Below, one piece after another: positions 1 to 64,000 of a stretch of DNA of 64,000 nucleotides. The first letter of the stretch is position 1, and each line of letters starts with the position of its first letter. A model generated the notes under the pieces. The model did not search any database. It was not told where the DNA came from and was given only the letters and a program-made list of their open reading frames with translations. Position numbers and translations under genes: made by a program. Source of the DNA: Mycoplana azooxidifex (GTDB lineage Bacteria > Pseudomonadota > Alphaproteobacteria > Rhizobiales > Rhizobiaceae). The stretch lies in the NCBI RefSeq assembly GCF_014196765.1, contig NZ_JACIEE010000014.1:1-64000 (forward strand), given 5' to 3'.

Positions 1-2
1 CG

Positions 3-539
3 TTGAAAGACGGAGATCCGGCCCCGTCAAACCTGACCGCCGAGGAAAGGGCGGTGTTTGACGAGGCCAGGGAGTATCTGAACAAGGGCTTCGGGTTTGC
101 GGCAATCATGGGAACGCGTCCGCAAACCATTGGATACGGTCTTGCCGACTCCCCCGCAGGTTTGGCAGCGTGGTTCTATGACAAGATCGCTGACTGGGTG
201 TTCACCCGCGGAGAGCCGGAGCTTGCACTGAGCCGCGACGAGATACTCGACAACATCACACTCTACTGGCTTACGAACACCGGAACCTCGAGCGGCCGGA
301 TCTACTGGGAAAATGTCAATGCCCCCAAGAGCAATTCGACCGGCATCACGATCCCCGCAGCGGTGACAATTTTCCCGGGTGAGGTTTACAGACCGCCGAG
401 GAATTGGGCTGAACGGACCTATCGCAACCTCGTCTACTATAACCGCGCGGACAGGGGCGGACACTTTGCCGCCTGGGAAGCACCCGAGGTATTTACCGCC
501 GAAGTGCGCGCCGCTTTCCGGTCCCTTCGTCGATCCTGA
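3..539 (+). CDS. Epoxide hydrolase family protein, C-terminal part
   Basis: The readable 178 residues match the C-terminal half of the alpha/beta-hydrolase epoxide hydrolases. The signs are the WLTNTGTSSGRIYWEN-like segment, with aromatic residues lining the active site, and the GGHFAAWEAPE segment carrying the catalytic histidine shortly before the C-terminus. The nucleophile region (HGWPGS-like) would lie upstream and is outside the window, so this is a fragment and the TTG at position 3 is not a real start. The stop is about 36 bp before the end of an IS21-family element, so the gene itself appears intact at its 3' end. The substrate cannot be told from this part; the family hydrolyses epoxides to diols in the cytoplasm. 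Confidence 0.85.
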   Translation: MKDGDPAPSNLTAEERAVFDEAREYLNKGFGFAAIMGTRPQTIGYGLADSPAGLAAWFYDKIADWVFTRGEPELALSRDEILDNITLYWLTNTGTSSGRIYWENVNAPKSNSTGITIPAAVTIFPGEVYRPPRNWAERTYRNLVYYNRADRGGHFAAWEAPEVFTAEVRAAFRSLRRS

Positions 540-575
540 CGCGCCGATGCCGGCGCACGAGTCGAAGAGTGCTAC

Positions 576-613
576 TGCACGCCTGTTGGTTTCCACGCGG
601 AACTGAGCCGGTT
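576..613 (+). repeat. Terminal inverted repeat of IS21-family element, istB end
   Basis: Reading inward from 576 the sequence matches, at about 35 of 38 positions, the reverse complement of 34502-34539. It begins TG, as IS21-family ends do. A second, shorter repeat of the ACTGAGCC type (GAAGTGAGCC) follows just inside at about 625-634, and the other end has the same arrangement. No clear target duplication is visible outside the two ends. Confidence 0.7.
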
Positions 614-655
614 TTTCCACCGAGAAGTGAGCCACCTCTGAGTATGGTTTTCTGA

Positions 656-1060
656 TCAGGGTTTGGTCAAGGGATTGGCCTTTTCTCCTCTCTTCTGTGC
701 TGCCGCGGCCGAGCTGGCCTTGAAGCGGAAGCTGTCGTTCCCGGTTTCCAGGATATGGCAACGGTGGGTCAGGCGGTCGAGGAGAGCGGTCGTCATCGTG
801 GCGTCACCGAAGACCGTGGCCCATTCGCTGAAGCTGAGGTTGGTGGTGATGATGACGCTGGTGCGCTCATAAAGCTTGCTCAGCAGGTGGAAGAGCAGCG
901 CTCCGCCTGAAGCACTGAACGGAAGGTATCCGAGCTGATCGAGTATCAGCAGATCGAGGCGAACCAGCGTCTCGGCGATCTGGCCTGCCTTTCCTTTGGC
1001 CTTCTCCTGCTCGAGAGCGTTGACCAATTCGATGGTCGAGAAGAAGCGGATCTTTCGGCG
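656..1060 (-). pseudogene. istB: istB fragment, IS21-family transposition helper ATPase (C-terminal half)
   Basis: This encodes the C-terminal half of IstB, the AAA+ helper of IS21-type transposition. The Walker B-type segment [12 protein letters not shown], the TTNLSFSEW segment and the [22 protein letters not shown] tail are all present. The N-terminal half with Walker A is missing. Recognisable istB sequence stops near 1060, where a foreign 16-bp sequence and then IS66 sequence begin. The istA start of the same family lies 33 kb away at 34207-34419 on the same strand, so this may be the tail of one element opened by the material in between. It should be non-functional. Confidence 0.85.
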
Positions 1061-1075
1061 GTGATGTCAGGTTAA
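1060..1075 (+). repeat. 16-bp direct repeat at IS junction, copy 1
   Basis: GGTGATGTCAGGTTAA is found here, exactly between istB sequence and the truncated IS66 tnpC. It recurs at 5045-5060, just outside the IS6-type transposase. A 16-bp match is not impossible by chance in 64 kb, but both copies lie at mobile-element junctions. One reading is that it is a terminal scar of the IS6-like element. Confidence 0.45.
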
Positions 1076-1866
1076 CCGGCGATGAATTCCAGCGCCATCG
1101 GCGAGATCGGCGCGACGTTCCTTCCCCGATTGGCACTCGCGGCGATGTCGGCGAGCACGAAGAACTTGCGTCTCGCGTGCAACCAGCATAGCGCCTGCGT
1201 CAGAGGAGCGGGATTGCGATCAACCTTGAACAGCGGATTGTAACCGCCATAGGCATCCGCCTGCAGAATGCCGGTGAAGGTCTTCAGGTGGCGCTCGGGA
1301 TGCTCCTGCCGCCGGTCTCGTGAGGCATAAAACAGAGCAGCAGGTGGTGACTGCCCGCCGAACGGCCGGTCATCCTTGACATAGGTCCATATGCGCCCTG
1401 TATCGGCCTTTCCCTTCGCCAGGATCGGCACGGTAGTGTCATCGCCATGCAGCCGCTCGGCAGCCAGGACATGTGCTTCGATCAGCGAATGGATGGGCTT
1501 GAGCGCAGCGGCACAAGCGCCAACCTGATCGGCTAGCGTCGATAGGCTGAGATCGATCCCCTCTCGGGCATAGCGTTCGCTCTGGCGATTGAGCGGTTGA
1601 TGCTGGGCGAACTTCTCGAACAGGATCATGGCCAGCAGGTTCGGCCCGGCAAAGCCACGCGGCGTCACATGGAAAGGTGCTGGCGGTTGGGTAATTCTCT
1701 CACATCCGCGACAGGTGAACTTCTCCCGCACTGTCTGGATCACCTTCCACTGACGCGGGATCACCTCGAGTGTCTCGGTGATGTCTTCCCCCAGCTTCGA
1801 CAGCTTGGTGGAACCGCAGCAAGGGCAGCTCGTCGAGGCGGAGATGACGACCCGCTCGCGCGGCAA
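1072..1866 (-). pseudogene. tnpC: IS66-family transposase TnpC, truncated core
   Basis: The 264-residue reading frame carries the TnpC zinc-binding region (CPCCGSTKLSKLGEDITE) and the first part of the DDE catalytic domain, including LHGDDTTVP and LQADAYGGYN. It stops after ALEFIAG where the protein normally continues for some 200 residues, so the last catalytic acidic residue and the C-terminal domain are lost. The N-terminus is in another frame (see the fused upstream frame). The element is dead. Confidence 0.9.
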
Positions 1867-2366
1867 GTGTTCAGGAAAGGACTTGCGTGACGGCGTTTGC
1901 GCTCGAAGGCCCTGACGACCGAGGCTTTGGCAGCCATCTCCGCCGCCAGCTCATCTTCGCCAGCGTTGGCTTCAAGTTCCTCGAGTTGCAGCTCCATCTG
2001 CTCGAGGAGCCGCGCCTTGCGCTCGGAGCGGCTGCCGTAAAGCTCACGGCGGACCTTCTCTATCTCCAGCTTCAGCCGCGCGATCAGTGCTTCGGAATGC
2101 GATACGAGCGCCTTTGCGCTGGCAGCTTCCGCCTTGGCGGTCGCCGCTTCAGCCAGCTTCTTCGTGAACAGGCAGGCTTTCTGGCCGTCATGCCAGATGA
2201 CCTTGATCAGGCCACCACCGCGACCGCGGAACACAAACAGGTGTCCGCACATCGGATCGCGCTTCAGCGTCTCCTGTACCATCAGCGAAAGGCCAGGGAA
2301 GCCTTTGCGCATATCGGTATGGCCCGTCGACAGCCAGACCTTCACGCCAACAGGAACCGGTATCAT
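1761..2366 (-). pseudogene. tnpB: IS66 TnpB fused by deletion to the TnpC N-terminus
   Basis: Starting at ATG 2366, the frame gives TnpB (MIPVPVGVKVWLSTGHTDMRKGF...) through CLFTKKL. It then jumps in frame into the coiled-coil N-terminal region of TnpC (LIARLKLEIEKVRRELYGSRSERK). The end of TnpB and the beginning of TnpC are therefore deleted and the two joined. Near 1885 the frame is lost: the correct TnpC continuation (RKSFPEHLPRERVV) is in the frame of the next entry. At least two lesions separate this from a working IS66. Confidence 0.85.
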
Positions 2367-2738
2367 CGCCGTCCCAGCACACAATCAAGAATGCGACCCA
2401 GCGCCTCCGTGTCGACGTCGCTGTCCACCCGGACACGCCGACCACGGCCCAGCTCAATCGTCACGTCGCTACACCTCCGGCGGGAAGATGACGGGACCGG
2501 CGCTTCCGAGGGAGCGGGCTGGGATGCCGGCGCGGCTTCCGACACAATCACAGGCACCAAGGTGTTCGTAGTCTCCGTTCTCGGCTCCTCGATCTGGCAC
2601 AGTTCCTTGCGCCAACGGACGAGCTGGCCGACATGGATACCGGCCGCACGGGCAATCTCGGAAAGCACCGCGCCCGGCTCGAGACCAGCGTCGCCGGCGC
2701 TCGATAGATGTGATCACTTCAATCGGCTGCTTCGTCAT
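2363..2738 (-). pseudogene. tnpA: IS66 TnpA, disrupted by internal deletion/frameshift
   Basis: The beginning MTKQPIEVITSIERRRRWS and the later part EPGAVLSEIARAAGIHVGQL are both typical of TnpA but lie in different frames. They join at about 2680, where some 30-40 bp of the usual sequence is missing. The C-terminal part ends in EALGRILDCVLGRR. TnpA is a small helix-turn-helix protein needed for IS66 transposition. Upstream, near 2795-2818, a sequence resembling an IS66 terminal repeat marks the probable outer end of the element. Confidence 0.8.
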
Positions 2739-2907
2739 AGGACTACTCCTAGTGTTTGCACTAGGACTTCCGATGTTCGCTATCACCGAACAAGGCGGCA
2801 CTCACCGTGGGCTTGCGGTACGCCAGTCGCAAGTCCATGTGCATCACGCCAGGAAGCCGTTGAATGGGCGAGAGAAGCACTGGCGACAATTCTGGTCACC
2901 ATTTGAT

Positions 2908-3234
2908 CGCCAGAAACTAAGTCCCAATACCGCCAAGCCTGCAGTTGCGATCTTAGAGTACGATGACATCAGTTATCCCGTACCCTTGGAGTACCTCGAG
3001 ATAGTCAAAGACGAGCTCCGCACCTTGGGGCGCGACTATGCGAAACAACGTTTGGAAGATCTACGACAGGTCTATGCCGGAGGTGGACGATTGACAGGCC
3101 AATTGATGGAAGGACTGTCGGACGAGCAGCATGCCGAACTAACTATGGTGTTTTCGATGGCGATGCTCAATGAGATCCCACGCTGGCCAGAGAAGGTTGA
3201 GGGAATTCCTTCACAGGCAGTCTCACGGCACTAG
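2908..3234 (+). CDS. Hypothetical protein or gene remnant downstream of IS66
   Basis: The open frame has normal-looking protein content: EYDDISYPVPLEYLEIVKDEL, then a helical stretch TLGRDYAKQRLEDLRQVY and MLNEIPRWPEKVEGIPSQ. It lacks a convincing start; the next in-frame ATG is near residue 70. The sequence before 2906 belongs to another frame that ends in TGA. I do not recognise a family. The IS66 element lies just upstream, so the 5' part may have been lost. Its stop overlaps the stop of the convergent ATP-grasp gene by 4 bp. Confidence 0.4.
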   Translation, partial: RQKLSPNTAKPAVAILEYDDISYPVPLEYLEIVKDELRTLGRDYAKQRLEDLRQVYAGGGRLTGQLMEGLSDEQHAELTMVFSMAMLNEIPRWPEKVEGIPSQAVSRH

Positions 3235-4235
3235 GAGCGTCTACCTCCCGAGTTCGCGAGGTGTCCTGCAATCGCCTTGTTAATGGCGAGGCCCGTTAGG
3301 TCTTCTACCCAACCGTACTGGCCATTGGGGTTAATCTCTAAGAAATAGTATCGGCCGTCCTTGCCCTTGACGAGGTCGATCGCGCCAAATGTCAGTGCCA
3401 ATGATTTGACGAGATCGAGACACTGCCTCTCAACGTGGGGTGGCAGTTCGTGCGCCTTATGTTCAAGGGCCGATGGATCCTTTCCTCTCCGCCAGTCAAT
3501 AGTGGTTTCAGGAGTTGTCTGCGAGTGAATTTCGGCCGAAAATGCCTTGTCTCCGACGACCGTGACCCGAATGTCCAATGCCTTCTCAATATGTTGCTGA
3601 AGGAGGGCGGGGCACATTGAAAGCCGCTGGAGGCCAGCATCGATCGTAGATTCATCCAGTAGCGTTGTGTAGATCTCGCGGGTAACAATGAGCTCTTCCC
3701 ACGGTCCTGAACGTGTACCCAGGTAGCGACCGCCAATGGGTTTGTAGACAACCTTGCAATCAATTGAATCGACAAACTTCCGCGCTTCACGCTCGTCATT
3801 AGTGAAAATCGTTCTCGGAATTTGCATCCCAAGACGCGCAGCTAACCTCAACTGCTTCAGTTTGTTTGACGAAATGCGGACTTGCTCGATAGGGTTCATC
3901 CAGCGTGCATGCCCGAGAGCATCGTAAAGTCCCTGAACCCCCGAATGGATCTCATGGAAGGTGAATTCACGTTCGTCTGGATCGATGTCCTGTCTCATCT
4001 TTGGGGGATCAGGTTTCCGATACCACACAGCTGTCACGTCCGAAGCTCGAATTATCGATCCACCGTCAACTGTGATGCTGCAGTGGTCGGATGTGTTTCC
4101 CAATACCTGAGAGACACTCGACTTTGTGGGAAAGTCGGCGACGTTGAAGAGACTGTGGGCGATGCCCAACGTGTCTAGCTCCACCATGACGTAGTACGCT
4201 TGGATGTCTTTTCTGTCGCTTACAATGAGGATCAT
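3231..4235 (-). CDS. ATP-grasp peptide ligase of the graspetide (MvdC/MvdD-like) type
   Basis: The product (334 aa from ATG 4235) has the layout of ATP-grasp RiPP maturases, which form ester or amide crosslinks between side chains of a precursor peptide. It opens with MILIVSDRKD. It then has AVWYRKPDPP near residues 69-78, the RWMNPIEQVRISSNKLKQLRLAA segment near 111-133, the ATP-binding VVYKPIGG near 162-169, GDKAFSAEIHSQ...DWRR near 228-250, and GAIDLVKGKDGRYYFLEINPNGQ near 284-306 with the Mg-binding Glu and Asn. A longer reading would use TTG 4289; I prefer ATG 4235 because family members begin at this point. The candidate precursor gene lies 89 bp upstream on the same strand. No transporter or protease is next to it. 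Confidence 0.88.
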   Translation of the reverse strand: MILIVSDRKDIQAYYVMVELDTLGIAHSLFNVADFPTKSSVSQVLGNTSDHCSITVDGGSIIRASDVTAVWYRKPDPPKMRQDIDPDEREFTFHEIHSGVQGLYDALGHARWMNPIEQVRISSNKLKQLRLAARLGMQIPRTIFTNDEREARKFVDSIDCKVVYKPIGGRYLGTRSGPWEELIVTREIYTTLLDESTIDAGLQRLSMCPALLQQHIEKALDIRVTVVGDKAFSAEIHSQTTPETTIDWRRGKDPSALEHKAHELPPHVERQCLDLVKSLALTFGAIDLVKGKDGRYYFLEINPNGQYGWVEDLTGLAINKAIAGHLANSGGRRS

Positions 4236-4324
4236 GACCGTAAACTTTGGAGAACGGATTGCTCCAGTTGAAGCAATCCGTGAGGTCAAGCATTCGAGGA
4301 CAAAACAGGCATCAGATCTGGTGA

Positions 4325-4915
4325 CTATTCCCAGAGTGCCGTGTTCTTACAATCGGCACCTGCTGCATCCTCACGATGACCAACACCATACCAGGTCGTC
4401 TTGTAGGACTGGACATAGGATTCGCATCGCCTCGGCATTGGAGATGCGCCTTGATCCGCAGCCATCAGTGAACGGACGCGGGAAAGCAGGTCCTCCCGAG
4501 AAAGGCCCTCAAGTTCTGAGAGATCCATCGGTGTATGAACAGGCGACACGGCTGTCATTCCAGCGAATGTGCCTCCAGTCGTGCTGATGACCTCGGAAGC
4601 AATCAGGAGTTTCTTGGTCTCAGACTCGCGTATATCCGCCTTAAATGGAATCTCATATGCCTGGACGGCTTCTCCCGCGACAGCAAATCCGCTGGCCACT
4701 CCTGACGAGACGAATTGATCTGAACGCAAGTAAAACACGCGCTCAGTCGGAATTCTTACCTCATTGCCTTCCAGTTTGAAGCCACAATAGACAATTCCAA
4801 TAATTCCGTCAGAAGAACTCCCTGAGGGGTCTGGCAGAGGGAGCCCATACAATGTCATTGTTTGCGCAGGTGATTTTTCTGAAGAATGCGAACTTCCATG
4901 CGAAATAGCGCTCAT
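4325..4915 (-). CDS. Candidate graspetide precursor or partner of the ATP-grasp ligase (unknown family)
   Basis: The 196-residue protein starts at ATG 4915, where GGAGG stands 5 bp upstream. The gene precedes the ATP-grasp gene on the same strand with nothing in between. I do not recognise the fold. Residues 20-130 look like a beta-rich domain (IVYCGFKLEG, RVFYLRSDQFVSSG), followed by a short amphipathic helix (PMDLSELEGLSREDLLSRVRSLM, 129-151). The C-terminal 35 residues are different in character: Cys164, Thr173-Thr174, several acidic residues (E182, D183, D188, E196) and a second Cys189. A tail with hydroxyl and carboxyl side chains is what this ligase class crosslinks, so it could be the core. 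The size is large for a precursor, and a separate accessory role is possible. Confidence 0.55.
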   Translation of the reverse strand: MSAISHGSSHSSEKSPAQTMTLYGLPLPDPSGSSSDGIIGIVYCGFKLEGNEVRIPTERVFYLRSDQFVSSGVASGFAVAGEAVQAYEIPFKADIRESETKKLLIASEVISTTGGTFAGMTAVSPVHTPMDLSELEGLSREDLLSRVRSLMAADQGASPMPRRCESYVQSYKTTWYGVGHREDAAGADCKNTALWE

Positions 4916-5044
4916 GTCCGCCTCCAAAAGAATTCGTACACGACATCTAGTGCTTGCACCTGTATGGATATTCACCTTTATAAGCTACAGCTAAAGGTGA
5001 TAATTATCAAGCATGCTTCCCGGACCGAACTTAGGCTTTCAGCT

Positions 5045-5060
5045 GGTGATGTCAGGTTAA
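5045..5060 (+). repeat. 16-bp direct repeat at IS junction, copy 2
   Basis: This is identical to 1060-1075. It lies 35 bp beyond the stop of the IS6-type transposase frame, in the place where an IS6 terminal repeat would be expected. No inverted copy was found beyond the 5' end of the transposase at 5823-5945. Confidence 0.45.
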
Positions 5061-5094
5061 ATTCTTGATCCGCGCTTTCGACATGACGCGTGGC

Positions 5095-5823
5095 TCAGGC
5101 AGTTGTCCCGGTCACAGCCTTCCAATGCGCGATCGCCCTGAGGCGATGCAAATGGACGGGAATAGCTGAGCGTTTTGAACGAGGCGGCACGAAGAGATTT
5201 CGGACCGCCGAAAAGACGCTCGTGAAGCGTTGCAATGCGCCTGGCGAGCGAAACCGTTGCACCAGCCGCTCCCGTTTTCGCAGTGGCAAATGTGAATTTT
5301 CGGCGCGATTGTTCAGCCCTTTGTGTGATCGATGCTCGACGGTCGGCATGATCTGACGCCGTGCCGCGCCGTAGGAACGAAGCTTGTCGGTGACGATGCG
5401 CTTCGGCACCCGGCCCTTCGTCGACGCGCCACCGAACAAAACAATGAGCTCTCTGCCATAATAGGCATTGATGACTTTGCCTTCAGGCGTGGGCAGACCT
5501 ATGGAACGATCGTGTGTGACTTGGAGCGCAGGCGACCGGTCATCCTGCTGCCTGACCGAACTCTGGAAACCTCTCGCGCCTGGCTCGCTGCACACCCATC
5601 GATATCGACCGTCGCGCGCGACCGCGGCGGCGGATATGGCGAAGCAATCCCACTCCGAGACGGTCTGAAACGAGACATCTATGCCACGCTCGGCAAGCGG
5701 ATCTTCGACGTCACGCAGGCTGAGAGCAAACCGATAGTAAAGCCATACCGCGTGGGCAATGATCTCAGCGGGCAAGTATCGATAGTGACCGCTTTGGCGG
5801 CGGAAGTGGGTAAGGCGGTGCAT
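5095..5823 (-). pseudogene. IS6-family transposase, centre replaced by an ISL3 fragment
   Basis: The N-terminal part (YLPAEIIAHAVWLYYRFALSLRDVEDPLAERGIDVSF) and the C-terminal part (RIVTDKLRSYGAA, NNRAENSHLPLRKRERLVQRFRSPGALQRF) are typical of IS6/IS26-type transposases. The middle, which should hold the WHLDE motif with the first catalytic Asp, is absent. Instead the frame runs antisense through an ISL3-type sequence read on the other strand at 5461-5655. Although the reading frame is open from end to end, the enzyme cannot be active. Confidence 0.85.
5461..5655 (+). pseudogene. ISL3-family transposase internal fragment
   Basis: Plus-strand translation gives IGIDDFAFRRGQTYGTIVCD, LERRRPVILLPDRT and a VARDRGGGYGEA segment. 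These are the region around the first catalytic aspartates of ISL3-family transposases. Only about 65 codons are present, with no ends, start or stop of its own. The fragment fills exactly the gap in the IS6 transposase, so it is a captured piece and not a separate insertion sequence. Confidence 0.8.
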
Positions 5824-5897
5824 TGGGGCGTTCGGAACGGGCCATGTCCGTCTGGTTTTCGCGCACAGAAACGTGTTCCCTTGAGATCAGTTACATC

Positions 5898-5914
5898 ATT
5901 GCTTATGTTGCAAT
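5898..5914. promoter_or_regulatory. Candidate antitoxin operator (inverted repeat ATTGC-N7-GCAAT)
   Basis: ATTGC at 5898-5902 is mirrored by GCAAT at 5910-5914, in an AT-rich stretch 31 bp before the antitoxin start. Ribbon-helix-helix antitoxins of this family repress their own operon through such repeats. The assignment rests only on position and symmetry. Confidence 0.4.
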
Positions 5915-5944
5915 CATTGATGACTGAATTGCCGGAGACGTACC

Positions 5945-6196
5945 ATGGCCAGCATGACGATTCGCAACATCGACGATCGGCTGAAGCAGAGGCTGCGCAT
6001 CCGTGCCGCGACGCATGGCCGGTCGATGGAGGACGAGGCTCGCGACATCCTTAAAACGGTCTTGGCCCAGCAGGAACCGACACCCGGCAATCTCGCCGGC
6101 GCCATTCGCGCCCGCCTGCAGCCGCTCGGCGGCATCGAGCTGGAAATTCCGGCACGCGAGCCGATCCGTGACGCCCCGGATTTTTCCGCCGCATGA
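5945..6196 (+). CDS. FitA/VapB-type ribbon-helix-helix antitoxin
   Basis: The protein is 83 aa long. The N-terminus MASMTIRNIDDRLKQRLRIRAATHGRSMEDEARDIL is the ribbon-helix-helix DNA-binding domain of the FitA/VapB group. The C-terminal part, rich in Pro and acidic residues, would wrap the toxin. A GGAG lies 8 bp before the ATG. The stop overlaps the toxin start by 4 bp (ATGA), so translation is coupled, as is usual for such pairs. It neutralises the PIN toxin and, with it, probably represses the operon. Confidence 0.9.
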   Translation: MASMTIRNIDDRLKQRLRIRAATHGRSMEDEARDILKTVLAQQEPTPGNLAGAIRARLQPLGGIELEIPAREPIRDAPDFSAA

Positions 6197-6615
6197 TCGT
6201 TCTTGACACCAACGTCATCTCTGAGCTGCTGCTGCCGGCCCCGGAGCCTTCCGTGGTCGATTGGCTCGCAGAACAGCCGTCCGTCGCGATCTTCACGACC
6301 GCCGTCACCGAGGCCGAAATCCTCTACGGACTGCGTTTACTTCCCGATGGCCGGCGCAGACGCGAGCTCGAGGCGGCCGTCCTGCCGATCTTTGCGCAGG
6401 ACCTCGCCGGTCGTGTCCTGCCGTTCGACCGCGACGCGGCCGACATCTACGCCTCGATTGCTACGGACAGGCGCAGAATTGGCCGCCCCATCAGCCAGTT
6501 CGATGCGCAGATCGCCGCCATCGCGCTTTCTCGCGGAGCAGTGCTGGCGACACGAAACGTTACCGACTTCGAGGATGTCGGCCTCAGCATCATCAACCCA
6601 TGGGAGATCCTCTGA
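6193..6615 (+). CDS. FitB/VapC-type PIN-domain toxin
   Basis: The 140-residue PIN-domain ribonuclease shows the conserved acidic residues in order: MIVLDTNVISELL (first Asp), VTEAEILYGL (Glu), and FDAQIAAIALSRGAVLATRNVTDFEDVGL (two Asp). It is full length for the family and has no lesions. It overlaps the antitoxin gene. The recombinase gene starts 1 bp after its stop, so all three may be cotranscribed. Toxins of this class cleave RNA such as tRNA; the target here is not known. Confidence 0.92.
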   Translation: MIVLDTNVISELLLPAPEPSVVDWLAEQPSVAIFTTAVTEAEILYGLRLLPDGRRRRELEAAVLPIFAQDLAGRVLPFDRDAADIYASIATDRRRIGRPISQFDAQIAAIALSRGAVLATRNVTDFEDVGLSIINPWEIL

Positions 6616-6616
6616 G

Positions 6617-7792
6617 GTGGCTGGGCACCGCACGCCACCGGACAGACCAACTGACGCAGTCCTTTGCCGTGCCGAGGAACTGGACGCGCTCGACGCCATC
6701 CTGCCGTTCGACCGCCGCGACCAGCTCGCTGCAATCCTGACTGATGATGACGTCGCCACCCTGAAGCACCTGGCCAAGGAAGGCATGGGGGCGAACACCT
6801 TGCGCGCGCTCGCCTCCGACCTCGCCTATCTCGAGGCCTGGTGTGCATTGGCCACCGGCACTCCCCTCCCCTGGCCCGCCCCCGAGGCGCTGCTGCTAAA
6901 ATTCGTCGCCCACCATCTCTGGGATTCCGGCCGGCGCGAAGACGATCCGGCGCACGGGATGCCGGCGGAAGTCGAGATGGGTTTGCGAAGCCAGGGACTG
7001 CTGCGCGTCGCCGGGCCGCATGCGCCGGCAACGGTGCGGCGACGACTGACCTCCTGGTCGATCCTGACGCGCTGGCGCGGCCTTGCCGGTGCCTTCTCCA
7101 CCCCATCGCTGAAGAGCGCACTGCGGCTCGCCGTCCGCGCCAGCGGGCGACCACGGCAACGCAAGAGCACGAGCGCGGTCACCGCCGACGTGCTCGCCCA
7201 GTTGCTGTCCACCTGCACCGGCGACCGGCTTGTCGACATCCGCGACCGCGCCATTCTCCTGACCGCCTTTGCCTCCGGCGGCCGACGGCGCTCGGAGGTC
7301 GCCAACCTGCGCGTCGAGGATCTGATCGAGGAGGAGGCGGTCCGCGCGGAGCCAGACGACCCGGCCTCCCCTCCCCTGCCCTGCCTGGCGATCCGCCTTG
7401 GTCGCACCAAGATGACAGGTCCGGACGACGACGCGCGGTTGCTGATGATCGGCCGGCCGGTCGAGGCACTGAAACGCTGGCTGCACGAAGCACGCATCGA
7501 CAGTGGGGCGGTGTTCCGCCGCATCGATCAGTGGGGCAATGTCGACCGCCGTCCACTGACGCCGCAATCGATCAACCTGATCCTGAAATCACGCTGCGCC
7601 AAAGCGGGGCTTGATCCGCAAAAATTCTCCGCCCACGGCCTGCGCTCCGGCTACCTCACCGAAGCCGCCAATCGCGGCATACCCCTGCCGGAGGCGGTGC
7701 AGCAATCGCAGCATAGATCGCTGACCCAAGCGGCCGCCTACTACAACAATCCCGACCGCAAGCGCCGCCGGGCGGCGCGGTTGATTGCCTGA
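6617..7792 (+). CDS. Tyrosine recombinase/integrase
   Basis: GTG at 6617, right after the toxin stop, gives 391 aa. The N-terminal SAM-like domain covers about residues 25-170. The catalytic domain contains the Arg of ASGGRRRSEVANLR, the His-x-x-Arg of AHGLRSGYLTEA, and QSQHRSLTQAAAYYN with the late His and the nucleophilic Tyr. It is intact. No attachment repeats were found nearby, and no tRNA gene is present, so whether it mobilises this region or is a stray copy cannot be told. Its coupling to the toxin-antitoxin pair is notable. Confidence 0.88.
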   Translation: MAGHRTPPDRPTDAVLCRAEELDALDAILPFDRRDQLAAILTDDDVATLKHLAKEGMGANTLRALASDLAYLEAWCALATGTPLPWPAPEALLLKFVAHHLWDSGRREDDPAHGMPAEVEMGLRSQGLLRVAGPHAPATVRRRLTSWSILTRWRGLAGAFSTPSLKSALRLAVRASGRPRQRKSTSAVTADVLAQLLSTCTGDRLVDIRDRAILLTAFASGGRRRSEVANLRVEDLIEEEAVRAEPDDPASPPLPCLAIRLGRTKMTGPDDDARLLMIGRPVEALKRWLHEARIDSGAVFRRIDQWGNVDRRPLTPQSINLILKSRCAKAGLDPQKFSAHGLRSGYLTEAANRGIPLPEAVQQSQHRSLTQAAAYYNNPDRKRRRAARLIA

Positions 7793-7865
7793 AGAAGGCT
7801 GGTCATGCCGCTACCAGCGCTGGCGTGACAGGTTCAGTAAACTGCGGCGCATCATGACATTACTT

Positions 7866-9599
7866 TCAATACAGTGTCGCCAACACGTGCCCAGCAGTCT
7901 TCACATCTCCCGTATCCTGTCCTTCGTCGAATTGCTCAAACACCGACCGTAACATTGCTTGCGCATCACGCGAACGCCCCCCTCTGGCCCAGAGTTGGGC
8001 GAGATCCGTGACCGTTCGCAACTCCCATGCGCGCGCGCGCATACTTCGACTTAACTCAATCGACCTCGTAAAGCATGCCTCGGCATCATCCGTTAGGGAA
8101 TGCGAGAGCGACAGAAGGAGCTTCGCCCTTATACGCAGTAGCTCCGGCATGTAGCAGAAGTCGCCGTTTTTCTTGACGAGCTCGATCGTCCTGTCGATCC
8201 TTGTCACACCTTCTTCGAACTGCGCGGTGGCAGCCAGTCCCTTGATGAGCGAGATCTCCAACATCGTCGTGAACACCTCGTAGGTCGCAGCATGCAGTTT
8301 TTCCAGGGAACGCCGCACCATCTCCACCCCGGCCTTTGCGTCGCCGCGGCGGATCGCCACTTCCCCTTCGAAGCCTCGGGCGACGGAAACGTAAGGTGAA
8401 AGAAAGTGAAGTCCCGCACGCGAGATCAGCCATTCGATGTGCTGCTCGGCACTGTCCAGATCGTCGCACCACAGGAAGACGGCGATGCCCCCGAGCAAGG
8501 CGATGCATAGCGTCAAGGAATGGTCCAATTCGGCCGCTTCACCAATCGCCTTGCGCGCACGAACGTCGGCTTGCCCCGGAATGCCCTGCAGCCATAGGTT
8601 CCTCGCGAGAATCCCCCCGGCCAAGTACCTTCCCTCGAAGCCGACATAGCTCGCCGGCGTCCGCTGCGCCCGCGGTTCGCCCCTCGCCGCCTCCTCCAGT
8701 TCAATGCGCGCATTTTCCAGGTCCCCCGTGAAATGCAGCGAATTGCCCAGAAAGAAATGTCCCAGTTCGACAGTGGCGGAATCCTCCATGGTCATGGCGA
8801 TTTCCGAACAACGCCTTGCATAGTGAAGGGCGGCGTTGAAGTCCCCGGTGCGCAAATTGAACATGTTCAACGGCCCCAGGACCCTTAGCTGGTCGAGTGC
8901 ATCGCCGCGCTGCTCGGCGATCTCGAGACTGCGGCTGAGTGCGGCTTGCGAGCCGTCGCGCCCGCCGTGCAAATACATCCGGGAGATGCCGAGACCCGCT
9001 TGGAGGTGCATCTCCTCAATGCTGTCGCGGGAGGTATTGTCCAGAGCGGAAAGAGCGCGTTCCGACCAGCGCTGGCATTCGGGAAAGAGCGACATCACCT
9101 GGAAAACAGGCACCGCGGCAGCGGCAAGTCCGATGCCGATTCCAACATCGCCACCGTCTCCAAAGCACCATTCCAGCGCCGCGCGAACATTGTTGATGCT
9201 GACGAAGTACGGCAGACGTTCCGGCCCGGTCGACAGTGTCGGCCAGTCGGGCCCGAACTGCTCAAGCCAGCGCCGATAGTAGGTCGCGTGGCGCGCTGCC
9301 AGCCCCGCCCGATCCTCCTCGGTCTGGCATTGAAGCGCATAGGCGCGGGTCGTATCCAGTAACCGGTAGCGCATCATCGCGCCGATGGGTCGCGTTGCCA
9401 GCAACGATTTCGCAACGAGACTGTCGATTGCGCCGAATACGTCATGCTGTTCGAGCGTCGGGCTGGAGATCACCTCCAGAGCGGCATCGAGCGTGAAGTC
9501 GCCGACGAAGATCGCCATCCGCCGAAGGGCGGTACGCTCCAGTTCGGTGAGCAGCCCAAAGCTCCAGTCAAGTGTTGCTTGAAGGGTCTTCTGGCGTGG
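7866..9599 (-). pseudogene. C-terminal part of an ATPase/winged-helix transcriptional regulator
   Basis: The frame can be followed upstream of ATG 9518 as PRQKTLQATLDWSFGLLTELERTALRRMAIF, the linker that normally follows the NB-ARC ATPase domain in large regulators with an N-terminal winged helix. A stop near 9650 and the next gene replace everything before it, so the DNA-binding and ATPase domains are missing. The remaining 550-580 residues are helical repeats of TPR character (for example RSLEIAEQRGDALDQLRVLG, EMVRRSLEKLHAATYEVF). It is probably a truncated remnant, although a free TPR protein from ATG 9518 is possible. Confidence 0.65.
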
Positions 9600-9650
9600 C
9601 GGCGCCGGTGATGGTCGCCGCGGCCGGTTTCTCTGCTCGCCCGACGGGCA

Positions 9651-11354
9651 TCATCTTTCACATTGCCTGGACATTCTTTGCCTTATGCGCACGACATTGT
9701 GCAGGTACAGGCAATAGCCCGAAATAAAATGCTCGACGTCGTCGATGCGGACCCGGAAGGCATGGTGCCGGCTGAAGAAACTTCCAGCGATTCTTTGCGG
9801 CGCTTTGAAGTACATGGCCATCTCCGGATAGAAGCAGCCCAACCGCTGATGTTCGGCACGGTGATCGATCGCCTCGACCAATGCCCGGACATCATATGGC
9901 GGCGGGAGCGGATTGCCGGTGGTCTTCATCGTGTCGACGAGCAGCAGCGTCGCCATCAACAGCTCCAGAAAGGTCGGATATGCCGTTTCTCGTTCTCGAA
10001 TGAATGGCAGGTTGCCGAAGCCGTTCTTCAACCCGAACTCGAAATATCGTTGTTCCGGATGATAGCGCGTGATCTCATTGGCGCAGTAGGCGAGCCAATG
10101 ATCGTGATGCTTCCAGTGATCCGTGCGAATGAAATGCTCGAACGCCTTGATCGCCGACGTCAGCCAAAGCGGATCTCTGTCGATCTCGTGAAGACGAAGG
10201 AGCGCCAATACCGCCTCTCCGTCATAGAAGACGATGCGGAAGCGATCCTTGACCGCGAGAGCCTCGCCCTGAAGAACATGCACGAACGCGCCGCTCGCTG
10301 GATCAAGGAATCGCTCGACGATGCCATTGGCCAAGGCGCGGGCAACGGGCAGATAACGCGCATCGCGCGTCAGCGACGTGAATTTGGCAATCGTGAGGAC
10401 CAGAACCGCCTGCGCACCGAGCTTGATTTCGCCGTGGTTCGCGTGATCCACGACGAAGAGCCGGTCGCCATCCCGTCGCATCGCGGTGCGCAGCACATGG
10501 TCGATACCCCGCGGCACGTGACGTCCGATCTCGCCGTTTCCGGTTGCCTCCCACGCCTCGAGCATCGCATAGAGTGTCCCGCAATGGCGAAGGATGTTGT
10601 AGGTGGGAATGACCGCGTCATATGCGGGGAAGTAGCCGTAGACGAAGGAACCGTCATCCCGCATCTGTCTGGTGAGGTACAAGCCGGCATTGTCGATGAG
10701 GTTTTCGATCTCGTCGGCGACCATCGGTGCGGCCCGGAGTCCCTGGCCGAAGCCGCAATCGGCAAGGATGCGGACCTCGCCCGTCCGATCGCTAAACAGG
10801 CTCTTCGTATCGAACAGGTACCATGCGGGCTGTTGCTGCACGCCGCTGGAAAGCGGCGGCTGTTTGCGTGACGTCTGCAGGTACCGGTTTATCCGTTCAA
10901 AGTTCAGTCCGAGCGGACGGCCGGCATCACAGACCCAGGCCGCGATACCGTTCAATTCCTGTTCAAGGAGAGCGGTATTGAAATTCGGGTCGAACGCGAT
11001 GCCGTGGCGGAAGTAGTTTCGCCGTCGGCCGGACAACTCGGCAAGGACCTCCGGCGGCGTGGCGAAACGAATGGAGTGTACGACGTCGATCTTGATCCAT
11101 TGCCAGCGATTTTCATCGGGCATTCGCTTCCTGAGGTGTGCGATGGCCGCGCGCCAGGCGGTGTCCAGCGTGTTTCCGACGCCCGTGGCGCAGATCGCCC
11201 GGGTTTGGGCATCCGAAACAGACACGATCAGGACGAGCTTGGGCTTGCGCCGAAAGTGCGATGAAGTGCCGTCGATGGCTTCCCCCTCGAGAGCGGCGGC
11301 CGCCTGGCGAAGGTTCGCGAGCACTCTCTCTGTCGGAACTTGCAGTTTGGTCAT
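9651..11354 (-). CDS. Large unknown protein with (alpha/alpha)-toroid-like repeats
   Basis: From ATG 11354 (with GGAGG touching the start) the product is 567 aa. Residues 1-130 form a separate N-terminal domain. From about 190 on there are repeated helical hairpins with Gly-aromatic turns: RQMRDDGSFVYGYFP, TYNILRHCGTLYAMLEAW, GAQAVLVLTIAKF, FYDGEAVLALLRLHEI. This resembles six-hairpin glycosidase, epimerase or lanthionine-cyclase-like toroids. There is no signal peptide. It lies 77 bp downstream of the autotransporter on the same strand, so the two may form an operon and it might modify the exported protein or a surface glycan. I could not assign a named family. Confidence 0.6.
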   Translation of the reverse strand: MTKLQVPTERVLANLRQAAAALEGEAIDGTSSHFRRKPKLVLIVSVSDAQTRAICATGVGNTLDTAWRAAIAHLRKRMPDENRWQWIKIDVVHSIRFATPPEVLAELSGRRRNYFRHGIAFDPNFNTALLEQELNGIAAWVCDAGRPLGLNFERINRYLQTSRKQPPLSSGVQQQPAWYLFDTKSLFSDRTGEVRILADCGFGQGLRAAPMVADEIENLIDNAGLYLTRQMRDDGSFVYGYFPAYDAVIPTYNILRHCGTLYAMLEAWEATGNGEIGRHVPRGIDHVLRTAMRRDGDRLFVVDHANHGEIKLGAQAVLVLTIAKFTSLTRDARYLPVARALANGIVERFLDPASGAFVHVLQGEALAVKDRFRIVFYDGEAVLALLRLHEIDRDPLWLTSAIKAFEHFIRTDHWKHHDHWLAYCANEITRYHPEQRYFEFGLKNGFGNLPFIRERETAYPTFLELLMATLLLVDTMKTTGNPLPPPYDVRALVEAIDHRAEHQRLGCFYPEMAMYFKAPQRIAGSFFSRHHAFRVRIDDVEHFISGYCLYLHNVVRIRQRMSRQCER

Positions 11355-11431
11355 CCTCCAGGTTCCGCGACCGCACACCCCCTGCGCCACGTCTCACAGC
11401 TTCACAAGCGGCGCGCGACCGGGCAGCTACG

Positions 11432-14400
11432 TCACCACCTGATACGCAGGCCCACATTCCCCTCGATGCCATGGAAGTCATTTCCCGAAACGTCCATGTT
11501 GTATGACACGTTTGCGTAGATGCGTGTGTTCTGGTCGAAATCCGCTGTAAGCCCGGTGCCAAGCTCCAACGTGGTTGCCTCTCGCGTCGAGGTGAAGCCA
11601 GTGGCGTTGAATGCGACTGTGCTGTCGGCGCCAAATTCGTGCCAGAGGTTGGCGAGAAGGAATGGATTGACCTTCGCGCCGTTCACATCGTAGCTGCCGA
11701 CGAGCCGTGCACCGATGCGCCCCGTCCAGGCATTTTCATCGTCAATGGTGATGCGACCGCCGGGATCATGGACTGTGTCGAAGTCCTGATGCTGCCAAAT
11801 CAACTGCGCTTGCGGCTCGATGGACCAATTCTCATGAACGTCAAATTTCGTCCCAGCCTCGAGCGAAGCCGTGAGCGCAGTTCCGTCGACATTGGAGGTG
11901 TATCGGCCGATTGAACTCGTTTCCGCGTCCAGCCAGGAATGCATGAGAACCGCGTCGACATAGCCTCCGCCGGGCCACGTGTGGGTCCAGTAGCCGCCAA
12001 TGCTGTAGGCATCGATATCCAGTGTGCCGACGGTTATGTCGAAGCGACCGAGTGCAAATCCTTCGATCTCGCCGCTGGCACGACTATAGCCCAGGAAGAG
12101 GCCCAATGTATCGTCCTGGCCATTGGCATGCTCGACCTTGTAGACAGGCGCGCCGGCCTGGATACCCCAGGTCGTCCCGTCGAAACTGGGGTTCAGAATT
12201 CCTTCCAGATCCTGACTGTAGCTTTCTCCGAACATCCGCGTCCAAACGAGGTGCTTCGGATTCTCGCTGTCGAACCAGTTCTGCTCGCCGTGACGTTCGT
12301 GGAACGTCCCGAGCGTCGAGCGGAGCAGACCGCGCGATACGCTGGGGAGAACGGTGAAAATTGGAACTTCCGGCCGGTAGGACGGTATGAACCCACTCCC
12401 GCCGCCACCGTCTCCGTCTCCGTCGCCGTCCCCATCACCGTCTCCATCCCCGTCGCCATCTCCATCGCCGTCCCCGTCACCATCCCCATCGCCGTCGCCG
12501 TCTCCATCTCCGTCCCCGTCTCCATCTCCGTCTCCATCCCCGTCGCCGTCGCCGTCTCCATCGCCGTCCCCGTCCCCGTCACCATCCCCATCACCGTCGC
12601 CGTCTCCATCGCCATCGCCGTCCCCGTCGCCGTCTCCGTCGCCATCCCCATCGCCGTCGCCATCTCCGTCTCCATCCCCGTCGCCGTCTCCATCGCCGTC
12701 TCCATCGCCGTCCCCGTCCCCGTCACCATCCCCATCACCGTCGCCGTCGCCGTCTCCATCGCCATCGCCGTCCCCGTCGCCGTCTCCGTCGCCATCCCCA
12801 TCGCCGTCGCCATCGCCATCACCGTCGCCGTCCCCATCTCCATCCGCGTCATCGCGGAGATGATTGCGCAGGTACCAATTTTCGGCCGTCTCATCCTCTT
12901 CGCCGCCTCTGAACAACAAGTACTCGTAGGCCCCGGCGGTGACCCGGTGGAGCAGGCGAAAGGATCTTGGCGCGGTGGTGCCGCCATTGGTCGCTTCCAC
13001 GACGAGGATGCCATCTTCCTGGGTTCGCGCGCCCTCTCCGCCAACATTCTCAACACCCACTCGGGTCACACCGGACGCTTCACCGCCAGAGACGACGAGC
13101 TTGTCTGCCGGCGAAGTGTCATCGCCCAGCACCGATTGGAGGAGCAACTGCCCGGAATCGCCAAGGTAGTCGCCTTGTATCGTCAGGCTATCGGTCGTCG
13201 AGTTGGAGCCGGACGCCAGATCGATCACGCCGCTGTTCTCGACGCTCACGAGGGCAGATCCGAAGGGAAGGACCGACGTTTGACGCCCGCCGCCGAAGAG
13301 CGTGCTCGTCTCGTCGATGGTCAACGTTCCGGTGGCCGTCCCGCTGTCTCCGAGCGTAAGGTGTTCCGTCATCTGCAGGGACGAACTCTCCGTAAGGGCA
13401 ATGAGCTCCCAATTCACAAGCCTCTGGGGACCGGCGCCTTGGGTATCTTCCCATGTCAGGGTGTCCCTGTTCAGTCCGCCGTCAACGCGGATTGTCTTGA
13501 GCTCGGCGTCGTCAAGGCCCCGGAACAGCGCGCGGTCGCGGTTGTCGCCCATATCGATGCCGCCGATCAAACCGCCGGTCCACACCATCGTATCCCGCCC
13601 GGTGCCCGCTTCCAGGTTGCCGGTGACCTCACCACCGGTCAGCCGAAAGGTGTCGCGGCCGGCGGCCTGCTGAACACTGGCGCTGACGCGGCCACCTTCC
13701 ATGCGGAAGAGATCGTTGCCGCTCCCCTGGTCGACGCTTCCATTGATGGAGCCCGGATCGTAGTTGATGATCGTATCATCGCCGCTTCCAAGTGCGACCG
13801 TGCTCTGAATGGTGCCGTAGTTGGTTATGTCCGTCTCGCTTGCGCCGATGACGAACACCCCATTGTTGATGAATGCGCCCGAATTGTTGACGATCCCCGT
13901 CGTGCCGTCGCCGTCGATCGTTACACCGTTGTTCAGCGTTCCGCTGTTGGTGATGCTGTTATCACTGTCACCGGTAAAACTGAACGGTGAGTTGATCGCA
14001 GAACCGGCATTGTTCACGACGGAGTAGTTCCCATCTCCGGTGATGACGAGCCCATTGTTCATGTTGCCGGAATTTTCGAAAATCACAACATCGTTGTCGT
14101 CGAGCGTCACACTGTTCAGATTGCCGGCGCTGGTGACGTTAAGCAGGCCTGTGTTCGAAGCACTGAACGGTCCGTTGAAGTTCGTGCCTGCGAGGATATC
14201 AACATAGAGTTCATCGAGACCGTTGGTGGTGTATCCGGCTGGGTTTCCGTCGCAGACGACCGTGTCTCCCGAAGAAGGAGCCGCCGGATTGCAGTCCGCG
14301 AGCGCAATGCCGGCATCGGGAAGAAAGAAGATACTCGCGAGGGCGGCCTTGCGCAGCGGATGGGTCAATTTCCGGCGTGCGATGGAGGGCGGCCGGCGAT

Positions 14401-14446
14401 GGCGTCGCTGGAACGTGTTCCTTTTACCGGACCCGCTGTTCGACAT
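11432..14446 (-). CDS. Autotransporter with long Asp-Gly repeat linker
   Basis: ATG 14446 is chosen because GGGGAG stands 6-7 bp upstream; the product is 1004 aa. The N-terminus is long and basic (about 40 residues), then a hydrophobic stretch KAALASIFFLPDAGIALA ends at a likely signal cleavage site. The passenger (about residues 50-520) consists of beta-helix-like repeats such as NNGVTIDGDG and INNGVFVIG, and GSGDDTI. Then follow about 72 Asp-Gly pairs, and from about residue 690 a C-terminal beta-barrel (HLVWTRMFGESYSQ ... LRIRW) ending in an aromatic residue as outer-membrane proteins do. It should be a type Va surface protein. The toroid-like gene follows on the same strand. Confidence 0.88.
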   Translation of the reverse strand: MSNSGSGKRNTFQRRHRRPPSIARRKLTHPLRKAALASIFFLPDAGIALADCNPAAPSSGDTVVCDGNPAGYTTNGLDELYVDILAGTNFNGPFSASNTGLLNVTSAGNLNSVTLDDNDVVIFENSGNMNNGLVITGDGNYSVVNNAGSAINSPFSFTGDSDNSITNSGTLNNGVTIDGDGTTGIVNNSGAFINNGVFVIGASETDITNYGTIQSTVALGSGDDTIINYDPGSINGSVDQGSGNDLFRMEGGRVSASVQQAAGRDTFRLTGGEVTGNLEAGTGRDTMVWTGGLIGGIDMGDNRDRALFRGLDDAELKTIRVDGGLNRDTLTWEDTQGAGPQRLVNWELIALTESSSLQMTEHLTLGDSGTATGTLTIDETSTLFGGGRQTSVLPFGSALVSVENSGVIDLASGSNSTTDSLTIQGDYLGDSGQLLLQSVLGDDTSPADKLVVSGGEASGVTRVGVENVGGEGARTQEDGILVVEATNGGTTAPRSFRLLHRVTAGAYEYLLFRGGEEDETAENWYLRNHLRDDADGDGDGDGDGDGDGDGDGDGDGDGDGDGDGDGDGDGDGDGDGDGDGDGDGDGDGDGDGDGDGDGDGDGDGDGDGDGDGDGDGDGDGDGDGDGDGDGDGDGDGDGDGDGDGDGDGDGDGDGDGDGDGDGDGDGDGDGDGDGDGDGDGGGGSGFIPSYRPEVPIFTVLPSVSRGLLRSTLGTFHERHGEQNWFDSENPKHLVWTRMFGESYSQDLEGILNPSFDGTTWGIQAGAPVYKVEHANGQDDTLGLFLGYSRASGEIEGFALGRFDITVGTLDIDAYSIGGYWTHTWPGGGYVDAVLMHSWLDAETSSIGRYTSNVDGTALTASLEAGTKFDVHENWSIEPQAQLIWQHQDFDTVHDPGGRITIDDENAWTGRIGARLVGSYDVNGAKVNPFLLANLWHEFGADSTVAFNATGFTSTREATTLELGTGLTADFDQNTRIYANVSYNMDVSGNDFHGIEGNVGLRIRW
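12411..12842 (-). repeat. Hexanucleotide-based Asp-Gly coding tract, about 72 units
   Basis: This tract of 432 bp encodes only alternating Asp and Gly in the autotransporter. Codon third positions vary (GAT/GAC, GGA/GGC/GGG), so the DNA is not a pure hexanucleotide repeat. Larger blocks are duplicated: the segment beginning GTCACCATCCCC at 12578 recurs at 12722 with only a 6-bp insertion, and a shorter related block starts at 12476. All offsets are multiples of 6, so growth by block duplication kept the Asp-Gly register. Confidence 0.95.
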
Positions 14447-14611
14447 GGTTCTCTCCCCGATCCTTGCGTTCCTTCGAGATGCTATCGATGGTGATTTCGT
14501 TCGATGTTCCAAACGCTAACAGAGTGGAAGGTTAACGCTTGATCCCGCTGGGATCGCCAGCGCCGAAGCAGTGTCCCCAATTGGCTCCCGCCCGTGCGTT
14601 TCTCGCGCAAA

Positions 14612-15859
14612 TCAAAGAAGGAGGAGCTTCTTCAGGACGGATACGACCTCCTTGTAGGGTAGCTTCGTCGCTCCTGCGACGGCGAATGGGATAAGAGCAC
14701 CCGCGGCAACTGGAACCACTGCTGATCGGCTGACCAGGACGACCGACAGCTTTCGCGACGCCTCATAATGCTTCGCCGGATCCGACATCTCACTGTCAGG
14801 TTCGGGTGTGGGGTCTGAAAATACGTTTCGCCCGATTGCCTTCCGTTCTGCCGCTCTGCAGTATTGGGTCGCCTGTGCGCCAAGCAGCGCCAGCCCTCCT
14901 TCCCTGAGACGGGAAAGCGGAGGCGTAAACGCGGACAGCGGATAGGCGAAGAAGCTGATGACGATCGCCAGCCAACCGCTCATCACCATGGTGAAGGTGG
15001 TCATCGTCAAGCCTTCGTGAAGAAAGTTCTTGGCAACCGCTGCGGCCACGGCACAGCTCATCCCGAAAACAAAGAAAACATATGCATTGGGGTATTGCGC
15101 AAGAAAGGCCAGCCCGCCCTTGCCGTCAGGATGGGTAGCGACCAGGCGCAAGTCCAGCCTTGCAAGCCCACGCAACAATTGCGCCCATACGAAATGCCGC
15201 CAGATCCCGCGCAAGAAGAGGAAGACGAACAGCGGCAGGCTGAAGCATATCGACCACCATCCTGCCGCCGAGATCCTGTTGCCTGCCGGGAGGTGTTCAA
15301 CCGCCCAGGAAGAGGTACCGACCGTGTGGAAGTTGAGATAGGAGAGACAGGACGCAAATATCGCCAGTAGCAAGCATACGAGTTCTGCTACGCGCGAATC
15401 GCGCTTCCGAAGCGCCGCCGAAACGATTGCCGCAGCTTCTGGAATGGACGCCGGCGCAATGATCGGTGCGCGGACCATCTGCGACAATTTCGCCTGTAAC
15501 CCTCGTTCCACTTGCTGCTCGGCGAGAACAAAAGCGCCGATTCCGATGAAGAACTTCGCCCACACACCAAGATCGGCCAGATAGGCACCGCGGCCGTGGT
15601 CCAGCGAAAAGCTGCGCGGAAGGCCCAGCAGGAACGGCACGCCCCATGCCAGCGCCACGAACAGCGCAGCACGCGCGGGCGCACGCAGCGCACTTTGGCG
15701 CAGCAACTTGAGTTGTTCCTGCAATTCGAAGAACGGACCGCCATGCGAGGCAAGAAACTCGCCAAGCTCCGTCGCGTTGGAGGCCGTCCGGGGATCTTTT
15801 GGTCCCAGGTGAGAGGAGGGCTCGGAGTGAGCTTCATTCATCGCTTCGGTCACTCCCAT
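14612..15859 (-). CDS. Multi-pass membrane protein of unknown function
   Basis: The product is 415 aa. A hydrophilic N-terminus (about 55 residues) is followed by membrane segments: AALFVALAWGVPFLLGLP, FFIGIGAFVLAE, VAELVCLLLAIFASCLSYL, WWSICFSLPLFVFLFLRGI, AYVFFVFGMSCAVAAAV and LAIVISFFAYPLSAF. A last hydrophobic stretch lies near the C-terminus. I recognise no named family. An ATG 18 bp further in (15841) is an alternative start. The promoter region is shared, divergently, with the sulfatase gene and contains one of the two identical 26-bp boxes, which links it to the Bat and HAD units. Confidence 0.7.
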   Translation of the reverse strand: MGVTEAMNEAHSEPSSHLGPKDPRTASNATELGEFLASHGGPFFELQEQLKLLRQSALRAPARAALFVALAWGVPFLLGLPRSFSLDHGRGAYLADLGVWAKFFIGIGAFVLAEQQVERGLQAKLSQMVRAPIIAPASIPEAAAIVSAALRKRDSRVAELVCLLLAIFASCLSYLNFHTVGTSSWAVEHLPAGNRISAAGWWSICFSLPLFVFLFLRGIWRHFVWAQLLRGLARLDLRLVATHPDGKGGLAFLAQYPNAYVFFVFGMSCAVAAAVAKNFLHEGLTMTTFTMVMSGWLAIVISFFAYPLSAFTPPLSRLREGGLALLGAQATQYCRAAERKAIGRNVFSDPTPEPDSEMSDPAKHYEASRKLSVVLVSRSAVVPVAAGALIPFAVAGATKLPYKEVVSVLKKLLLL

Positions 15860-16305
15860 GGGGAAGCAGATCTTGGGGCGAAACGCCGACGCATAGAAAG
15901 CCTATCTTGCTGACGGAAATGCGCAAGTCGTTCGCCCGGGAGAACATGTTCGTACCTGTTCGCACCTGTCGGTTTTAGGTGATTGAGCAAGTATGTATCG
16001 GTCGCACAGCCGCGGGAGGCGACCCCATCTGTGAGTGCAGGAGTGGCGGGAGTAACACCGCGACAATCCCAGGCAGCGACCGCACTGTCAGAACGGAACG
16101 CAAGATTTCTTGCGAGCACCACGAGGGAGACTTGTCGAGATCAGTTCCTATCCCATTTCCTGTTTGGGCCATCGATCGACGATGCCCGCTATGCTTCGTC
16201 AAATTATGAAGTTCCTGCGCTGATGGAACCGGCCGATGGCCGGTTCACGACAAGCTCGCATAGTCCCATGCTTTCCACGCATTCAAGCTGATCGAGGAGC
16301 AGAAA
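15860..16305. other. Divergent intergenic region, membrane protein / sulfatase
   Basis: These 446 bp hold no convincing gene. Besides the 26-bp box at 15942-15967 it must contain the promoters for both divergent genes. The sulfatase start is preceded by a GAGGAG ribosome-binding site. Short open frames in it lack ribosome-binding sites and family signatures. Confidence 0.6.
15942..15967 (+). promoter_or_regulatory. 26-bp conserved box, copy 1 (candidate operator)
   Basis: The box consists of the palindrome GAACATGTTC overlapping two 10-bp direct repeats, TGTTCGTACC and TGTTCGCACC. It is identical over 26 bp to 24786-24811. It lies 83 bp upstream of the membrane-protein start and about 340 bp upstream of the sulfatase start. 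Tandem 10-bp half-sites are typical of response-regulator binding sites; which regulator binds is unknown. Confidence 0.7.
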
Positions 16306-17961
16306 ATGAGCTTTCCAGATGCCGAAACATCCAAGGCCGACAGTCCGCTGAACATCAATCGCCGCGATCTGCTGCTGGGCGGCACAGTGCTCGCGGCTGC
16401 CTCGGCAGCCATTGCATCAGGTGCCCCGGGCACGGCCCGGGCTCAGGAACAGCCGGCCGCCAACGGCACGAAGCCCCCGAACGTTCTCGTCATTTTCGGC
16501 GACGACATCGGCGTGCCGCAGATCAGCGCCTATACGATGGGGCTGATGGGATACCGCACGCCGAACATAGACCGGATCGCAGCCGAAGGCGCGATCTTCA
16601 CGGATTCATACGGCCAGCAGAGCTGCACGGCGGGTCGCGCGTCGTTCATCCTTGGGCAGGAGCCGTTCCGCACAGGGTTGCTGACGATCGGCATGCCGGG
16701 CGACCCGCATGGCATCCAGGACTGGATGCCCACCATCGCCGACGTCATGAAATCCAAGGGCTACGCGACGGGCCAGTTCGGCAAGAACCACCTTGGCGAC
16801 CGCGACGAGCATCTGCCGACCAATCACGGCTTCGACGAATTCTTCGGAAACCTCTACCATCTGAACGCGGAGGAAGAGCCCGAAGGCTACTTCTATCCGA
16901 AGGATCCGGAGTTTCGGAAGAACTTCGGTCCGCGCGGCGTCATCAAGTCAAGCGCCGACGGCAAGATCGAGGACACCGGCGCGCTGAACACCAAGCGCAT
17001 GGAAACTGTCGACGAGGAGTTCCTGGCCGCAGCCAAGGATTTCATCGGCCGGCAGCATGAGGCCGACAAGCCTTTCTTCGTCTGGTTCAATGCGACGCGC
17101 ATGCACGTCTTCACGCATCTCAAGCCGGACTCCCTCGGCAAGACGGGCAAGGGCATCCATGCCGACGGGATGGTCGAGCATGACGGGCACGTCGGACAGC
17201 TCCTGCAGCAGCTCGACGATCTCGGCATCGCTGAGGACACGATCGTGCTCTACACGACCGACAATGGCGCGGAGCTCGCCTTGTGGCCGGATGGTGCGAT
17301 GACGCCGTTCCATGGCGAGAAGGGCACGACATGGGAAGGCGGCATGCGCATCCCGATGATGGTGCGGTGGCCGGGCGTGGTGAAACCCGGCACGCAGATC
17401 AACGAGCCGGTGACGCTGATGGACTGGATGCCGACGTTTGCGGCAGCAGCCGGAATTCTCGACCTCAAGGAGCAGATGAAGCAGGGGTTCCAGGCCGGGA
17501 ACAAGAACTTCAAGGTTCATCTCGACGGATATGATCTCACCAGCCTCCTGAAAGGAGAAGCCGAAGAACCGCCGCGCGATACGGTCTACTACTTCGACCA
17601 GGGCGGCAACCTTAATGCCATCCGCTGGAATGACTGGAAACTGAGCTTCGCCATCGCCAGCCACGGAAACATCGCAACGGCAACACGCGAGACGCCTAGC
17701 TGGGCGCTGATTACCAACCTGCGCATGGACCCGTACGAGCGCGGCATGGAAGAAGGTGGCGGCGCGATGGAGTTCCTGGGGCGAAACATGTGGCTCCTCG
17801 TGCCGATACAAGCGAAGATCAAGGAGTTCTTCTCGGACTTCAATGAGTATCCGTTCCAGACGGGCAGCACGCTCAATGCCAGCGGCATCAACTATGCCTG
17901 GCTGCAGCAGCAGGCCGCGCTTCAGCGGCTGAACGAACTGGAAGGTCTGGCTCCGCGCTAA
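16306..17961 (+). CDS. Tat-exported arylsulfatase-type sulfatase
   Basis: The 551-residue enzyme hydrolyses sulfate (or related) esters in the periplasm. The N-terminus has a twin-arginine signal (NRRDLLLGG, residues 18-26, then a hydrophobic stretch ending ARAQ). The metal-binding NVLVIFGDDIG is near residue 59-69. The catalytic motif C-T-A-G-R (Cys107 to Arg111) fits C-x-P/A-x-R, whose Cys is converted to formylglycine. TTDNGAEL carries further metal ligands, and GEKGTTWEGGMRIPMMVRWPG is the conserved C-terminal Lys/Gly region. No formylglycine-generating enzyme is encoded in the window, so activation must come from elsewhere. A strong hairpin follows the stop. Confidence 0.92.
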   Translation: MSFPDAETSKADSPLNINRRDLLLGGTVLAAASAAIASGAPGTARAQEQPAANGTKPPNVLVIFGDDIGVPQISAYTMGLMGYRTPNIDRIAAEGAIFTDSYGQQSCTAGRASFILGQEPFRTGLLTIGMPGDPHGIQDWMPTIADVMKSKGYATGQFGKNHLGDRDEHLPTNHGFDEFFGNLYHLNAEEEPEGYFYPKDPEFRKNFGPRGVIKSSADGKIEDTGALNTKRMETVDEEFLAAAKDFIGRQHEADKPFFVWFNATRMHVFTHLKPDSLGKTGKGIHADGMVEHDGHVGQLLQQLDDLGIAEDTIVLYTTDNGAELALWPDGAMTPFHGEKGTTWEGGMRIPMMVRWPGVVKPGTQINEPVTLMDWMPTFAAAAGILDLKEQMKQGFQAGNKNFKVHLDGYDLTSLLKGEAEEPPRDTVYYFDQGGNLNAIRWNDWKLSFAIASHGNIATATRETPSWALITNLRMDPYERGMEEGGGAMEFLGRNMWLLVPIQAKIKEFFSDFNEYPFQTGSTLNASGINYAWLQQQAALQRLNELEGLAPR

Positions 17962-17972
17962 TCAGACACGTG

Positions 17973-18002
17973 GTGGGAAGGCGGACAATCCTGCCTTCCC
18001 AC
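17973..18002 (+). terminator. Hairpin downstream of the sulfatase gene
   Basis: GTGGGAAGGC and GCCTTCCCAC form a perfect 10-bp stem around a 10-nt loop, starting 12 bp after the sulfatase stop. No T-run follows, so it could be a weak intrinsic terminator or an mRNA 3' end stabiliser. It separates the sulfatase from the convergent batD end. Confidence 0.65.
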
Positions 18003-18141
18003 AGGCCCTTCCAAATGCGCAGCGGATCAGTCGTCCTGTCCAGTTCTGTTCGGCGAGCGCCCGCACTTCGTTTCCACTGCTCACCGATCGCGCCTGCGTT
18101 TCTTCGGCAACGTCGTCAGTCGCCCCTCCAAAATTCAAGCG

Positions 18142-19518
18142 CTACTGAACGGTTTCGACATCCGCCCGGGCATATTCCACCGGATTGAGGGGCGGCAGTG
18201 CCGGTGACTCGGGCGCTTTTCCGTTCTTGCCGGCAGCGGCTAGCCACGCATTCCGAGCCTTGCCAAGTCCGGACAAAAGCACGCTTGTGGTCGCCAGCGG
18301 CTCGCGCCCTGTCGGAACTCCATAGATGGCCTGCAGATGGGCATTGTAGGCCGTCAGTGTGTCTGCGTCGGCGAAGCGCCCGAGCCAGGATTGAAGCGGA
18401 GCAATCCCCGCCTTGCGCGACCACGCATCGATGGCCTTGCCGATCCCGACCGCCGAACCATCGTTGCAGGCATCCACGACGTGCCGGAAATAGGCTTCCT
18501 CCGATTGTCGCTGCTGTGACCGCCGCTCGGCCCACCGTGCCTCGAGCCGGGACAGGCCGCGCGCGAGAAGGGCCAGGACGAGGCCGGTGGTCAATGCTCC
18601 CATGACGACGGTACCCAGGCGGAGCCAGTCGAACGGCGGCGCATCCGATGGCGAGGCGGGCGGCGCGATCGGCGTCGGCGATGCGAGTGCCGGCGCGACC
18701 GTCACAGTCACCTCTGGAGTTCTCGCTGATTGCGTCTTCTCTGTCGCCGGGTCGAACCAGTTCAGCTCGATCGCCTGCAGCACATAGGTTCCGGGATCGG
18801 CGAAGAGGTAGCTCACCACATCCTTACGTATACCTGCGACCGGCTGACCGTTGCGATCCGTTTCATCTGAGAGCGACGGGTCCCGGTGGTAGATCCGCAC
18901 GCCGTCGGGCGCCACAAGGTCCGGCTCGGGGATCATCATGGCACGCATGCCCTCGGCCCGGACGGTAATCGTCCGCACCAGCGTTTCGCCCGCGCTTAGC
19001 TTCGAGGGGTCCTGATCGAGTTCCTGCGTGACGCTTACCTTGGCCGCCACGACGCCCGGGCCGCCTTCGACACCAGGAGCTGCCTGCACGGAAAATCGCA
19101 GCGGAGGAATTGTGACCCTGCCCTGCGACACCTGCCCCGGCACTGCGGCGTAGCCGAACGGGATTTCAGCCGGCGGCAGGGCGAAATCGCCTGCGCGCTG
19201 CGGCGTGACGACATAGGTGCGCCGAATGCCCGAATACGCGGTTCCGTCGATCGTCTCGTTGAGGTTCAGGGCCTGTCCGTCCTGAAGCGTCACGATCGCG
19301 CCCGGAAGATCGATCGGCGGGAACTGGGGCGGCTGGAGGAAATAATTCGGAACAAGGACGTCAATGTCGACCAGGACCTCCTGACCGACATACAGCGTCC
19401 CCTTGGATTGCAGGACAGCGCGCGCAAGCGGATCGGCAGCCTGGCTGGTGGCCGCGCCCCAAAGCAGGCCGAGCAGCAGTGCGAGAAGCTGGACGAAGAA
19501 GGAGGGGGTAAAGGTCAC
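18142..19518 (-). CDS. batD: BatD-like membrane-anchored periplasmic protein
   Basis: GTG 19518 overlaps the stop of batB (GTGA) and gives 458 aa beginning with a clear signal peptide (FFVQLLALLLGLLWGAATSQA). The periplasmic part has the beta-sandwich features of BatD/oxygen-tolerance proteins: LYVGQEVLVDIDVLVPN, then RRTYVVTPQRAGDFALPPAEIPFGY. A single membrane segment (LGTVVMGALTTGLVLALLA) near residues 325-345 precedes a cytoplasmic helical tail. It is the last gene of the moxR-bat operon. The role of Bat proteins is poorly known; they are linked to stress tolerance at the envelope. Confidence 0.85.
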   Translation of the reverse strand: MTFTPSFFVQLLALLLGLLWGAATSQAADPLARAVLQSKGTLYVGQEVLVDIDVLVPNYFLQPPQFPPIDLPGAIVTLQDGQALNLNETIDGTAYSGIRRTYVVTPQRAGDFALPPAEIPFGYAAVPGQVSQGRVTIPPLRFSVQAAPGVEGGPGVVAAKVSVTQELDQDPSKLSAGETLVRTITVRAEGMRAMMIPEPDLVAPDGVRIYHRDPSLSDETDRNGQPVAGIRKDVVSYLFADPGTYVLQAIELNWFDPATEKTQSARTPEVTVTVAPALASPTPIAPPASPSDAPPFDWLRLGTVVMGALTTGLVLALLARGLSRLEARWAERRSQQRQSEEAYFRHVVDACNDGSAVGIGKAIDAWSRKAGIAPLQSWLGRFADADTLTAYNAHLQAIYGVPTGREPLATTSVLLSGLGKARNAWLAAAGKNGKAPESPALPPLNPVEYARADVETVQ

Positions 19519-21083
19519 TGTTTTGCCGCTCCGGATGCTTCGATTGCGAACTTGCGCGCCAGGAGATCGGCAGGCGAGACCTGGATATTGCGCATCCACA
19601 GTTCCGCCGATTGCGCACCGCCTCCGACCCTGCCCTCCTTGCCGCGCTTGCCCTTGTCGTCGAACTGGATCTTGTCCGGCGAGAGATCCGCAGCCTCCTG
19701 CTGCTGCTCCTCGTCTTCGTCGTCCTTCTGCTGCTTGCGGCGCTCCGCCAACGCCAGGTTGGCTTTCGCTTCTTCCCATTGCGGGCGCTGCTTCAACGCC
19801 TGCTGATAGGCCGCGATTGCTTCATCCGCCTTGTCCAGGTGCATCAGTGCATTGCCCTGGTTGAAGTAGCTCTCGGCCGTGGTCGATCGCGCGAACGCAT
19901 CGATCGCGTCCTGATAGCGCCCGGCGCGGTAGAGCGCAGCACCCAGCCAGGCCGGGTCAATGAAATGTTCCCCCGCCGCCTGAAAGTCGCCGCGGTCGAA
20001 GGCCCGCTGCCCCTGCTGATCAGGTGTCAGCCAGGGATCGGCGAAATCGGCAGCCTGCGCCGGTGGCGCGCCTCCGAGTACGAGAAAAAGGAAAAGAGCG
20101 CCAAGCCAGTGGATCTTCTGCCCAGGTCGGAAGGTGAGCGCGGTGAGGAGGGCCACAGGGATGGTCAGGTACCAGCCGAAATCGCGCCAGCGCGTCAGCC
20201 CCTCCTCGGACTTCTGCGCGAACGAAGTCTGGATGCGGCGGACGATCCAGTCGACGTCGCCGTCATCGAGCGTCACGGTCGCGACCTGCGCAGGGGACGA
20301 CGATTGAAGTTCCTTCAAGGCGTCGACATCGAATTGCGCCAGGACGCGCGCACCCGTGCGGTCGGTCAGATACTCGCCATCTCCGATTTTGACAGGGCCA
20401 CCTTCCGGCGTACCGATGCCAAGGACCATCAGGTCGTTGCGTCCCTTGTAGCCACTGAAGGCGGGGAAGGCACCGCGCTCGACGCCATCTGTCAAGAACA
20501 GGATCGTGCCGGGGGCCGTCTCGTCGGCAAGTGCTGCCTCGACGGCTTCCAGGGCGCTGGCGGTATCCTTGCCGGGAACCGGCATCACCGCAGGCGAAAG
20601 GGCGGCGAGATAGGTGGCGACCAGCGCGGCGTCGTCGGTCAGCGGCAGCGCCATATGCGCAGAGCCGGCATAGGCAAACAGCGCCGTGCGCGCGCCCTGC
20701 CGCCGCGCCATGATGTCCTGGACTTTCAGCTTTGCGCGCTCGAGCCGGGTCGGCGTGATGTCGGTGGCGTTCATCGTCTGGCCGAGATCGATCACCACCG
20801 CCAGCGGTGCCGTATCCTCCACGAAGGGCGGGCGTTCGCGCTCCCAGGTCGGCCCTGCAACGGCAATCCCTGACAGCGCGACCAGGAGGGCGACGTGGTG
20901 GACGGGTCGCAGGCCGCGGACCCGTTCGCGGCCGACCAGAAGATGATCGAGCAGATTTGGAGCGATGAAGTTCTTCCACCGCGACCGCATGTCGGATTGC
21001 CGATCCAGCAGCCAGATCAGAAGGAGCGCTGCCGCTACTGCCAGAAGCCACCACGGCCGCAGGAAGTGAAACTCGGTGATCAT
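19515..21083 (-). CDS. batB: BatB/BatC fusion: VWA domain and TPR membrane protein
   Basis: ATG 21083 overlaps the batA stop (ATGA); the product is 522 aa. Two N-terminal membrane segments (FLRPWWLLAVAAALLLIWLL; HHVALLVALSGIAVAG) precede a von Willebrand A domain. Its metal site reads D-L-G-Q-T, with Gly and Thr where D-x-S-x-S is usual. Two more membrane segments follow near residues 310-345. TPR units (DAIDAFARSTTAESYFNQGNALMHLDKADEAIAAYQQAL) then lead to a charged Gln/Glu/Asp-rich tail, which corresponds to BatC. It probably acts with BatA and the MoxR ATPase at the inner membrane. Confidence 0.87.
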   Translation of the reverse strand: MITEFHFLRPWWLLAVAAALLLIWLLDRQSDMRSRWKNFIAPNLLDHLLVGRERVRGLRPVHHVALLVALSGIAVAGPTWERERPPFVEDTAPLAVVIDLGQTMNATDITPTRLERAKLKVQDIMARRQGARTALFAYAGSAHMALPLTDDAALVATYLAALSPAVMPVPGKDTASALEAVEAALADETAPGTILFLTDGVERGAFPAFSGYKGRNDLMVLGIGTPEGGPVKIGDGEYLTDRTGARVLAQFDVDALKELQSSSPAQVATVTLDDGDVDWIVRRIQTSFAQKSEEGLTRWRDFGWYLTIPVALLTALTFRPGQKIHWLGALFLFLVLGGAPPAQAADFADPWLTPDQQGQRAFDRGDFQAAGEHFIDPAWLGAALYRAGRYQDAIDAFARSTTAESYFNQGNALMHLDKADEAIAAYQQALKQRPQWEEAKANLALAERRKQQKDDEDEEQQQEAADLSPDKIQFDDKGKRGKEGRVGGGAQSAELWMRNIQVSPADLLARKFAIEASGAAKQ

Positions 21084-22084
21084 GCCCCTGCCTCGCTGTC
21101 CCGGCGGTGGGACGCACCGATCGACAGGAGCCACATCACGACGTGATAGGCGAGCACCAGCAGCACGGCGGCGCCGAGCGGATAGTGGAACAGCTCTATG
21201 CGTGGCCGCCAGCTCAGGGTCTTCTGGTTGGCCGGCGTGATCTGGTCGAGCAGCGCGTAGATGTCGGCGAGCGACTTCTGGTCCTGGCCGAAGAAGTAGC
21301 GCCCGCCGGTCGTGGTTGCGATCTTCTCCAGAACAGCCGCATCAAGCTTCTCTTCCCCCTGCGCGGCCGGATCGCCGATCCCGACCGTATGGATGCGAAC
21401 GTGATTGTCTTTCGCGATCTCCGCGGCCTTGTCCGCCGGCATCTTGCTGGCCGTATCGTTGCCGTCCGTCAGCACGATCAACACCTTGTCCGGTGCCTGG
21501 CTCTGTTCGAACATCTTGATCGACAGGCCAATCGCATCGCCCAGCGCTGTTCGCGGCCCGGCCATTCCCGGCAACGTGTCGGCGAGCATGGTGCGCACGG
21601 TGCCATGGTCCATCGTGAAGGGCACGAGCGGGTAAGGCGCGTCTCCGAAGGCGACAAGGCCAAGCCGATCGTTCGGCCGGCGCTCTATGAAGTCGGCGAC
21701 CACCGTCTTCACGGCATCGACGCGGGCTTGCAGATTGCCCTCCGGATCGCGGAAGTCACGCGTGTCCATCGACTGCGAAAGATCGAGCGCAAGCATCAGG
21801 TCGCGTTGAGGCTCGGTCTTCTCGATCGGCGGCTCGACATATTGCGGCCTTGCCAGCGCCAGTACGACGAGAACCCAGCAGATCGGGCCGATGATCTTCT
21901 GCAGCAGGTTCGCCCGCGGCACGACGGAACCTTCGGTCGGGCCGATGCCGGCAGCCTTGGTGATGTCTTCAAAAAAGGGGATGCGCACCGCCGGGGTCTG
22001 CTCGCGGTAGGGTGGCAGAAGCCACCAGACGAGAAACGGAAGTGGCAGAAGCAACAGCAGCCAGGGATGGTCAAGGGTGTACAT
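21080..22084 (-). CDS. batA: BatA-like VWA-domain membrane protein
   Basis: The 334-residue protein begins with the HPWLLLLLPLPFLVWWLLPP membrane segment, has a second near IIGPICWVLVVLALARPQ, and ends with a third (LGAAVLLVLAYHVVMWLLS). Between them is a von Willebrand A domain with an intact metal site D-L-S-Q-S, TALGDAIGLSIKMF and VLIVLTDGNDT. This is the usual BatA layout, with the VWA domain on the periplasmic side. It overlaps the DUF4381 gene upstream by 14 bp and batB downstream by 4 bp, so translation is coupled throughout. Confidence 0.9.
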   Translation of the reverse strand: MYTLDHPWLLLLLPLPFLVWWLLPPYREQTPAVRIPFFEDITKAAGIGPTEGSVVPRANLLQKIIGPICWVLVVLALARPQYVEPPIEKTEPQRDLMLALDLSQSMDTRDFRDPEGNLQARVDAVKTVVADFIERRPNDRLGLVAFGDAPYPLVPFTMDHGTVRTMLADTLPGMAGPRTALGDAIGLSIKMFEQSQAPDKVLIVLTDGNDTASKMPADKAAEIAKDNHVRIHTVGIGDPAAQGEEKLDAAVLEKIATTTGGRYFFGQDQKSLADIYALLDQITPANQKTLSWRPRIELFHYPLGAAVLLVLAYHVVMWLLSIGASHRRDSEAGA

Positions 22085-22601
22085 CGTGGCCCTCTATCCA
22101 TCGGCGCGCGCCGGCAAACGCCCGCCGGGCCATGTCTTCATTCGCAGGTCCGGCCGCCGGCAGGCGATACTCGGTTTCGGCAAAGAAGCGATAGGTCTCG
22201 TCGTCGATCCCGGCCCTGCCGGCGTGTGTCCTGAGAAAGTCCGACCATTCCTGTCCGGCCAGTGCCGCCACTGCGTCGCGCGGCCAGACGGCAAGCGCCG
22301 TACGCTTGATCAACGACGGCAGGCGCTGCAGGGCGTCCGCCCGGCCGGCTGCCTGTCCCACGGCTGCCTCCAGCGCCGCGAGTTCCGCGAGCGCTTCGCG
22401 TCGATAGCGGTTCTGTGCCCGATGCCGACGCCAGTGCCAGAGGGCGAAGGCAAGCGCCAAGGCAATGAGTGCGGTAAGCGCTGCCCATCCCCATGTCGCC
22501 GGCATCATCGATACCGGCGACGGCAGGGCGATGTCTGCCAGTTCGCGCAAGGTGGCTGCCAGCATGGTGTCGGTCGGCGGTGGCGCGGCGGTGGGCTCCA
22601 T
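22071..22601 (-). CDS. DUF4381 membrane protein of the moxR-bat operon
   Basis: The 176-residue protein has one membrane helix (WGWAALTALIALALAFALWHW, about residues 37-57) and a cytoplasmic domain with RREALAELAALE and LIKRTALAVWPRDAVAALAGQEWSDFL, as in DUF4381. Proteins of this kind are regularly encoded between the DUF58 and BatA genes of moxR operons. The gene starts 1 bp after the DUF58 stop and overlaps batA. Its molecular role is not known. Confidence 0.85.
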   Translation of the reverse strand: MEPTAAPPPTDTMLAATLRELADIALPSPVSMMPATWGWAALTALIALALAFALWHWRRHRAQNRYRREALAELAALEAAVGQAAGRADALQRLPSLIKRTALAVWPRDAVAALAGQEWSDFLRTHAGRAGIDDETYRFFAETEYRLPAAGPANEDMARRAFAGARRWIEGHDVHP

Positions 22602-23597
22602 TCAGCGCCTCCTCTGCCGCCATGCGAGCTGACCGAGGAGCGTGCGCAACTGCGGGGCAACCTCCTCCGCAGCGGAGACCGGCAACATCGGCAGCCCCAT
22701 CTCCTTCTGCCAGGACAAGAGGTCCCGGCCCCGATTGCGGGCGAAGCTGTCGACGGCATCGCGGACATTGCTGCGGCCGAATTGCAATTCCGCCTGGAGC
22801 GCCCCGCCACTGATCACCATGTCGCCCTGGCGTGGAAGCTCGAGCAGGAAAGGGTCGTAGATGAGGATAGCGATCACGTCGTTTGCGACCGACATCTTCA
22901 AGAGAAGGTCGCGTGTAGCCGGCCCGTGCCCGTCGAAATCGCTGACGACGATCACCAGATGGTCATGCCGGGCGACTGCGGCAACCTTCGAGAGGACGGC
23001 GTCGAGTTGTCCCGGCGCCCGCGTTGCGTCCGACGTCGCGCTGAGCGCCCTGTTCTTGACCGATATCGCATCGGAAAAGCGAATGACGGCCTCGCGGCTG
23101 CGATGCGGGCGCACGGCTTCCTGCTCCCCGTCGTTGAACACCAGGCCGCCGACCCGATCGCCCAGCGCCATGACACGCCAGGCACAAAGGGCGGCGACTT
23201 GCGCCGCCGCAACCGACTTCATCGAACGCCGGCTGCCGAAGAACATGTTGACGCGCTGGTCGACGACGATCAGCGCGGGTCGATCCTTCTCCTCGTCATA
23301 GACCCGCACGAAGGGCTGCCCCGTACGGGCGGTAACGCGCCAGTCGATGGTGCGGATGTCGTCGCCAGGCATGTAGTTGCGCAGTTCCTCGAAGCTCAGG
23401 CCGCGCCCGCGCATGCGCGACTCGTGCCGGCCGGCGAGCAGCCGGCGAACCGGTGCCTTGCGCAGGAAGGTCAGGTCGCAGGCGATGGGCTCGAGTGCGG
23501 CGAGATCGTCGACCGTTACATAGACACCTTCCGTGCCCTTGGTAGCCGGAGGCGCCATCCCTTTCGTCCTGCCGAAGGCGGGTAGAGAAATCGCCAT
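22602..23597 (-). CDS. DUF58 protein of the moxR-bat operon
   Basis: ATG 23597 is chosen because GGGAGGGA stands 8 bp upstream and the preceding moxR gene ends at 23614; the longer open frame overlapping moxR is unlikely. The 331-residue product has the DUF58 signatures SRMRGRGLSFEELRNYMPGDD-IRTIDWRVTAR and a VWA-like core (PALIVVDQRVNMFFGS ... LVIVVSDFDG). The first metal-site position reads DQRVN and not D-x-S-x-S. DUF58 proteins accompany MoxR ATPases; the pair is thought to act as a chaperone-like system on envelope proteins. Confidence 0.9.
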   Translation of the reverse strand: MAISLPAFGRTKGMAPPATKGTEGVYVTVDDLAALEPIACDLTFLRKAPVRRLLAGRHESRMRGRGLSFEELRNYMPGDDIRTIDWRVTARTGQPFVRVYDEEKDRPALIVVDQRVNMFFGSRRSMKSVAAAQVAALCAWRVMALGDRVGGLVFNDGEQEAVRPHRSREAVIRFSDAISVKNRALSATSDATRAPGQLDAVLSKVAAVARHDHLVIVVSDFDGHGPATRDLLLKMSVANDVIAILIYDPFLLELPRQGDMVISGGALQAELQFGRSNVRDAVDSFARNRGRDLLSWQKEMGLPMLPVSAAEEVAPQLRTLLGQLAWRQRRR

Positions 23598-23613
23598 CGC
23601 AAGTCCCTCCCTG

Positions 23614-24585
23614 TCAAGCCGTGGCCACCTTCTCGACGATCCTGTCGATCGCCTGATCCGCAGTCGCCCCGCCCGCATGCGCCTCGTAGGAGAGCACTAG
23701 CCTGTGGCGGAAGATGCCGTGGACGGTCGCCTGGACGTCGTCGGGCGTCACGAAATCCCGGCCGTTCATCCAGGCGTGAGCGCGCGATACCCGGTCCAAC
23801 CCGATCACGCCGCGCGGACTGACGCCGACCTGGATCCACTTTGCCAGGTCCGCATCGATCTTGTCAGGATATCGCGTCGCCATCACGAGTGCGACGATAT
23901 AGTCCTCGATGGCCTTGGAGACGTTGACTTCGGAAATTTCCCGGCGCGATGCGAGCACGACGTCGGCGGCGAGTTTCTCCGCGGCGGCGGCCTTGCCATG
24001 GGTCGTCTTTTCCTCCGAACGGACAAGCTTCATGATTGCGGCCTCCGAGGCCGCATCCGGATAATCGACGCGGATGTGCATGAGGAAGCGGTCGAGTTGC
24101 GCCTCGGGCAACGGATAGGTGCCTTCCTGCTCGATGGGATTCTGGGTCGCCATGACGAGGAAAAGTTCCGGCAGCGGATGGCTCTCGCCGCCGACCGTGA
24201 CCTGCCGCTCCTCCATCGCCTCCAGCAGCGCCGACTGGACCTTGGCCGGTGCGCGATTGATCTCGTCCGCCAGGATCAGGTTGGCGAAGACGGGACCCTG
24301 CTGGAACTTGAACTCGCCCTTCCCGCCTTCGCTGAAATAGATCTCCGAGCCGGTGATGTCAGACGGGAGCAGATCAGGGGTGAACTGTATGCGAGAGAGA
24401 TCGGCGTCAAGGTTCTTGGCGAGGCTCTTGATCGCACGGGTCTTGGCAAGGCCGGGCAGCCCTTCGACAAGCAGGTGGCCATTCGACAGGAGGCCCAGCA
24501 GGAGGCGCTCGATCAACCCCTCCTGCCCGATGATCGATTGTCCCATTCTCGCAGCAAGTTCGCGGATGTCGTCTCGATTTCCCAT
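23614..24585 (-). CDS. moxR: MoxR-family AAA+ ATPase
   Basis: The 323-residue ATPase shows Walker A as GLPGLAKT, Walker B as LILADEINRAPAKVQSALLEAMEE, sensor 1 around LVMATQNPIEQEGTYPLPEAQLDRF, and the C-terminal lid with GVSPRGVIGLDRVSRAHA. It is the first gene of a six-gene minus-strand operon (moxR, DUF58, DUF4381, batA, batB, batD) with gaps or overlaps under 20 bp. About 200 bp upstream of its start lies copy 2 of the 26-bp box. MoxR proteins act with VWA-domain partners; the client here is not known, but the nearby exported sulfatase and HAD phosphatase are candidates. Confidence 0.95.
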   Translation of the reverse strand: MGNRDDIRELAARMGQSIIGQEGLIERLLLGLLSNGHLLVEGLPGLAKTRAIKSLAKNLDADLSRIQFTPDLLPSDITGSEIYFSEGGKGEFKFQQGPVFANLILADEINRAPAKVQSALLEAMEERQVTVGGESHPLPELFLVMATQNPIEQEGTYPLPEAQLDRFLMHIRVDYPDAASEAAIMKLVRSEEKTTHGKAAAAEKLAADVVLASRREISEVNVSKAIEDYIVALVMATRYPDKIDADLAKWIQVGVSPRGVIGLDRVSRAHAWMNGRDFVTPDDVQATVHGIFRHRLVLSYEAHAGGATADQAIDRIVEKVATA

Positions 24586-24785
24586 CGTTTAGTCCTTCGA
24601 CCGTTGGCATATGCATGGAGCACAAAGGTGCGTCTGAGACTGAGACGGCTACAAATCGCCGCTGTCGGAGAATGCGGTAAAGAGCGGTTGGCACAAGATC
24701 TTCGCGGGTTCTACACTTGGTAGATCACCACCGGGCGGCGAGGGCTGCAACAGAATTCTCGCCGAATACCACTGCGCAACCCTAT

Positions 24786-24811
24786 GAACATGTTCGTACC
24801 TGTTCGCACCT
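24786..24811 (+). promoter_or_regulatory. 26-bp conserved box, copy 2 (candidate operator)
   Basis: This is identical over 26 bp to 15942-15967: palindrome GAACATGTTC followed by TGTTCGTACC and TGTTCGCACC tandem half-sites. It stands between the divergent moxR operon (start 24585) and the plus-strand unit beginning at 24872, 60 bp before the latter. With copy 1 it marks all the divergent promoters of the sulfatase/Bat/HAD block. Confidence 0.7.
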
Positions 24812-24871
24812 AGCGTGCTTCGAACAACGCGCGACAATTGCTCGATCGTATGTCCATCCGGGTTTGCCGTC

Positions 24872-25123
24872 ATGTCGGACTTGACCGCGGTGATTGGCCA
24901 CTTTCCGGCCCATGAACTCACAATCCGGCGCCTCTATGCGAACGCACCCGATTTCCGGGTGCTTTGCGAGGACTACGAGGCCGCCCGGCGTGCGCTCGAA
25001 CACTGGTGCTCCGATGGAATCAAAGCCGAAGACTTTCAGCGACTGCTTGCGGAGATCGAAGACGAGATATCCGAGGCCCTGCAGAACTCATTCAATCGGA
25101 TCCGACGCAACCCGGAAACCTGA
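24872..25123 (+). CDS. Small hypothetical protein (83 aa)
   Basis: ATG 24872 gives MSDLTAVIGHFPAHELTIRRLYANAPDFRVLCEDYEAA and continues with a helical, acidic region (FQRLLAEIEDEISEALQNSF). No signal peptide or membrane segment is present. I recognise no named domain, but the composition is that of a real cytosolic helical protein. It starts 60 bp after the 26-bp box and ends 33 bp before the HAD phosphatase, so it is probably the first gene of that operon. Confidence 0.7.
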   Translation: MSDLTAVIGHFPAHELTIRRLYANAPDFRVLCEDYEAARRALEHWCSDGIKAEDFQRLLAEIEDEISEALQNSFNRIRRNPET

Positions 25124-25156
25124 GCATTCCGGCTTCATCACCCTGGAGGTCCCGAA

Positions 25157-26143
25157 ATGATCACACTCCGCCCTGCCGCCGCCTGGACCGCGGCACTCAT
25201 CTTGCTCGTCGCTCCCATCGTGGCCATGGCGGATGACCTGCCGTCCTGGAACGACGGGGCAGCGAAGCGGAACATCATCGAATTCGTGACGGCTGTTACG
25301 ACCGCAGGCGGTCCGGACCATGTCGCACCTGCCGATCGCGTGGCGGTCTTCGACAATGACGGCACGCTCTGGGGCGAACAGCCGATGTATGTCCAGCTTG
25401 CCTTCGCGCTGGACCGCATCAAGGCGCTTGCCCCCGATCACCCGGAATGGAAGGAGACCGAACCCTTCAGATCCGTGCTTGCCGGCGATCTCGCAGGGGT
25501 CGCGGCTTCCGGCGAAAAAGGGCTCGTCGACCTCGTCGGCGTCACCCATGCGGGCATGACCAGCGACGAGTTCACCGGGATTGCCGGCGACTGGATCGAC
25601 ACCGCCAGGCACCCGAAGACCGGAAAGCCGTATACGTCGATGGTATTTCAACCGATGCTCGAGCTGATCGCCTATCTCACGGCAAACGAATTCAAGGTGT
25701 TCATCGTCTCCGGCGGCGGGATCGAGTTCATGCGGCCCTGGACGGAACGGATCTACGGAATTCCCGCCGAGAACGTCGTCGGGTCATCGATCAAGTCTCG
25801 GTACAACGACAAGGGCGGAAAGCCCGCCATCGTCCGCCTGCCGGAAGTCGATTTCGTCGACGATGGCCCGGGCAAGCCGATAGGAATCTATAGTCACATC
25901 GGTCGACGCCCGATCGCTGCCTTCGGGAATTCGGACGGCGACTTCCAGATGCTGGAATGGACGACGTCGGGACCGGGGCGGACCTTCGGCCTGATCGTTC
26001 ATCATGACGACGCCGAAAGAGAGTACGCCTACGACCGCAACTCACACTTTGGGAAGCTCGATCGAGCCCTGACGGAGGGCCCGAGACGCGGCTGGAACAT
26101 CGTCAGCATGAAGAACGACTGGAACAAGGTGTATCCGCGGTAG
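25157..26143 (+). CDS. Periplasmic HAD-superfamily phosphatase
   Basis: The 328-residue protein has a signal peptide (TAALILLVAPIVAMA, cleaved about residue 25). The HAD motifs are all present: motif I FDNDGTLWG, motif II VSGGGIEFM, the motif III lysine near VVGSSIKSR, and motif IV AFGNSDGDFQML. The spacing suits the phosphoserine-phosphatase-like group. The substrate is unknown. It lies in a plus-strand series with the DUF3300 and DUF2950 genes, all exported, and opposite the Bat operon. Confidence 0.88.
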   Translation: MITLRPAAAWTAALILLVAPIVAMADDLPSWNDGAAKRNIIEFVTAVTTAGGPDHVAPADRVAVFDNDGTLWGEQPMYVQLAFALDRIKALAPDHPEWKETEPFRSVLAGDLAGVAASGEKGLVDLVGVTHAGMTSDEFTGIAGDWIDTARHPKTGKPYTSMVFQPMLELIAYLTANEFKVFIVSGGGIEFMRPWTERIYGIPAENVVGSSIKSRYNDKGGKPAIVRLPEVDFVDDGPGKPIGIYSHIGRRPIAAFGNSDGDFQMLEWTTSGPGRTFGLIVHHDDAEREYAYDRNSHFGKLDRALTEGPRRGWNIVSMKNDWNKVYPR

Positions 26144-26214
26144 CCGCAAATGCCGCGTTCGCAGTGCCTCACAGCTCGTTTCTGTTCGTATTTTTACCCC
26201 GGGAGCATCTGACA

Positions 26215-27582
26215 GTGACCATTGCCTTCAGCCTCGTCGGCCGCACAGTCGGTTCATTGATCGTCACACTCCTTCTTACAGGCAGTCCGCTTCTGGTTTC
26301 CAATGCCAGCGCGCAAGACAGCTCTCAAAGTCAATCTGCCGTCGATGGCAGCGAGAGCACGCCCGACCTGCTCACGGAGGAAGAACTCGAAGTGCTCGTG
26401 GCACGGATCGCGCTTTATCCTGATGAACTCGTCGCGGTGATCTCGTCTGCTTCGCTGTTTCCCCTCCAGATCGTGGAAGCAGAGCGATTCCTTCAGCAAT
26501 CAAAATCAGACAAGAACCTGAAGCCCAGGGATAGCTGGGATGGCAGCGTGATCTCGCTGCTGAACTATCCCCAGGTCGTCAAGATGATGAGCGACGACCT
26601 CGACTGGACCCAGGCGCTCGGCAGTGCGCTGTCCTTCCAGCAAAAGGACGTGCTGATTGCCGTTCAAACCCTGCGCGACAAGGCTGTGGCGGGCAACGTC
26701 ATCAAGAGCGACGACAAGATCACTGTCGTGAACGAGGGCGACAATGTCGTCATTCAATCCAAGGACCCGGAGAAGATATACGTTCCACAGTACGAGCCGC
26801 AGATGCTCTACGAGCCAGGCTACCCCCCTGCTCCGCTTGCCTATTACCCCGATCCCTACCCGAACTATTATTATCCAACAGCGCCCTTTTTCGCTGCCGC
26901 CGTCACCGGGGTCGCATGGGCATCCGTGATGGACTGGGACGACTGGGGCGTGTGGGGAGGCGACTGGCACGGAGGCGACGTCGATATCGATTGCGATGGC
27001 TGCTTTAACAACATCGACATCGATCGCGACAAGCTGAAGTTCAACGACGTCGACTGGAAGAATGTCGATCGATCGAAGATCAAGTTTGACCGGAACCAAC
27101 TCAACAGGATCGACCACAATGCGTTGAAAAGCGACTTCAAATCGAACCGAAACAACAACATTTCCGAGCGTGCAAAGAACGTAAGGCGCGGGCACGGGGA
27201 CACGATTTCTGGCACTCATCCTAAGGTATCGGTCGGCGACATCCGGAAGAGCAAGGTCGATGCAGACCGAATTCGTGGTCGCGAAAGCAGCATCAGGCCG
27301 GGCAACGTGAGGCAGCCTGCGACCGCCCACCGACAGGGCGCTCCCGATACGCACATCGGTTCGAAGCACACTTCCCAGCACGTGACGCGCCATGCGAGGC
27401 AACCGAAACCGGGAGCACATGCCCAAAGACATGCCACCGGAAACCATTCCGTGCTCGGCCATCCGGGAAATCGCCATCAGACCCACCTCTCGTCCAATCG
27501 AGGGGGGCACTCTATGGGTGGCGGGCATCGCGGCGGCGGCGGGCACAAAGTCGTCAGGCACGGCGGCGGTCGCCATCGCTAA
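26215..27582 (+). CDS. DUF3300 family exported protein
   Basis: GTG 26215 (VTIAFSLVGRTVGS) precedes a hydrophobic signal segment ending NASAQ and gives 456 aa; an earlier frame start at 26164 is less likely because the signal peptide would be displaced. The N-terminal domain has the DUF3300 signature: LTEEELEVLVARIALYPDELVAVISSASLFPLQIVEAERFL and SWDGSVISLLNYPQVVKMM. It continues with IYVPQYEPQMLYEPGY and a Tyr/Pro-rich hydrophobic region. The long C-terminal half is basic and rich in His, Gly and Asn, ending in GGGHRGGGGHK-like repeats, and may bind metal. It is followed 17 bp later by the DUF2950 gene, a common pairing. Confidence 0.88.
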   Translation: MTIAFSLVGRTVGSLIVTLLLTGSPLLVSNASAQDSSQSQSAVDGSESTPDLLTEEELEVLVARIALYPDELVAVISSASLFPLQIVEAERFLQQSKSDKNLKPRDSWDGSVISLLNYPQVVKMMSDDLDWTQALGSALSFQQKDVLIAVQTLRDKAVAGNVIKSDDKITVVNEGDNVVIQSKDPEKIYVPQYEPQMLYEPGYPPAPLAYYPDPYPNYYYPTAPFFAAAVTGVAWASVMDWDDWGVWGGDWHGGDVDIDCDGCFNNIDIDRDKLKFNDVDWKNVDRSKIKFDRNQLNRIDHNALKSDFKSNRNNNISERAKNVRRGHGDTISGTHPKVSVGDIRKSKVDADRIRGRESSIRPGNVRQPATAHRQGAPDTHIGSKHTSQHVTRHARQPKPGAHAQRHATGNHSVLGHPGNRHQTHLSSNRGGHSMGGGHRGGGGHKVVRHGGGRHR

Positions 27583-27598
27583 GGAAGGTGCAAAGGAG

Positions 27599-28564
27599 AT
27601 GTTCACGATGAAAGCACTTCGCAACGGTATCGCCGCCTCCCTGTGCGCTCTCCTGCTCGGCACCACGGCACTGAACGCGGTCGCGCAGGTCACAGATTCC
27701 GGTACCGAATCCTTGAACGCGTACGTTGCCTCCGAGGAGCCGCAGACATTTGCAACAGCCGAGGAGGCCGTCGAAACCTTCAAGTCGACAGTGGCTGGAG
27801 GGGACTTCGACAAACTGGTCACTCTCCTCGGGCTCGACGTCGCCAGAACAAGGCAGAGCGACGGCGTAATGGACGCCTATGCCGACATCCAGGCCCGCGT
27901 GAAGGAGCACGTCGGCGTTCAGGACGTCAACGGCAGAAAGGTGCTCGAGCTTGGAGGCGAGCGTTGGCCGTTTCCGTTCCCGATCGCAAAAGGTGAGGAC
28001 GGCAAATGGGCTTTCGCCACCTATGTCGGCCTGGAAGAGGTCGCCAATCGCCGGGTCGGCGAGAACGAGCTTTCGACGATCGCGACCCTGCATGCCTATG
28101 TGGAAGCGCAGGAGCGGTATGCCCTTGCGGACCACGACGGCGACGGCGTTCTCGAATACGCGCAGAAGCTCATCAGCTCGGACGGCGCGCAGGACGGGTT
28201 GTACTGGCCGGCGGATCAGTTTGGCGGCGAGGAAAGCCCTGCCGGGCCCGCTTTGGCAGATGGCGATGCGTTGCAGTCTGCCAAAGCGGGTGACGGCTTC
28301 AATGGCTATCACTATCGCATCCTGTCCCGTCAGGGGGACGCAATTGCCGGCGGTGCCCATGACTATCGTATCAACGGCAACATGATCGCAGGCTTTGCTC
28401 TGGTGGCATGGCCAGTCGACTATGGAATGAGCGGTGTCAAGACCTTTGCCGTCGACCGGCACGGGATCGTCTACGATGCGGACCTCGGTGAAAGAACTAG
28501 CGACGTTGCGGCAGGGATAGAAACATTCAACCCCAACGACGATTGGGATATCGTCGACGACTGA
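27599..28564 (+). CDS. DUF2950 family exported protein
   Basis: ATG 27599 gives 321 aa with a signal peptide (GIAASLCALLLGTTALNAVAQ). The body matches DUF2950: FATAEEAVETFKSTVAGGDFDKLVTLLG, then NELSTIATLHAYVEAQERYA-ADHDGDGVLEYAQKL, and GYHYRILSRQGDAI. The DHDGDGVLEYA segment looks like a single Ca-binding-type loop. It is the last gene of the HAD-DUF3300-DUF2950 series. Its function is unknown; genes of both DUF families are often neighbours. Confidence 0.9.
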   Translation: MFTMKALRNGIAASLCALLLGTTALNAVAQVTDSGTESLNAYVASEEPQTFATAEEAVETFKSTVAGGDFDKLVTLLGLDVARTRQSDGVMDAYADIQARVKEHVGVQDVNGRKVLELGGERWPFPFPIAKGEDGKWAFATYVGLEEVANRRVGENELSTIATLHAYVEAQERYALADHDGDGVLEYAQKLISSDGAQDGLYWPADQFGGEESPAGPALADGDALQSAKAGDGFNGYHYRILSRQGDAIAGGAHDYRINGNMIAGFALVAWPVDYGMSGVKTFAVDRHGIVYDADLGERTSDVAAGIETFNPNDDWDIVDD

Positions 28565-28892
28565 GACTGACTATGCCTGTTCAGCAGGAGCTCGTCGCCT
28601 CTGCTCTCCGGCGGAAATTCGGCTGCGGCGGCAAGGCGTAGTAGGACGTTGCATCGATTGTGAAGCAACTTCTCCGCGCTTCACGACCGCCACCACCAAG
28701 GAAGCACGCATGCAGCCACAGAAACGTCTCATTGAGGAGCACGACAGTAGCAACCCAGGAATGGATGGATTGCCGGAGGGACTTTTACCCAGGAGATTGA
28801 CCCGACCACGTGCCATGTCGGTTTCCGCTGCGTCATACGCCCGTGACATCGCTCCGGATCTAAGTGCCCTGAACAGACGTGGCGCGAACGCC
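28565..28892. other. Convergent intergenic region without a gene
   Basis: These 328 bp lie between the ends of the DUF2950 gene and the convergent TPR regulator. Open frames here only extend as shadows of the regulator gene. I see no clear terminator stem with a T-run. Confidence 0.5.
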
Positions 28893-30704
28893 TCACGGAA
28901 GGCCCGTAATCTCGTCGGGTTCCGTCCATCCTGCTTTGCGAAGACCTGCCACAAGGGCGACAATAATAGGATCAATTGCCTGGTGTCGGCGGTACGCGGC
29001 CGCAGGGTCCCTGTAGAGCATCGGCGAGATCTCGGCCATCTTTGCGAGGGCCTCCGCTGCGGCTGTCTTGTGGCCCATGGCACCTTCGGCAATTGCCACC
29101 AGAGACCAGCTTACGCTCGAGCCGTCAATGCTTGAGGCCCTGGCGGTTTCGAGCATCTCCTCGTGTCGCCCCTTCAGGTAGTGATCGATAGCAATAAGGT
29201 GCCGATACCAGCCAGGCGGATTGACCGTGTTCGCGATCGCCTGCTGGAGGTAGGGAACTCCCTCTTCGAAACGTCCGCGCACGGCTAGCCGCCAACCGAG
29301 TTGAGCCAGCGTGTCGGGATCGTTCGGATTGAGTTCCAACGCCCGCCGCTGGATGCGCTCGCTCTCCGGATAATTGCCCATGTAATGGTGGATCGAAGCT
29401 TGGGCCTTAAGGGCGGTGATATTGTTACTGTCTAGCGACAAGGCGTGAGCAACCGTTGACAACCCACGCTGGAAGGCCGCCCAGGCGTCTCCGTCAACTG
29501 CCCAGCCGAAGCGCCCAGCGTCCATGTGCAGCCAACCAAGCATCGCCCAGGCGTCAGCATACTTCGGATCTTGGAGGACGGCCTGCTCGAGGCAGGTCAT
29601 GACAGCCTTGTGTCCCGCCGCCGTGAACGACCGCCGATAGGCGAAGGCGCGCAGAACGCATTCATAGCTTGACGTGCTCGGCGCGGCTTCATCCCGCAAT
29701 CGGTTGCTCTCTTCCGTTCGGATGACGCCGTAGGGTTGCCCAAGCGCCGACGCCACCGCCGATGCGATTTCGTCCCGAATTGCGAAAAGCGAGCGAGTTG
29801 ATCTGGGCCGTTCGAAAGTGCCGATCCACATGATCCGACGCGTGTCAACCTCAACGAGGCGCGCCGAGATCCGAATGGAATCAGTCCCCGCATCAAAGTG
29901 GACGCTTCCGTCCACAATATAGGTCAGGCCGAGGCGATCGCCGATTTCCATAGGATCACTGGTCATCGTCCCGCTGGTCGTTGCCTGCGGCAAGTACAAG
30001 CGATAACCGGAAAAGCGGCTCAGGTCCGCCATGATTTGATCGGCGAACCCGCTTCCAAGCGCGGCATGCTCGGCGTCGCTTCCATCCGTCGCAAACGCCA
30101 TCACTGCAAGTGCCGGACCGCGACTACTTTCCTGACGGGCCAATCCCGACCGCGACCAGTAGACATAGCCGGTACTGACAACGAGTAGCGCGAGAACGAG
30201 TGCTACGCCCCATGCCAGCCGCCGAGGTCGAGCCAGCAAGCTCAAAGGTGCCCGTGGAGAGGGATCGGTGGCAGCGACTTCCTCGGCCTGCAGTGAAACG
30301 GTTGTCGCAACCTCCCCGATGTCCTTCTCCGACCATTCGATGGTCGGTGCATATTGCCCTTTGGGAATGGAGATACGTATCGCATTGTCTCGTCCGGATG
30401 ACGCATAGTAACCGTCGAGGTCGTGCCGCAGCCGACGCGCTTCAAGACGCACGATGGGATCGGTCTGGGGGTCGAAATCGTCGTCACGGCCGAAAACCAC
30501 TGTGGCGATTGTATACCCCTTGAGCTCGCGATCCCTGCCCGCAAGCATCTCTTCAACGAGATATCTCAGCAGCTTTCGGCGACGGGGTGTGCCCTTGAAA
30601 TCAGAACTGTCGAGGATTCTTTGAAGCTCATCCTGCACCGTCGCCAGGGGCGGGCAGGAACTCGACGACGCTTCGGCATATTCTTTCTGCCATCGTGTTG
30701 GCAT
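28893..30704 (-). CDS. Membrane-anchored TPR regulator (CadC/adenylate-cyclase-associated type)
   Basis: The product is 603 aa. The N-terminal 120 residues (VQDELQRILDSSDFKGTPRRRKLLRYLVEEMLAGR ... DPIVRLEARRLRHDLDGYY) form the helical domain found in a group of rhizobial CadC/TolB-like regulators. One membrane helix (LAWGVALVLALLVVSTGYVYW) is near residue 165-185. Outside it are a FlgO/TolB-N-like domain (LAVMAFATDGSDAEHAALGSGFADQIMADLSR ... DGSVHFDAGTDSIRISARLVE) and TPRs (AERI/ESERIQRRALELNPNDPDTLAQLGWRLA). It probably senses an envelope signal. No partner gene is adjacent. Confidence 0.75.
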   Translation of the reverse strand: MPTRWQKEYAEASSSSCPPLATVQDELQRILDSSDFKGTPRRRKLLRYLVEEMLAGRDRELKGYTIATVVFGRDDDFDPQTDPIVRLEARRLRHDLDGYYASSGRDNAIRISIPKGQYAPTIEWSEKDIGEVATTVSLQAEEVAATDPSPRAPLSLLARPRRLAWGVALVLALLVVSTGYVYWSRSGLARQESSRGPALAVMAFATDGSDAEHAALGSGFADQIMADLSRFSGYRLYLPQATTSGTMTSDPMEIGDRLGLTYIVDGSVHFDAGTDSIRISARLVEVDTRRIMWIGTFERPRSTRSLFAIRDEIASAVASALGQPYGVIRTEESNRLRDEAAPSTSSYECVLRAFAYRRSFTAAGHKAVMTCLEQAVLQDPKYADAWAMLGWLHMDAGRFGWAVDGDAWAAFQRGLSTVAHALSLDSNNITALKAQASIHHYMGNYPESERIQRRALELNPNDPDTLAQLGWRLAVRGRFEEGVPYLQQAIANTVNPPGWYRHLIAIDHYLKGRHEEMLETARASSIDGSSVSWSLVAIAEGAMGHKTAAAEALAKMAEISPMLYRDPAAAYRRHQAIDPIIVALVAGLRKAGWTEPDEITGLP

Positions 30705-31482
30705 ACGGACCTCCGCGGGGCGTGTGCCGCATTCAACGTCGGAACCGTAGGGAAATCCAGTGCAAAAAGTGCACTGGGTATATTTTCCGTTCCAACGTTA
30801 GCGCCGTCCCTGGTGCATTATGCCGTTTCGACGCCTGTGTTCGTTGGGAGCGGCAGCTTCGCGCCAAAAGCTTACTTGCGCTCACGGATCGTACGGCCTC
30901 GGCTAGCGCTCTGAATTCTTATTCTGCACCAAGTAAATGCTTTTGGTTTCGATACTTATCGTAAACGCCATTTCGGGTGCTGCTAAAGTTGACGACAATA
31001 ACGCGACGACAAAAGCGACGCCCTTCTTAACGCCGACAGGTCAGCCGGACCTCCACGCCTGACGAGGGCCGCGGAGGGAATACCGCGCTCGGTGAACATA
31101 TCGGTGAACTGGATGGGAGCCGCAAACTAAACCTCATGCCCACGCGCTATGAGTCCTAGCTCTCACTATAGCGTGCCGAAGCGAATGTCCGCGCCATTTG
31201 GACGCTGCCCCGAGCCTGCCGGCCAGGTGTGGGCGCCAGATGTTTCATGCTTCGAGCATAGCCGATTTCCGCAATTGCCGCACCGCGGACGTGACACCCA
31301 AGCGGACCGACTGCCTCAGGAACTCCGGCGAGTGGCGTAGACGACCGGATTGGGCGCGCAAAGTGCCCAAGGCGGTCATTGCTGACAGGGCGTCCCTCGG
31401 GGCCAAACTGATTTGTGAGCGCATGCACTTGAACCAATTCGAACCTGACACGCACAAATCCCACAGCCCCATCTGAGGGGCG
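30705..31482. other. Long intergenic region, no supported gene
   Basis: These 778 bp contain the upstream region of the TPR regulator (AT-rich around 30760-30790) and then mixed sequence with only short overlapping open frames on both strands, none with a family signature. It may be worn accessory DNA. Confidence 0.5.
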
Positions 31483-31776
31483 CTAAATTGAACTACCTGC
31501 CCAATCTTCATGCCCGTGGCAAATTCGTATTACAAAAATTGTCTCATCGTCTTCGATCCTATAAACAATTAGATGCGCTTTGAAGGGATGAATTCTAATG
31601 GGTGGATCAATCTCATTCCGTTCGCGCGCGATGCGCGGGTTGACAGCTATCAGATCAAATACTGCGAAAAGTTCATCGTGGTAGCGCTTTGCCTGGCCTG
31701 CTCCGAACATACGGACACCTTGCTCGGCGATCGCAATAATGTCCTCTTCCGCTTCGACAGAAACCTTAAAACTCAT
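31483..31776 (-). CDS. parE: ParE-type toxin
   Basis: The 97-residue protein has the RelE/ParE fold signatures: the start VSVEAEEDIIAIAEQGVRMFG, the central YHDELFAVFDLIAVNPRIARERNEI, and the late HPFKAHLIVYRIEDDETIFVIRICHGHEDW. It is full length. It overlaps the antitoxin gene by 4 bp, antitoxin first. ParE toxins inhibit DNA gyrase. This is the second toxin-antitoxin pair in the IS-bracketed region. Confidence 0.93.
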   Translation of the reverse strand: MSFKVSVEAEEDIIAIAEQGVRMFGAGQAKRYHDELFAVFDLIAVNPRIARERNEIDPPIRIHPFKAHLIVYRIEDDETIFVIRICHGHEDWAGSSI

Positions 31777-32015
31777 GGCTTGCTGGCACGAGCCATCGCT
31801 TCAGCAAAGAGGTCATCCTTTGATCGGATGCCCATACCACTTTGGAGCCCGGCCTCGACGAAGCTTTGCATCGCGGCGATCTTGTCGTTTCGTGTCTGAT
31901 CACGTCGGATCAGGTCGCGCACGTAGTCGCTAGCATTTGAATATCGCCCGGTCCTGGCCTGGGCCTCCACCCAATCCTTCATCGGGGCTGGAAGAGATAC
32001 ATTCATCGTGGCCAT
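31773..32015 (-). CDS. parD: ParD-type antitoxin
   Basis: ATG 32015 is chosen because GGAGG stands about 6 bp before it and MATMNVSLPAPMKDWVEAQARTGRYSNASDYVRDLIRRDQ is the exact beginning of ParD/CC2985-type ribbon-helix-helix antitoxins. The 80-residue product ends with a toxin-binding helix (LFAEAMARA). It would repress its own promoter and neutralise ParE. Confidence 0.93.
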   Translation of the reverse strand: MATMNVSLPAPMKDWVEAQARTGRYSNASDYVRDLIRRDQTRNDKIAAMQSFVEAGLQSGMGIRSKDDLFAEAMARASKP

Positions 32016-32589
32016 GATAACCTCCATTTGAAGGTAGCATAACCGATTTTGGCAAAGTTTGTCAAAGGCTCGAACGCGTTGGTGAGATGCAGGCCCGCTC
32101 ATATCGACAGCTGTACATTCAATGACTTAGAAAGGATTTTAGGCGTATCCTCGATTGTGGAATTCCTCCGTCGACTCTTTCCACGCTTGGCGTGATGACA
32201 TCGGTCACGCAACTGACCGAGACCGGATGCCGCTGCGGACGAAAGCGACCGGCGTCTGCTGTCCGCATCCGGGAAGTTCGTAGTCTGCAAGGCGGTTGCT
32301 ATCGAAAAAGTGGGGAAACCGGTCGCCGCGCACCGTGCAATCAAGATTGGAGAGCAGACCGTCCTTTAAGCATAGATCCGGCCATGAATTGAGACGTCCT
32401 TCCCTGCCTGCCATGCCGCCTGCAGTGTGCGAGCAAGTCGCCATAGCCGAGTCCTGGAAGATGGCGGCGGATTGGTCCGGGAACTCCAGGGCCTCGTCCA
32501 TCGTGTGGATGAACAGGAAACCGAGGAGACCAATCGTCATCGCCAGCAGGAAGTCCATCATCTGTAGTCCCGTCCGCGTAAGGCCGGGT
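32016..32589. other. Intergenic region with possible gene remnants
   Basis: Upstream of parD and left of the IS3 arm, this stretch holds no complete gene. A plus-strand frame at about 32217-32369 ends with a protein-like tail (KAVAIEKVGKPVAAHRAIK) but has no start. A minus-strand frame (32205-32568) begins with a hydrophobic MDFLLAMTIGLLGFLFIHTM segment and then loses protein character. Both may be remnants. Confidence 0.35.
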
Positions 32590-32773
32590 GTACCCATCCG
32601 GCGAGGACCGCGGTCTGTATGCTGTGGCACCATCACACTTCGGAAACTCCTTATTGGCAAACTGCCCGCGGCTTCAGTGAGGTGTGCGGATGCGGTGCAA
32701 GTTGAGAACGGTGTTCCTTTTACTGGTGGGGATGTGAACCGCCCCGGCTTTGCCGGAGACCGTTTGGTTTAAG

Positions 32774-33678
32774 TTACGCGGCCATGGCTGGTGCGTCCAG
32801 CATGGCGTAATATCGGTCTTCGGCCTCGGCTGGCGGAATGTTTCCGATGGGCTCCAGAAGGCGGCGGTTGTTGAACCAATCGACCCATTCGAGCGTGGCG
32901 AACTCCACTGCTTCGAAGTTTCGCCATGCCCTCGCCGGTGGATCACCTCGGCCTTGTAAAGACCGTTGATCGTTTCGGCGAGTGCGTTGTCATAACTGTC
33001 GCCAACGCTTCCGACAGACGGCTCGATGCCTGCCTCCGCCAACCGTTCGGAATAGCGAATGGAGACGTATTGCGAACCGCGGTCGGAATGATGAACCAGC
33101 CCGCCGCGATGAACGGGCCGCCGATCATGAAGCGCCTGGTCGAGGGCATCGAGCACGAAGCCCGCATGGGCAGTCCGGCTTGCCCGCCAACCGACGATGC
33201 GACGGGCAAAGGCATCGATGACGAAGGCCACGTAGACGAAGCCCTGCCAGGTCGCCACATAAGTGAAATCCGAAAGCCACAGCATGTTCGGCGCGGGAGC
33301 GAAGAACTGTCGGTTCACCCGGTCGAGCGGGCATGGGGCGGCCTTGTCGCTGATCGTCGTGCGGATCGGTTTGCCGCGAATGATGCCCTGCAGTGCCATT
33401 GCCTTCATAAGCCGAGCGACAGTGCAGCGGGCGATGTCGTAACCCTCCCGTAGCAACTGTCGCCAGACCTTGCGCACGCCATAGACCTGGAAGTTCTCGT
33501 TGAATACCCGGCGTATCTCGACCTTCATGGCAATGTCGCGTCGGGCGCGGGCCGACAAACGGTCCACGTCGTTGCGCTTGGCGATGACCTCATAATAGGT
33601 GGACGGGGCAATCGGCAGCAGTCTGCAGATCGGCTCGACCCCGAGCACCGAACGGTGTGCATCGATGAAGGAAATCAT
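32774..33678 (-). pseudogene. IS3-family OrfB transposase, frameshifted near the end
   Basis: The DDE catalytic domain is complete: WLSDFTYVATW (Asp), HHSDRGSQYVS (Asp) and NALAETINGLYKAEVIHRRG (Glu). Just after this, near 32926, one base is missing: the expected W-R-N-F-E-A-V-E-F continuation (EWVDWFNNRRLLEPIGNIPPAEAE...AMAA) is read in another frame and ends at TAA 32774. The open frame instead runs on to 32674 through the IS end. The lesion lies after the catalytic residues, so partial activity cannot be fully excluded. Confidence 0.88.
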
Positions 33679-34004
33679 CGCTTCAGTGGGCGGTCGAGCT
33701 CCGCCTGGGCAAAATATGCAGAGGCTTTGCGCAAAATCTCGTTGGCCTGACGCAACTCACGGTTCTCCCGTTCCAGCGCTTTCATCTTCTCCGCGACGTC
33801 ACTCGGCAAACCTGCCCGCCTGCCGCTGTCCACCTCGGCCTTCTTCACCCACTCATTGAGCGTATGCGCCGAGCAGCCAATCTTGGCGGCTATGGAAGAT
33901 ATTGCCGCCCACCGGGAAGGATGTTCGCCTTCATGCTCCGTCACAATTCGAACGGCGCGAGCGCGGACTTCAGGGGAGAACTTGTTCGTCGTCTTGCTTG
34001 TCAT
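33675..34004 (-). CDS. IS3-family OrfA (helix-turn-helix protein)
   Basis: The 109-residue protein has the usual OrfA layout: [51 protein letters not shown] (helix-turn-helix), then a leucine-zipper-like [33 protein letters not shown]. It overlaps orfB by 4 bp; in this group the fused transposase is made by frameshifting. It appears intact. Confidence 0.92.
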
Positions 34005-34206
34005 AGACCCTACTTCTCACGAGTTGGGGTCTCCGGCAAAGCCGGGGCGGTTCACATCCCCACCAGTAAAAGGAACACCGTTCTCAACTCGCACCGCATC
34101 CGCACACCTCACTGAAGCCGCGGGCAGTTTGCCAATAAGGAGTTTCCGAAGTGTGATGGTGCCACAGCATACAGACCGCGGTCCTCGCCGGATGGGTACT
34201 GTGCGC

Positions 34207-34419
34207 CCTCCCGGCCTCGGTCTTCAGCCAGCTAGCGAGTTTGTCGGCGAACGGATCAAGCTTGCTCGGTCGTTCCGGTACCGTGAACGTCGGCTCGATC
34301 GTACCAGCACTCAAATACTTCGCGATCGTATTGCGTGACAGCCCGGTGCGCCGGCTGATCTCGCGGATCGACAGCTTCTCGCGCAGCGCCATCCGACGGA
34401 TGATGTTTAAAAGTCCCAT
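34207..34419 (-). pseudogene. istA: istA N-terminal fragment, IS21-family transposase
   Basis: ATG 34419 opens MGLLNIIRRMALREKLSIREISRRTGLSRNTIAKYL, the helix-turn-helix start of IstA, and runs on to FADKLASWLKTEAGR near 34207. The remaining 400 or so residues with the catalytic domain are missing, because the IS3 arm begins at 34199. The strand and order are right for it to be the front half of the element whose istB tail lies at 656-1060. Confidence 0.88.
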
Positions 34420-34501
34420 GTGGATCACTCCGTTGCCCCCGTCGCTCACCGCGTTGGGGGAAGGTTCACATGGCTCAATTCTCAATGGAAATTATGCGCC
34501 T

Positions 34502-34539
34502 AACCGGCTCAGTTCTGCGCGGAAACCAACAGTCGTGCA
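34502..34539 (-). repeat. Terminal inverted repeat of IS21-family element, istA end
   Basis: Read inward (leftwards) this matches 576-613 at about 35 of 38 positions. A second repeat GAGAATTGAGCCA follows inside, near 34470-34482, parallel to the other end. Confidence 0.7.
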
Positions 34540-34551
34540 CCTGTGTTGGCG

Positions 34552-34794
34552 TCACAGCTGTCTGTAGCCACGCCGAGCCTTGGCGCTGGACCAGCGCTCG
34601 AATTGCTTTGTCGCCTCCACAAGAGATGGCGTACGGCTCGCAAGTTGACGCCCATGCGTACCGATCCGACCCCACCGGCGCACGATCAGAGTCTCACCGA
34701 AAAGATCCTGCTGAATCTCGACAACGTAGAACCGTGACAGATTGCCGGTTGTATCGACACGTTCCAGATAGATGTCTCTTACGCTGCTTGTCAT
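34552..34794 (-). CDS. WGR-domain protein
   Basis: ATG 34794 gives an 80-residue protein that is almost only a WGR domain: IYLERVDTTGNLSRFYVVEIQQDLFGETLIVRRWGRIGTHGRQLASRTPSLVEATKQFERW. WGR domains occur in PARPs and as small stand-alone proteins in alphaproteobacteria, where they are thought to bind nucleic acid. It lies just outside the IS21 end and ends 12 bp from it. No partner gene is apparent. Confidence 0.85.
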   Translation of the reverse strand: MTSSVRDIYLERVDTTGNLSRFYVVEIQQDLFGETLIVRRWGRIGTHGRQLASRTPSLVEATKQFERWSSAKARRGYRQL

Positions 34795-35007
34795 GCGCCG
34801 AGTATCAATCCATGCGTCGGACACGTCCAATGAGTTCCATGAATCGGATAGCTGCCATCGATTCACGACTTTGATGGGTCACTCCGAACGAGAACTGTTG
34901 CTGTGACGACGGCTTCCAACGCTCCCCGTGTTGGCGAACGGTCCCGCGCGGGAAGAACGGACTCAACAATTGACCGCAAATCAAAAATATGATTTATGAT
35001 TTACGGC

Positions 35008-36207
35008 ATGATGATTTCGCGGCCTCGTATCGAAGCTGCCCTCGAGCGCGCCTTGGCACGCGCGCCCGTCGTCGCGCTGATTGGCGCACGACAGGTCGGC
35101 AAGACCACGCTTGCCCGCAAGCTTGCGGATCGAGCGAAAGGCACACTCTATCTGGATCTGGAACGGATAGCAGATCGCCGCAAGCTGGAGGATGCAGAAG
35201 CATTCCTTCAAGCGCAGGCTGGGCATTTGACGGTGCTGGACGAGGTACAACGGCTGCCTGAGTTGTTCGCCGAATTACGAGGGATCGTTGACGATCGGCG
35301 CGCCGGAGGCGAGAGATCCATGCAATTTCTGTTGCTGGGCTCAGCATCTTTGGACCTGATCCAGCAGGTATCGGAAACGCTGGCAGGGCGAATTATCTAT
35401 CTCGAGATGCCACCGATCGGTGCGGAAGAGGCTGTAGCGGCTTCTATTGATATCGACCGGCTGTGGCTGCGCGGCGGCTTTCCCGATAGCCTGACCGCGG
35501 TAACGGACGAGGAAAGTTACCTCTGGCGGCAGGCTTTTGTCCGAAGCTACCTTGAGCGCGATGTCCCCATGTTTGCTCCGCGCATGCCGGCCGCAACGAT
35601 CGGTCGTCTTTGGACGATGTTGGCCAACGGACAAGGAAACACACTTAACAGCGCTCGGCTCGCCCAGGGCCTGGGTGTGTCGGCCCCCATGATTGGCCGG
35701 TATATTGATCTTCTTGTTGATCTCATGCTGGTTCGGCGCCTCCAGCCATGGAGCGGCAATCTCGGCAAGCGCCTCGTGAAGTCCCCCAAGATTTACGTCC
35801 GTGACAGTGGGCTTGTGCACGCCCTCCTGGAAATCGGCACGCTCAATCAATTGTTGGGACACCCCGTTGTCGGGCCAAGCTGGGAGGGGTTTGTGATAGA
35901 GACGCTTATCGACGCGGCTGGGCCTGATGTGGCTCCTTTGTTCTACAGAACCGCCGACGGTGCAGAGATCGACTTGGTGTTCGAACAGGCTGGCAAGCCA
36001 ACGGTGGCGATCGAGGTCAAGCGCGCCAGCGCTCCGCAAGCCGAGCGCGGGTTCTTTGTCGCCTGTGACGATCTTGAAATCGAAAACAGAATTGTTGTTG
36101 GCGCAGGTGCGGATGATTATCCGGCGAAGGGCGGGGCCAAGGTACGCACGCTGCTATCGGCGGTCAAAGAAGTCCGCGAAATTCTGAAATCACCCTTTGC
36201 AGCGTAA
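35008..36207 (+). CDS. AAA+ ATPase with DUF4143 domain
   Basis: The protein (about 400 aa) starts at the MMISRPRIEAALERALARAPVVALIGARQVGKTTLARKL segment with Walker A GARQVGKT. Walker B is LTVLDEVQRLPEL and the sensor region is FLLLGSASLDLIQQ. The C-terminal DUF4143 part has the nuclease-like EIDLVFEQAGKPTVAIEVKRA segment (E...D...E-x-K), which resembles PD-(D/E)xK enzymes. The start is uncertain between 34996 and 35011, because the heptamer ATGATTT is repeated three times there and no ribosome-binding site is seen. Such ATPases are common in accessory regions; a role is not known. Confidence 0.9.
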   Translation: MMISRPRIEAALERALARAPVVALIGARQVGKTTLARKLADRAKGTLYLDLERIADRRKLEDAEAFLQAQAGHLTVLDEVQRLPELFAELRGIVDDRRAGGERSMQFLLLGSASLDLIQQVSETLAGRIIYLEMPPIGAEEAVAASIDIDRLWLRGGFPDSLTAVTDEESYLWRQAFVRSYLERDVPMFAPRMPAATIGRLWTMLANGQGNTLNSARLAQGLGVSAPMIGRYIDLLVDLMLVRRLQPWSGNLGKRLVKSPKIYVRDSGLVHALLEIGTLNQLLGHPVVGPSWEGFVIETLIDAAGPDVAPLFYRTADGAEIDLVFEQAGKPTVAIEVKRASAPQAERGFFVACDDLEIENRIVVGAGADDYPAKGGAKVRTLLSAVKEVREILKSPFAA

Positions 36208-36213
36208 CCTAAT

Positions 36214-37287
36214 TTATGGAACTATTCTGGCAGCCCAGTGGACCAGGTCATCAACAGCATTCGACTGCGTAGCGAATGACGTGACGAATCGGAAAATCCG
36301 TCGATGGGTTTTTGCTCCTCTTGTCCATTTAGCGAAACGGAATCCCGAAGCAGCGAGACGTTCAGCAACCTCCGACGGCATCCAGACAAACACCTCATTT
36401 GCCTGGACTGGTTGGGCGAGCTCTATATCAGGCACGCCGGTCAATCCCCCAGCAAGCCGCCTGGCCATCGAATTCGCATGCGACGCATTGCGAAGCCAGA
36501 GACCGTCCTCAAGATATGCGAGAAGCTGCGCACTCAGATAGCGGCTCTTAGACCAAAGATGCCCAGAGCGCTTTCGTTGCGCCGAAGCAGCATCGCGGTG
36601 GGAGGCGTCGAAGAGGATCAGTACCTCCGCGGCAAGGGCGCCATTCTTCGTAGCGCCCAAGGAGAGTGCATCGACCCCTGCCCTCCAGGTCATGTCCGCA
36701 GGGCGGGCTTTCGCATGAACCAAAGCGTTGGCAAACCTCGCGCCGTCCATGTGCACTGACGCGCTGTAACGCTCGGCCACGGCAGCCAGGGCGCGGACCT
36801 CCTCGACGGAATACGTCAGCCCCCACTCCGTCGACTGGGAGAGACTGACGGTCACGGGTTGAGCGGTCTGAAAACCCTCCGTCCGCGTCTTGTTGAAGAT
36901 CGAATCGACCGCCTCAGGGGCAAGCTTCCCGCCTGGCGAATGCAACCCGAGCAGCTTGGCCCCGCCAGTAAAAAATTCCGGAGCCCCGCATTCATCGGTG
37001 TTGATATGTGCATCCTCGGCGCAAATGGTGCTTCTGTAAGGAGCGGTCAGGACCGAAAGCGCCAAGGCGTTTGCGGCAGTACCTGTCGCGACAGGAAACG
37101 CGATAAGGTCCGTCTCGAAAACCTCGCAAAGCCTTGACGTCAAACGTTCAGTGATAGCATCAAAGCCGTAGGATGAGGCATTGCCGTCATTGCATTCGAC
37201 CAGTGCCTTCATGATTTCCGGAGAGACGCCAGCAACGTTGTCGCTGGCAAAGTTGCGATCGCTCTCGTTGAGCTTGCTTATATCCAT
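36214..37287 (-). CDS. Threonine-aldolase-like PLP enzyme
   Basis: The 357-residue protein has the fold-type I features of low-specificity L-threonine aldolase: NFASDNVAGVSPEIMKAL at the start, FPVATGTAANALAL, HINTDECGAPEFFTGGAKL, the VHMDGARFANAL Asp that binds PLP, and the Schiff-base lysine in LSLGATKNGALAAE. It would cleave a beta-hydroxy-alpha-amino acid to glycine and an aldehyde. It is the last gene of the eight-gene operon beginning at the ABC binding protein, which suggests that such a compound, or an aldehyde from it, is a catabolic intermediate. Confidence 0.88.
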   Translation of the reverse strand: MDISKLNESDRNFASDNVAGVSPEIMKALVECNDGNASSYGFDAITERLTSRLCEVFETDLIAFPVATGTAANALALSVLTAPYRSTICAEDAHINTDECGAPEFFTGGAKLLGLHSPGGKLAPEAVDSIFNKTRTEGFQTAQPVTVSLSQSTEWGLTYSVEEVRALAAVAERYSASVHMDGARFANALVHAKARPADMTWRAGVDALSLGATKNGALAAEVLILFDASHRDAASAQRKRSGHLWSKSRYLSAQLLAYLEDGLWLRNASHANSMARRLAGGLTGVPDIELAQPVQANEVFVWMPSEVAERLAASGFRFAKWTRGAKTHRRIFRFVTSFATQSNAVDDLVHWAARIVP

Positions 37288-37296
37288 CAGCGCGAT

Positions 37297-38865
37297 CTAC
37301 CTCCAGCGCCGAATGTCGTCGGCGATCTTTTCGCCGACCATGATGATCGACAGGTTCGTATTGGCCTGGCAGTCGAGCGGCATGATCGAGCCGTCGACAA
37401 CACGAAGGCCTTCCACACCCCTCACGCGCGCCTGGAGGTCAACGACAGCCTTCTCGTCACCGTCCGGGCCCATGCAGCAGCCACCAAGGCCATGCTGCGC
37501 ATCCGAGCAATGTTCGAGGAGCAAATCATCGACCTGCTGGTCGCTGGCGTCGTCAAGCCATGACAGCGGGAGATCGGTATCTGCCAGGGTCATCTTGTTT
37601 GCCAGTCGCTGCAAGGGACCCTGCGAGGCAATCTTGCCGAGATGTCGGTAAGCCAGCCGCATTCGCTGGAGGTCGATGGGATCATCGAGCATGTTTTCAT
37701 CGATGACCGGTTGATCGCAATGCCGGGGCGTCGAAATGCGCACGGTGCCGCGGCTTTTCGCCTCCATCAGGATAAGGTTCACCATCGCCTCTCCGAACTG
37801 GGCGCTGTCCGGCCTCACTCCGACGCCCCCGTGGTTCATCGCGTTGTAGAGAATGTCGTGTGGGACGCCGCCAGCGACGCCCGAACTCATCTTGACGCAG
37901 CAGTTGGTGTGCCGTCCGTCGGTATCCAGCACCTTAAATTCCGGCTTCAGGTCAAGCTCGATGCGGCAGTATGGGTGGTCGAAGAACCCCTCGCCGACGG
38001 GGAGATCGGCGACGACAGGAATTTGGTGCTCTCGAAGAAGAGCCTGCGGACCCACTCCGGATCGCTGCAGGATCGCCGGCGAATGGATCGCCCCGGCGCA
38101 GAGGATGACCGAAGCGGCATGGAACTCCCGCGCTTCGTCGGACACGAACGCGCTGACGCCCACGGCCCGTTTGTCCTCGAACAAGATCCGATCGACGGTC
38201 ACGTTGCCTACGATCGTCAGGTTGTCACGGCTGCGGGCCGGCTCCAGGTATCCGTCGTTGACGGAGACGCGGCGGCCATCCCGGCTGTTGATGGCGTAGG
38301 TGCAGACACCGTCCGCATTGGGCGCATTCAGGTCGTCGTGCCACGGGTGACCAACTGCCATTGCACTATCACGCATAGCCATATCGACATTTCCCCATCG
38401 GTCGAACGGTGCCCGATAGATCGGGATTGGACCGCCCTTGCCGTGATAAGGCGCTTCGATAGGGTCATCCTCGAGCTTGTTGAAGTAGGGAAGGACATCC
38501 TCGCCAGACCATCCCGTGCACCCGATATCTGCCCATCGATCGAACGCATGGAGCACGCCCCGTATGGCGATTTGCGCGTTGACCGCACTAGACCCGCCAA
38601 GACCCTTCCCCCGCCAGTAGATACGGTGATCCTGCTTTTTCGTCCGGCGCGCCATGAGATCGGCGTACATGTATTGCTTCTGGAAATGCTCCGGCAATAT
38701 GAGGTTGAAGACGTTGGCGCTGGCCATTTCAGTGGGCTGATCACCGCTCCGGTAGTCGGGACCCGCCTCAAGAAGCAGGACCCGACGGCTTCGGTCTTCG
38801 CTCAGGCGCGCGGCAACGACTGCGCCGGCAGAACCTGCCCCTACCACTATGACATCATACGACAA
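37297..38865 (-). CDS. GMC-family FAD oxidoreductase
   Basis: The start is taken as TTG 38865, 5 bp after a perfect AGGAGG, giving 522 aa that begin right at the FAD-binding DVIVVGAGSAGAVVAARL. Other signatures are LLLEAGPDYRSG, IYWRGKGLGGSSAVNAQI, ASVILCAGAIHSPAILQRSGVG, and near the C-terminus HGLGGCCMGPDGDEKAVVD and VVDGSIMPLDCQANTN. The usual second catalytic residue position near NTN is preserved. It should oxidise an alcohol (choline-dehydrogenase-like family). It lies in the operon between the SDR and the aldolase-like gene. Confidence 0.9.
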   Translation of the reverse strand: MSYDVIVVGAGSAGAVVAARLSEDRSRRVLLLEAGPDYRSGDQPTEMASANVFNLILPEHFQKQYMYADLMARRTKKQDHRIYWRGKGLGGSSAVNAQIAIRGVLHAFDRWADIGCTGWSGEDVLPYFNKLEDDPIEAPYHGKGGPIPIYRAPFDRWGNVDMAMRDSAMAVGHPWHDDLNAPNADGVCTYAINSRDGRRVSVNDGYLEPARSRDNLTIVGNVTVDRILFEDKRAVGVSAFVSDEAREFHAASVILCAGAIHSPAILQRSGVGPQALLREHQIPVVADLPVGEGFFDHPYCRIELDLKPEFKVLDTDGRHTNCCVKMSSGVAGGVPHDILYNAMNHGGVGVRPDSAQFGEAMVNLILMEAKSRGTVRISTPRHCDQPVIDENMLDDPIDLQRMRLAYRHLGKIASQGPLQRLANKMTLADTDLPLSWLDDASDQQVDDLLLEHCSDAQHGLGGCCMGPDGDEKAVVDLQARVRGVEGLRVVDGSIMPLDCQANTNLSIIMVGEKIADDIRRWR

Positions 38866-38911
38866 GGAAACCTCCTGATTGTAATCCCGGAAAAGAGAGG
38901 GCTCGTTCCGC

Positions 38912-39658
38912 TTAGTTGAGGATTTGCGCGAGCATGCCGCCATCGACAACGATGTCGGCCCCGGTGATAAAGGCGCTCTCGGGCAGGGCAAGAAACAGCG
39001 CCGTCGAGGCAATGTCGGCCGGCCTGCCGGGCTTGCCGCCCGGTAGCACGCGGTCGAAAATCTGCGTCAGCTCCGGAGATGCAAACTTGTCTTCGAGGGG
39101 CGGGGTAACGATCGGTCCGGGCGCAATCATGTTTACGGTGATGCCGTAGCGTGCCAGGTCGATCGCGGCCGAGCGTGTCAGCAGACGCACGCCGCCCTTA
39201 CTGCTGGCGTAGGGTGCGGCGTTCCTCTCGGACGCAAACGAGTTCACCGATCCGATGAGAACAATGCGGCCCGGTGTGCCGTTCGCCACCATACGGGAGG
39301 CGGCCGCACGGCTGGCGAGAAAAGATCCGGTGAGGTTGATGTCGATGTAGCTGTTCCAGGCTTCCGCCGTCACCTCGTGGAATGGCGCGCTGACGCCAAG
39401 TTTGGCCGCGCAGTGCACGAGGACGTCCACAGGCCCCAGTTGAGCCTGAACCGCGTCGAAGCTTCCCTCTACTGCCGCCTCGCTGGCGATGTCGCATTCC
39501 CGATACCAGATGTCTTCACCCCGAACGGAAACCTCGGGAAGGTGAATGTCCAAGACTGCGACCTTCGCACCTTCGCGCCGGAACGCGTCGGCGATGGATG
39601 CACCGATGCCGCTTGCGCCGCCTGTCACGACGACGATCTTGTCTTGAAATCTTGTCAT
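38912..39658 (-). CDS. SDR-family oxidoreductase
   Basis: ATG 39658 gives 248 aa. The Rossmann motif is VVVTGGASGIGASIADAF. Then come the acid-specifying end of strand 2 (VAVLDIHLPE), the HCAAKLG equivalent of NNAG, the catalytic Ser of IGSVNSFAS, and the Tyr-Lys pair in YASSKGG. VDGGMLAQ closes the protein as in classical SDRs. The Asp after strand 2 suggests NAD(H). It is part of the catabolic operon; the substrate is unknown. Confidence 0.92.
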   Translation of the reverse strand: MTRFQDKIVVVTGGASGIGASIADAFRREGAKVAVLDIHLPEVSVRGEDIWYRECDIASEAAVEGSFDAVQAQLGPVDVLVHCAAKLGVSAPFHEVTAEAWNSYIDINLTGSFLASRAAASRMVANGTPGRIVLIGSVNSFASERNAAPYASSKGGVRLLTRSAAIDLARYGITVNMIAPGPIVTPPLEDKFASPELTQIFDRVLPGGKPGRPADIASTALFLALPESAFITGADIVVDGGMLAQILN

Positions 39659-39671
39659 TGAGCCGGCTTTC

Positions 39672-40421
39672 CTAGATTGCAATGAATTCGATGGGCCTTG
39701 GTGTCATCAGTTTTTCGAGATGAAGGATCGCCGCGTCGACGTGGCGCCTTCCTCCGTGACGGACGAAGAAACCGTGGCCGGGCAGCAGGATCTCGAAATC
39801 GCAGTTGCCGAGACGACGGATGCTCTCGGCGGACACGCGAATGTCGAAATCGTACGTGCCCTGGTAGATGATACGGCCGGAATGGAAGATCGCGTCTCCC
39901 GTCACCAGTGCGGCCGTGTCGTTCCGTCGCACCAGATAGGAGTGGTGATCGAGGCTGTGCCCGGGAGTTGCGATCGCCTCGATCGACAGGTCTCCGATCG
40001 CAAGTGTCTCGCCGTCGGCGATCAGCGCGTCGACGGAAGGTCGCGTGTAGACAAAATCGTCGGGATAGACCCCTGCTGCCCGGGCGACATCGAGGCTGAA
40101 CGCTGGCTCGCCTTCATCCAGCAGGCTACTCGTCAATCGACTGCAAAGCACCTTGCATCCGGTTCTCCGCTGTAGCTCGCGGGCCCCGGCGGAATGGTCA
40201 CCGTGAGCATGGGTCAAAAAGACGAACTGGAGGTCATCGGGCGTCAGGCCGTTCTCCGTCATGACGGAGAAAATGCCGTCGGTGTCGAGCCCTGCCCCGG
40301 TGTCGAAGAGCACGAGCCCTTCGCCTGAATCGAAGAGCCAGCAATTACAGTCGAGATCATGTGTGAGCGAGCAACCCTGCGCGCCTGAAGCAACAAGATA
40401 GGTGGCTGGAGCGATCCGCAT
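39672..40421 (-). CDS. Metallo-beta-lactamase-fold hydrolase
   Basis: ATG 40421 is preceded by GGAGG at 5-6 bp and gives 249 aa. The zinc-binding motif THAHGDHSAG, TPGHSLDHHSYLV, VTGDAIFHSG and the final LLPGHGFFV are present, as in glyoxalase II and lactonase-like members. The N-terminal YLVASGAQGCSLTHDLDCNCWLFDSGEGLVLFDTG is typical. It is encoded between the M20 deacylase and the SDR. It may open a lactone or hydrolyse a thioester; this is inference. Confidence 0.87.
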   Translation of the reverse strand: MRIAPATYLVASGAQGCSLTHDLDCNCWLFDSGEGLVLFDTGAGLDTDGIFSVMTENGLTPDDLQFVFLTHAHGDHSAGARELQRRTGCKVLCSRLTSSLLDEGEPAFSLDVARAAGVYPDDFVYTRPSVDALIADGETLAIGDLSIEAIATPGHSLDHHSYLVRRNDTAALVTGDAIFHSGRIIYQGTYDFDIRVSAESIRRLGNCDFEILLPGHGFFVRHGGRRHVDAAILHLEKLMTPRPIEFIAI

Positions 40422-40422
40422 C

Positions 40423-41646
40423 TTATCCTCCATTGACGTCGAAAAGAGGGTTGCCCGCCTTGGCGATGAGGCGCTCAAGGAACAGCAGGCAGGTCTCAAG
40501 TTCCTTGACGGAAATCCACTCGTCGGCAGTGTGGGCCTGGGCTATGTCACCGGGGCCGCAAACGACGGTGGGAAAACCTGCTTGTTGATAGACACCCGCT
40601 TCTGTTCCATACGACACGCCGGACGTCTGGTTGTGTCCCGTCGCCTGCAACGCTATCGAGGTTGCTTGTGAGGCGGGATCCGAAAGCAGAGGCGGCGCGT
40701 CCCATAGGCAGCGCGTCCTGATTTCGGGTGCATCCATACCTTTCTTCGATCGCCGGGAAATGATCTTTGCTACACGCTCGTCAAACTCCCGTCGCATCGC
40801 GGACAATTGCTTCGGCAAGATAGGCCGCATTTCCCATTCCAGCGTGCACCCGGGGGCAACGATGTTGCGGACGTGCCCGCCGCGGATGGTTCCCACGTTG
40901 ATAGAAGGATAGGGGTATGGATAGGCGTCATCCGCCAGGACATCGCGCTGGACAATGTGGAGCTCATTCAGGAGCGAAACGACTTCGGCGGCGATGTCGA
41001 TCGCATTGATGCCGAGATGCACCTGGGATGAATGCGCCTCCCGCCCGACTATTTCGGTCGTGAAGCCGACTGATCCCTTATGCCGATCGACCACCAGGTG
41101 CCGCGTCGGCTCGCCGACGATAAAGGCAGCAGGCTCTATGCCCTGACCTTTCAGAAACGCCGCCAGCTCGAACGCGCCGATATGGCCGACCTCTTCGTCG
41201 AACGTTACCGCGACGTGAACGGGAACAGACAGTTGAGCCGCGTGAATGTGCCCGCACACCGCCATGACGCAGGCAAGAAACCCCTTCATGTCGGTGGTTC
41301 CACGGCCGTACAGACGCTCGCCCTCCCGGGTCAACTTGAAGGGAGGGCGCGTCCATTCTTGACCATCGACCGGCACGACATCGATATGTCCGGACAGGAC
41401 AAGTCCTCCTTGCCGCCCAGGACCGATGGTGACCCAGAGATTCTCTTTCTCCTGGCCTTTCGCAGGAATTCTCACTGTCGTCGCACCGAGACGCTTGAAA
41501 TAGGCTTCGATGAAAGCGATCGCATCGACATTGGATTTGGAACTGACAGTATCGAACGACACCAAGTCTGCAAGGATCTCGATAGCGGTTTCGACGAGCG
41601 GCGACATGTCGCTTGCCGATGACGCTGTCGCGTTAGCGATAGTCAT
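40423..41646 (-). CDS. M20-family deacylase (ArgE-like)
   Basis: ATG 41646, overlapping the end of the permease gene by 14 bp, gives 407 aa. The metal-binding residues lie in VLSGHIDVVPVDG, YGRGTTDMKGFLA and VTFDEEVGHIGAFEL, and the dimerisation domain follows (DRHKGSVGFTTEIVGREAHSS). The sequence is closest to acetylornithine deacetylase. In this operon, next to an ABC importer, it more likely removes an acyl group from an imported amide than acts in arginine synthesis. Confidence 0.87.
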   Translation of the reverse strand: MTIANATASSASDMSPLVETAIEILADLVSFDTVSSKSNVDAIAFIEAYFKRLGATTVRIPAKGQEKENLWVTIGPGRQGGLVLSGHIDVVPVDGQEWTRPPFKLTREGERLYGRGTTDMKGFLACVMAVCGHIHAAQLSVPVHVAVTFDEEVGHIGAFELAAFLKGQGIEPAAFIVGEPTRHLVVDRHKGSVGFTTEIVGREAHSSQVHLGINAIDIAAEVVSLLNELHIVQRDVLADDAYPYPYPSINVGTIRGGHVRNIVAPGCTLEWEMRPILPKQLSAMRREFDERVAKIISRRSKKGMDAPEIRTRCLWDAPPLLSDPASQATSIALQATGHNQTSGVSYGTEAGVYQQAGFPTVVCGPGDIAQAHTADEWISVKELETCLLFLERLIAKAGNPLFDVNGG

Positions 41647-42607
41647 GCGATTCTTCCTTGAGTACACCACCACGAAGCCGCGCAATGCCGACGTCGCAGA
41701 CCAGAGCGCTGATTACGAGCGCGCCTTTCATAAGATCGATACTTGATGGATCGACACCGATCACGCGAAGCGCGTTTGCGAAGAGGCTGACGATCAGGCT
41801 TCCTGCGACGACGCCGAGGACCGTTCCGCGACCACCGAAAATACTGACACCGCCCAGCACGCATGCGGCGATCGCATCGAGCAGCAGAGACTGACCGCCC
41901 AGGTTCGGTGTCACGATGGGCGTTCTGGCAATCAGCATGACAGCCGCCAGAAACGTGAAGCAGGCTGCAATTACGTAGGCCAGCATCAGAACGCGCGACG
42001 TCGAGATGTTCGCAAGCGCTGTCGCCGTCGGATCTGAACCTGTGGCATAAGTGCGCAGACCGACACGGGTGTGATGCATCAGTACATAGGCCGCGCAGAT
42101 GACGATAATTGCGACCAGTATGGAAACCGGAATGCCTTCCACGCGTCCGGTACCGAGCCATTTCAAGGCGGGTTCATTGATGACGTACACTCCCCGTGTC
42201 GCCAGTAGAAGGCTGATACCCTGAATGCAGGACATGGTCGCCAAGGTGGTGATGAAGGCGGGAACGCGAAAGAGCGTCACGAGGGTGCCATTGGCGATGC
42301 CGATGACCACGACACAGACGAGTCCCGCGGCAAGTGCGGGAAAGAGGTTCGCACCCGTGGTCAGCATGCTTGCGATCACGATACTGCCGAGGGTGACCGA
42401 GACACCGGCCGAGAGATCGATCCCGCCGGTGAGCAGCACGATGAACGCCCCGAGCGCCAGAATGAGGATGGGGACACTCTGGGTCAGGATGATCATGAGA
42501 TTTGCCGGCGCGAGAATTCGGCCGTCGATCAATGCACACCCGATGAAGACCAGCACCAGCAGGCTGATCGGCGCGATGTTCGCAGAGAGCGCTCGAAGTC
42601 TGTTCAT
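41633..42607 (-). CDS. Ribose-type ABC transporter permease
   Basis: The protein (about 324 aa from ATG 42607) has 8-10 membrane segments and the family signatures LTGGIDLSAGVSVTLGSI, RVPAFITTLATMS and DAIAACVLGGVSIFGGRGTVLGVVAG. These are those of RbsC-like permeases. It is the second permease of this transporter; the first is fused to the ATPase in the gene before it, whose end it overlaps by 4 bp. Confidence 0.92.
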   Translation of the reverse strand: MNRLRALSANIAPISLLVLVFIGCALIDGRILAPANLMIILTQSVPILILALGAFIVLLTGGIDLSAGVSVTLGSIVIASMLTTGANLFPALAAGLVCVVVIGIANGTLVTLFRVPAFITTLATMSCIQGISLLLATRGVYVINEPALKWLGTGRVEGIPVSILVAIIVICAAYVLMHHTRVGLRTYATGSDPTATALANISTSRVLMLAYVIAACFTFLAAVMLIARTPIVTPNLGGQSLLLDAIAACVLGGVSIFGGRGTVLGVVAGSLIVSLFANALRVIGVDPSSIDLMKGALVISALVCDVGIARLRGGVLKEESHDYR

Positions 42608-45135
42608 CGGCAAACCTCCGATCGGTTTGATGACGATTTCGGGGTTGTCGAGAACGCCAGTTCCATCACCGCCTCTTCGCTCGTTCCGCGCGGCATTTCG
42701 CCGACGCTACGCCCGCCGCTGACCACGACGACGCGATCGGACACGCCCAGCAGTTCCGGTAGTTCGCTCGACACCAGCAGGATGGCAGCACCTTCGGACT
42801 TGAGCTTGCCGATGACCGAATGGATTTCCGACTTCGCGCCAACGTCGACGCCGCTGGTCGGCTCGTCGAGGAGAATGATGGACGGATTTACGGCGAGCCA
42901 CTTTCCGATAACCACCTTCTGTTGGTTTCCGCCCGAAAGGGTGCCTGCGGGCTTCCCGGGATCGGGGGGACGAATATCGAGCTGACGGATCAATGCCGCC
43001 GCGTTGCGTCGAAGTGTGGCAAGGGAAACGAGCCCGAACTTGCTGCCACGACGCATCCATACCAAAGCGAGGTTATCCCTCACATTCATTCCGCCAACCA
43101 GCCCTTCGAGCCTGCGGTCTTCCGGTACGAATGCCACGCCTTTGCTCGACGCGAAGCCCTGCGCACCGGTCGACATCCGGTCTCCGTGTAGGCGGATCTC
43201 ACCACTCGCATATGGGTCTAGCCCGGCAATGCATCGAAGGATGTCGGTGCGGCCGCTCCCCATCAATCCCGCCAGGCCGACCACCTCGCCCCGCCGAACG
43301 GAAAACGACACGTCGGCAACCAACCCGGATGTACGCAGACCTTTGACTTCGATTGCGACAGGTCCGAGAGGCGCCTCGACCCATGGAAACACGTTCTCCA
43401 GCGAACGTCCGACCATCATGTGGACGAGAGCGCGGTCATCGGCTTCCTGCATGGGGACGTCGCCGACCATCCGCCCATCTCTTAGGACAATGGCTCGTCC
43501 GGCAAGTTCGCGCACCTCTTCCATCTTATGCGAAATGTAGAGGACGCAGCGCCCTTCGCCGGCCAGTTTGCGAACGATCGTGTACAATCGGTCGCGCTCC
43601 CGGTTGCTGAGCGCGCTGGTGGGTTCATCCATGACGATAAGCCGGGCGGAAGACAGCAAAGCCTTGGCGACTTCAAGCATCTGGCGTTCGCCGACCGTCA
43701 ACAACCTTACCGGCACGTCCACGTCGCGGGTGAGGCCGACCTCCGACAGTGCGGCTTTGGCTTTCGAGCGCATGCTAGACCGCTTCAACAGCCCGAAGCT
43801 CTGCGGTTCGTTGCCAAGACTGAGACTTTCGGCGATCGTCAGGTCAGGAACCAGACTGAAATGCTGGTGGATCACCGCGATGTCGGCGCCATCCTCGGCA
43901 AATGCCTCTTTCGGAAGCGCACCGAATTGTACCCGTCCGCCATCCGGAACGTATACGCCCGATATGCACTTCACGAGCGTCGATTTTCCGGCACCGTTTT
44001 CGCCGAGCAACGCAACGACCTCTCCACCCCGGAGGCGGAAGGAAACGTCGTTCAAGACTTTTATACCGGAGAATTGCTTGGTGAGGCCGGCCACGTCCAA
44101 GAGGCACGTCTCGTCGCCGCGTGACGTGAGCGAAACAGCACCCGGAGAGGCTGTCCTGACGAGCGCCGACCACGAAAGATCCCCCCGCAAAAGCACGGCG
44201 ACAAGGATCAGGCCACCGGAGACCATGTAGACGATCTGCTGGGAGAACTGGAGAAATGCAAGCCCTGCGGTTATCGTGCCGACAGCGATGGCTCCGAGGA
44301 GCGTTCCAAACGGAGAGCCTTTCCCGCCTGAGAGACTTGCTCCTCCGACAACGGCGGCGGTGATGGCCGCGAATTCGAGTCCGTTTCCGGCCAGCGGTTG
44401 TGCCGACCCCAAACGGCCGATCGCGATCACGGTTGCCGTGCCCGCGGACATTCCCGCCAAAACGTAGGTCAGTGACCGAATGCCGACAACGGAGATGAGG
44501 GAAGCGCGAGCGGCAACCGGATTTCCTCCGACAGCGAAAAACGAACGTCCATGGGAGGTATAGCGCAAGAAGCAGAGCCATACGCCGCACAGTGCCACCG
44601 CCAACAGGAAGCCCGCGGGTACTCCGGCGAGACTTCCCTGCCCCAGCCACAGCATGAACGGATCCGATACCGGAATGCTGGCCGCACCGGAGAGACTGAG
44701 CGCGGCGCCCTTCGTCAATGCCATCGTGCCCAGCGTTGCGATGAACGGGCTGATACCAAGGCCGGCCACAAGCAGGGCATTCAGCCCGCCGAAAGCCGCC
44801 CCGCTGCCGATGGCAGCGAGGATCGCCAGGACACCCGAACCTGTTGCCTGCAGCACGATTGCTGCGATGATCCCCGTCGCAGCCATGGTCCCGCCAACCG
44901 AGATGTCGATACCCCGCGCAACGATGACGCCGGTCATCCCTAGCGCCACGATCGCGACGATCGAACTCTGCTGACCTATGCTCAGAAGGTTCGATACGCT
45001 GAAGAAGGTCGGGCGTGCGAAGGAAAAACAGGCCACGGCGACGGCGATCAGCATGACGAGCAAAAGCTCGTCACGCATCTCTTCCAAGATGGCCGCCCTG
45101 AGACGGCCAGGTTGTCCGGACACGATAGGGGTCAC
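42604..45135 (-). CDS. Fused ABC permease and double ATPase (sugar type)
   Basis: At 843 aa this joins two proteins that are normally separate. Residues 1 to about 330 are an RbsC-type permease (VARGIDISVGGTMAATG, SPFIATLGTMALTKG, AAVVGGASLSGGKGSPFGT). From about 345 on it is an RbsA-type ATPase with two nucleotide-binding domains. The first has Walker A GENGAGKST and Walker B RLIVMDEPTSAL. The second has the usual degenerate P-loop GLMGSGRTD, signature LSGGNQQKV and Walker B IILLDEPTSGVD. No stop or frameshift separates the halves. It follows the binding-protein gene by 15 bp. Confidence 0.93.
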   Translation of the reverse strand: MTPIVSGQPGRLRAAILEEMRDELLLVMLIAVAVACFSFARPTFFSVSNLLSIGQQSSIVAIVALGMTGVIVARGIDISVGGTMAATGIIAAIVLQATGSGVLAILAAIGSGAAFGGLNALLVAGLGISPFIATLGTMALTKGAALSLSGAASIPVSDPFMLWLGQGSLAGVPAGFLLAVALCGVWLCFLRYTSHGRSFFAVGGNPVAARASLISVVGIRSLTYVLAGMSAGTATVIAIGRLGSAQPLAGNGLEFAAITAAVVGGASLSGGKGSPFGTLLGAIAVGTITAGLAFLQFSQQIVYMVSGGLILVAVLLRGDLSWSALVRTASPGAVSLTSRGDETCLLDVAGLTKQFSGIKVLNDVSFRLRGGEVVALLGENGAGKSTLVKCISGVYVPDGGRVQFGALPKEAFAEDGADIAVIHQHFSLVPDLTIAESLSLGNEPQSFGLLKRSSMRSKAKAALSEVGLTRDVDVPVRLLTVGERQMLEVAKALLSSARLIVMDEPTSALSNRERDRLYTIVRKLAGEGRCVLYISHKMEEVRELAGRAIVLRDGRMVGDVPMQEADDRALVHMMVGRSLENVFPWVEAPLGPVAIEVKGLRTSGLVADVSFSVRRGEVVGLAGLMGSGRTDILRCIAGLDPYASGEIRLHGDRMSTGAQGFASSKGVAFVPEDRRLEGLVGGMNVRDNLALVWMRRGSKFGLVSLATLRRNAAALIRQLDIRPPDPGKPAGTLSGGNQQKVVIGKWLAVNPSIILLDEPTSGVDVGAKSEIHSVIGKLKSEGAAILLVSSELPELLGVSDRVVVVSGGRSVGEMPRGTSEEAVMELAFSTTPKSSSNRSEVCR

Positions 45136-45150
45136 CGCCGCTCTCCCGGC

Positions 45151-46176
45151 TTACTGACCGACGCTCATTTCGGACGCGGCTTTCGACGGCCCGAACTCGT
45201 TCGAATAGTCTTGCGCCAGCTCCTGGGCCTTTTCAGGCGTGACATACTCGATCTTGTCGCCCGACGCATTGACGGTCTGCGCGATCGCGTCGGTCATAAT
45301 GAGATAGGTCGGCATATAGAGATCGTTCGGCAGCTTTTCGCCCTTCGCAAGCCTGGCGGCAACGGCGATGTTCCAGTAGCCGACGCGATATGCGCCCGTC
45401 AGAACGTCGATGACCATCGACCCATCTCCGAAGAGACCTTCCATTTCGGCGTCGCCGTCAAAACCCGCGTACTTGAGCGAGCGCCCTGCGGACTGGGCGA
45501 TGGAGGAAGCCCCGAGGAGCTGCGTGTCGGACATGCTCCAGATACCTTTGAGATCCGGATAGGTGGACACCCAGGTCTGCGCGACGTCCGCGCCCTTGGA
45601 CGGGTCCCAGCCCGCCGGCTGGATGGCCACGATCTTCACATTCGGGAATTCCTTGGCGATGGTTTCCGTGAAACCTCTTTCGCGGGTGTCCGAGACGTAG
45701 TTGCCCCGGGCGCCAATCAAAGCGGCGACCTCGCCCTCTCCGCCGATCGAGCGTGCCAGCGCCCGCGCCGTCTGAGCGGCATCGGACTCGTCCGGATAAA
45801 GCGTCGAGTAGTTTCCGCCCGCCTCGACCTTGTTGCCCATGGTAATGACGCTTATGCCCGCTTCTTGCGCCTTTTTAAGCACCGGGATAAGAGCGTTCTT
45901 GTCGAGGGGGTCGACAAGGATTGCGCTTGCCTTCTGGCTGATCAGGTTTTCGATGAGCGAAACCTGCTTTTCGAGGCTTCCCTCCGCGCTCTGCCACGAA
46001 GTCGTGATTCCATAATCTTTTGCCGCCACATCGCCCGCTTCCTTCATACGGACGAAGAATGAGCTTTGCAGGTCGATTGCTACAATTCCGATGACATGTT
46101 CCTGCGCCTGTGCCGTTGTTGCCAAGAAGCCGGCCACCGCCAAGGTGACACCACGCATTGCCTGGAAAAATTTCAT
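45151..46176 (-). CDS. ABC transporter substrate-binding protein (sugar/aldose type)
   Basis: ATG 46176, with AGAGGGA about 6 bp upstream, gives 341 aa. A signal peptide ends at TTAQAQ. The periplasmic-binding-protein-1 family signatures are IGIVAIDLQSSFFVRMKEAGDVAAKDYGI, NLISQKASAILVDPLDKNALIPVLKKAQEAGISVITM and VIDVLTGAYRVGYWNIAVAARLAKG. It is the first gene of the eight-gene operon. The ligand is not predictable; the enzymes downstream argue against a simple pentose. Confidence 0.92.
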   Translation of the reverse strand: MKFFQAMRGVTLAVAGFLATTAQAQEHVIGIVAIDLQSSFFVRMKEAGDVAAKDYGITTSWQSAEGSLEKQVSLIENLISQKASAILVDPLDKNALIPVLKKAQEAGISVITMGNKVEAGGNYSTLYPDESDAAQTARALARSIGGEGEVAALIGARGNYVSDTRERGFTETIAKEFPNVKIVAIQPAGWDPSKGADVAQTWVSTYPDLKGIWSMSDTQLLGASSIAQSAGRSLKYAGFDGDAEMEGLFGDGSMVIDVLTGAYRVGYWNIAVAARLAKGEKLPNDLYMPTYLIMTDAIAQTVNASGDKIEYVTPEKAQELAQDYSNEFGPSKAASEMSVGQ

Positions 46177-46265
46177 GACCAATCCCTCTGGTTCGGAGCG
46201 GCTCCTATGTTTTTATCCACCGTCGCCGCCTTCGATGGAATTTTCAAAAGAGCACCACATTAAGC

Positions 46266-46295
46266 TTCATATGTAAAGCGCAATTCGTATATGAA
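46266..46295. promoter_or_regulatory. Candidate IclR operator (TTCATAT...ATATGAA)
   Basis: TTCATATG at 46266-46273 and CGTATATGAA at 46286-46295 form an imperfect inverted repeat in an AT-rich stretch. It lies between the divergent binding-protein gene and the IclR-type regulator, about 31 bp before the regulator start. The position and symmetry suit autoregulation and control of the operon. Confidence 0.5.
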
Positions 46296-46326
46296 ACTAA
46301 AGCTGTGATTGGATAAGGAACTCGTC

Positions 46327-47097
46327 ATGACCGATATTGAGAGTGACAAAACGTACTCGGCCCCAGCTTTGGAAAAGGGGCTGGATATCCTGGAAGACCT
46401 CGCAGAGATGTCGGGGCCGATCTCCCTCCGCGACCTAGCGGATCGTCTTGGCCGCAGCAAAAACGAGATATTCCGCATGATCCACGTTTTGATTTCGCGT
46501 GGATACATAGAGCGGGACGGCGACACCGATGAGCTTGCGCTCACGAACAAGCTGTTTGGGCTTGGGCTCAGAACCCCTCAGTCCAGGTCGCTGATGGCCG
46601 TAGCCATGCCTGAAATGGAGAAGCTAGCAGCCGAGGTCCGGCAGACCGCCCACATCGTCACTATATACAAAGGAAGGACGGTGACCCTTGGCCACAGTTC
46701 ATCCAACCCGGAAATCACCTTCAATCTCAATACTGGATACGGTCGGCTTGCCTCCGATGCGACAACCGGACGGGTGATCATGGCGTTCCAGCCCGAACGT
46801 CGTCTTCGTCAAATTCTAGTTGACTGCGACAAGGAAAGAGGCCAGCTAATCGAACGCGAGCATCTCGAGCGGGCACTCGATGCCATACGCACCGACGGCC
46901 ACCTTCTTAGAAAAAGCACGGACTGGATAGGCATCACAGACGTCTGCTGCCCGATCCTTGATCAGAACGGAAACGCTTTAGCTTCCATCATCGTAACAGT
47001 CATCGACCATGTCACGGAGCCGCAGGATCACAGTGCCATACTGGCTTTGATGAAGCATACATGCAGACAGATACACAAAACCCTGTTTAGATCGTAA
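46327..47097 (+). CDS. IclR-family transcriptional regulator
   Basis: ATG 46327 gives 256 aa. The N-terminal winged helix reads APALEKGLDILEDLAEMSGPISLRDLADRLGRSKNEIFRMIHVLISRGYIER. The C-terminal effector domain has MEKLAAEVRQTAHIVTIYKGRTVTLGHS, ASDATTGRVIMAF and WIGITDVCCPILDQNGNALASIIVT. It is divergent from the ABC/M20/GMC/aldolase operon and almost certainly controls it; the effector is probably the substrate or an intermediate. Confidence 0.93.
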   Translation: MTDIESDKTYSAPALEKGLDILEDLAEMSGPISLRDLADRLGRSKNEIFRMIHVLISRGYIERDGDTDELALTNKLFGLGLRTPQSRSLMAVAMPEMEKLAAEVRQTAHIVTIYKGRTVTLGHSSSNPEITFNLNTGYGRLASDATTGRVIMAFQPERRLRQILVDCDKERGQLIEREHLERALDAIRTDGHLLRKSTDWIGITDVCCPILDQNGNALASIIVTVIDHVTEPQDHSAILALMKHTCRQIHKTLFRS

Positions 47098-48118
47098 GAC
47101 TTGGTCGAGACACGTCTAAAACGGCAGAAAGTCGCAGCGAAGCTCCCGGCCAACTGCCCTCGGAAACTAGCAACGTGCATTTTTCTGTGATGTCGCCCAA
47201 CGATGATGTTTGCAGGTTCGTCGTCGGTATCGCGGACCGCCCGGCCGCTGGCACGGACCCAGCGATAGCCACGCTGTCCGATGCCCTGCGGAGTCGGATG
47301 CCCGAACTGCTAGCGGATTGAACGCAGCGCGTTCACCAGCTCCGTACGCTAGCGCATAAGTCGCTCTCTTTCGCGGAACAGAAGCGCTTGCGCTTGCTGT
47401 TCCTCTGCCTTCAGGCTGATGCAGCACATCGCAGGTCGCTATGCGGCGAAAACGATCGCTTCGGCATCCGCAGCATCGTTCTTTTGGTGCTTCACAAGGG
47501 CCAAACATACTGCGGTGCGAGCAGCTTTATCTCACATGTCTGGCAATCTCCCGAGCCCAATAGTGCGCGCTTCCGCAGGCTTCCATCACCACGGTCGCCA
47601 CAAGATGGTCCGCCATGAACTTGGGGGTTGTAGACCAGATATCTTCTTGCGGAGCCTCGGCTCCCCGGTCATTGATGCTCCAGTTTTCGGCGCGAGGGCA
47701 GTTTCGAAACTCCCGGAAAGCCGTCTTTATTTATCGTGCTCTAATAAGAATGCAGAAGCCGGGTCGGCGAGAAATCGCCATGCTCGGTCGTTGCGTTAAG
47801 CGGCTTGGCATCTTCCTTCAATGGGGGGCGGATCACTTGCCAGTCTTCGCACCCCGCCTGAGACCCGAACCACGGGCCGAATATCCCGAAGGACAGGAAC
47901 AGCAAAGACGGGGGGCAAGTTGCTGGATGATCCATCCCTTCATCTGCCCGGCCGGAGGGAAATGCGTCGGCTGCTTCGGACCGTTAGCGGTTAAGTCTGT
48001 TCGGCCCGCGTGCTGAGCTCTGGTCTGGGCGGAAACCCCGGACAATTCGATTTTCGCGGTCTGGTTACCAAGACGAGAAGCGAGCGCCGACTTGCCGTGC
48101 GCCACCGCCAGGCTGGCG
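47098..48118. other. Gap between catabolic operons, holding an IS110 remnant
   Basis: About 1 kb separates the IclR gene from the M20 peptidase gene end. The IS110-type remnant at 47270-47625 is the only part I can identify. In 47626-48118 there are only short overlapping open frames without family signatures. Confidence 0.55.
47270..47625 (-). pseudogene. IS110-family transposase remnant
   Basis: Across stops and frame changes the minus strand reads VATVVMEACGSAHYWAREIARHV, then VKHQKNDAADAEAIVFAA, a stop, LKAEEQQAQALLFRERERLMR, another stop, and RTELVNALRSI. These are consecutive conserved pieces of the IS110 transposase, including the DAADAEAI acidic motif of the RuvC-like domain. At least three in-frame stops and one frameshift show long decay. 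Neither end of the element is recognisable. Confidence 0.8.
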
Positions 48119-49384
48119 TCAGGAAGACCAATTGGCGGCGTGGAGAAGCAGGGTCGCCGTCAGGGCTTCCAGCGATTCGAGCTCGACGAATTCGTCCGGA
48201 CCATGAGCATTGCCGCCCTGGGGGCCGAGATGGACACTGGGTGTCGAGGTCCACTTGTTGAACAGATAGCCGTCTCCTCCGAACGTGGCGCCCGCCGCGC
48301 GTTGCCTTTCACCAGTCACCGCCTCCAACGCTTCAAGCAACGCAACGACGCCAGCATTTTCTGAGGACGTGTCGGCACCAGAAAGATAACGGCTCGTCGG
48401 TTCGAGACGCAGCGGCGCGGTTGCATTCGACAGCACCGGTGCGAGCGCGGCCCGCAATTCTCCATGGAGCTCAGCTTCGGTCATGCCCGGCAGGGTCTGG
48501 ATAAAGAACTCGCCGCGCGCTTCCACCGGAATGCCGATGTTGCCGCCAGGGGTGTCACCGGCCATCAGCTTCGAGAATACGAGATCCCGGGGGTGCCGCT
48601 CGGTTGCGAACAATCCCGGATGCGGCCGCGTGTTGATGTCTGCCTCATACCGCCCGAGAAGGACGATCGCTTCACTCAGTGTCGAAATCGGGTTGCGAAT
48701 AGTCTCGCCGCCATAGGCAACACCGCCCGTCCCTTCGGCGATCAGCTCGAAGACCTGCCCGCCGCGCGTTTGCGGGCAGATCTTAAGGTTCGTCGGCTCC
48801 GGTATGATCGCGAGCGCGCCGACATGGCCCTTCAATATGGCGGCCAGCGTTCCGTTCGCGCCGGCATTCTCCTCGTCGACGACGCTTTGCAGGAGAATGT
48901 CACCGCCAGTCTCGATCCCCTTCTCGGCGATGATCTTGATCACCATGGCGCATGCGGCAAGGCCGGCCTTCATGTCATAGCTGCCCCGGCCGAAAAGCTT
49001 TCCGTCCCGCACCGTGCCGGAGAAGGGATCGCCGCTCTGCCAGGGAAGCGGCGCGCGAGTGACCGTATCCATGTGACCGTTGAAGACCAGGGAACGACCG
49101 CCCGGCGACGTGGCCCGCCGCGTCACGACGAGATTTGGCCGGTCGGTATAGTTTCGCCCTTGCCACCAGTCGGGGTGGTCGGTAATCCCGGGAACCTGGT
49201 CGGGCCGGAACGTGTCGATCTCCACGGCGCAGCCCGCGAAGAAATCCGCAAGAACCTTCTGCCCCCTCGCTTCATCGCCATGCGGGATGCGGTTTTCCGT
49301 CGGCGCCCTCACTAGATCGACGGTGAGACCGACGAGCGTGTCCCATTCGGATTTGACGAGTTCTCTGGCTTGTTTCGCGTCCAT
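48119..49384 (-). CDS. M20-family metallopeptidase/deacylase
   Basis: ATG 49384 gives 421 aa. Metal-binding and catalytic segments are VFNGHMDTVTRAPLPW, FGRGSYDMKAGLAACAMV, LQSVVDEENAGANGTLAA and, near the end, FGGDGYLFNKWTSTPSVHLGPQGGNAHGPDEFVELESL. It is of the ArgE/DapE/CPG2 type. The gene follows the binding-protein gene of the second sugar-type ABC operon by 49 bp, so it probably cleaves an amide in the imported substrate or its product. Confidence 0.88.
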   Translation of the reverse strand: MDAKQARELVKSEWDTLVGLTVDLVRAPTENRIPHGDEARGQKVLADFFAGCAVEIDTFRPDQVPGITDHPDWWQGRNYTDRPNLVVTRRATSPGGRSLVFNGHMDTVTRAPLPWQSGDPFSGTVRDGKLFGRGSYDMKAGLAACAMVIKIIAEKGIETGGDILLQSVVDEENAGANGTLAAILKGHVGALAIIPEPTNLKICPQTRGGQVFELIAEGTGGVAYGGETIRNPISTLSEAIVLLGRYEADINTRPHPGLFATERHPRDLVFSKLMAGDTPGGNIGIPVEARGEFFIQTLPGMTEAELHGELRAALAPVLSNATAPLRLEPTSRYLSGADTSSENAGVVALLEALEAVTGERQRAAGATFGGDGYLFNKWTSTPSVHLGPQGGNAHGPDEFVELESLEALTATLLLHAANWSS

Positions 49385-49433
49385 GACGGTCCTCGTGGGG
49401 GATGGCGGGCAGAGTGACCGCCCGCACTGGTTG

Positions 49434-50405
49434 TTACTTTCCGTACAGGCTTTCCCAATAACGCTGCTCGGGTGCCGTGCCATGCAGAACGGAATCTGCC
49501 TGTTCCGCGTTCTCCTTGGTGATCGGCGTGCTCTTTTCCGGGATCACGGCCGGGACAGCGACGCCGGCAAGATGCTTGAGAGCTGTCTCCACAGCAATGA
49601 AGCCCTGGAGGTATCCGGGCGTCGCAATGGTCGCAGCCATGCTGCCCGCCTTCACCGCCTCGATTGCATCCGTGGTCCCGTCATTGCCGACGATACTCAC
49701 CTTGCCGGTCAGTCCGGCCTCTTCAACGGCACGGGCCGCACCGAGGGCCATTTCGTCATTTGCCGCATAGATCACCGCGATATCATTGGCCTGGAGAACA
49801 TTTTCCGTGACCTGAAGGGCTTTCGTGCGGTCGTAGTCGGCAGGCTGGGAGGCGACGATCTCGAACTTGTCGCCGTTTTTGCCGGCCAGCAGACCCTTCT
49901 TGAAGCCTTCCGACTTCTGCCGTGCGGTTTCCGTTCCCAGGATACCGATCAGTTCGAGCACGTTGCCGCCGTCGACACTGTCGGAGATCCACTTGCCGCC
50001 AAGTTCACCGGATTCGATATTGTCGAAGAAGACGGCCGTCTTGACGTCCGCCCCGGTGATCCGTTCGCCGGTCGTGAAGACCGGGATGCCCGCGGCGTTC
50101 GCCTCCTTGACGGCGGCGACGACGCCTCCGGTATCGACGGCCTGGATGATGATCGCATCGACCTTCTGGGCGATAAGGTCTTCCATCTGCTGGACTTGCT
50201 TGGCGACCTGGTTGTCGCCGCTAAGGTGAACCATGGTGCCGCCGAACTCGGCTGCCGCCTTGTCGGCTCCCTTGGACTGGTCGACGAAGAACGGATTGTT
50301 CAGCGTCGGATAGATGAAGCCGATCTTCTTGCCGTCCTCAGCAAGCGCCGTGGAGGCCAAAGCCGTGAAAAGGCCGAAAGCGAGTATCTTGAGACGTTTT
50401 GTCAT
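49434..50405 (-). CDS. ABC transporter substrate-binding protein (ribose type)
   Basis: ATG 50405 gives 323 aa with the signal peptide LKILAFGLFTALASTALAE. The fold signatures are IGFIYPTLNNPFFVDQSKGADKAAAEFGG, MEDLIAQKVDAIIIQAVDTGGVVAAVKEANAAGIPVF, YAANDEMALGAARAVEEAG and VGNDGTTDAIEAVKAGSMAATIATPG. These are typical of RbsB-like proteins. It is the fourth gene of the operon starting at the deaminase-like gene. Confidence 0.93.
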   Translation of the reverse strand: MTKRLKILAFGLFTALASTALAEDGKKIGFIYPTLNNPFFVDQSKGADKAAAEFGGTMVHLSGDNQVAKQVQQMEDLIAQKVDAIIIQAVDTGGVVAAVKEANAAGIPVFTTGERITGADVKTAVFFDNIESGELGGKWISDSVDGGNVLELIGILGTETARQKSEGFKKGLLAGKNGDKFEIVASQPADYDRTKALQVTENVLQANDIAVIYAANDEMALGAARAVEEAGLTGKVSIVGNDGTTDAIEAVKAGSMAATIATPGYLQGFIAVETALKHLAGVAVPAVIPEKSTPITKENAEQADSVLHGTAPEQRYWESLYGK

Positions 50406-50434
50406 TGTGTTCCCCTTTGTTGTTTGAAGTGACA

Positions 50435-51409
50435 TTACTTCCTGGTTGATGATCTGAGATACCGGTCAGCCAGGACTGCGATCGCCACGATGCAGCCGGT
50501 CGCGACCGCCTGGTAATAGGAATTGACGTTGAGGAGGTTGAGAGCGTTCGAGATAAGGTTCAAAAGCGCGGCACCGACGATGGTCGCCCAGATGCGCCCC
50601 TCTCCGCCGAGCAGGCTGGTGCCCCCGAGCACCACCGCGGTGATCGCAACGAGTTCCATCCCGTCGCCCGCCGTGGGCACGGCCGATCCGAGCCGTGAGG
50701 CAAGCACTACGCCGGCAAAGCCCGTTAGGACACCCGCAAGAAGGAAAACGTATATCTTGTAGCGGGTCACCGGAACGGCAGCGAGGATCGCCGCCTCCTC
50801 GTTGCCGCCGATGGCGTAGACATATCGGCCAAAGATCGTCGCCCGCATGACGAACCACAGCAGGGCGTAGACGCCGATTGCGAGCCAGATCGGCGCGGGA
50901 ATGCCGAACCAGCGTGCTTGGCCGAAAACGAGCGCGATCTCGGACGTGATCGCGATGGGGCTCGCGCCGGTGTAAAGCAACGTCAGGCCCTTGGCGACCG
51001 AAAGCGTGGCAAGCGTCACGACAAAAGAGGCGAGCCGGAAACGGGCGACCATCACCCCGTTGACGAGACCCGCAAGCGCACCGACGAAAAGCGCGCCTGC
51101 GAGCGCCACCGGCAGATCGTATCCACTCTGCAGAAGGCCGGCGAAGATAACTGCGCACAAGGCGAGCACCGCGCCGACCGACAGGTCGATGGCGCCGGTG
51201 AGGATGATGAGCGTCTGTCCCGCCGCGACCAGTGCGATGATACTCGTCTGTCGCGCAAGGTTCATGAGATTGACCTCAGTGAACATGCGCGGGGTGAAGA
51301 GGCTGAGAATGAGCGCGAGGATAACCAGAACGGCAATCTGGCCGTAGCTTCTCAGGAAGCGGAATACGGTCATGCGATTCGTCTGCGCGTTGGAAAGGGT
51401 CATGCTCAT
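50435..51409 (-). CDS. Ribose-type ABC transporter permease
   Basis: ATG 51409 shares a base with the TGA of the ATPase gene, which fixes the start; the product is 324 aa. Signatures are LTGAIDLSVGAVLALCAVI, LASFVVTLATLSVAKGLTLLYTG, YAIGGNEEAAILAAVPV and VLGGTSLLGGEGRIWATIVGA. It has the 8-10 membrane segments of RbsC-like permeases. There is one permease in this system, so it probably works as a homodimer. Confidence 0.93.
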   Translation of the reverse strand: MSMTLSNAQTNRMTVFRFLRSYGQIAVLVILALILSLFTPRMFTEVNLMNLARQTSIIALVAAGQTLIILTGAIDLSVGAVLALCAVIFAGLLQSGYDLPVALAGALFVGALAGLVNGVMVARFRLASFVVTLATLSVAKGLTLLYTGASPIAITSEIALVFGQARWFGIPAPIWLAIGVYALLWFVMRATIFGRYVYAIGGNEEAAILAAVPVTRYKIYVFLLAGVLTGFAGVVLASRLGSAVPTAGDGMELVAITAVVLGGTSLLGGEGRIWATIVGAALLNLISNALNLLNVNSYYQAVATGCIVAIAVLADRYLRSSTRK

Positions 51410-52908
51410 CAGTGTCGTCCTTGGCCGGTCGCCATCGCGCCGAGCATTTCTGGTGTGGCCGCCGATCTTGCGACATCGCCCGCAACCCGCCCCCGGTAGA
51501 GCATCAGGATACGGTCGCTCAGCCCCATCAGTTCTGCGAGGTCGCTGGTGACGAGGAGGATGCCGAGGCCGGCGTTGGTGAGGGATTTCAAGAGTGCATA
51601 GATGTCGGCGCGCGCCCCGACATCGACGCCCCTTGTGGGTTCCAGCAGAATGAGGATGCGGGGATTGGTGATGAGGGCTCTGGCGAGCACGACCTTCTGC
51701 TGGTTGCCGCCGGAAAGCTCGCCGACCGATTGATCGATTGATGCGCATTTCACGCGCAGCTCGCTGACGAGCCGGGCGGCGGCCCTATCGAGGGCCCGCT
51801 TGTGGAGGAACCCGAAACTGTGACCGGTCCGCAGCCCGGCAAGCGTGATATTATCGCCGATCGACTGGTTGATCGCGAGCCCTTCGCGGCGCCGGTCCTC
51901 TCCCACATAGCCGATTCCGGCCGCCACGGCGCTCTCGATTCCATGTTCGCGGAACACCTTGTCGCCGATCGAGATTGAACCGGCGTTGATGGCTTGCCGA
52001 CCGTAGATCGCCGCCGCCAGCGATTGCTGACCAGCGCCGACAAGGCCCCCGACGCCGACGATCTCGCCCGCATGGACTTCCAGGGAAACATCGGCCACTG
52101 ACTTCGTCGAGATGCCGTCGACCTTGAGGAGCACCTCGCCGCGAACGTCCGCGTGCTCCGGATAGAGATTCGAGATCTCACGGCCCACCATCATCTCGAC
52201 GACCTTCTGCTCCGAGGCGTCGGGCGGAAGCTCGCCGATAATTTCGCCGTCGCGGAGGACGAGCACGCGGTCCGCGACCTGGCTCACCTCGTCGAGGCGA
52301 TGGGAAATGTAGATCACGGAGCGCCCCGTCGAGACGAGACGGCGCACGAGCCGCATGACCTTCTCCACCTCGTTCGGCGCCAGCGCAGCTGTCGGCTCAT
52401 CAAGGATGATGAGCTTGGTGTGGGTGGAGAGACCCTTGGCGATCAGCACGAGCTGGCGTTCTGCGATGGACAGGTCGCCGATCGGGATATCCATTCCGGC
52501 CGAAAAACCCATCGATTCGAGTTCGCGGACGATATGCTCCATCGCCGGATCGGGTTTGAGGAAGCCCAGGACCGTCCGCTCTCCGCCAAGTTCCAGATTC
52601 TCGCGCACCGTCATGCGCGGAACGACCTGCAGTTCCTGGTGACAAAGATGGATGCCGAGCGACCGCGATTGCTTGGCATTGCGGATGTTCAGCGCTTTGC
52701 CGTTGGCAAGCAGCCTGCCGCGATCGGGTTGAATCGCGCCGGCGAGGACGCGCATCAGCGTGCTCTTGCCGGCGCCGTTCTCACCGAGAAGGGCGACGCA
52801 TGTTCCGGCGGCGATCTCGAACGAAACGTCGCGAAGGGCCTTCACGGCGCCGAAGCTCTTGGCGACGCCCTCAATCTTCAGGGGGAACAGGAGATTCTCG
52901 ACGCCCAT
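51409..52908 (-). CDS. Double-domain sugar ABC transporter ATPase
   Basis: The 499-residue RbsA/MglA-type ATPase has domain 1 with Walker A GENGAGKST, LSIAERQLVLIAKGLS and Walker B LIILDEPTAAL, and domain 2 with the degenerate P-loop GLVGAGQQS, signature LSGGNQQKVVLARAL and ILILLEPTRGVD. In the last, a Leu stands where the Walker B Asp is often found. It lies 7 bp after the deaminase-like gene and overlaps the permease gene. Confidence 0.93.
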   Translation of the reverse strand: MGVENLLFPLKIEGVAKSFGAVKALRDVSFEIAAGTCVALLGENGAGKSTLMRVLAGAIQPDRGRLLANGKALNIRNAKQSRSLGIHLCHQELQVVPRMTVRENLELGGERTVLGFLKPDPAMEHIVRELESMGFSAGMDIPIGDLSIAERQLVLIAKGLSTHTKLIILDEPTAALAPNEVEKVMRLVRRLVSTGRSVIYISHRLDEVSQVADRVLVLRDGEIIGELPPDASEQKVVEMMVGREISNLYPEHADVRGEVLLKVDGISTKSVADVSLEVHAGEIVGVGGLVGAGQQSLAAAIYGRQAINAGSISIGDKVFREHGIESAVAAGIGYVGEDRRREGLAINQSIGDNITLAGLRTGHSFGFLHKRALDRAAARLVSELRVKCASIDQSVGELSGGNQQKVVLARALITNPRILILLEPTRGVDVGARADIYALLKSLTNAGLGILLVTSDLAELMGLSDRILMLYRGRVAGDVARSAATPEMLGAMATGQGRH

Positions 52909-52915
52909 CGCCGCC

Positions 52916-53803
52916 TCACGAGTCGTTCATGATGCGCGAAGGTGGCTCGGCGGTCGCCCGATCGACCCAGACCTCACAATTAGGGTGTTCCTGCGCGAGC
53001 GTGCACGGATAGTCGACCGTCGGCTCATGCATCAGCAACACTCGTAGCGTGTGCTGCTTCCAAGCGCCGCTGTCGCTGATGAGAAGCAGCCGCTTAGAAG
53101 AGAGGATATCCTTCATTCCGATCGTCACGGCCATCGGAGGGATCATCTTGGTGTCGCCGCCGGCCGAACGGTGCGAGAAGGCGATGAGCGTCTCGTCGTT
53201 CAGCGGCAGGATGCGCGTTGTGGAGTTGCGCATGTCGTCGAGGCCGACGTGCCACCACCGCGAGAAGGGCGGCTCGTTGTTGGCGATGTGCCCCGAATAC
53301 CCGAAACCGCCATAGCAGAGATCCGCCCCGCCCCTTTCGGCGATCCAGCCGGAATAGAACCGCATGTTCTCCGGGTCCGGGAAGAAGAGATTGCTTTCGA
53401 GCGGCCTCAGGTCCGGATCCAGCTTCTCATAGAGGTTGCGGTGCATATATCCCTTGAACGACCAGGGATGATCGAGCGGCAGCAACCGGCATTGCCAATC
53501 CATCCATTCGTCCATGTTGAAGCAAGTGACGTTCTTCCAGGAAATGCGCTCTGCATTGCAGATCTCGACCAGCCGCGGATAGTGCTTCTTCGGCCCGACC
53601 GGCAGGATGAGCACGGTCGGCTCTCCGACGGCATTCTTCGTCTTTATGAGGTCGGCGATTTCACGCGCCAGCCGCTCGAACATGTCGCCTGGCCGATCGT
53701 AGATAGTTAGTGGGATACGGCCGTGCTTCGCCAGATCGGCGGGAGCCATCTGCATCATCTGCTCCCAGGTGAGAGCTGTGCGGGTGTGGTCTGCAGTGTT
53801 CAT
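52916..53803 (-). CDS. Glucosamine-6-phosphate deaminase-like protein, altered active site
   Basis: The 295-residue protein belongs to the NagB/6-phosphogluconolactonase fold: VLILPVGPKKHYPRLVEIC, then TCFNMDEWMDW with the conserved Asp, and LCYGGFGYSGHIANNEPP, which corresponds to the NagB GxGxDGHIAFNEP motif. The His and Glu are kept, but the Asp before Gly-His is Ser here. In NagB that Asp assists ring opening, so the reaction may differ. It is the first gene of the ABC operon, divergent from the DeoR regulator, which suggests a phosphorylated amino sugar or a similar ligand. Confidence 0.82.
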   Translation of the reverse strand: MNTADHTRTALTWEQMMQMAPADLAKHGRIPLTIYDRPGDMFERLAREIADLIKTKNAVGEPTVLILPVGPKKHYPRLVEICNAERISWKNVTCFNMDEWMDWQCRLLPLDHPWSFKGYMHRNLYEKLDPDLRPLESNLFFPDPENMRFYSGWIAERGGADLCYGGFGYSGHIANNEPPFSRWWHVGLDDMRNSTTRILPLNDETLIAFSHRSAGGDTKMIPPMAVTIGMKDILSSKRLLLISDSGAWKQHTLRVLLMHEPTVDYPCTLAQEHPNCEVWVDRATAEPPSRIMNDS

Positions 53804-53825
53804 TTTGTTTCCAATATAAATCTAT

Positions 53826-53836
53826 TTGATTCAACA
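53826..53836. promoter_or_regulatory. Candidate DeoR-type operator, copy 1 (TTGATTCAACA)
   Basis: The 11-bp motif TTGATTCAACA lies in the AT-rich region between the deaminase-like operon (23 bp before its start) and the DeoR gene. The same 11 bp occur at 54684-54694, before the PfkB gene. The core TTGATTCAA is a palindrome around a central base. Confidence 0.55.
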
Positions 53837-53920
53837 AACCACAGTGTGGAAAGCAACGCAAGCCGGTTTGTTGCCACAACCCAAATTTTTGGTTATCGAT
53901 TGGGACGATCGGGGAAAAGC

Positions 53921-54676
53921 ATGCACGACAAGACACAGAGACAGGCCGTTATCCTGGATGCGGTATCGAAGGGCGGCTCCCTGGAAGTGGCTGCGCTTGC
54001 CGCCACGCTCGGCGTTACCGGCGAGACGATCCGCCGCGACATCAAGGAGCTGCAGGCCAAAGGCCTGGTTACCAAAGTGCATGGCGCCGTGACGCTTCCC
54101 AATACTGTGCTGAACACGAGCTTCCGCGACCGGATGAAGCACAATAGCGAAGGTAAGCGGCGCATCGCCGCGGCGATTGCCGAACGGGTCGTCGACGGCG
54201 ATAGCCTCATCATCGAGACAGGCACCACTACGACCTATGTAGCCCAGGCGCTGACCGCCCGCCGCGGGCTGACGATAATAACCAATTCCCTCGATGTCGC
54301 GCGGAGCCTGGCATTCCGCTCCGACAACGCCGTCTATATGGCTGGCGGCCGGCTGACCCCGGACGACGGCGCCGCGCTCGACCAGTCGGCCGCCGACTTC
54401 GTCCGGCGTTTCCGGGTGAAATATTCGATCTCCTCGGTGGTCGGCGTCGACCTTGAGGATGGCCTGACCGCCAATACCGTGGCGGAAGCCGATTTCAGCC
54501 GCCTCGTGATATCCCGTGCCGAGACACCGATCATCGCGATCGACAGCTCGAAGTTCGACCGCAAGGGCCTGGTGCAGATCACCGAACCGTACCAAGTCGG
54601 GCTGATCGTGACGGATGCCAGATTGAGCACGGAGTACAGGCGTCTTTTCGACGGCATCGAGATCACGGAATGCTGA
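53921..54676 (+). CDS. DeoR-family transcriptional regulator
   Basis: ATG 53921 (MHDKTQRQAVILDAVSKGGSLEVAALAATLGVTGETIRRDIKELQAKGLVTKVHGAVTL) fits the exact start of DeoR/GlpR-type winged helices; the product is 251 aa. The sugar-phosphate-sensing domain has RIAAAIAERVVDGDSLIIETGTTTTYVAQAL, IITNSLDVA and IIAIDSSKFDRKG. It is divergent from the deaminase/ABC operon and is followed 59 bp later by the PfkB gene. The shared motif at both promoters makes it their likely repressor. Confidence 0.93.
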   Translation: MHDKTQRQAVILDAVSKGGSLEVAALAATLGVTGETIRRDIKELQAKGLVTKVHGAVTLPNTVLNTSFRDRMKHNSEGKRRIAAAIAERVVDGDSLIIETGTTTTYVAQALTARRGLTIITNSLDVARSLAFRSDNAVYMAGGRLTPDDGAALDQSAADFVRRFRVKYSISSVVGVDLEDGLTANTVAEADFSRLVISRAETPIIAIDSSKFDRKGLVQITEPYQVGLIVTDARLSTEYRRLFDGIEITEC

Positions 54677-54681
54677 TCTTG

Positions 54682-54694
54682 TGTTGATTCAACA
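54682..54694. promoter_or_regulatory. Candidate DeoR-type operator, copy 2 (TGTTGATTCAACA)
   Basis: A perfect 6-1-6 palindrome, TGTTGA-T-TCAACA, lies 41 bp before the PfkB kinase start and shares TTGATTCAACA with copy 1. Confidence 0.6.
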
Positions 54695-54735
54695 TTAACA
54701 ATGGGGTATCCCGCTTTGGTTTTCGGAGAGCGACC

Positions 54736-55707
54736 ATGCCTGACCAACGCGAAATCCTTGTCTTCGGTAGCCACGTCTACGGCTCCTATATCCATTGCGA
54801 GCGCATACCCCGGCCGGGGGAGACGGTCGCCGGAACGGGATATCATCCCATGGTCCTTGACGACGGCGGCAAGGGCTCGAACCAAGCGATGTGCGCGGCA
54901 AGGCTCACCGGAAGGACCTCCCTCGTCAGCGCCATCGGTACAGACCGGGGCGGCGAGGAAGGCTTGGCCCTGCTTTCGGCGGAAGGATGTGACGTCTCGC
55001 GCGTTCTGCGCTCGCCGGACCTGCCGACCGGAGTTTCCCTTGCCGCCATCGACCGCACGGGAATGTCCATCATTATAACCGACCCCGGCGCCAACCTAAT
55101 GCTCACGGCCGACGCCGCAAAGAGTAACGAGGCGGCCTTCGGCCGGCACATGTTCTGCCTGCTGCAGTTCGAAGGTCCTAAGGATGGAGCGCTCGAGGCG
55201 GCACGTCTGGCCAGAAAGCACGGCGCCAGAAGCATGCTCACGCCAGGGCCGATGGTCGCCCTGAATAAGGATGAGCTAGAAGGACTCGACATCATCATCC
55301 CGAATGAGACCGAAGCTGCGGAATTGCTCGGGGTGGAGGAGATATCGGACTACAGGGCAGCCGCACGCGAAATCTGCGCGCGCTGGGACGTTACCAACAC
55401 GATCATCACCTGCGGTTCGCGCGGGGCCGTCGCCTGGTGGGAAAACGCGCTCATCGAGGTTTCTGCTTTCAAGGTGAACGCGAAGAACACAATCGGTGCG
55501 GGCGACGCCTTCGCGGCGTCTTGCGCACTGGCGCTCTGCCGCGGCCTAGACATCAGCCAAGCGCTGCGATTCGCCGCCGCCGTGGCCGCCATTTCAGTAA
55601 GCGCCGCCGGCGCACCGTGGGCATCTTACCCATCGTTGAACAATGTGCACGATTTCCTAGCTCATGTCGGAGAGACGATTAGACTTCCTCCAATCTCCGA
55701 CTTGTGA
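54736..55707 (+). CDS. PfkB-family carbohydrate kinase
   Basis: The 323-residue kinase has the first signature around DDGGKGSNQAMCAARLTGRTSLVSAIGTDRGGEEGL and the second as VNAKNTIGAGDAFAASCALAL. The catalytic base Asp of GAGD is present, while the preceding D-T-T is changed to N-T-I. PNETEAAELLG is the usual ribokinase-type segment. It probably phosphorylates a sugar or sugar alcohol brought in by the neighbouring ABC system before the deaminase-like step. Confidence 0.9.
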   Translation: MPDQREILVFGSHVYGSYIHCERIPRPGETVAGTGYHPMVLDDGGKGSNQAMCAARLTGRTSLVSAIGTDRGGEEGLALLSAEGCDVSRVLRSPDLPTGVSLAAIDRTGMSIIITDPGANLMLTADAAKSNEAAFGRHMFCLLQFEGPKDGALEAARLARKHGARSMLTPGPMVALNKDELEGLDIIIPNETEAAELLGVEEISDYRAAAREICARWDVTNTIITCGSRGAVAWWENALIEVSAFKVNAKNTIGAGDAFAASCALALCRGLDISQALRFAAAVAAISVSAAGAPWASYPSLNNVHDFLAHVGETIRLPPISDL

Positions 55708-55797
55708 ATGGCGCTTCATGGTGAAGGAGTGATGCGCATAGGCTTGAAGCTCTTGAAGAGAGATGAACCGCCGACCCCATCTTTCGGGACAGGATTA

Positions 55798-56562
55798 TCA
55801 TTTCGCGAGGTACCCGCCATCGGCATCGAAGCATGCGCCGGTGACGAAGGACGCGGTATCCGAGAGCAGGAAGAGAATGACATCGGCAATCTCATCCGCC
55901 TGACCAACCCGCTGCATCGGGTGTAGTGCGGCTGCGGCATTGCGCTTTTCGTCGCTCAGATGGCCGAGCATTGGCGTGTCGATGAAACCCGGCGCAACGG
56001 CGTTGATGCGGATGCCTTGCTTGGCATGGTCGAGGGCCGCCGCCTTTGTGAGGCCGATGACACCGTGTTTGGCCGCGGTATAGGCCGGCTGGCCGGCAAA
56101 GCCGCGAAACCCCATGATGGAAGAGACATTGACGATGGAACCGCCGCCCCTCACCAGCATGGCCGGAACCTGATGCCGCACCGCGTTGAACACGCCGGTC
56201 AGGTTGACCGCAATGATTCTGTCCCATTGCTCAGACGGATAAGACGCCGTCTCGCAGCGCGGCAGGTCGATGCCGGCGGAATTGACCGCGAGATCAAGGC
56301 CGCCGAAATTGTCGACACCACGCCTGATTGCCTCTTCCACGCTGGCAATCACCGTGACGTCGACTTCGACCGCCAGTACGGTCTCCGATGCGAACGTCTT
56401 GGCGAAGGCGTCCAGACGTCTCTTATCCCGATCCGCGAGAACGAGCTTTGCACCGAGATCGGCTAGTCTGCGGGCGGTCGCAGCGCCGATACCCGAAGCG
56501 GCGCCTGAAACGAAGGCGACCTTGCCCGAAAACGCCATGGGATCGATAAGGGAAGATGCCAT
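55798..56562 (-). CDS. SDR-family oxidoreductase
   Basis: The 254-residue protein has VAFVSGAASGIGAATARRLA, the Asp-containing LVLADRDKRR after strand 2 (NAD preference likely), VNSAGIDL, the catalytic Ser of VSSIMGFRGFAG, and YTAAKHG. It closes with FVTGACFDADGGYLAK. It is full length. It lies 20 bp downstream of the XRE-cupin regulator and ends 90 bp from the convergent PfkB gene. It is one of three SDRs around the liv cluster. Confidence 0.92.
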   Translation of the reverse strand: MASSLIDPMAFSGKVAFVSGAASGIGAATARRLADLGAKLVLADRDKRRLDAFAKTFASETVLAVEVDVTVIASVEEAIRRGVDNFGGLDLAVNSAGIDLPRCETASYPSEQWDRIIAVNLTGVFNAVRHQVPAMLVRGGGSIVNVSSIMGFRGFAGQPAYTAAKHGVIGLTKAAALDHAKQGIRINAVAPGFIDTPMLGHLSDEKRNAAAALHPMQRVGQADEIADVILFLLSDTASFVTGACFDADGGYLAK

Positions 56563-56582
56563 GCGTGCCCGTCTGTCGTGAT

Positions 56583-57167
56583 CTACTTGTAAACGCCGAC
56601 CCAGATGATGATGGTCGGTTCGGTCTTCGAGGGATTGTGGGAGCGATAGGTCGACGAGCGATTGAAGCGGTAGCTGTCACCCTCGACGAGCTCGAACTTT
56701 TCTTCATCCACCCAGAGTTCCAGACGCCCCTTGAGGATGTAGCCGTATTCGGCGCCTGACGTCGGCACGTTCTTGGGTTCCGTTTCCAGGCCGGGCTCGA
56801 AGGTCGACATCATGAATTCGACATCGGAATCGAGTTGCGGCGTCAGGAGTTCTGTTCGCGCACCCCGATGCAGCATGAAGCGGCGTTGGCCGCTGCGAAC
56901 GACAATATCCTTTTCGCGCTCGGCTTCCGGCTGCTTCTCTTCCAGATCGACGAACCAGCTCATCGGCACGCCGAAGATCGTACAGGCCGCATACAGGTCC
57001 TTCAGTGTCGGCTGCGAGAGACCGCGTTCGAGCTGGCTGACATAGCCCGTTGAACGGTTCAGCCCCTCGGCAAGTTGTTGGATGGTGATGCGCCGAGAAC
57101 GCCTAAGCTCACGCAGCGTCTTCCCTACATGATCGGGCGTCGGGACTTCGAAAACAGAATTGGACAT
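56583..57167 (-). CDS. XRE-family regulator with cupin domain
   Basis: ATG 57167 gives 194 aa. The N-terminal helix-turn-helix is GKTLRELRRSRRITIQQLAEGLNRSTGYVSQLERGLSQPTLKDLYAACTIFGVPMSWFV. The C-terminal cupin has GAEYGYILKGRLELWVDEEKFELVEGDSYRFNRSSTYRSHNPS. Regulators of this design (PuuR/SutR-like) sense small molecules. An inverted repeat is centred 34 bp before the start. It probably controls the liv/SDR cluster, which lies on both sides of it on the same strand. Confidence 0.92.
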   Translation of the reverse strand: MSNSVFEVPTPDHVGKTLRELRRSRRITIQQLAEGLNRSTGYVSQLERGLSQPTLKDLYAACTIFGVPMSWFVDLEEKQPEAEREKDIVVRSGQRRFMLHRGARTELLTPQLDSDVEFMMSTFEPGLETEPKNVPTSGAEYGYILKGRLELWVDEEKFELVEGDSYRFNRSSTYRSHNPSKTEPTIIIWVGVYK

Positions 57168-57188
57168 CGAGCACAACCTGACAAATTC

Positions 57189-57213
57189 ATTTGAATGATC
57201 GAATTGATCAAAT
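57189..57213. promoter_or_regulatory. Candidate operator of the XRE-cupin regulator
   Basis: ATTTGA at 57189-57194 and TCAAAT at 57208-57213 form a 6-bp inverted repeat with a 13-bp AT-rich spacer, 22 bp before the regulator start. This suggests autoregulation; no copy was found before livJ. Confidence 0.4.
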
Positions 57214-57286
57214 ACTTCATCGAAGTCAACGTCAGCCTTGGATTGCAATCGCCGCCGGAGCCTTTGTCCCCATCTGCTGGGCCATC

Positions 57287-58051
57287 TCAGCCAAACGTTC
57301 CCGCCGTCGTCCCGCCATCCAGCATATAGACCATGCCGTTGGCATAACTCGCCTGCGGCGACAGCAGGTGGCCGATGGCATCGGCCACTTCGTCCGGCCG
57401 GGCGAAACGGCCGAGCGGTACGCGGCGCTCGTAGAAGGCCCGATCGTAGCCGCCGCCTTCCTTCAGGAGACCGTCGGCCATCGGCGTGTCGACGAAGCTC
57501 GGGCAGACAACGTTGCTGCGCAGGCCTTCAGGGCCATGATCGAGTGCCATGCAACGGATCAGGCCGACCACACCATGCTTGGATGCGCTGTAGGCGGCAT
57601 AACCGCGTGAACCACGCACGCCGGAGTCCGAACTGACCGCGACAAAGCCGGAGGCAGGGTTTTGCAGGAGATGCGGAACCGCATGCCGCGCCAGCAGGAA
57701 GGGACCGGTGAGGTTCACAGCCAGCGTGATCTCCCAGGTCTCGTCGGTCAGCGTCGTGACGTCGCCTTTCCGTGCGACGCCGGCTGCGGCGACAACACCG
57801 GAGAGAAAGCCGTGTACTTCGACAGCCCGGCCGACCGCATCCCCGACGTCGGTATCCGCGGAGGCGTCACCCGCCACCGCAATGACCGCCGCTCCCCGGT
57901 TTTGGCAGGCGCTTGCCACCTCCGCCATCGCCGACACGTTACGATCGAACAGGGTGAGCGCGACACCGTCTCTAGCCAGATAAATCGCGGTAGCCCGCCC
58001 GATCCCGGAGGCCGCGCCGGAGATCAGGATGGATGTCTGGGCTTTAGGCAT
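57287..58051 (-). CDS. SDR-family oxidoreductase
   Basis: The 254-residue protein has SILISGAASGIGRATAIYLA, LTLFDRNVS with Asp after strand 2, AAAGVARKGD in the NNAG position, the catalytic Ser of VSSDSGVRGSRGYA and YSASKHG. It ends YMLDGGTTAGTFG. It lies 21 bp after livF on the same strand, so it is probably cotranscribed with the transporter and handles an imported hydroxy or keto acid. Confidence 0.92.
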   Translation of the reverse strand: MPKAQTSILISGAASGIGRATAIYLARDGVALTLFDRNVSAMAEVASACQNRGAAVIAVAGDASADTDVGDAVGRAVEVHGFLSGVVAAAGVARKGDVTTLTDETWEITLAVNLTGPFLLARHAVPHLLQNPASGFVAVSSDSGVRGSRGYAAYSASKHGVVGLIRCMALDHGPEGLRSNVVCPSFVDTPMADGLLKEGGGYDRAFYERRVPLGRFARPDEVADAIGHLLSPQASYANGMVYMLDGGTTAGTFG

Positions 58052-58072
58052 GTTTCCTCCGTATATGCCCAG

Positions 58073-58774
58073 TCATGCGCCGAGATAGGCAGCCTTGAGA
58101 TCTGGATCGTTGAGCACATTGTTGGCGCCCCCCTCCACCGAGCAGCGGCCGGCATCGATCACATAGGCATAGTCGGCGATTTCCAGGGCCACCGCGGCAT
58201 TCTGCTCGACGACGACGAGGCTGATGCCGGATGTAGACAGCGTGATGATGATCTCGAAGATCTGGTTGATGATCTTCGGCGCCAGACCGAGCGAAGGCTC
58301 GTCCAGCATCAGGAGTTCGGGTGTCGCCATCAGCGAGCGGCCGATCGCCAGCATCTGCTGCTGGCCGCCGCTCATGCGGCTCGCCAGCGAATGACGCCTC
58401 TCCTTGAGGATCGGGAACATGTCGTAGACCTGGGTCCTGATCTCGTCGAAGCTGCGCCCGCGGCCGGGGATGTAGCCGGCCAGCAGGTTCTCCTCCACCG
58501 TCAGCCGCTGGAGGATCTGACGCCCCTCGGGGCAATGGGCAAGACCAAGGCGGGTGATCTCTTCAGGCGGCAGGCCCTTGATCGGCCTGCCCTTGAATTC
58601 AATCTCGCCGGAATAGATCTGCGTCAGGCCGGAAATCGAGCGCAGGGTCGATGTCTTGCCCGCGCCGTTCGCGCCGATGATCGTGACGATCTCACCGGCG
58701 CGCACTTCCAGATCAATGCCGAACAATACCTGCGTTCGCCCGTAGCCCGCCTTGAGCCCGGCGACTTTGAGCAA
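58073..58774 (-). CDS. livF: Branched-chain amino acid-type ABC transporter ATPase LivF
   Basis: No ATG is available at the start: TTG 58774 gives LLKVAGLKAGYGRTQVLFGIDLEVRAGEIVTIIGANGAGKTSTLR, the normal LivF beginning, and a product of 234 aa. Walker A is GANGAGKTS, the signature ASRMSGGQQQMLAIGRSL and Walker B LLMLDEPSLGL. The gene overlaps livG by 62 bp, unusually long. The ligand of Liv-type systems in rhizobia is often not an amino acid but an aromatic or carboxylic acid. Confidence 0.88.
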   Translation of the reverse strand: MLKVAGLKAGYGRTQVLFGIDLEVRAGEIVTIIGANGAGKTSTLRSISGLTQIYSGEIEFKGRPIKGLPPEEITRLGLAHCPEGRQILQRLTVEENLLAGYIPGRGRSFDEIRTQVYDMFPILKERRHSLASRMSGGQQQMLAIGRSLMATPELLMLDEPSLGLAPKIINQIFEIIITLSTSGISLVVVEQNAAVALEIADYAYVIDAGRCSVEGGANNVLNDPDLKAAYLGA

Positions 58775-59537
58775 GCTTGCGGATGTCGTCGAGTTCTTCC
58801 GTGGTTCCAAGATAGGCCTCCTGCACTCTTTCGTTCGTGCGCACCAGATCCGGCGTGCCGGAGCAAAGCAGCTCGCCATAGTTCAAGACGTCGATCCGGT
58901 CGGAAATGGACATCACCATTTCCATGTCGTGCTCGACGAGGATGATCGCGCGGTCTTCACGTTTCAGGCCGGCGATCATCGCCGCCATGTCTTTCGTTTC
59001 AGTATGGTTGAGGCCGGCGGCCGGCTCGTCCAGCAGCACGATTGGCGCCTGCGTGACGAAGGCGCGTGCCAGTTCGAGTATCTTCTGGCGACCATAAGGC
59101 AGGTCGCCGGCCAGAACATCCGCCACATCCGACAGATGAAATTCGGCGAGGCAGGCGTGGCAGATTTCGAGCCGTTCGGCCTTGCTCAGCCGTTTCGCGC
59201 CCGTCAGGAAGGTCAGCCACGACTGCGGGAAGAAGCAGACCTCAAGATTTTCCAGAACCGTCATGCCATCGAAAAGGCGGAGGTTCTGGTAGGTACGCGA
59301 CACGCCGAGTTGGGCGATGCGGTGTTTTGGCAGCCGATTGAGCGCCGTCGCGCCGAGCCGGATCGCACCTGAAGTCACCGAATAGGAGCCGGCGATCATG
59401 TTGACGACGGTCGACTTGCCGGCACCGTTGGGCCCGATGATCGAGTAGATCGACCCGACGTCGAAGGACAACGACAGGTTGCGGATCGCGACGAGCGAGC
59501 CGAAATGCTTGCTTACGTTTTCGAGGGCGAGAGCCAT
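58713..59537 (-). CDS. livG: Branched-chain amino acid-type ABC transporter ATPase LivG
   Basis: The 274-residue ATPase has Walker A GPNGAGKST, QNLRLFDGMTVLENLEVC in the Q-loop region, PYGRQKILELARAFVTQAPIVLLDEPAAGLNHTE as signature and Walker B, and VEHDMEMVMSISDRIDVLNYGELLCSG. In LivG proteins LSYGxQ is usual; here it reads DLPYGRQ. The C-terminus is about 25 residues longer than normal because it runs into livF. It overlaps livM by 25 bp. Confidence 0.92.
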   Translation of the reverse strand: MALALENVSKHFGSLVAIRNLSLSFDVGSIYSIIGPNGAGKSTVVNMIAGSYSVTSGAIRLGATALNRLPKHRIAQLGVSRTYQNLRLFDGMTVLENLEVCFFPQSWLTFLTGAKRLSKAERLEICHACLAEFHLSDVADVLAGDLPYGRQKILELARAFVTQAPIVLLDEPAAGLNHTETKDMAAMIAGLKREDRAIILVEHDMEMVMSISDRIDVLNYGELLCSGTPDLVRTNERVQEAYLGTTEELDDIRKLAQSRRAQGGLRANAGIVRH

Positions 59538-60508
59538 AGGGTCCGGACCTTTCGAATGATGAAGCCGAGGTTGAAACGGGGTGAAACGAGACCGCCGGGG
59601 CGAAGAACGATGACGGTCACGAGCACGACGCCGTAGATCAGCAGACGGTATTGCGCAGCGAAATGCAGGACTTCCGGCAGAACCACGAGCACGACCGCGC
59701 CCGCGATGACGCCGACGATATTGCCGACGCCGCCGATAATGATGATCAGGACGACGAGCAGCGATTCCTGGAAGGTGAAGCTTTCCGGGCTGACAAAGCG
59801 CTGGAACGCGCCGAAGATCACCCCGCCTGCCCCGCCGATCGCCGCACTGAGCGCGAAGGCGAGCAGCTTCAGCGTTGTCGTGTTGATGCCGAGGCCACGC
59901 ACTACGTCCTGGTCCTCGCGCAGCGCCCTCCAGGCTTTGCCGAGGATCGAGCGTTCCATGTAGTAGACGCCGCCGCAGACAGTGATAGCCAGCACCAGCA
60001 GCAACCAGTAGAAATGCACCGGAGTGGTTAAGGGCAGGCCGAAAAGGCTCGCCCTGTCGAGACCGGCAATGCCCTGCGGACCGTTGGTCAGATCATCGGC
60101 ATTGTTGATGGCGATGCGGATGATTTCGCCGAAGGAGAGCGTGACGATAGCGAGATAGTCACCGCGCAGCTTTAGCACCGGGAAACCGAGGAGGACGCCC
60201 GCTATGGCACCGGCCGCGGCGCCTATGAACAGGATAACGATGAACGGCAGGTGGATGTCGAATTGCCCGCTGGCAAGCAGGGCATAGGCATAAGCGCCCA
60301 CCGCGTAGAAAGCGATGAAGCCGAGATCGAGCAGACCTGCATAGCCAACCACGAGATTCAGGCCGACCGCGAGAATGATGTAGATCAGGATACTGTCCAC
60401 GACGCGGACGTAATAGGATGGAAGGTGCGGCACCAGCGCCAGCAGAACCACGCAAAGCGCGAGGACTGCGAGAAGGCCGAGCCGCCGGACGATCACCGAA
60501 TTCCCCAT
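59513..60508 (-). CDS. livM: Branched-chain amino acid-type ABC transporter permease LivM
   Basis: The 331-residue permease has about eight membrane segments and the LivM signatures GLNLVVGYAGLLDLGFIAFYAVGAYAYALL, LKLRGDYLAIVTLSFGEIIRI and ALREDQDVVRGLGINTTTLKLLAFALSAAIGGAGG. It follows livH by 3 bp. Confidence 0.95.
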   Translation of the reverse strand: MGNSVIVRRLGLLAVLALCVVLLALVPHLPSYYVRVVDSILIYIILAVGLNLVVGYAGLLDLGFIAFYAVGAYAYALLASGQFDIHLPFIVILFIGAAAGAIAGVLLGFPVLKLRGDYLAIVTLSFGEIIRIAINNADDLTNGPQGIAGLDRASLFGLPLTTPVHFYWLLLVLAITVCGGVYYMERSILGKAWRALREDQDVVRGLGINTTTLKLLAFALSAAIGGAGGVIFGAFQRFVSPESFTFQESLLVVLIIIIGGVGNIVGVIAGAVVLVVLPEVLHFAAQYRLLIYGVVLVTVIVLRPGGLVSPRFNLGFIIRKVRTLWLSPSKT

Positions 60509-60511
60509 GGG

Positions 60512-61462
60512 TCAGTAATCCTTCTTTGCGACGGTCGTTTCTTCCGAGACGGTCTCGCCGAGCAGGCCGGCGGGCTTGAACAGAAGAACGAGGATGAGAA
60601 CGGCGAAGGCGAAGACATCGCGATATTCCGTGCCGATATAGCCGAAGGAGAGAATCGGCAGGAAGGCGGTGCCGAAGGTCTCGATAGCGCCGAGCAGGAA
60701 GCCGCCGAGCATGGCGCCCGGAATGGACCCGATGCCGCCGAGAATGGCCGCCGTGAAAGCCTTCAGGCCGATGACGGAGCCCATGGTCGGCTGCATGATG
60801 CCGTAATAGGACGCGTACATGATGCCGGCCATGGCGCCGAGCCCGGGGCCGATGAAGAAGACGAGGCTGACGGCGCGGTTGACGCGGATGCCGAGCAGGC
60901 TCGATGTCGTCCAGCTCTCGGACGCCGCACGGATCCAGATACCGAGACGGGTGCCGTTGACGAAGAGCGTCAAGCCCACCATCAGCAGGACCGCAGCGAC
61001 GAGAATGCCGAACTGTACCGTCGTCACCATGCCGCCGAGCGCATCGATCGGTGTGCTGGGCACGATCGCCGGGAAATGCACCGGCTGAGGGCCAACCGTC
61101 ACACGCACCGCACTCTGTAGAACGATGGACATGCCGAGCGCGCTCAACATCGGCGCAAGGCGGCCATAGGCGCGCAGTGGACGATAGGCGAAGCGCTCGA
61201 TCGCCACGCCGAGCAGGCCGACGATAACGAAACTCGCGATGATCGCGATGGCGGAATCGAGCATCGGAGCCAGACCACCCAGGCCGATGAGCCCACTGAA
61301 AATGAACGTGTAGACGTATGGACCGAGCATGAAGAACTCGCCGTGGGCGAAGTTGATCAGGCGCATCACGCCGTAGACCATCGTGTAGCCGAGGGCGATC
61401 AATCCGTAGATAGCACCGATGGCGAGCGCGAAGATCAGCTGTTGGAGAAAGTAGTCGAGCAA
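60512..61462 (-). CDS. livH: Branched-chain amino acid-type ABC transporter permease LivH
   Basis: The 316-residue permease has the LivH signatures LIALGYTMVYGVMRLINFAHGEFFMLGPYV, LAPMLSALGMSIVLQSAVR and AFTAAILGGIGSIPGAMLGGFLLGAIE. It follows livJ after a 68-bp gap that contains a strong hairpin. Confidence 0.95.
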   Translation of the reverse strand: MLDYFLQQLIFALAIGAIYGLIALGYTMVYGVMRLINFAHGEFFMLGPYVYTFIFSGLIGLGGLAPMLDSAIAIIASFVIVGLLGVAIERFAYRPLRAYGRLAPMLSALGMSIVLQSAVRVTVGPQPVHFPAIVPSTPIDALGGMVTTVQFGILVAAVLLMVGLTLFVNGTRLGIWIRAASESWTTSSLLGIRVNRAVSLVFFIGPGLGAMAGIMYASYYGIMQPTMGSVIGLKAFTAAILGGIGSIPGAMLGGFLLGAIETFGTAFLPILSFGYIGTEYRDVFAFAVLILVLLFKPAGLLGETVSEETTVAKKDY

Positions 61463-61483
61463 GGGGACCGCCTCTATGACGAC

Positions 61484-61508
61484 GGGCCGGCACGGATTGC
61501 GCCGGCCC
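61484..61508 (-). terminator. Hairpin between livJ and livH
   Basis: GGGCCGGC and GCCGGCCC form an 8-bp GC stem around a 9-nt loop in the gap between the two genes. No T-run follows on the transcribed strand. Such hairpins after binding-protein genes usually act as partial terminators or RNA stabilisers that raise binding-protein levels. Confidence 0.55.
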
Positions 61509-61530
61509 CGTTGAACAAATGTCCGGCTGA

Positions 61531-62649
61531 TTACTGCTTGATCAGTTCGAACTTGCCGTCCTTGACGACGTAGAGGTACATCGGCGCGGTGGTGTTTTCA
61601 CCATTCTCGTCGAAAGCGACCGGGCCGAGCAACGTCTCTACCGTCACGCCATGCAACTGCGCGAGAACGCCCGCGCGGTCCAGGCTTTCAGCCTTTTCCA
61701 CCGCGGCAGCCATCACCTGTGCGTTGGCGAACCCAAGCGAGGCATAGGGGCCGGGTGCGCGGCCGAAGCGGGCCTGGTGACGGTCGGAGAAATCCTTCAG
61801 TTCCGGCGAGGAATCATAGGGCGGAAGCTGGAAGGTCATCAGCGCACCCTCGGCGGAGACCGCGCCGACCTGCGTGATGAAATCGATGGTGAAGCCGATA
61901 TCCGGGCCGATGAACTGGGCCTTCAGGCCCTGCTCGCGCATCTGCTTGAGGAACAGGGCAAGCTGGGGCATGCCGGCGCCCATATAGACGACATCAGGGT
62001 TTTCCAGCTTGATGGAGGCGATGAGCGCCGAGAAATCGACGTCCTCGGGGTTCGTGCCGTAGCTACCGGAGACCTTGCCGCCGCCGGCTTCGAAATTGTC
62101 CTTGAATACGCCGGCAATACCCTGGCCGAAGACGGTCTTGTCATGCACGAGAACGGCGTTCTTCAGGCCGAGCTTTTCGGTGACGTATTTCGCCGGCAGC
62201 GCACCCTGGACAAAGTCGTTTGCGACGGGACGCACGACGGTCTTGAAGCCCATGCGCATGAGTTCCGGGTTCGTGGCGGGCACGACCTGCGGCATGCCGC
62301 ATTCCGAGTAGATGTCGAGGGCCGGCATGGTGACGCCGCTGTTCATGTGGCCGATTACACCGATGACGGCGCTGTCATCGCAGAACTGCTGGGCAACCAG
62401 CGTGCCCTGACGTGGGTCGGCGCGATCATCGAGCGGGCGGAAGACCACCTTGTTGCCGTTGATGCCGCCCTTCTCGTTGAGCTGGTCGAAATAGAGCTGG
62501 GCGCCGTCGATCTGCGACTGGCCGAACTCGGCCTGCGCGCCGGACATCGGCGCACTGCCACCCAGCACGATGTCATCCGCCAGCACCGGCATGGCACCGG
62601 AGGTGAAGAGGAGTGCTGCGGCAGAAAGAAGTATGCGGGTTCTGTTCAT
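61531..62649 (-). CDS. livJ: Branched-chain amino acid-type substrate-binding protein LivJ
   Basis: ATG 62649 gives 372 aa with the signal peptide ILLSAAALLFTSGAMPVLA. The type-6 periplasmic-binding features are IVLGGSAPMSGAQAEFGQSQIDGAQLYFDQLNEKGGINGNKVVFRPLDDRADPRQG, IGHMNSGVTMPALDIYSECGMPQVVPATNPE and the LRDDF-like VLVHDKTVFGQGIAGVFKDNFEAGGGKV. It defines the ligand of the liv system, which cannot be read from the sequence; the decarboxylase and SDR neighbours suggest a carboxylic acid. Confidence 0.93.
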   Translation of the reverse strand: MNRTRILLSAAALLFTSGAMPVLADDIVLGGSAPMSGAQAEFGQSQIDGAQLYFDQLNEKGGINGNKVVFRPLDDRADPRQGTLVAQQFCDDSAVIGVIGHMNSGVTMPALDIYSECGMPQVVPATNPELMRMGFKTVVRPVANDFVQGALPAKYVTEKLGLKNAVLVHDKTVFGQGIAGVFKDNFEAGGGKVSGSYGTNPEDVDFSALIASIKLENPDVVYMGAGMPQLALFLKQMREQGLKAQFIGPDIGFTIDFITQVGAVSAEGALMTFQLPPYDSSPELKDFSDRHQARFGRAPGPYASLGFANAQVMAAAVEKAESLDRAGVLAQLHGVTVETLLGPVAFDENGENTTAPMYLYVVKDGKFELIKQ

Positions 62650-62781
62650 TTTGGTTCCCCTTTTGCTCGTTGAGATTCGTCGCACGGAACTCCCGTCCGG
62701 GCAACGCATGCATGAAATTATCAGATAAATTCTTCACGACAGTGACGAGGCACGCGACTACCTGAAGTTCCCTTCCCCTCC

Positions 62782-63570
62782 TCATTTCGCGAGATACCCA
62801 CCGTCAACCGCCAGCACGTGGCCGGTGGTCATTGCCGAGGCCGGTCCGGCCAGAAAAATCATGGCGGAGGCCACCTCGTCCGGTTCGGCCAACCGCTTCA
62901 GCGGCGTCAGGCTGCGGATCTTTTCCATTTGCGCTCCGTCGGCCATCAAATGATTGATCAGAGGCGTACGAACCCAGGTCGGCGCCACCGCGTTGACGCG
63001 AATGTCGTGATCGGCCCATTCGACGGCCAGCGTCCGGGTAAGGTTCACCACGCCGGCCTTGGTCGATTGGTAGGAGACGTTCGGATGAAGGCCACCACCC
63101 GAATAGCTCATGATCGAAGCCGTGTTGATCACCACGCCGGGCATGCCCCGAGCGATCCAGGAGCGGGCAGCCGTCCGCGAGCATAGGAACATGCCCGTCA
63201 AATTGACCGAGACAACGCTGTTCCAGTCTTCGATCGCAAGCTCGGTCGACGGTCGTCGGATCGAGATGCCCGCATTGTTGACCAGGATGTCGAGGCCGCC
63301 GGCCTCCTGCTCCGCCGCGGCGAAGACAGCCAGAACATCGGCCTCATCAGTGACGTCGAGGGCGGAGGCTGTCGCCGCACCGCCAGCCTCTCGCACCTCC
63401 CGGCAAATGGCTTCCGCCGCCGGCCGATCCCGGTCGAGAACCACAACACGCGCTCCGAAAGCGGCGAACATCAGCGCCGCAGCGCGACCGATGCCACCAC
63501 CGCCACCGGTGATGAAGACCCGTTTGTCATCGAGTCTAAACATCTTTTCGGGCGCTTTTGCACACATCAT
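62782..63570 (-). CDS. SDR-family oxidoreductase
   Basis: The protein is 262 aa (or 253 from the inner Met of MFRLDDK). It has VFITGGGGGIGRAAALMFA, VVVLDRDRP with Asp after strand 2, LVNNAGISI, the catalytic Ser in TASIMSYSGGG, and YQSTKAG with the Tyr and Lys. It ends LAVDGGYLAK. It lies 27 bp after the decarboxylase gene and 132 bp before livJ, on the same strand. Confidence 0.92.
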   Translation of the reverse strand: MMCAKAPEKMFRLDDKRVFITGGGGGIGRAAALMFAAFGARVVVLDRDRPAAEAICREVREAGGAATASALDVTDEADVLAVFAAAEQEAGGLDILVNNAGISIRRPSTELAIEDWNSVVSVNLTGMFLCSRTAARSWIARGMPGVVINTASIMSYSGGGLHPNVSYQSTKAGVVNLTRTLAVEWADHDIRVNAVAPTWVRTPLINHLMADGAQMEKIRSLTPLKRLAEPDEVASAMIFLAGPASAMTTGHVLAVDGGYLAK

Positions 63571-63597
63571 GTGTACGGTTCCCTGTTAAGCTCGTTT

Positions 63598-64000
63598 TCA
63601 GCCGACGATCTTGCCGAAGCCGAGGACGAAGTTGGCGACGATCATTTCCGCACCGACGATCTCGCGGATCTGGAAATCGGAGAACGGATCGCTGGCGCTG
63701 CCGCCGATCTTGATCTCGGCCGTGCCGAGGGCATGACGGAGCGTTTCGGACTGACCGAGCGAGTTTTCGATGATCTGCGTCTCGACGGCCGCACTTTCCG
63801 GCGACGGAATGATGCGGGTCTGGAAACGCGGATGCAGAGCCGGCTTTTCGAAGGCCGGGCCATCGGCCTTGAAGTCGATCTCGATCAGTGACGTGCCACG
63901 GCGCGAGAGCTTGGCCGTGATTGCCGTTTCGCTCGCCTTCCAGTCCACTTCGCCCATTTTCTTCGGATAGCCCCAGACCTCGCGGCCGACCGCCATGGAG
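63598..64000 (-). CDS. Acetoacetate decarboxylase family protein, C-terminal part
   Basis: The readable C-terminal 134 residues show GREVWGYPKKMGEVDW, the active-site neighbourhood of acetoacetate decarboxylase-like enzymes, and the beta-rich body (RRGTSLIEIDFKADGP, LHPRFQTRIIPSPES). The gene continues beyond the window, so the Schiff-base lysine cannot be fully placed. It heads the minus-strand series that continues with the SDR and livJHMGF. It suggests that a beta-keto acid or similar is processed. Confidence 0.85.
   Translation of the reverse strand, partial: SMAVGREVWGYPKKMGEVDWKASETAITAKLSRRGTSLIEIDFKADGPAFEKPALHPRFQTRIIPSPESAAVETQIIENSLGQSETLRHALGTAEIKIGGSASDPFSDFQIREIVGAEMIVANFVLGFGKIVG

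Follow-up and report, generated by a model that had tools for sequence, protein, structure and literature searches.

A gene for a 196-residue protein lies directly upstream of an ATP-grasp peptide ligase gene in a 64,000-nucleotide stretch of Mycoplana azooxidifex DNA (contig NZ_JACIEE010000014.1, positions 1–64,000; hereafter the window), and the question is whether this protein is the substrate of the ligase. The original prediction saw here either a new class of graspetide precursor with a large leader domain or a precursor-independent system. The first alternative is supported: the 196-residue protein is probably a ribosomal graspetide precursor and the adjoining ligase its synthetase, with a putatively folded leader and proposed nested esters in the product. 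Homologues of the protein lie beside ligases that belong to one clade with the window ligase, and their tails repeat the Thr/Asp layout of the window protein. The precursor-independent alternative found no support.

Organization of the locus

The features of the locus are listed in Table 1. The precursor gene precedes the ligase gene on the minus strand with a gap of 89 bp to the ligase ATG at 4235, which agrees with the arrangement first described, and both frames are complete. The in-frame ATG at 4235 yields a ligase of 334 residues, and an alternative TTG start at 4289 gives an ORF of 352 residues (3231–4289). As first described, the pair lies between IS66 and IS6 remnants. Both flanking elements are broken; the transposase of the IS66 flank is shortened to profile positions 17–240 of 387. 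The GC content of the pair is 0.52 versus 0.606 (SD 0.028) for the 1.7-kb stretches of the window, and the lowest of these stretches (0.511) overlaps the pair. The reported lack of a transporter or protease was borne out for the eight flanking ORFs scanned. A FitA-like antitoxin and PIN-domain toxin pair is encoded at 5945–6615 on the plus strand.

Table 1 Features of the candidate precursor–ligase locus, in window coordinates.
Feature	Coordinates	Strand	Basis
Candidate precursor, 196 residues	4325..4915, stop codon included	-	Open frame with ATG start; homologues upstream of the two closest ligases listed
Ribosome-binding site of the precursor gene, GGAGG	4921..4925	-	Sequence; five bases before the ATG
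Conserved front domain, residues 17–105, proposed folded leader	4601..4867	-	Shuffles and β-rich model
Gly114-Gly115, possible leader cleavage site	4571..4576	-	GG in two of three members; cleavage proposed
Proposed core, residues 164–189 (Ser170, Thr174, Asp183, Asp188; flanking Cys164 and Cys189)	4349..4426	-	Tail alignments and patterns; linkages proposed
MvdD-type ATP-grasp ligase, 334 residues, graspetide synthetase	3231..4235	-	Pfam, NCBIfam, alignment, solved relatives, trees
IS66 remnant, one flank	1072..2668	-	TnpA/TnpB and shortened transposase
IS6-type transposase remnant, opposite flank	5095..5823	-	Match under the NCBIfam cut-off

Identity of the ligase

The window ligase matches the Pfam MvdD pre-ATP-grasp (4.6e-14) and RimK (5.5e-8) models, both over the Pfam cut-offs. 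Both domains required for membership of the graspetide synthetases, in the sense of the broad MvdD-like ATP-grasp class, are thus present, and the MvdC/MvdD-class ligase that had been recognized is confirmed at this level. All ten NCBIfam models listed score it under their cut-offs, with bit scores (cut-offs in parentheses) of 248.5 (350) for TIGR04187, the best match, 209.3 (425) for MvdC, 205.7 (475) for MvdD and 108.6 (230) for grasp-with-spasm. Because these scores fall under the curated cut-offs, the ligase is not assigned to any of the four families.

Eight such ligases, the window ligase included, share the invariant residues D221, R223, K165, E300 and N302, among others. They include presumptive ATP-site residues. 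The profile of the eight matches solved ATP-grasp peptide ligases, for example 5ig9 (7e-74). In the same alignment the D-x-R motif keeps D221 and R223 around a variable middle residue; it reads DFR in the available text of PMC13097080. Graspetide synthetases are described there as phosphorylating a carboxylate, which is then attacked by a Ser, Thr or Lys side chain.

Relatives and linkage of the two genes

The ligase search of the genome_contigs collection used the best 80 of 558 confirmed stretches. The ligase loci examined number 123 and comprise 118 distinct ligase stretches; 118 loci extend at least 700 bp upstream of the ligase and five less. Among the matches listed, the closest ligases are those of Sphingomonas folli (locus L029, 44% identity) and of a Methanoculleus chikugoensis contig (L030, 43%). 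Each has a homologue of the 196-residue protein directly upstream, of 193 residues in Sphingomonas (30% identity over 193 columns, E 6e-18) and 191 residues in Methanoculleus (26% over 146 columns covering window residues 22–158, E 2e-12), where the E values relate to the retrieved loci only. The homologue occurs in these two of the 123 loci and is absent from the other 121. The three ligases form one clade, with SH-aLRT 97 in a tree of 102 rows, which excludes low scorers and six loci whose translated stretch contains stops, and with bootstrap 100 and SH-aLRT 98 in a tree of 42 selected rows. Linkage of precursor and ligase holds in 3/3 members of the ligase clade. The locus had been called an orphan, which no longer applies, since precursor homologues adjoin the two closest ligases listed; each clear homologue found adjoins a ligase of the same clade, and two homologues in the same position next to a close ligase exceed what chance would give.

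ORFs of at least 15 residues near the ligases were compared between the three loci. Those common at E <1e-4 are the precursor, the ligase and one ORF antisense to the ligase, which leaves the precursor and the ligase as the only sense genes clearly common to the three. Weaker matches between loci (E of at least 0.005) exist and are inconsistent. No peptidase, methyltransferase, 2OG oxygenase or β-lactamase gene is clearly common to the three loci.

The Mycoplana genome itself contains a single copy. The ligase query matched 13 of 397 genomes of the order at E 1e-15; at E 1e-40 it matched 2 of 385 genomes in the class and 4 of 398 in the phylum, and all three counts include the Mycoplana genome. 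Among 9023 ORFs of 140 loci, the profile built from the three precursor-family members yielded no further clear member; the next match (E 0.003) lies in a weak-hit locus lacking a convincing ligase match. Across 394 genomes of the window's family, the own match is clear and is followed by ten weak hits (E 0.013–0.081, six with internal stops), and the six other genomes of the genus in this sample gave no match. The known member alone reached a clear score among 199 genomes of the Sphingomonas family, and the 40 genomes of the Methanoculleus family gave the known member clearly and one weak hit (E 0.001) with two stops. Within about 3 kb of the eleven weak-hit loci, no ligase match was better than E 0.3. 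Searches by tblastn found no homologue on plasmids with each of the three proteins or in phages with the archaeal protein alone, and a scan of viral_contigs found none. When genome_contigs, the collection that contains L029 and L030, was scanned directly by pattern with the 196-residue protein, nothing was returned. The direct scan is therefore insensitive, so that claims of absence rest on the ligase-anchored and profile searches, and members beyond the three known may exist. The gene pair is probably rare and spread horizontally.

The archaeal pair has a GC content of 0.36 versus 0.63 for the remaining contig, which suggests that a methanogen recently acquired a unit for peptide cyclisation; a misassembly might also produce this contrast. 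In the deposited sequence, the frame of the archaeal ligase lacks an ATG, GTG or TTG codon where its start is expected (L030:3468-3738), and this copy may thus be damaged, misread or started at another codon. The Methanoculleus contig also encodes an HAE3-type transporter and a weakly SLATT_4-like protein (L147:8842-9471; 1.5e-5, under the cut-off), the latter ~ 1 kb upstream of the pair and in the same orientation. In Sphingomonas folli, the pair is followed on its own strand by a cyclophane cluster of the YhhA/B/C type that includes an HExxH peptide hydroxylase (L146:7635-10173 and L029:5090-5248). Its radical SAM enzyme was considered as acting on the 193-residue protein and rejected; the enzyme is YhhB with its own YhhA precursor, and the cluster is therefore taken as separate.

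The front domain of the candidate precursor

Conservation within the precursor family is found in the front (about residues 20–115) and in the tail, and the linker between them is not conserved. The local alignment of the fronts beats 2000/2000 shuffled pairs in each of the three pairs, whereas the score of the window–Sphingomonas linker is reached by 115/2000 shuffles. The 196-residue protein has no match in Pfam, NCBIfam or PADLOC, and a PHROGs search with the three members gave nothing convincing (best E 0.08).

AlphaFold2 modeled the full 196-residue protein poorly (pLDDT 43.4). The front domains alone, supplied as three sequences with the archaeal one as first row, are predicted with moderate confidence to adopt a β-rich fold (pLDDT 69.5); the blocks up to residue 90 mostly score 80–89, with two weaker. 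Foldseek returned no hit at E 0.001 for this model in the PDB or BFVD, and VIA-align gave no confident match, the best being Cpn10 (Z 3.4), with weak GroES-like rows. These comparisons are compatible with a known fold as well as with a new one.

The Gly-Gly pair that may mark the end of the leader follows Glu108, invariant in the three members, by seven residues, and is present in two of the three. The leader motif Phhx(1,2)h, reported for about half of graspetide precursors in the available text of PMC8939145, has no occurrence in the window protein; the other two proteins contain it at positions 87, 134 and 176, which do not align. By hhalign, the leader profile is unrelated to a set of 14 precursors, twelve of the TKT type or near it and two Tat-like (P 0.48), and to four Tat-like precursors alone (P 0.19).

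The candidate core

The last 35 residues of the window protein contain Thr-Thr, three Glu, two Asp and two Cys, much as had been pointed out. Two patterns occur in all three tails. The first, [ST]x(1,3)Tx(8,9)Dx4D, corresponds to Ser170-Thr174-Asp183-Asp188 in the window protein, Ser167-Thr169-Asp179-Asp184 in Sphingomonas and Thr168-Thr172-Asp182-Asp187 in Methanoculleus, and the second is DxxG[AG]D[CS]. The patterns were picked after the tails had been inspected, and the background of 1586 ORF tails includes the family's own three; read accordingly, the first arises by chance in 74, 168 and 90 of 20,000 shuffles and in 8/1586 ORF tails, and the second in 5, 11 and 4 of 20,000 shuffles and 3/1586 ORF tails. 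A looser version often arises by chance (3049 to 4826 of 20,000 shuffles; 177/1586 ORF tails).

The alignment of the window and Sphingomonas tails (RCx4QSY..TWxGV...DxxGADC) has a score reached by 0/2000 shuffles. The archaeal tail is not significantly similar to either (1233/2000 shuffles against the window, 153/2000 against Sphingomonas). Tail alignment is therefore significant in one of three pairs, and the spacing is common to all three. The Cys pair flanking the core is found in the two bacterial members; the archaeal tail lacks it.

Proposed mechanism and alternatives

As a large and probably folded leader, the conserved front domain would dock on ligases of this clade, and the variable linker would carry the C-terminal core to the active site. 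There the ligase would phosphorylate Asp side chains and join them to Ser/Thr hydroxyls. The tail spacing resembles that of fuscimiditide; two nested esters in a stem-loop, formed under guidance of the front domain, are proposed, most likely Thr174-Asp183 as the inner and Ser170 (or Thr173)-Asp188 as the outer. The Cys pair of the bacterial members might form a disulfide. Leader removal, perhaps at a site following Gly115, would fall to a peptidase from outside the locus; a single C39-type domain occurs in the genome, on a different contig. For the 196-residue protein we infer substrate role, connectivity, leader docking, cleavage and biological role. More tentatively, the ~ 100-residue β-rich domain, fused in cis to the core, could act as both recognition element and chaperone, making the pair a self-sufficient two-gene unit that moves between bacteria and archaea.

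Judged from sequence, the position of the gene argues for a precursor, as relatives of the ligase have TKT-type and other candidate precursors directly upstream, and so does a tail that is conserved between the window and Sphingomonas proteins while the linker is weak. The insignificant alignment and missing Cys of the archaeal tail, the lack of Phhx(1,2)h in the window protein, Gly-Gly in two of three members, a family of only three known members and the missing archaeal start codon argue against it. Another conceivable role for the protein is that of a chaperone or recognition partner of the ligase, like MirC for rosaritide, with the true precursor a small gene elsewhere. Partner-dependent synthetases exist (PMC13097080, available text), and the front looks like a domain, with GroES-like rows in the fold comparison that are weak (best Z 3.4). 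A partner would nevertheless have no need of the conserved Ser/Thr/Asp spacing in its tail, and no third sense ORF of at least 15 residues is clearly common to the three loci; this role is unlikely.

It is somewhat less probable still that the protein stapled at its tail by the ligase is never cleaved, so that the working product retains the front domain instead of losing it as a leader. Such a product would fit the conservation of the front in 3/3 members, the lack of a peptidase gene common to the three loci and the cyclisation by a synthetase of constructs of up to 258 residues described in the accessible part of PMC12291112, but not the Gly-Gly found after the front in two of the three, nor the poorly conserved linker, which resembles that of a leader–core design. 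Least probable is that the locus is no longer functional and represents what is left of a graspetide cluster caught between insertion sequences. The broken flanking elements, the overlap with the lowest-GC stretch of the window and the lack of a match in the six other genomes of the genus sampled would suit a remnant, yet both frames are complete, the precursor gene has a ribosome-binding site, and the other two loci clearly share these two genes alone, so that nothing obvious is missing from the window locus. A ribosomal precursor with its synthetase remains the preferred reading.

Comparison with known graspetides

Fuscimiditide (ThfA/ThfB; graspimiditides, group 13) has nested esters Thr3-Asp22 and Thr7-Asp18, with loops of 10–12 residues in the group (PMC12291112, available text). 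The C-terminal core of the window family likewise offers hydroxyl and Asp residues at two positions each, set for nested esters, but the loop would be 8–9 residues, the window protein lacks the RPFG leader motif, and no neighboring O-methyltransferase is clearly common to the three loci. The ThfA leader is described in available portions of PMC13003496 as mostly unstructured, a short motif in unstructured sequence as often in graspetides, whereas the window front is predicted to be β-rich.

Corallotide (group 15, CorA/CorB) also has a large precursor whose N-terminal leader domain is folded; for the window protein, the folded state is a prediction. CorA residues 1–86 are predicted and measured to be helical (PMC13097080, available text), unlike the β-rich model of the window-family front; the window protein has no KxxxD repeats, and no 2OG oxygenase or β-lactamase is common to the three loci. 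CorB is called a TIGR04187 protein in the same text, and TIGR04187 is also the best NCBIfam match of the window ligase, under the cut-off. The precursor length, which had seemed unusual, is not: proteins of 110–190 residues lie upstream of many relatives, and the tagged corallotide precursor is ~ 22 kDa (PMC13097080, as available). Rosaritide (group 21, MirA/B/C) requires a protein domain beyond the ligase, as the window system would if its front domain is essential; this domain is a separate protein in rosaritide and part of the candidate precursor in the window.

TKT-type precursors (L016–L018, L033, L041 and others) also lie directly upstream of related ligases. They have repeated TKTxxxESDD cores and short PFL...YD leaders, and their profile is unrelated to the window family. 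Graspetide groups are numbered up to 43 in the available text of PMC13097080, and no such large-folded-leader family was found in the literature searched, which consisted mainly of open-access texts without the supplements where group lists would stand. The pair is best read as belonging to a rare new group of graspetides; corallotide already provides precedents for large precursors and for a helical leader domain. With a whole conserved domain before a fuscimiditide-like core, the pair would be a small system of two genes in which the contribution of a folded leader could be studied, and its ligase would be a candidate for stapling tails onto folded proteins.

Observations at related ligase loci

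Among the next closest ligases listed (37–39% identity) are those accompanied by Tat-like candidate precursors of ~ 125 residues (L011:1024-1401, L012:1033-1410, L013:1003-1380 and L015:1028-1405). L031 and L036, with ligase sequences identical to those of L014 and L015, also have such candidates. These begin with RRRFL, which we take to be a twin-arginine-like signal, and end with TTRC...DSDQDSHPDGFKPGE; they are possibly graspetides exported through Tat. Like the window tail, theirs contain Thr-Thr, Cys and several Asp. However, neither tail nor profile is significantly similar to the window family, and homology of the TTRC...GAPTC tails to the window tail was unsupported by tail shuffles and profile comparison.

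In 29 of the 123 ligase loci (for example L018:2451-3113, L016:2303-2959 and L033), a protein of 200–300 residues directly follows the ligase. It has at least two hydrophobic segments by a simple hydropathy count and often an FFWP- or IWP-like start; the seven scanned had no convincing NCBIfam match. These are possibly the uncharacterised membrane proteins mentioned in the available text of PMC8939145. Graspetide-type ligases are also encoded on 21 contigs classed as viral (L125–L145), either as phage cargo or in host flanks.
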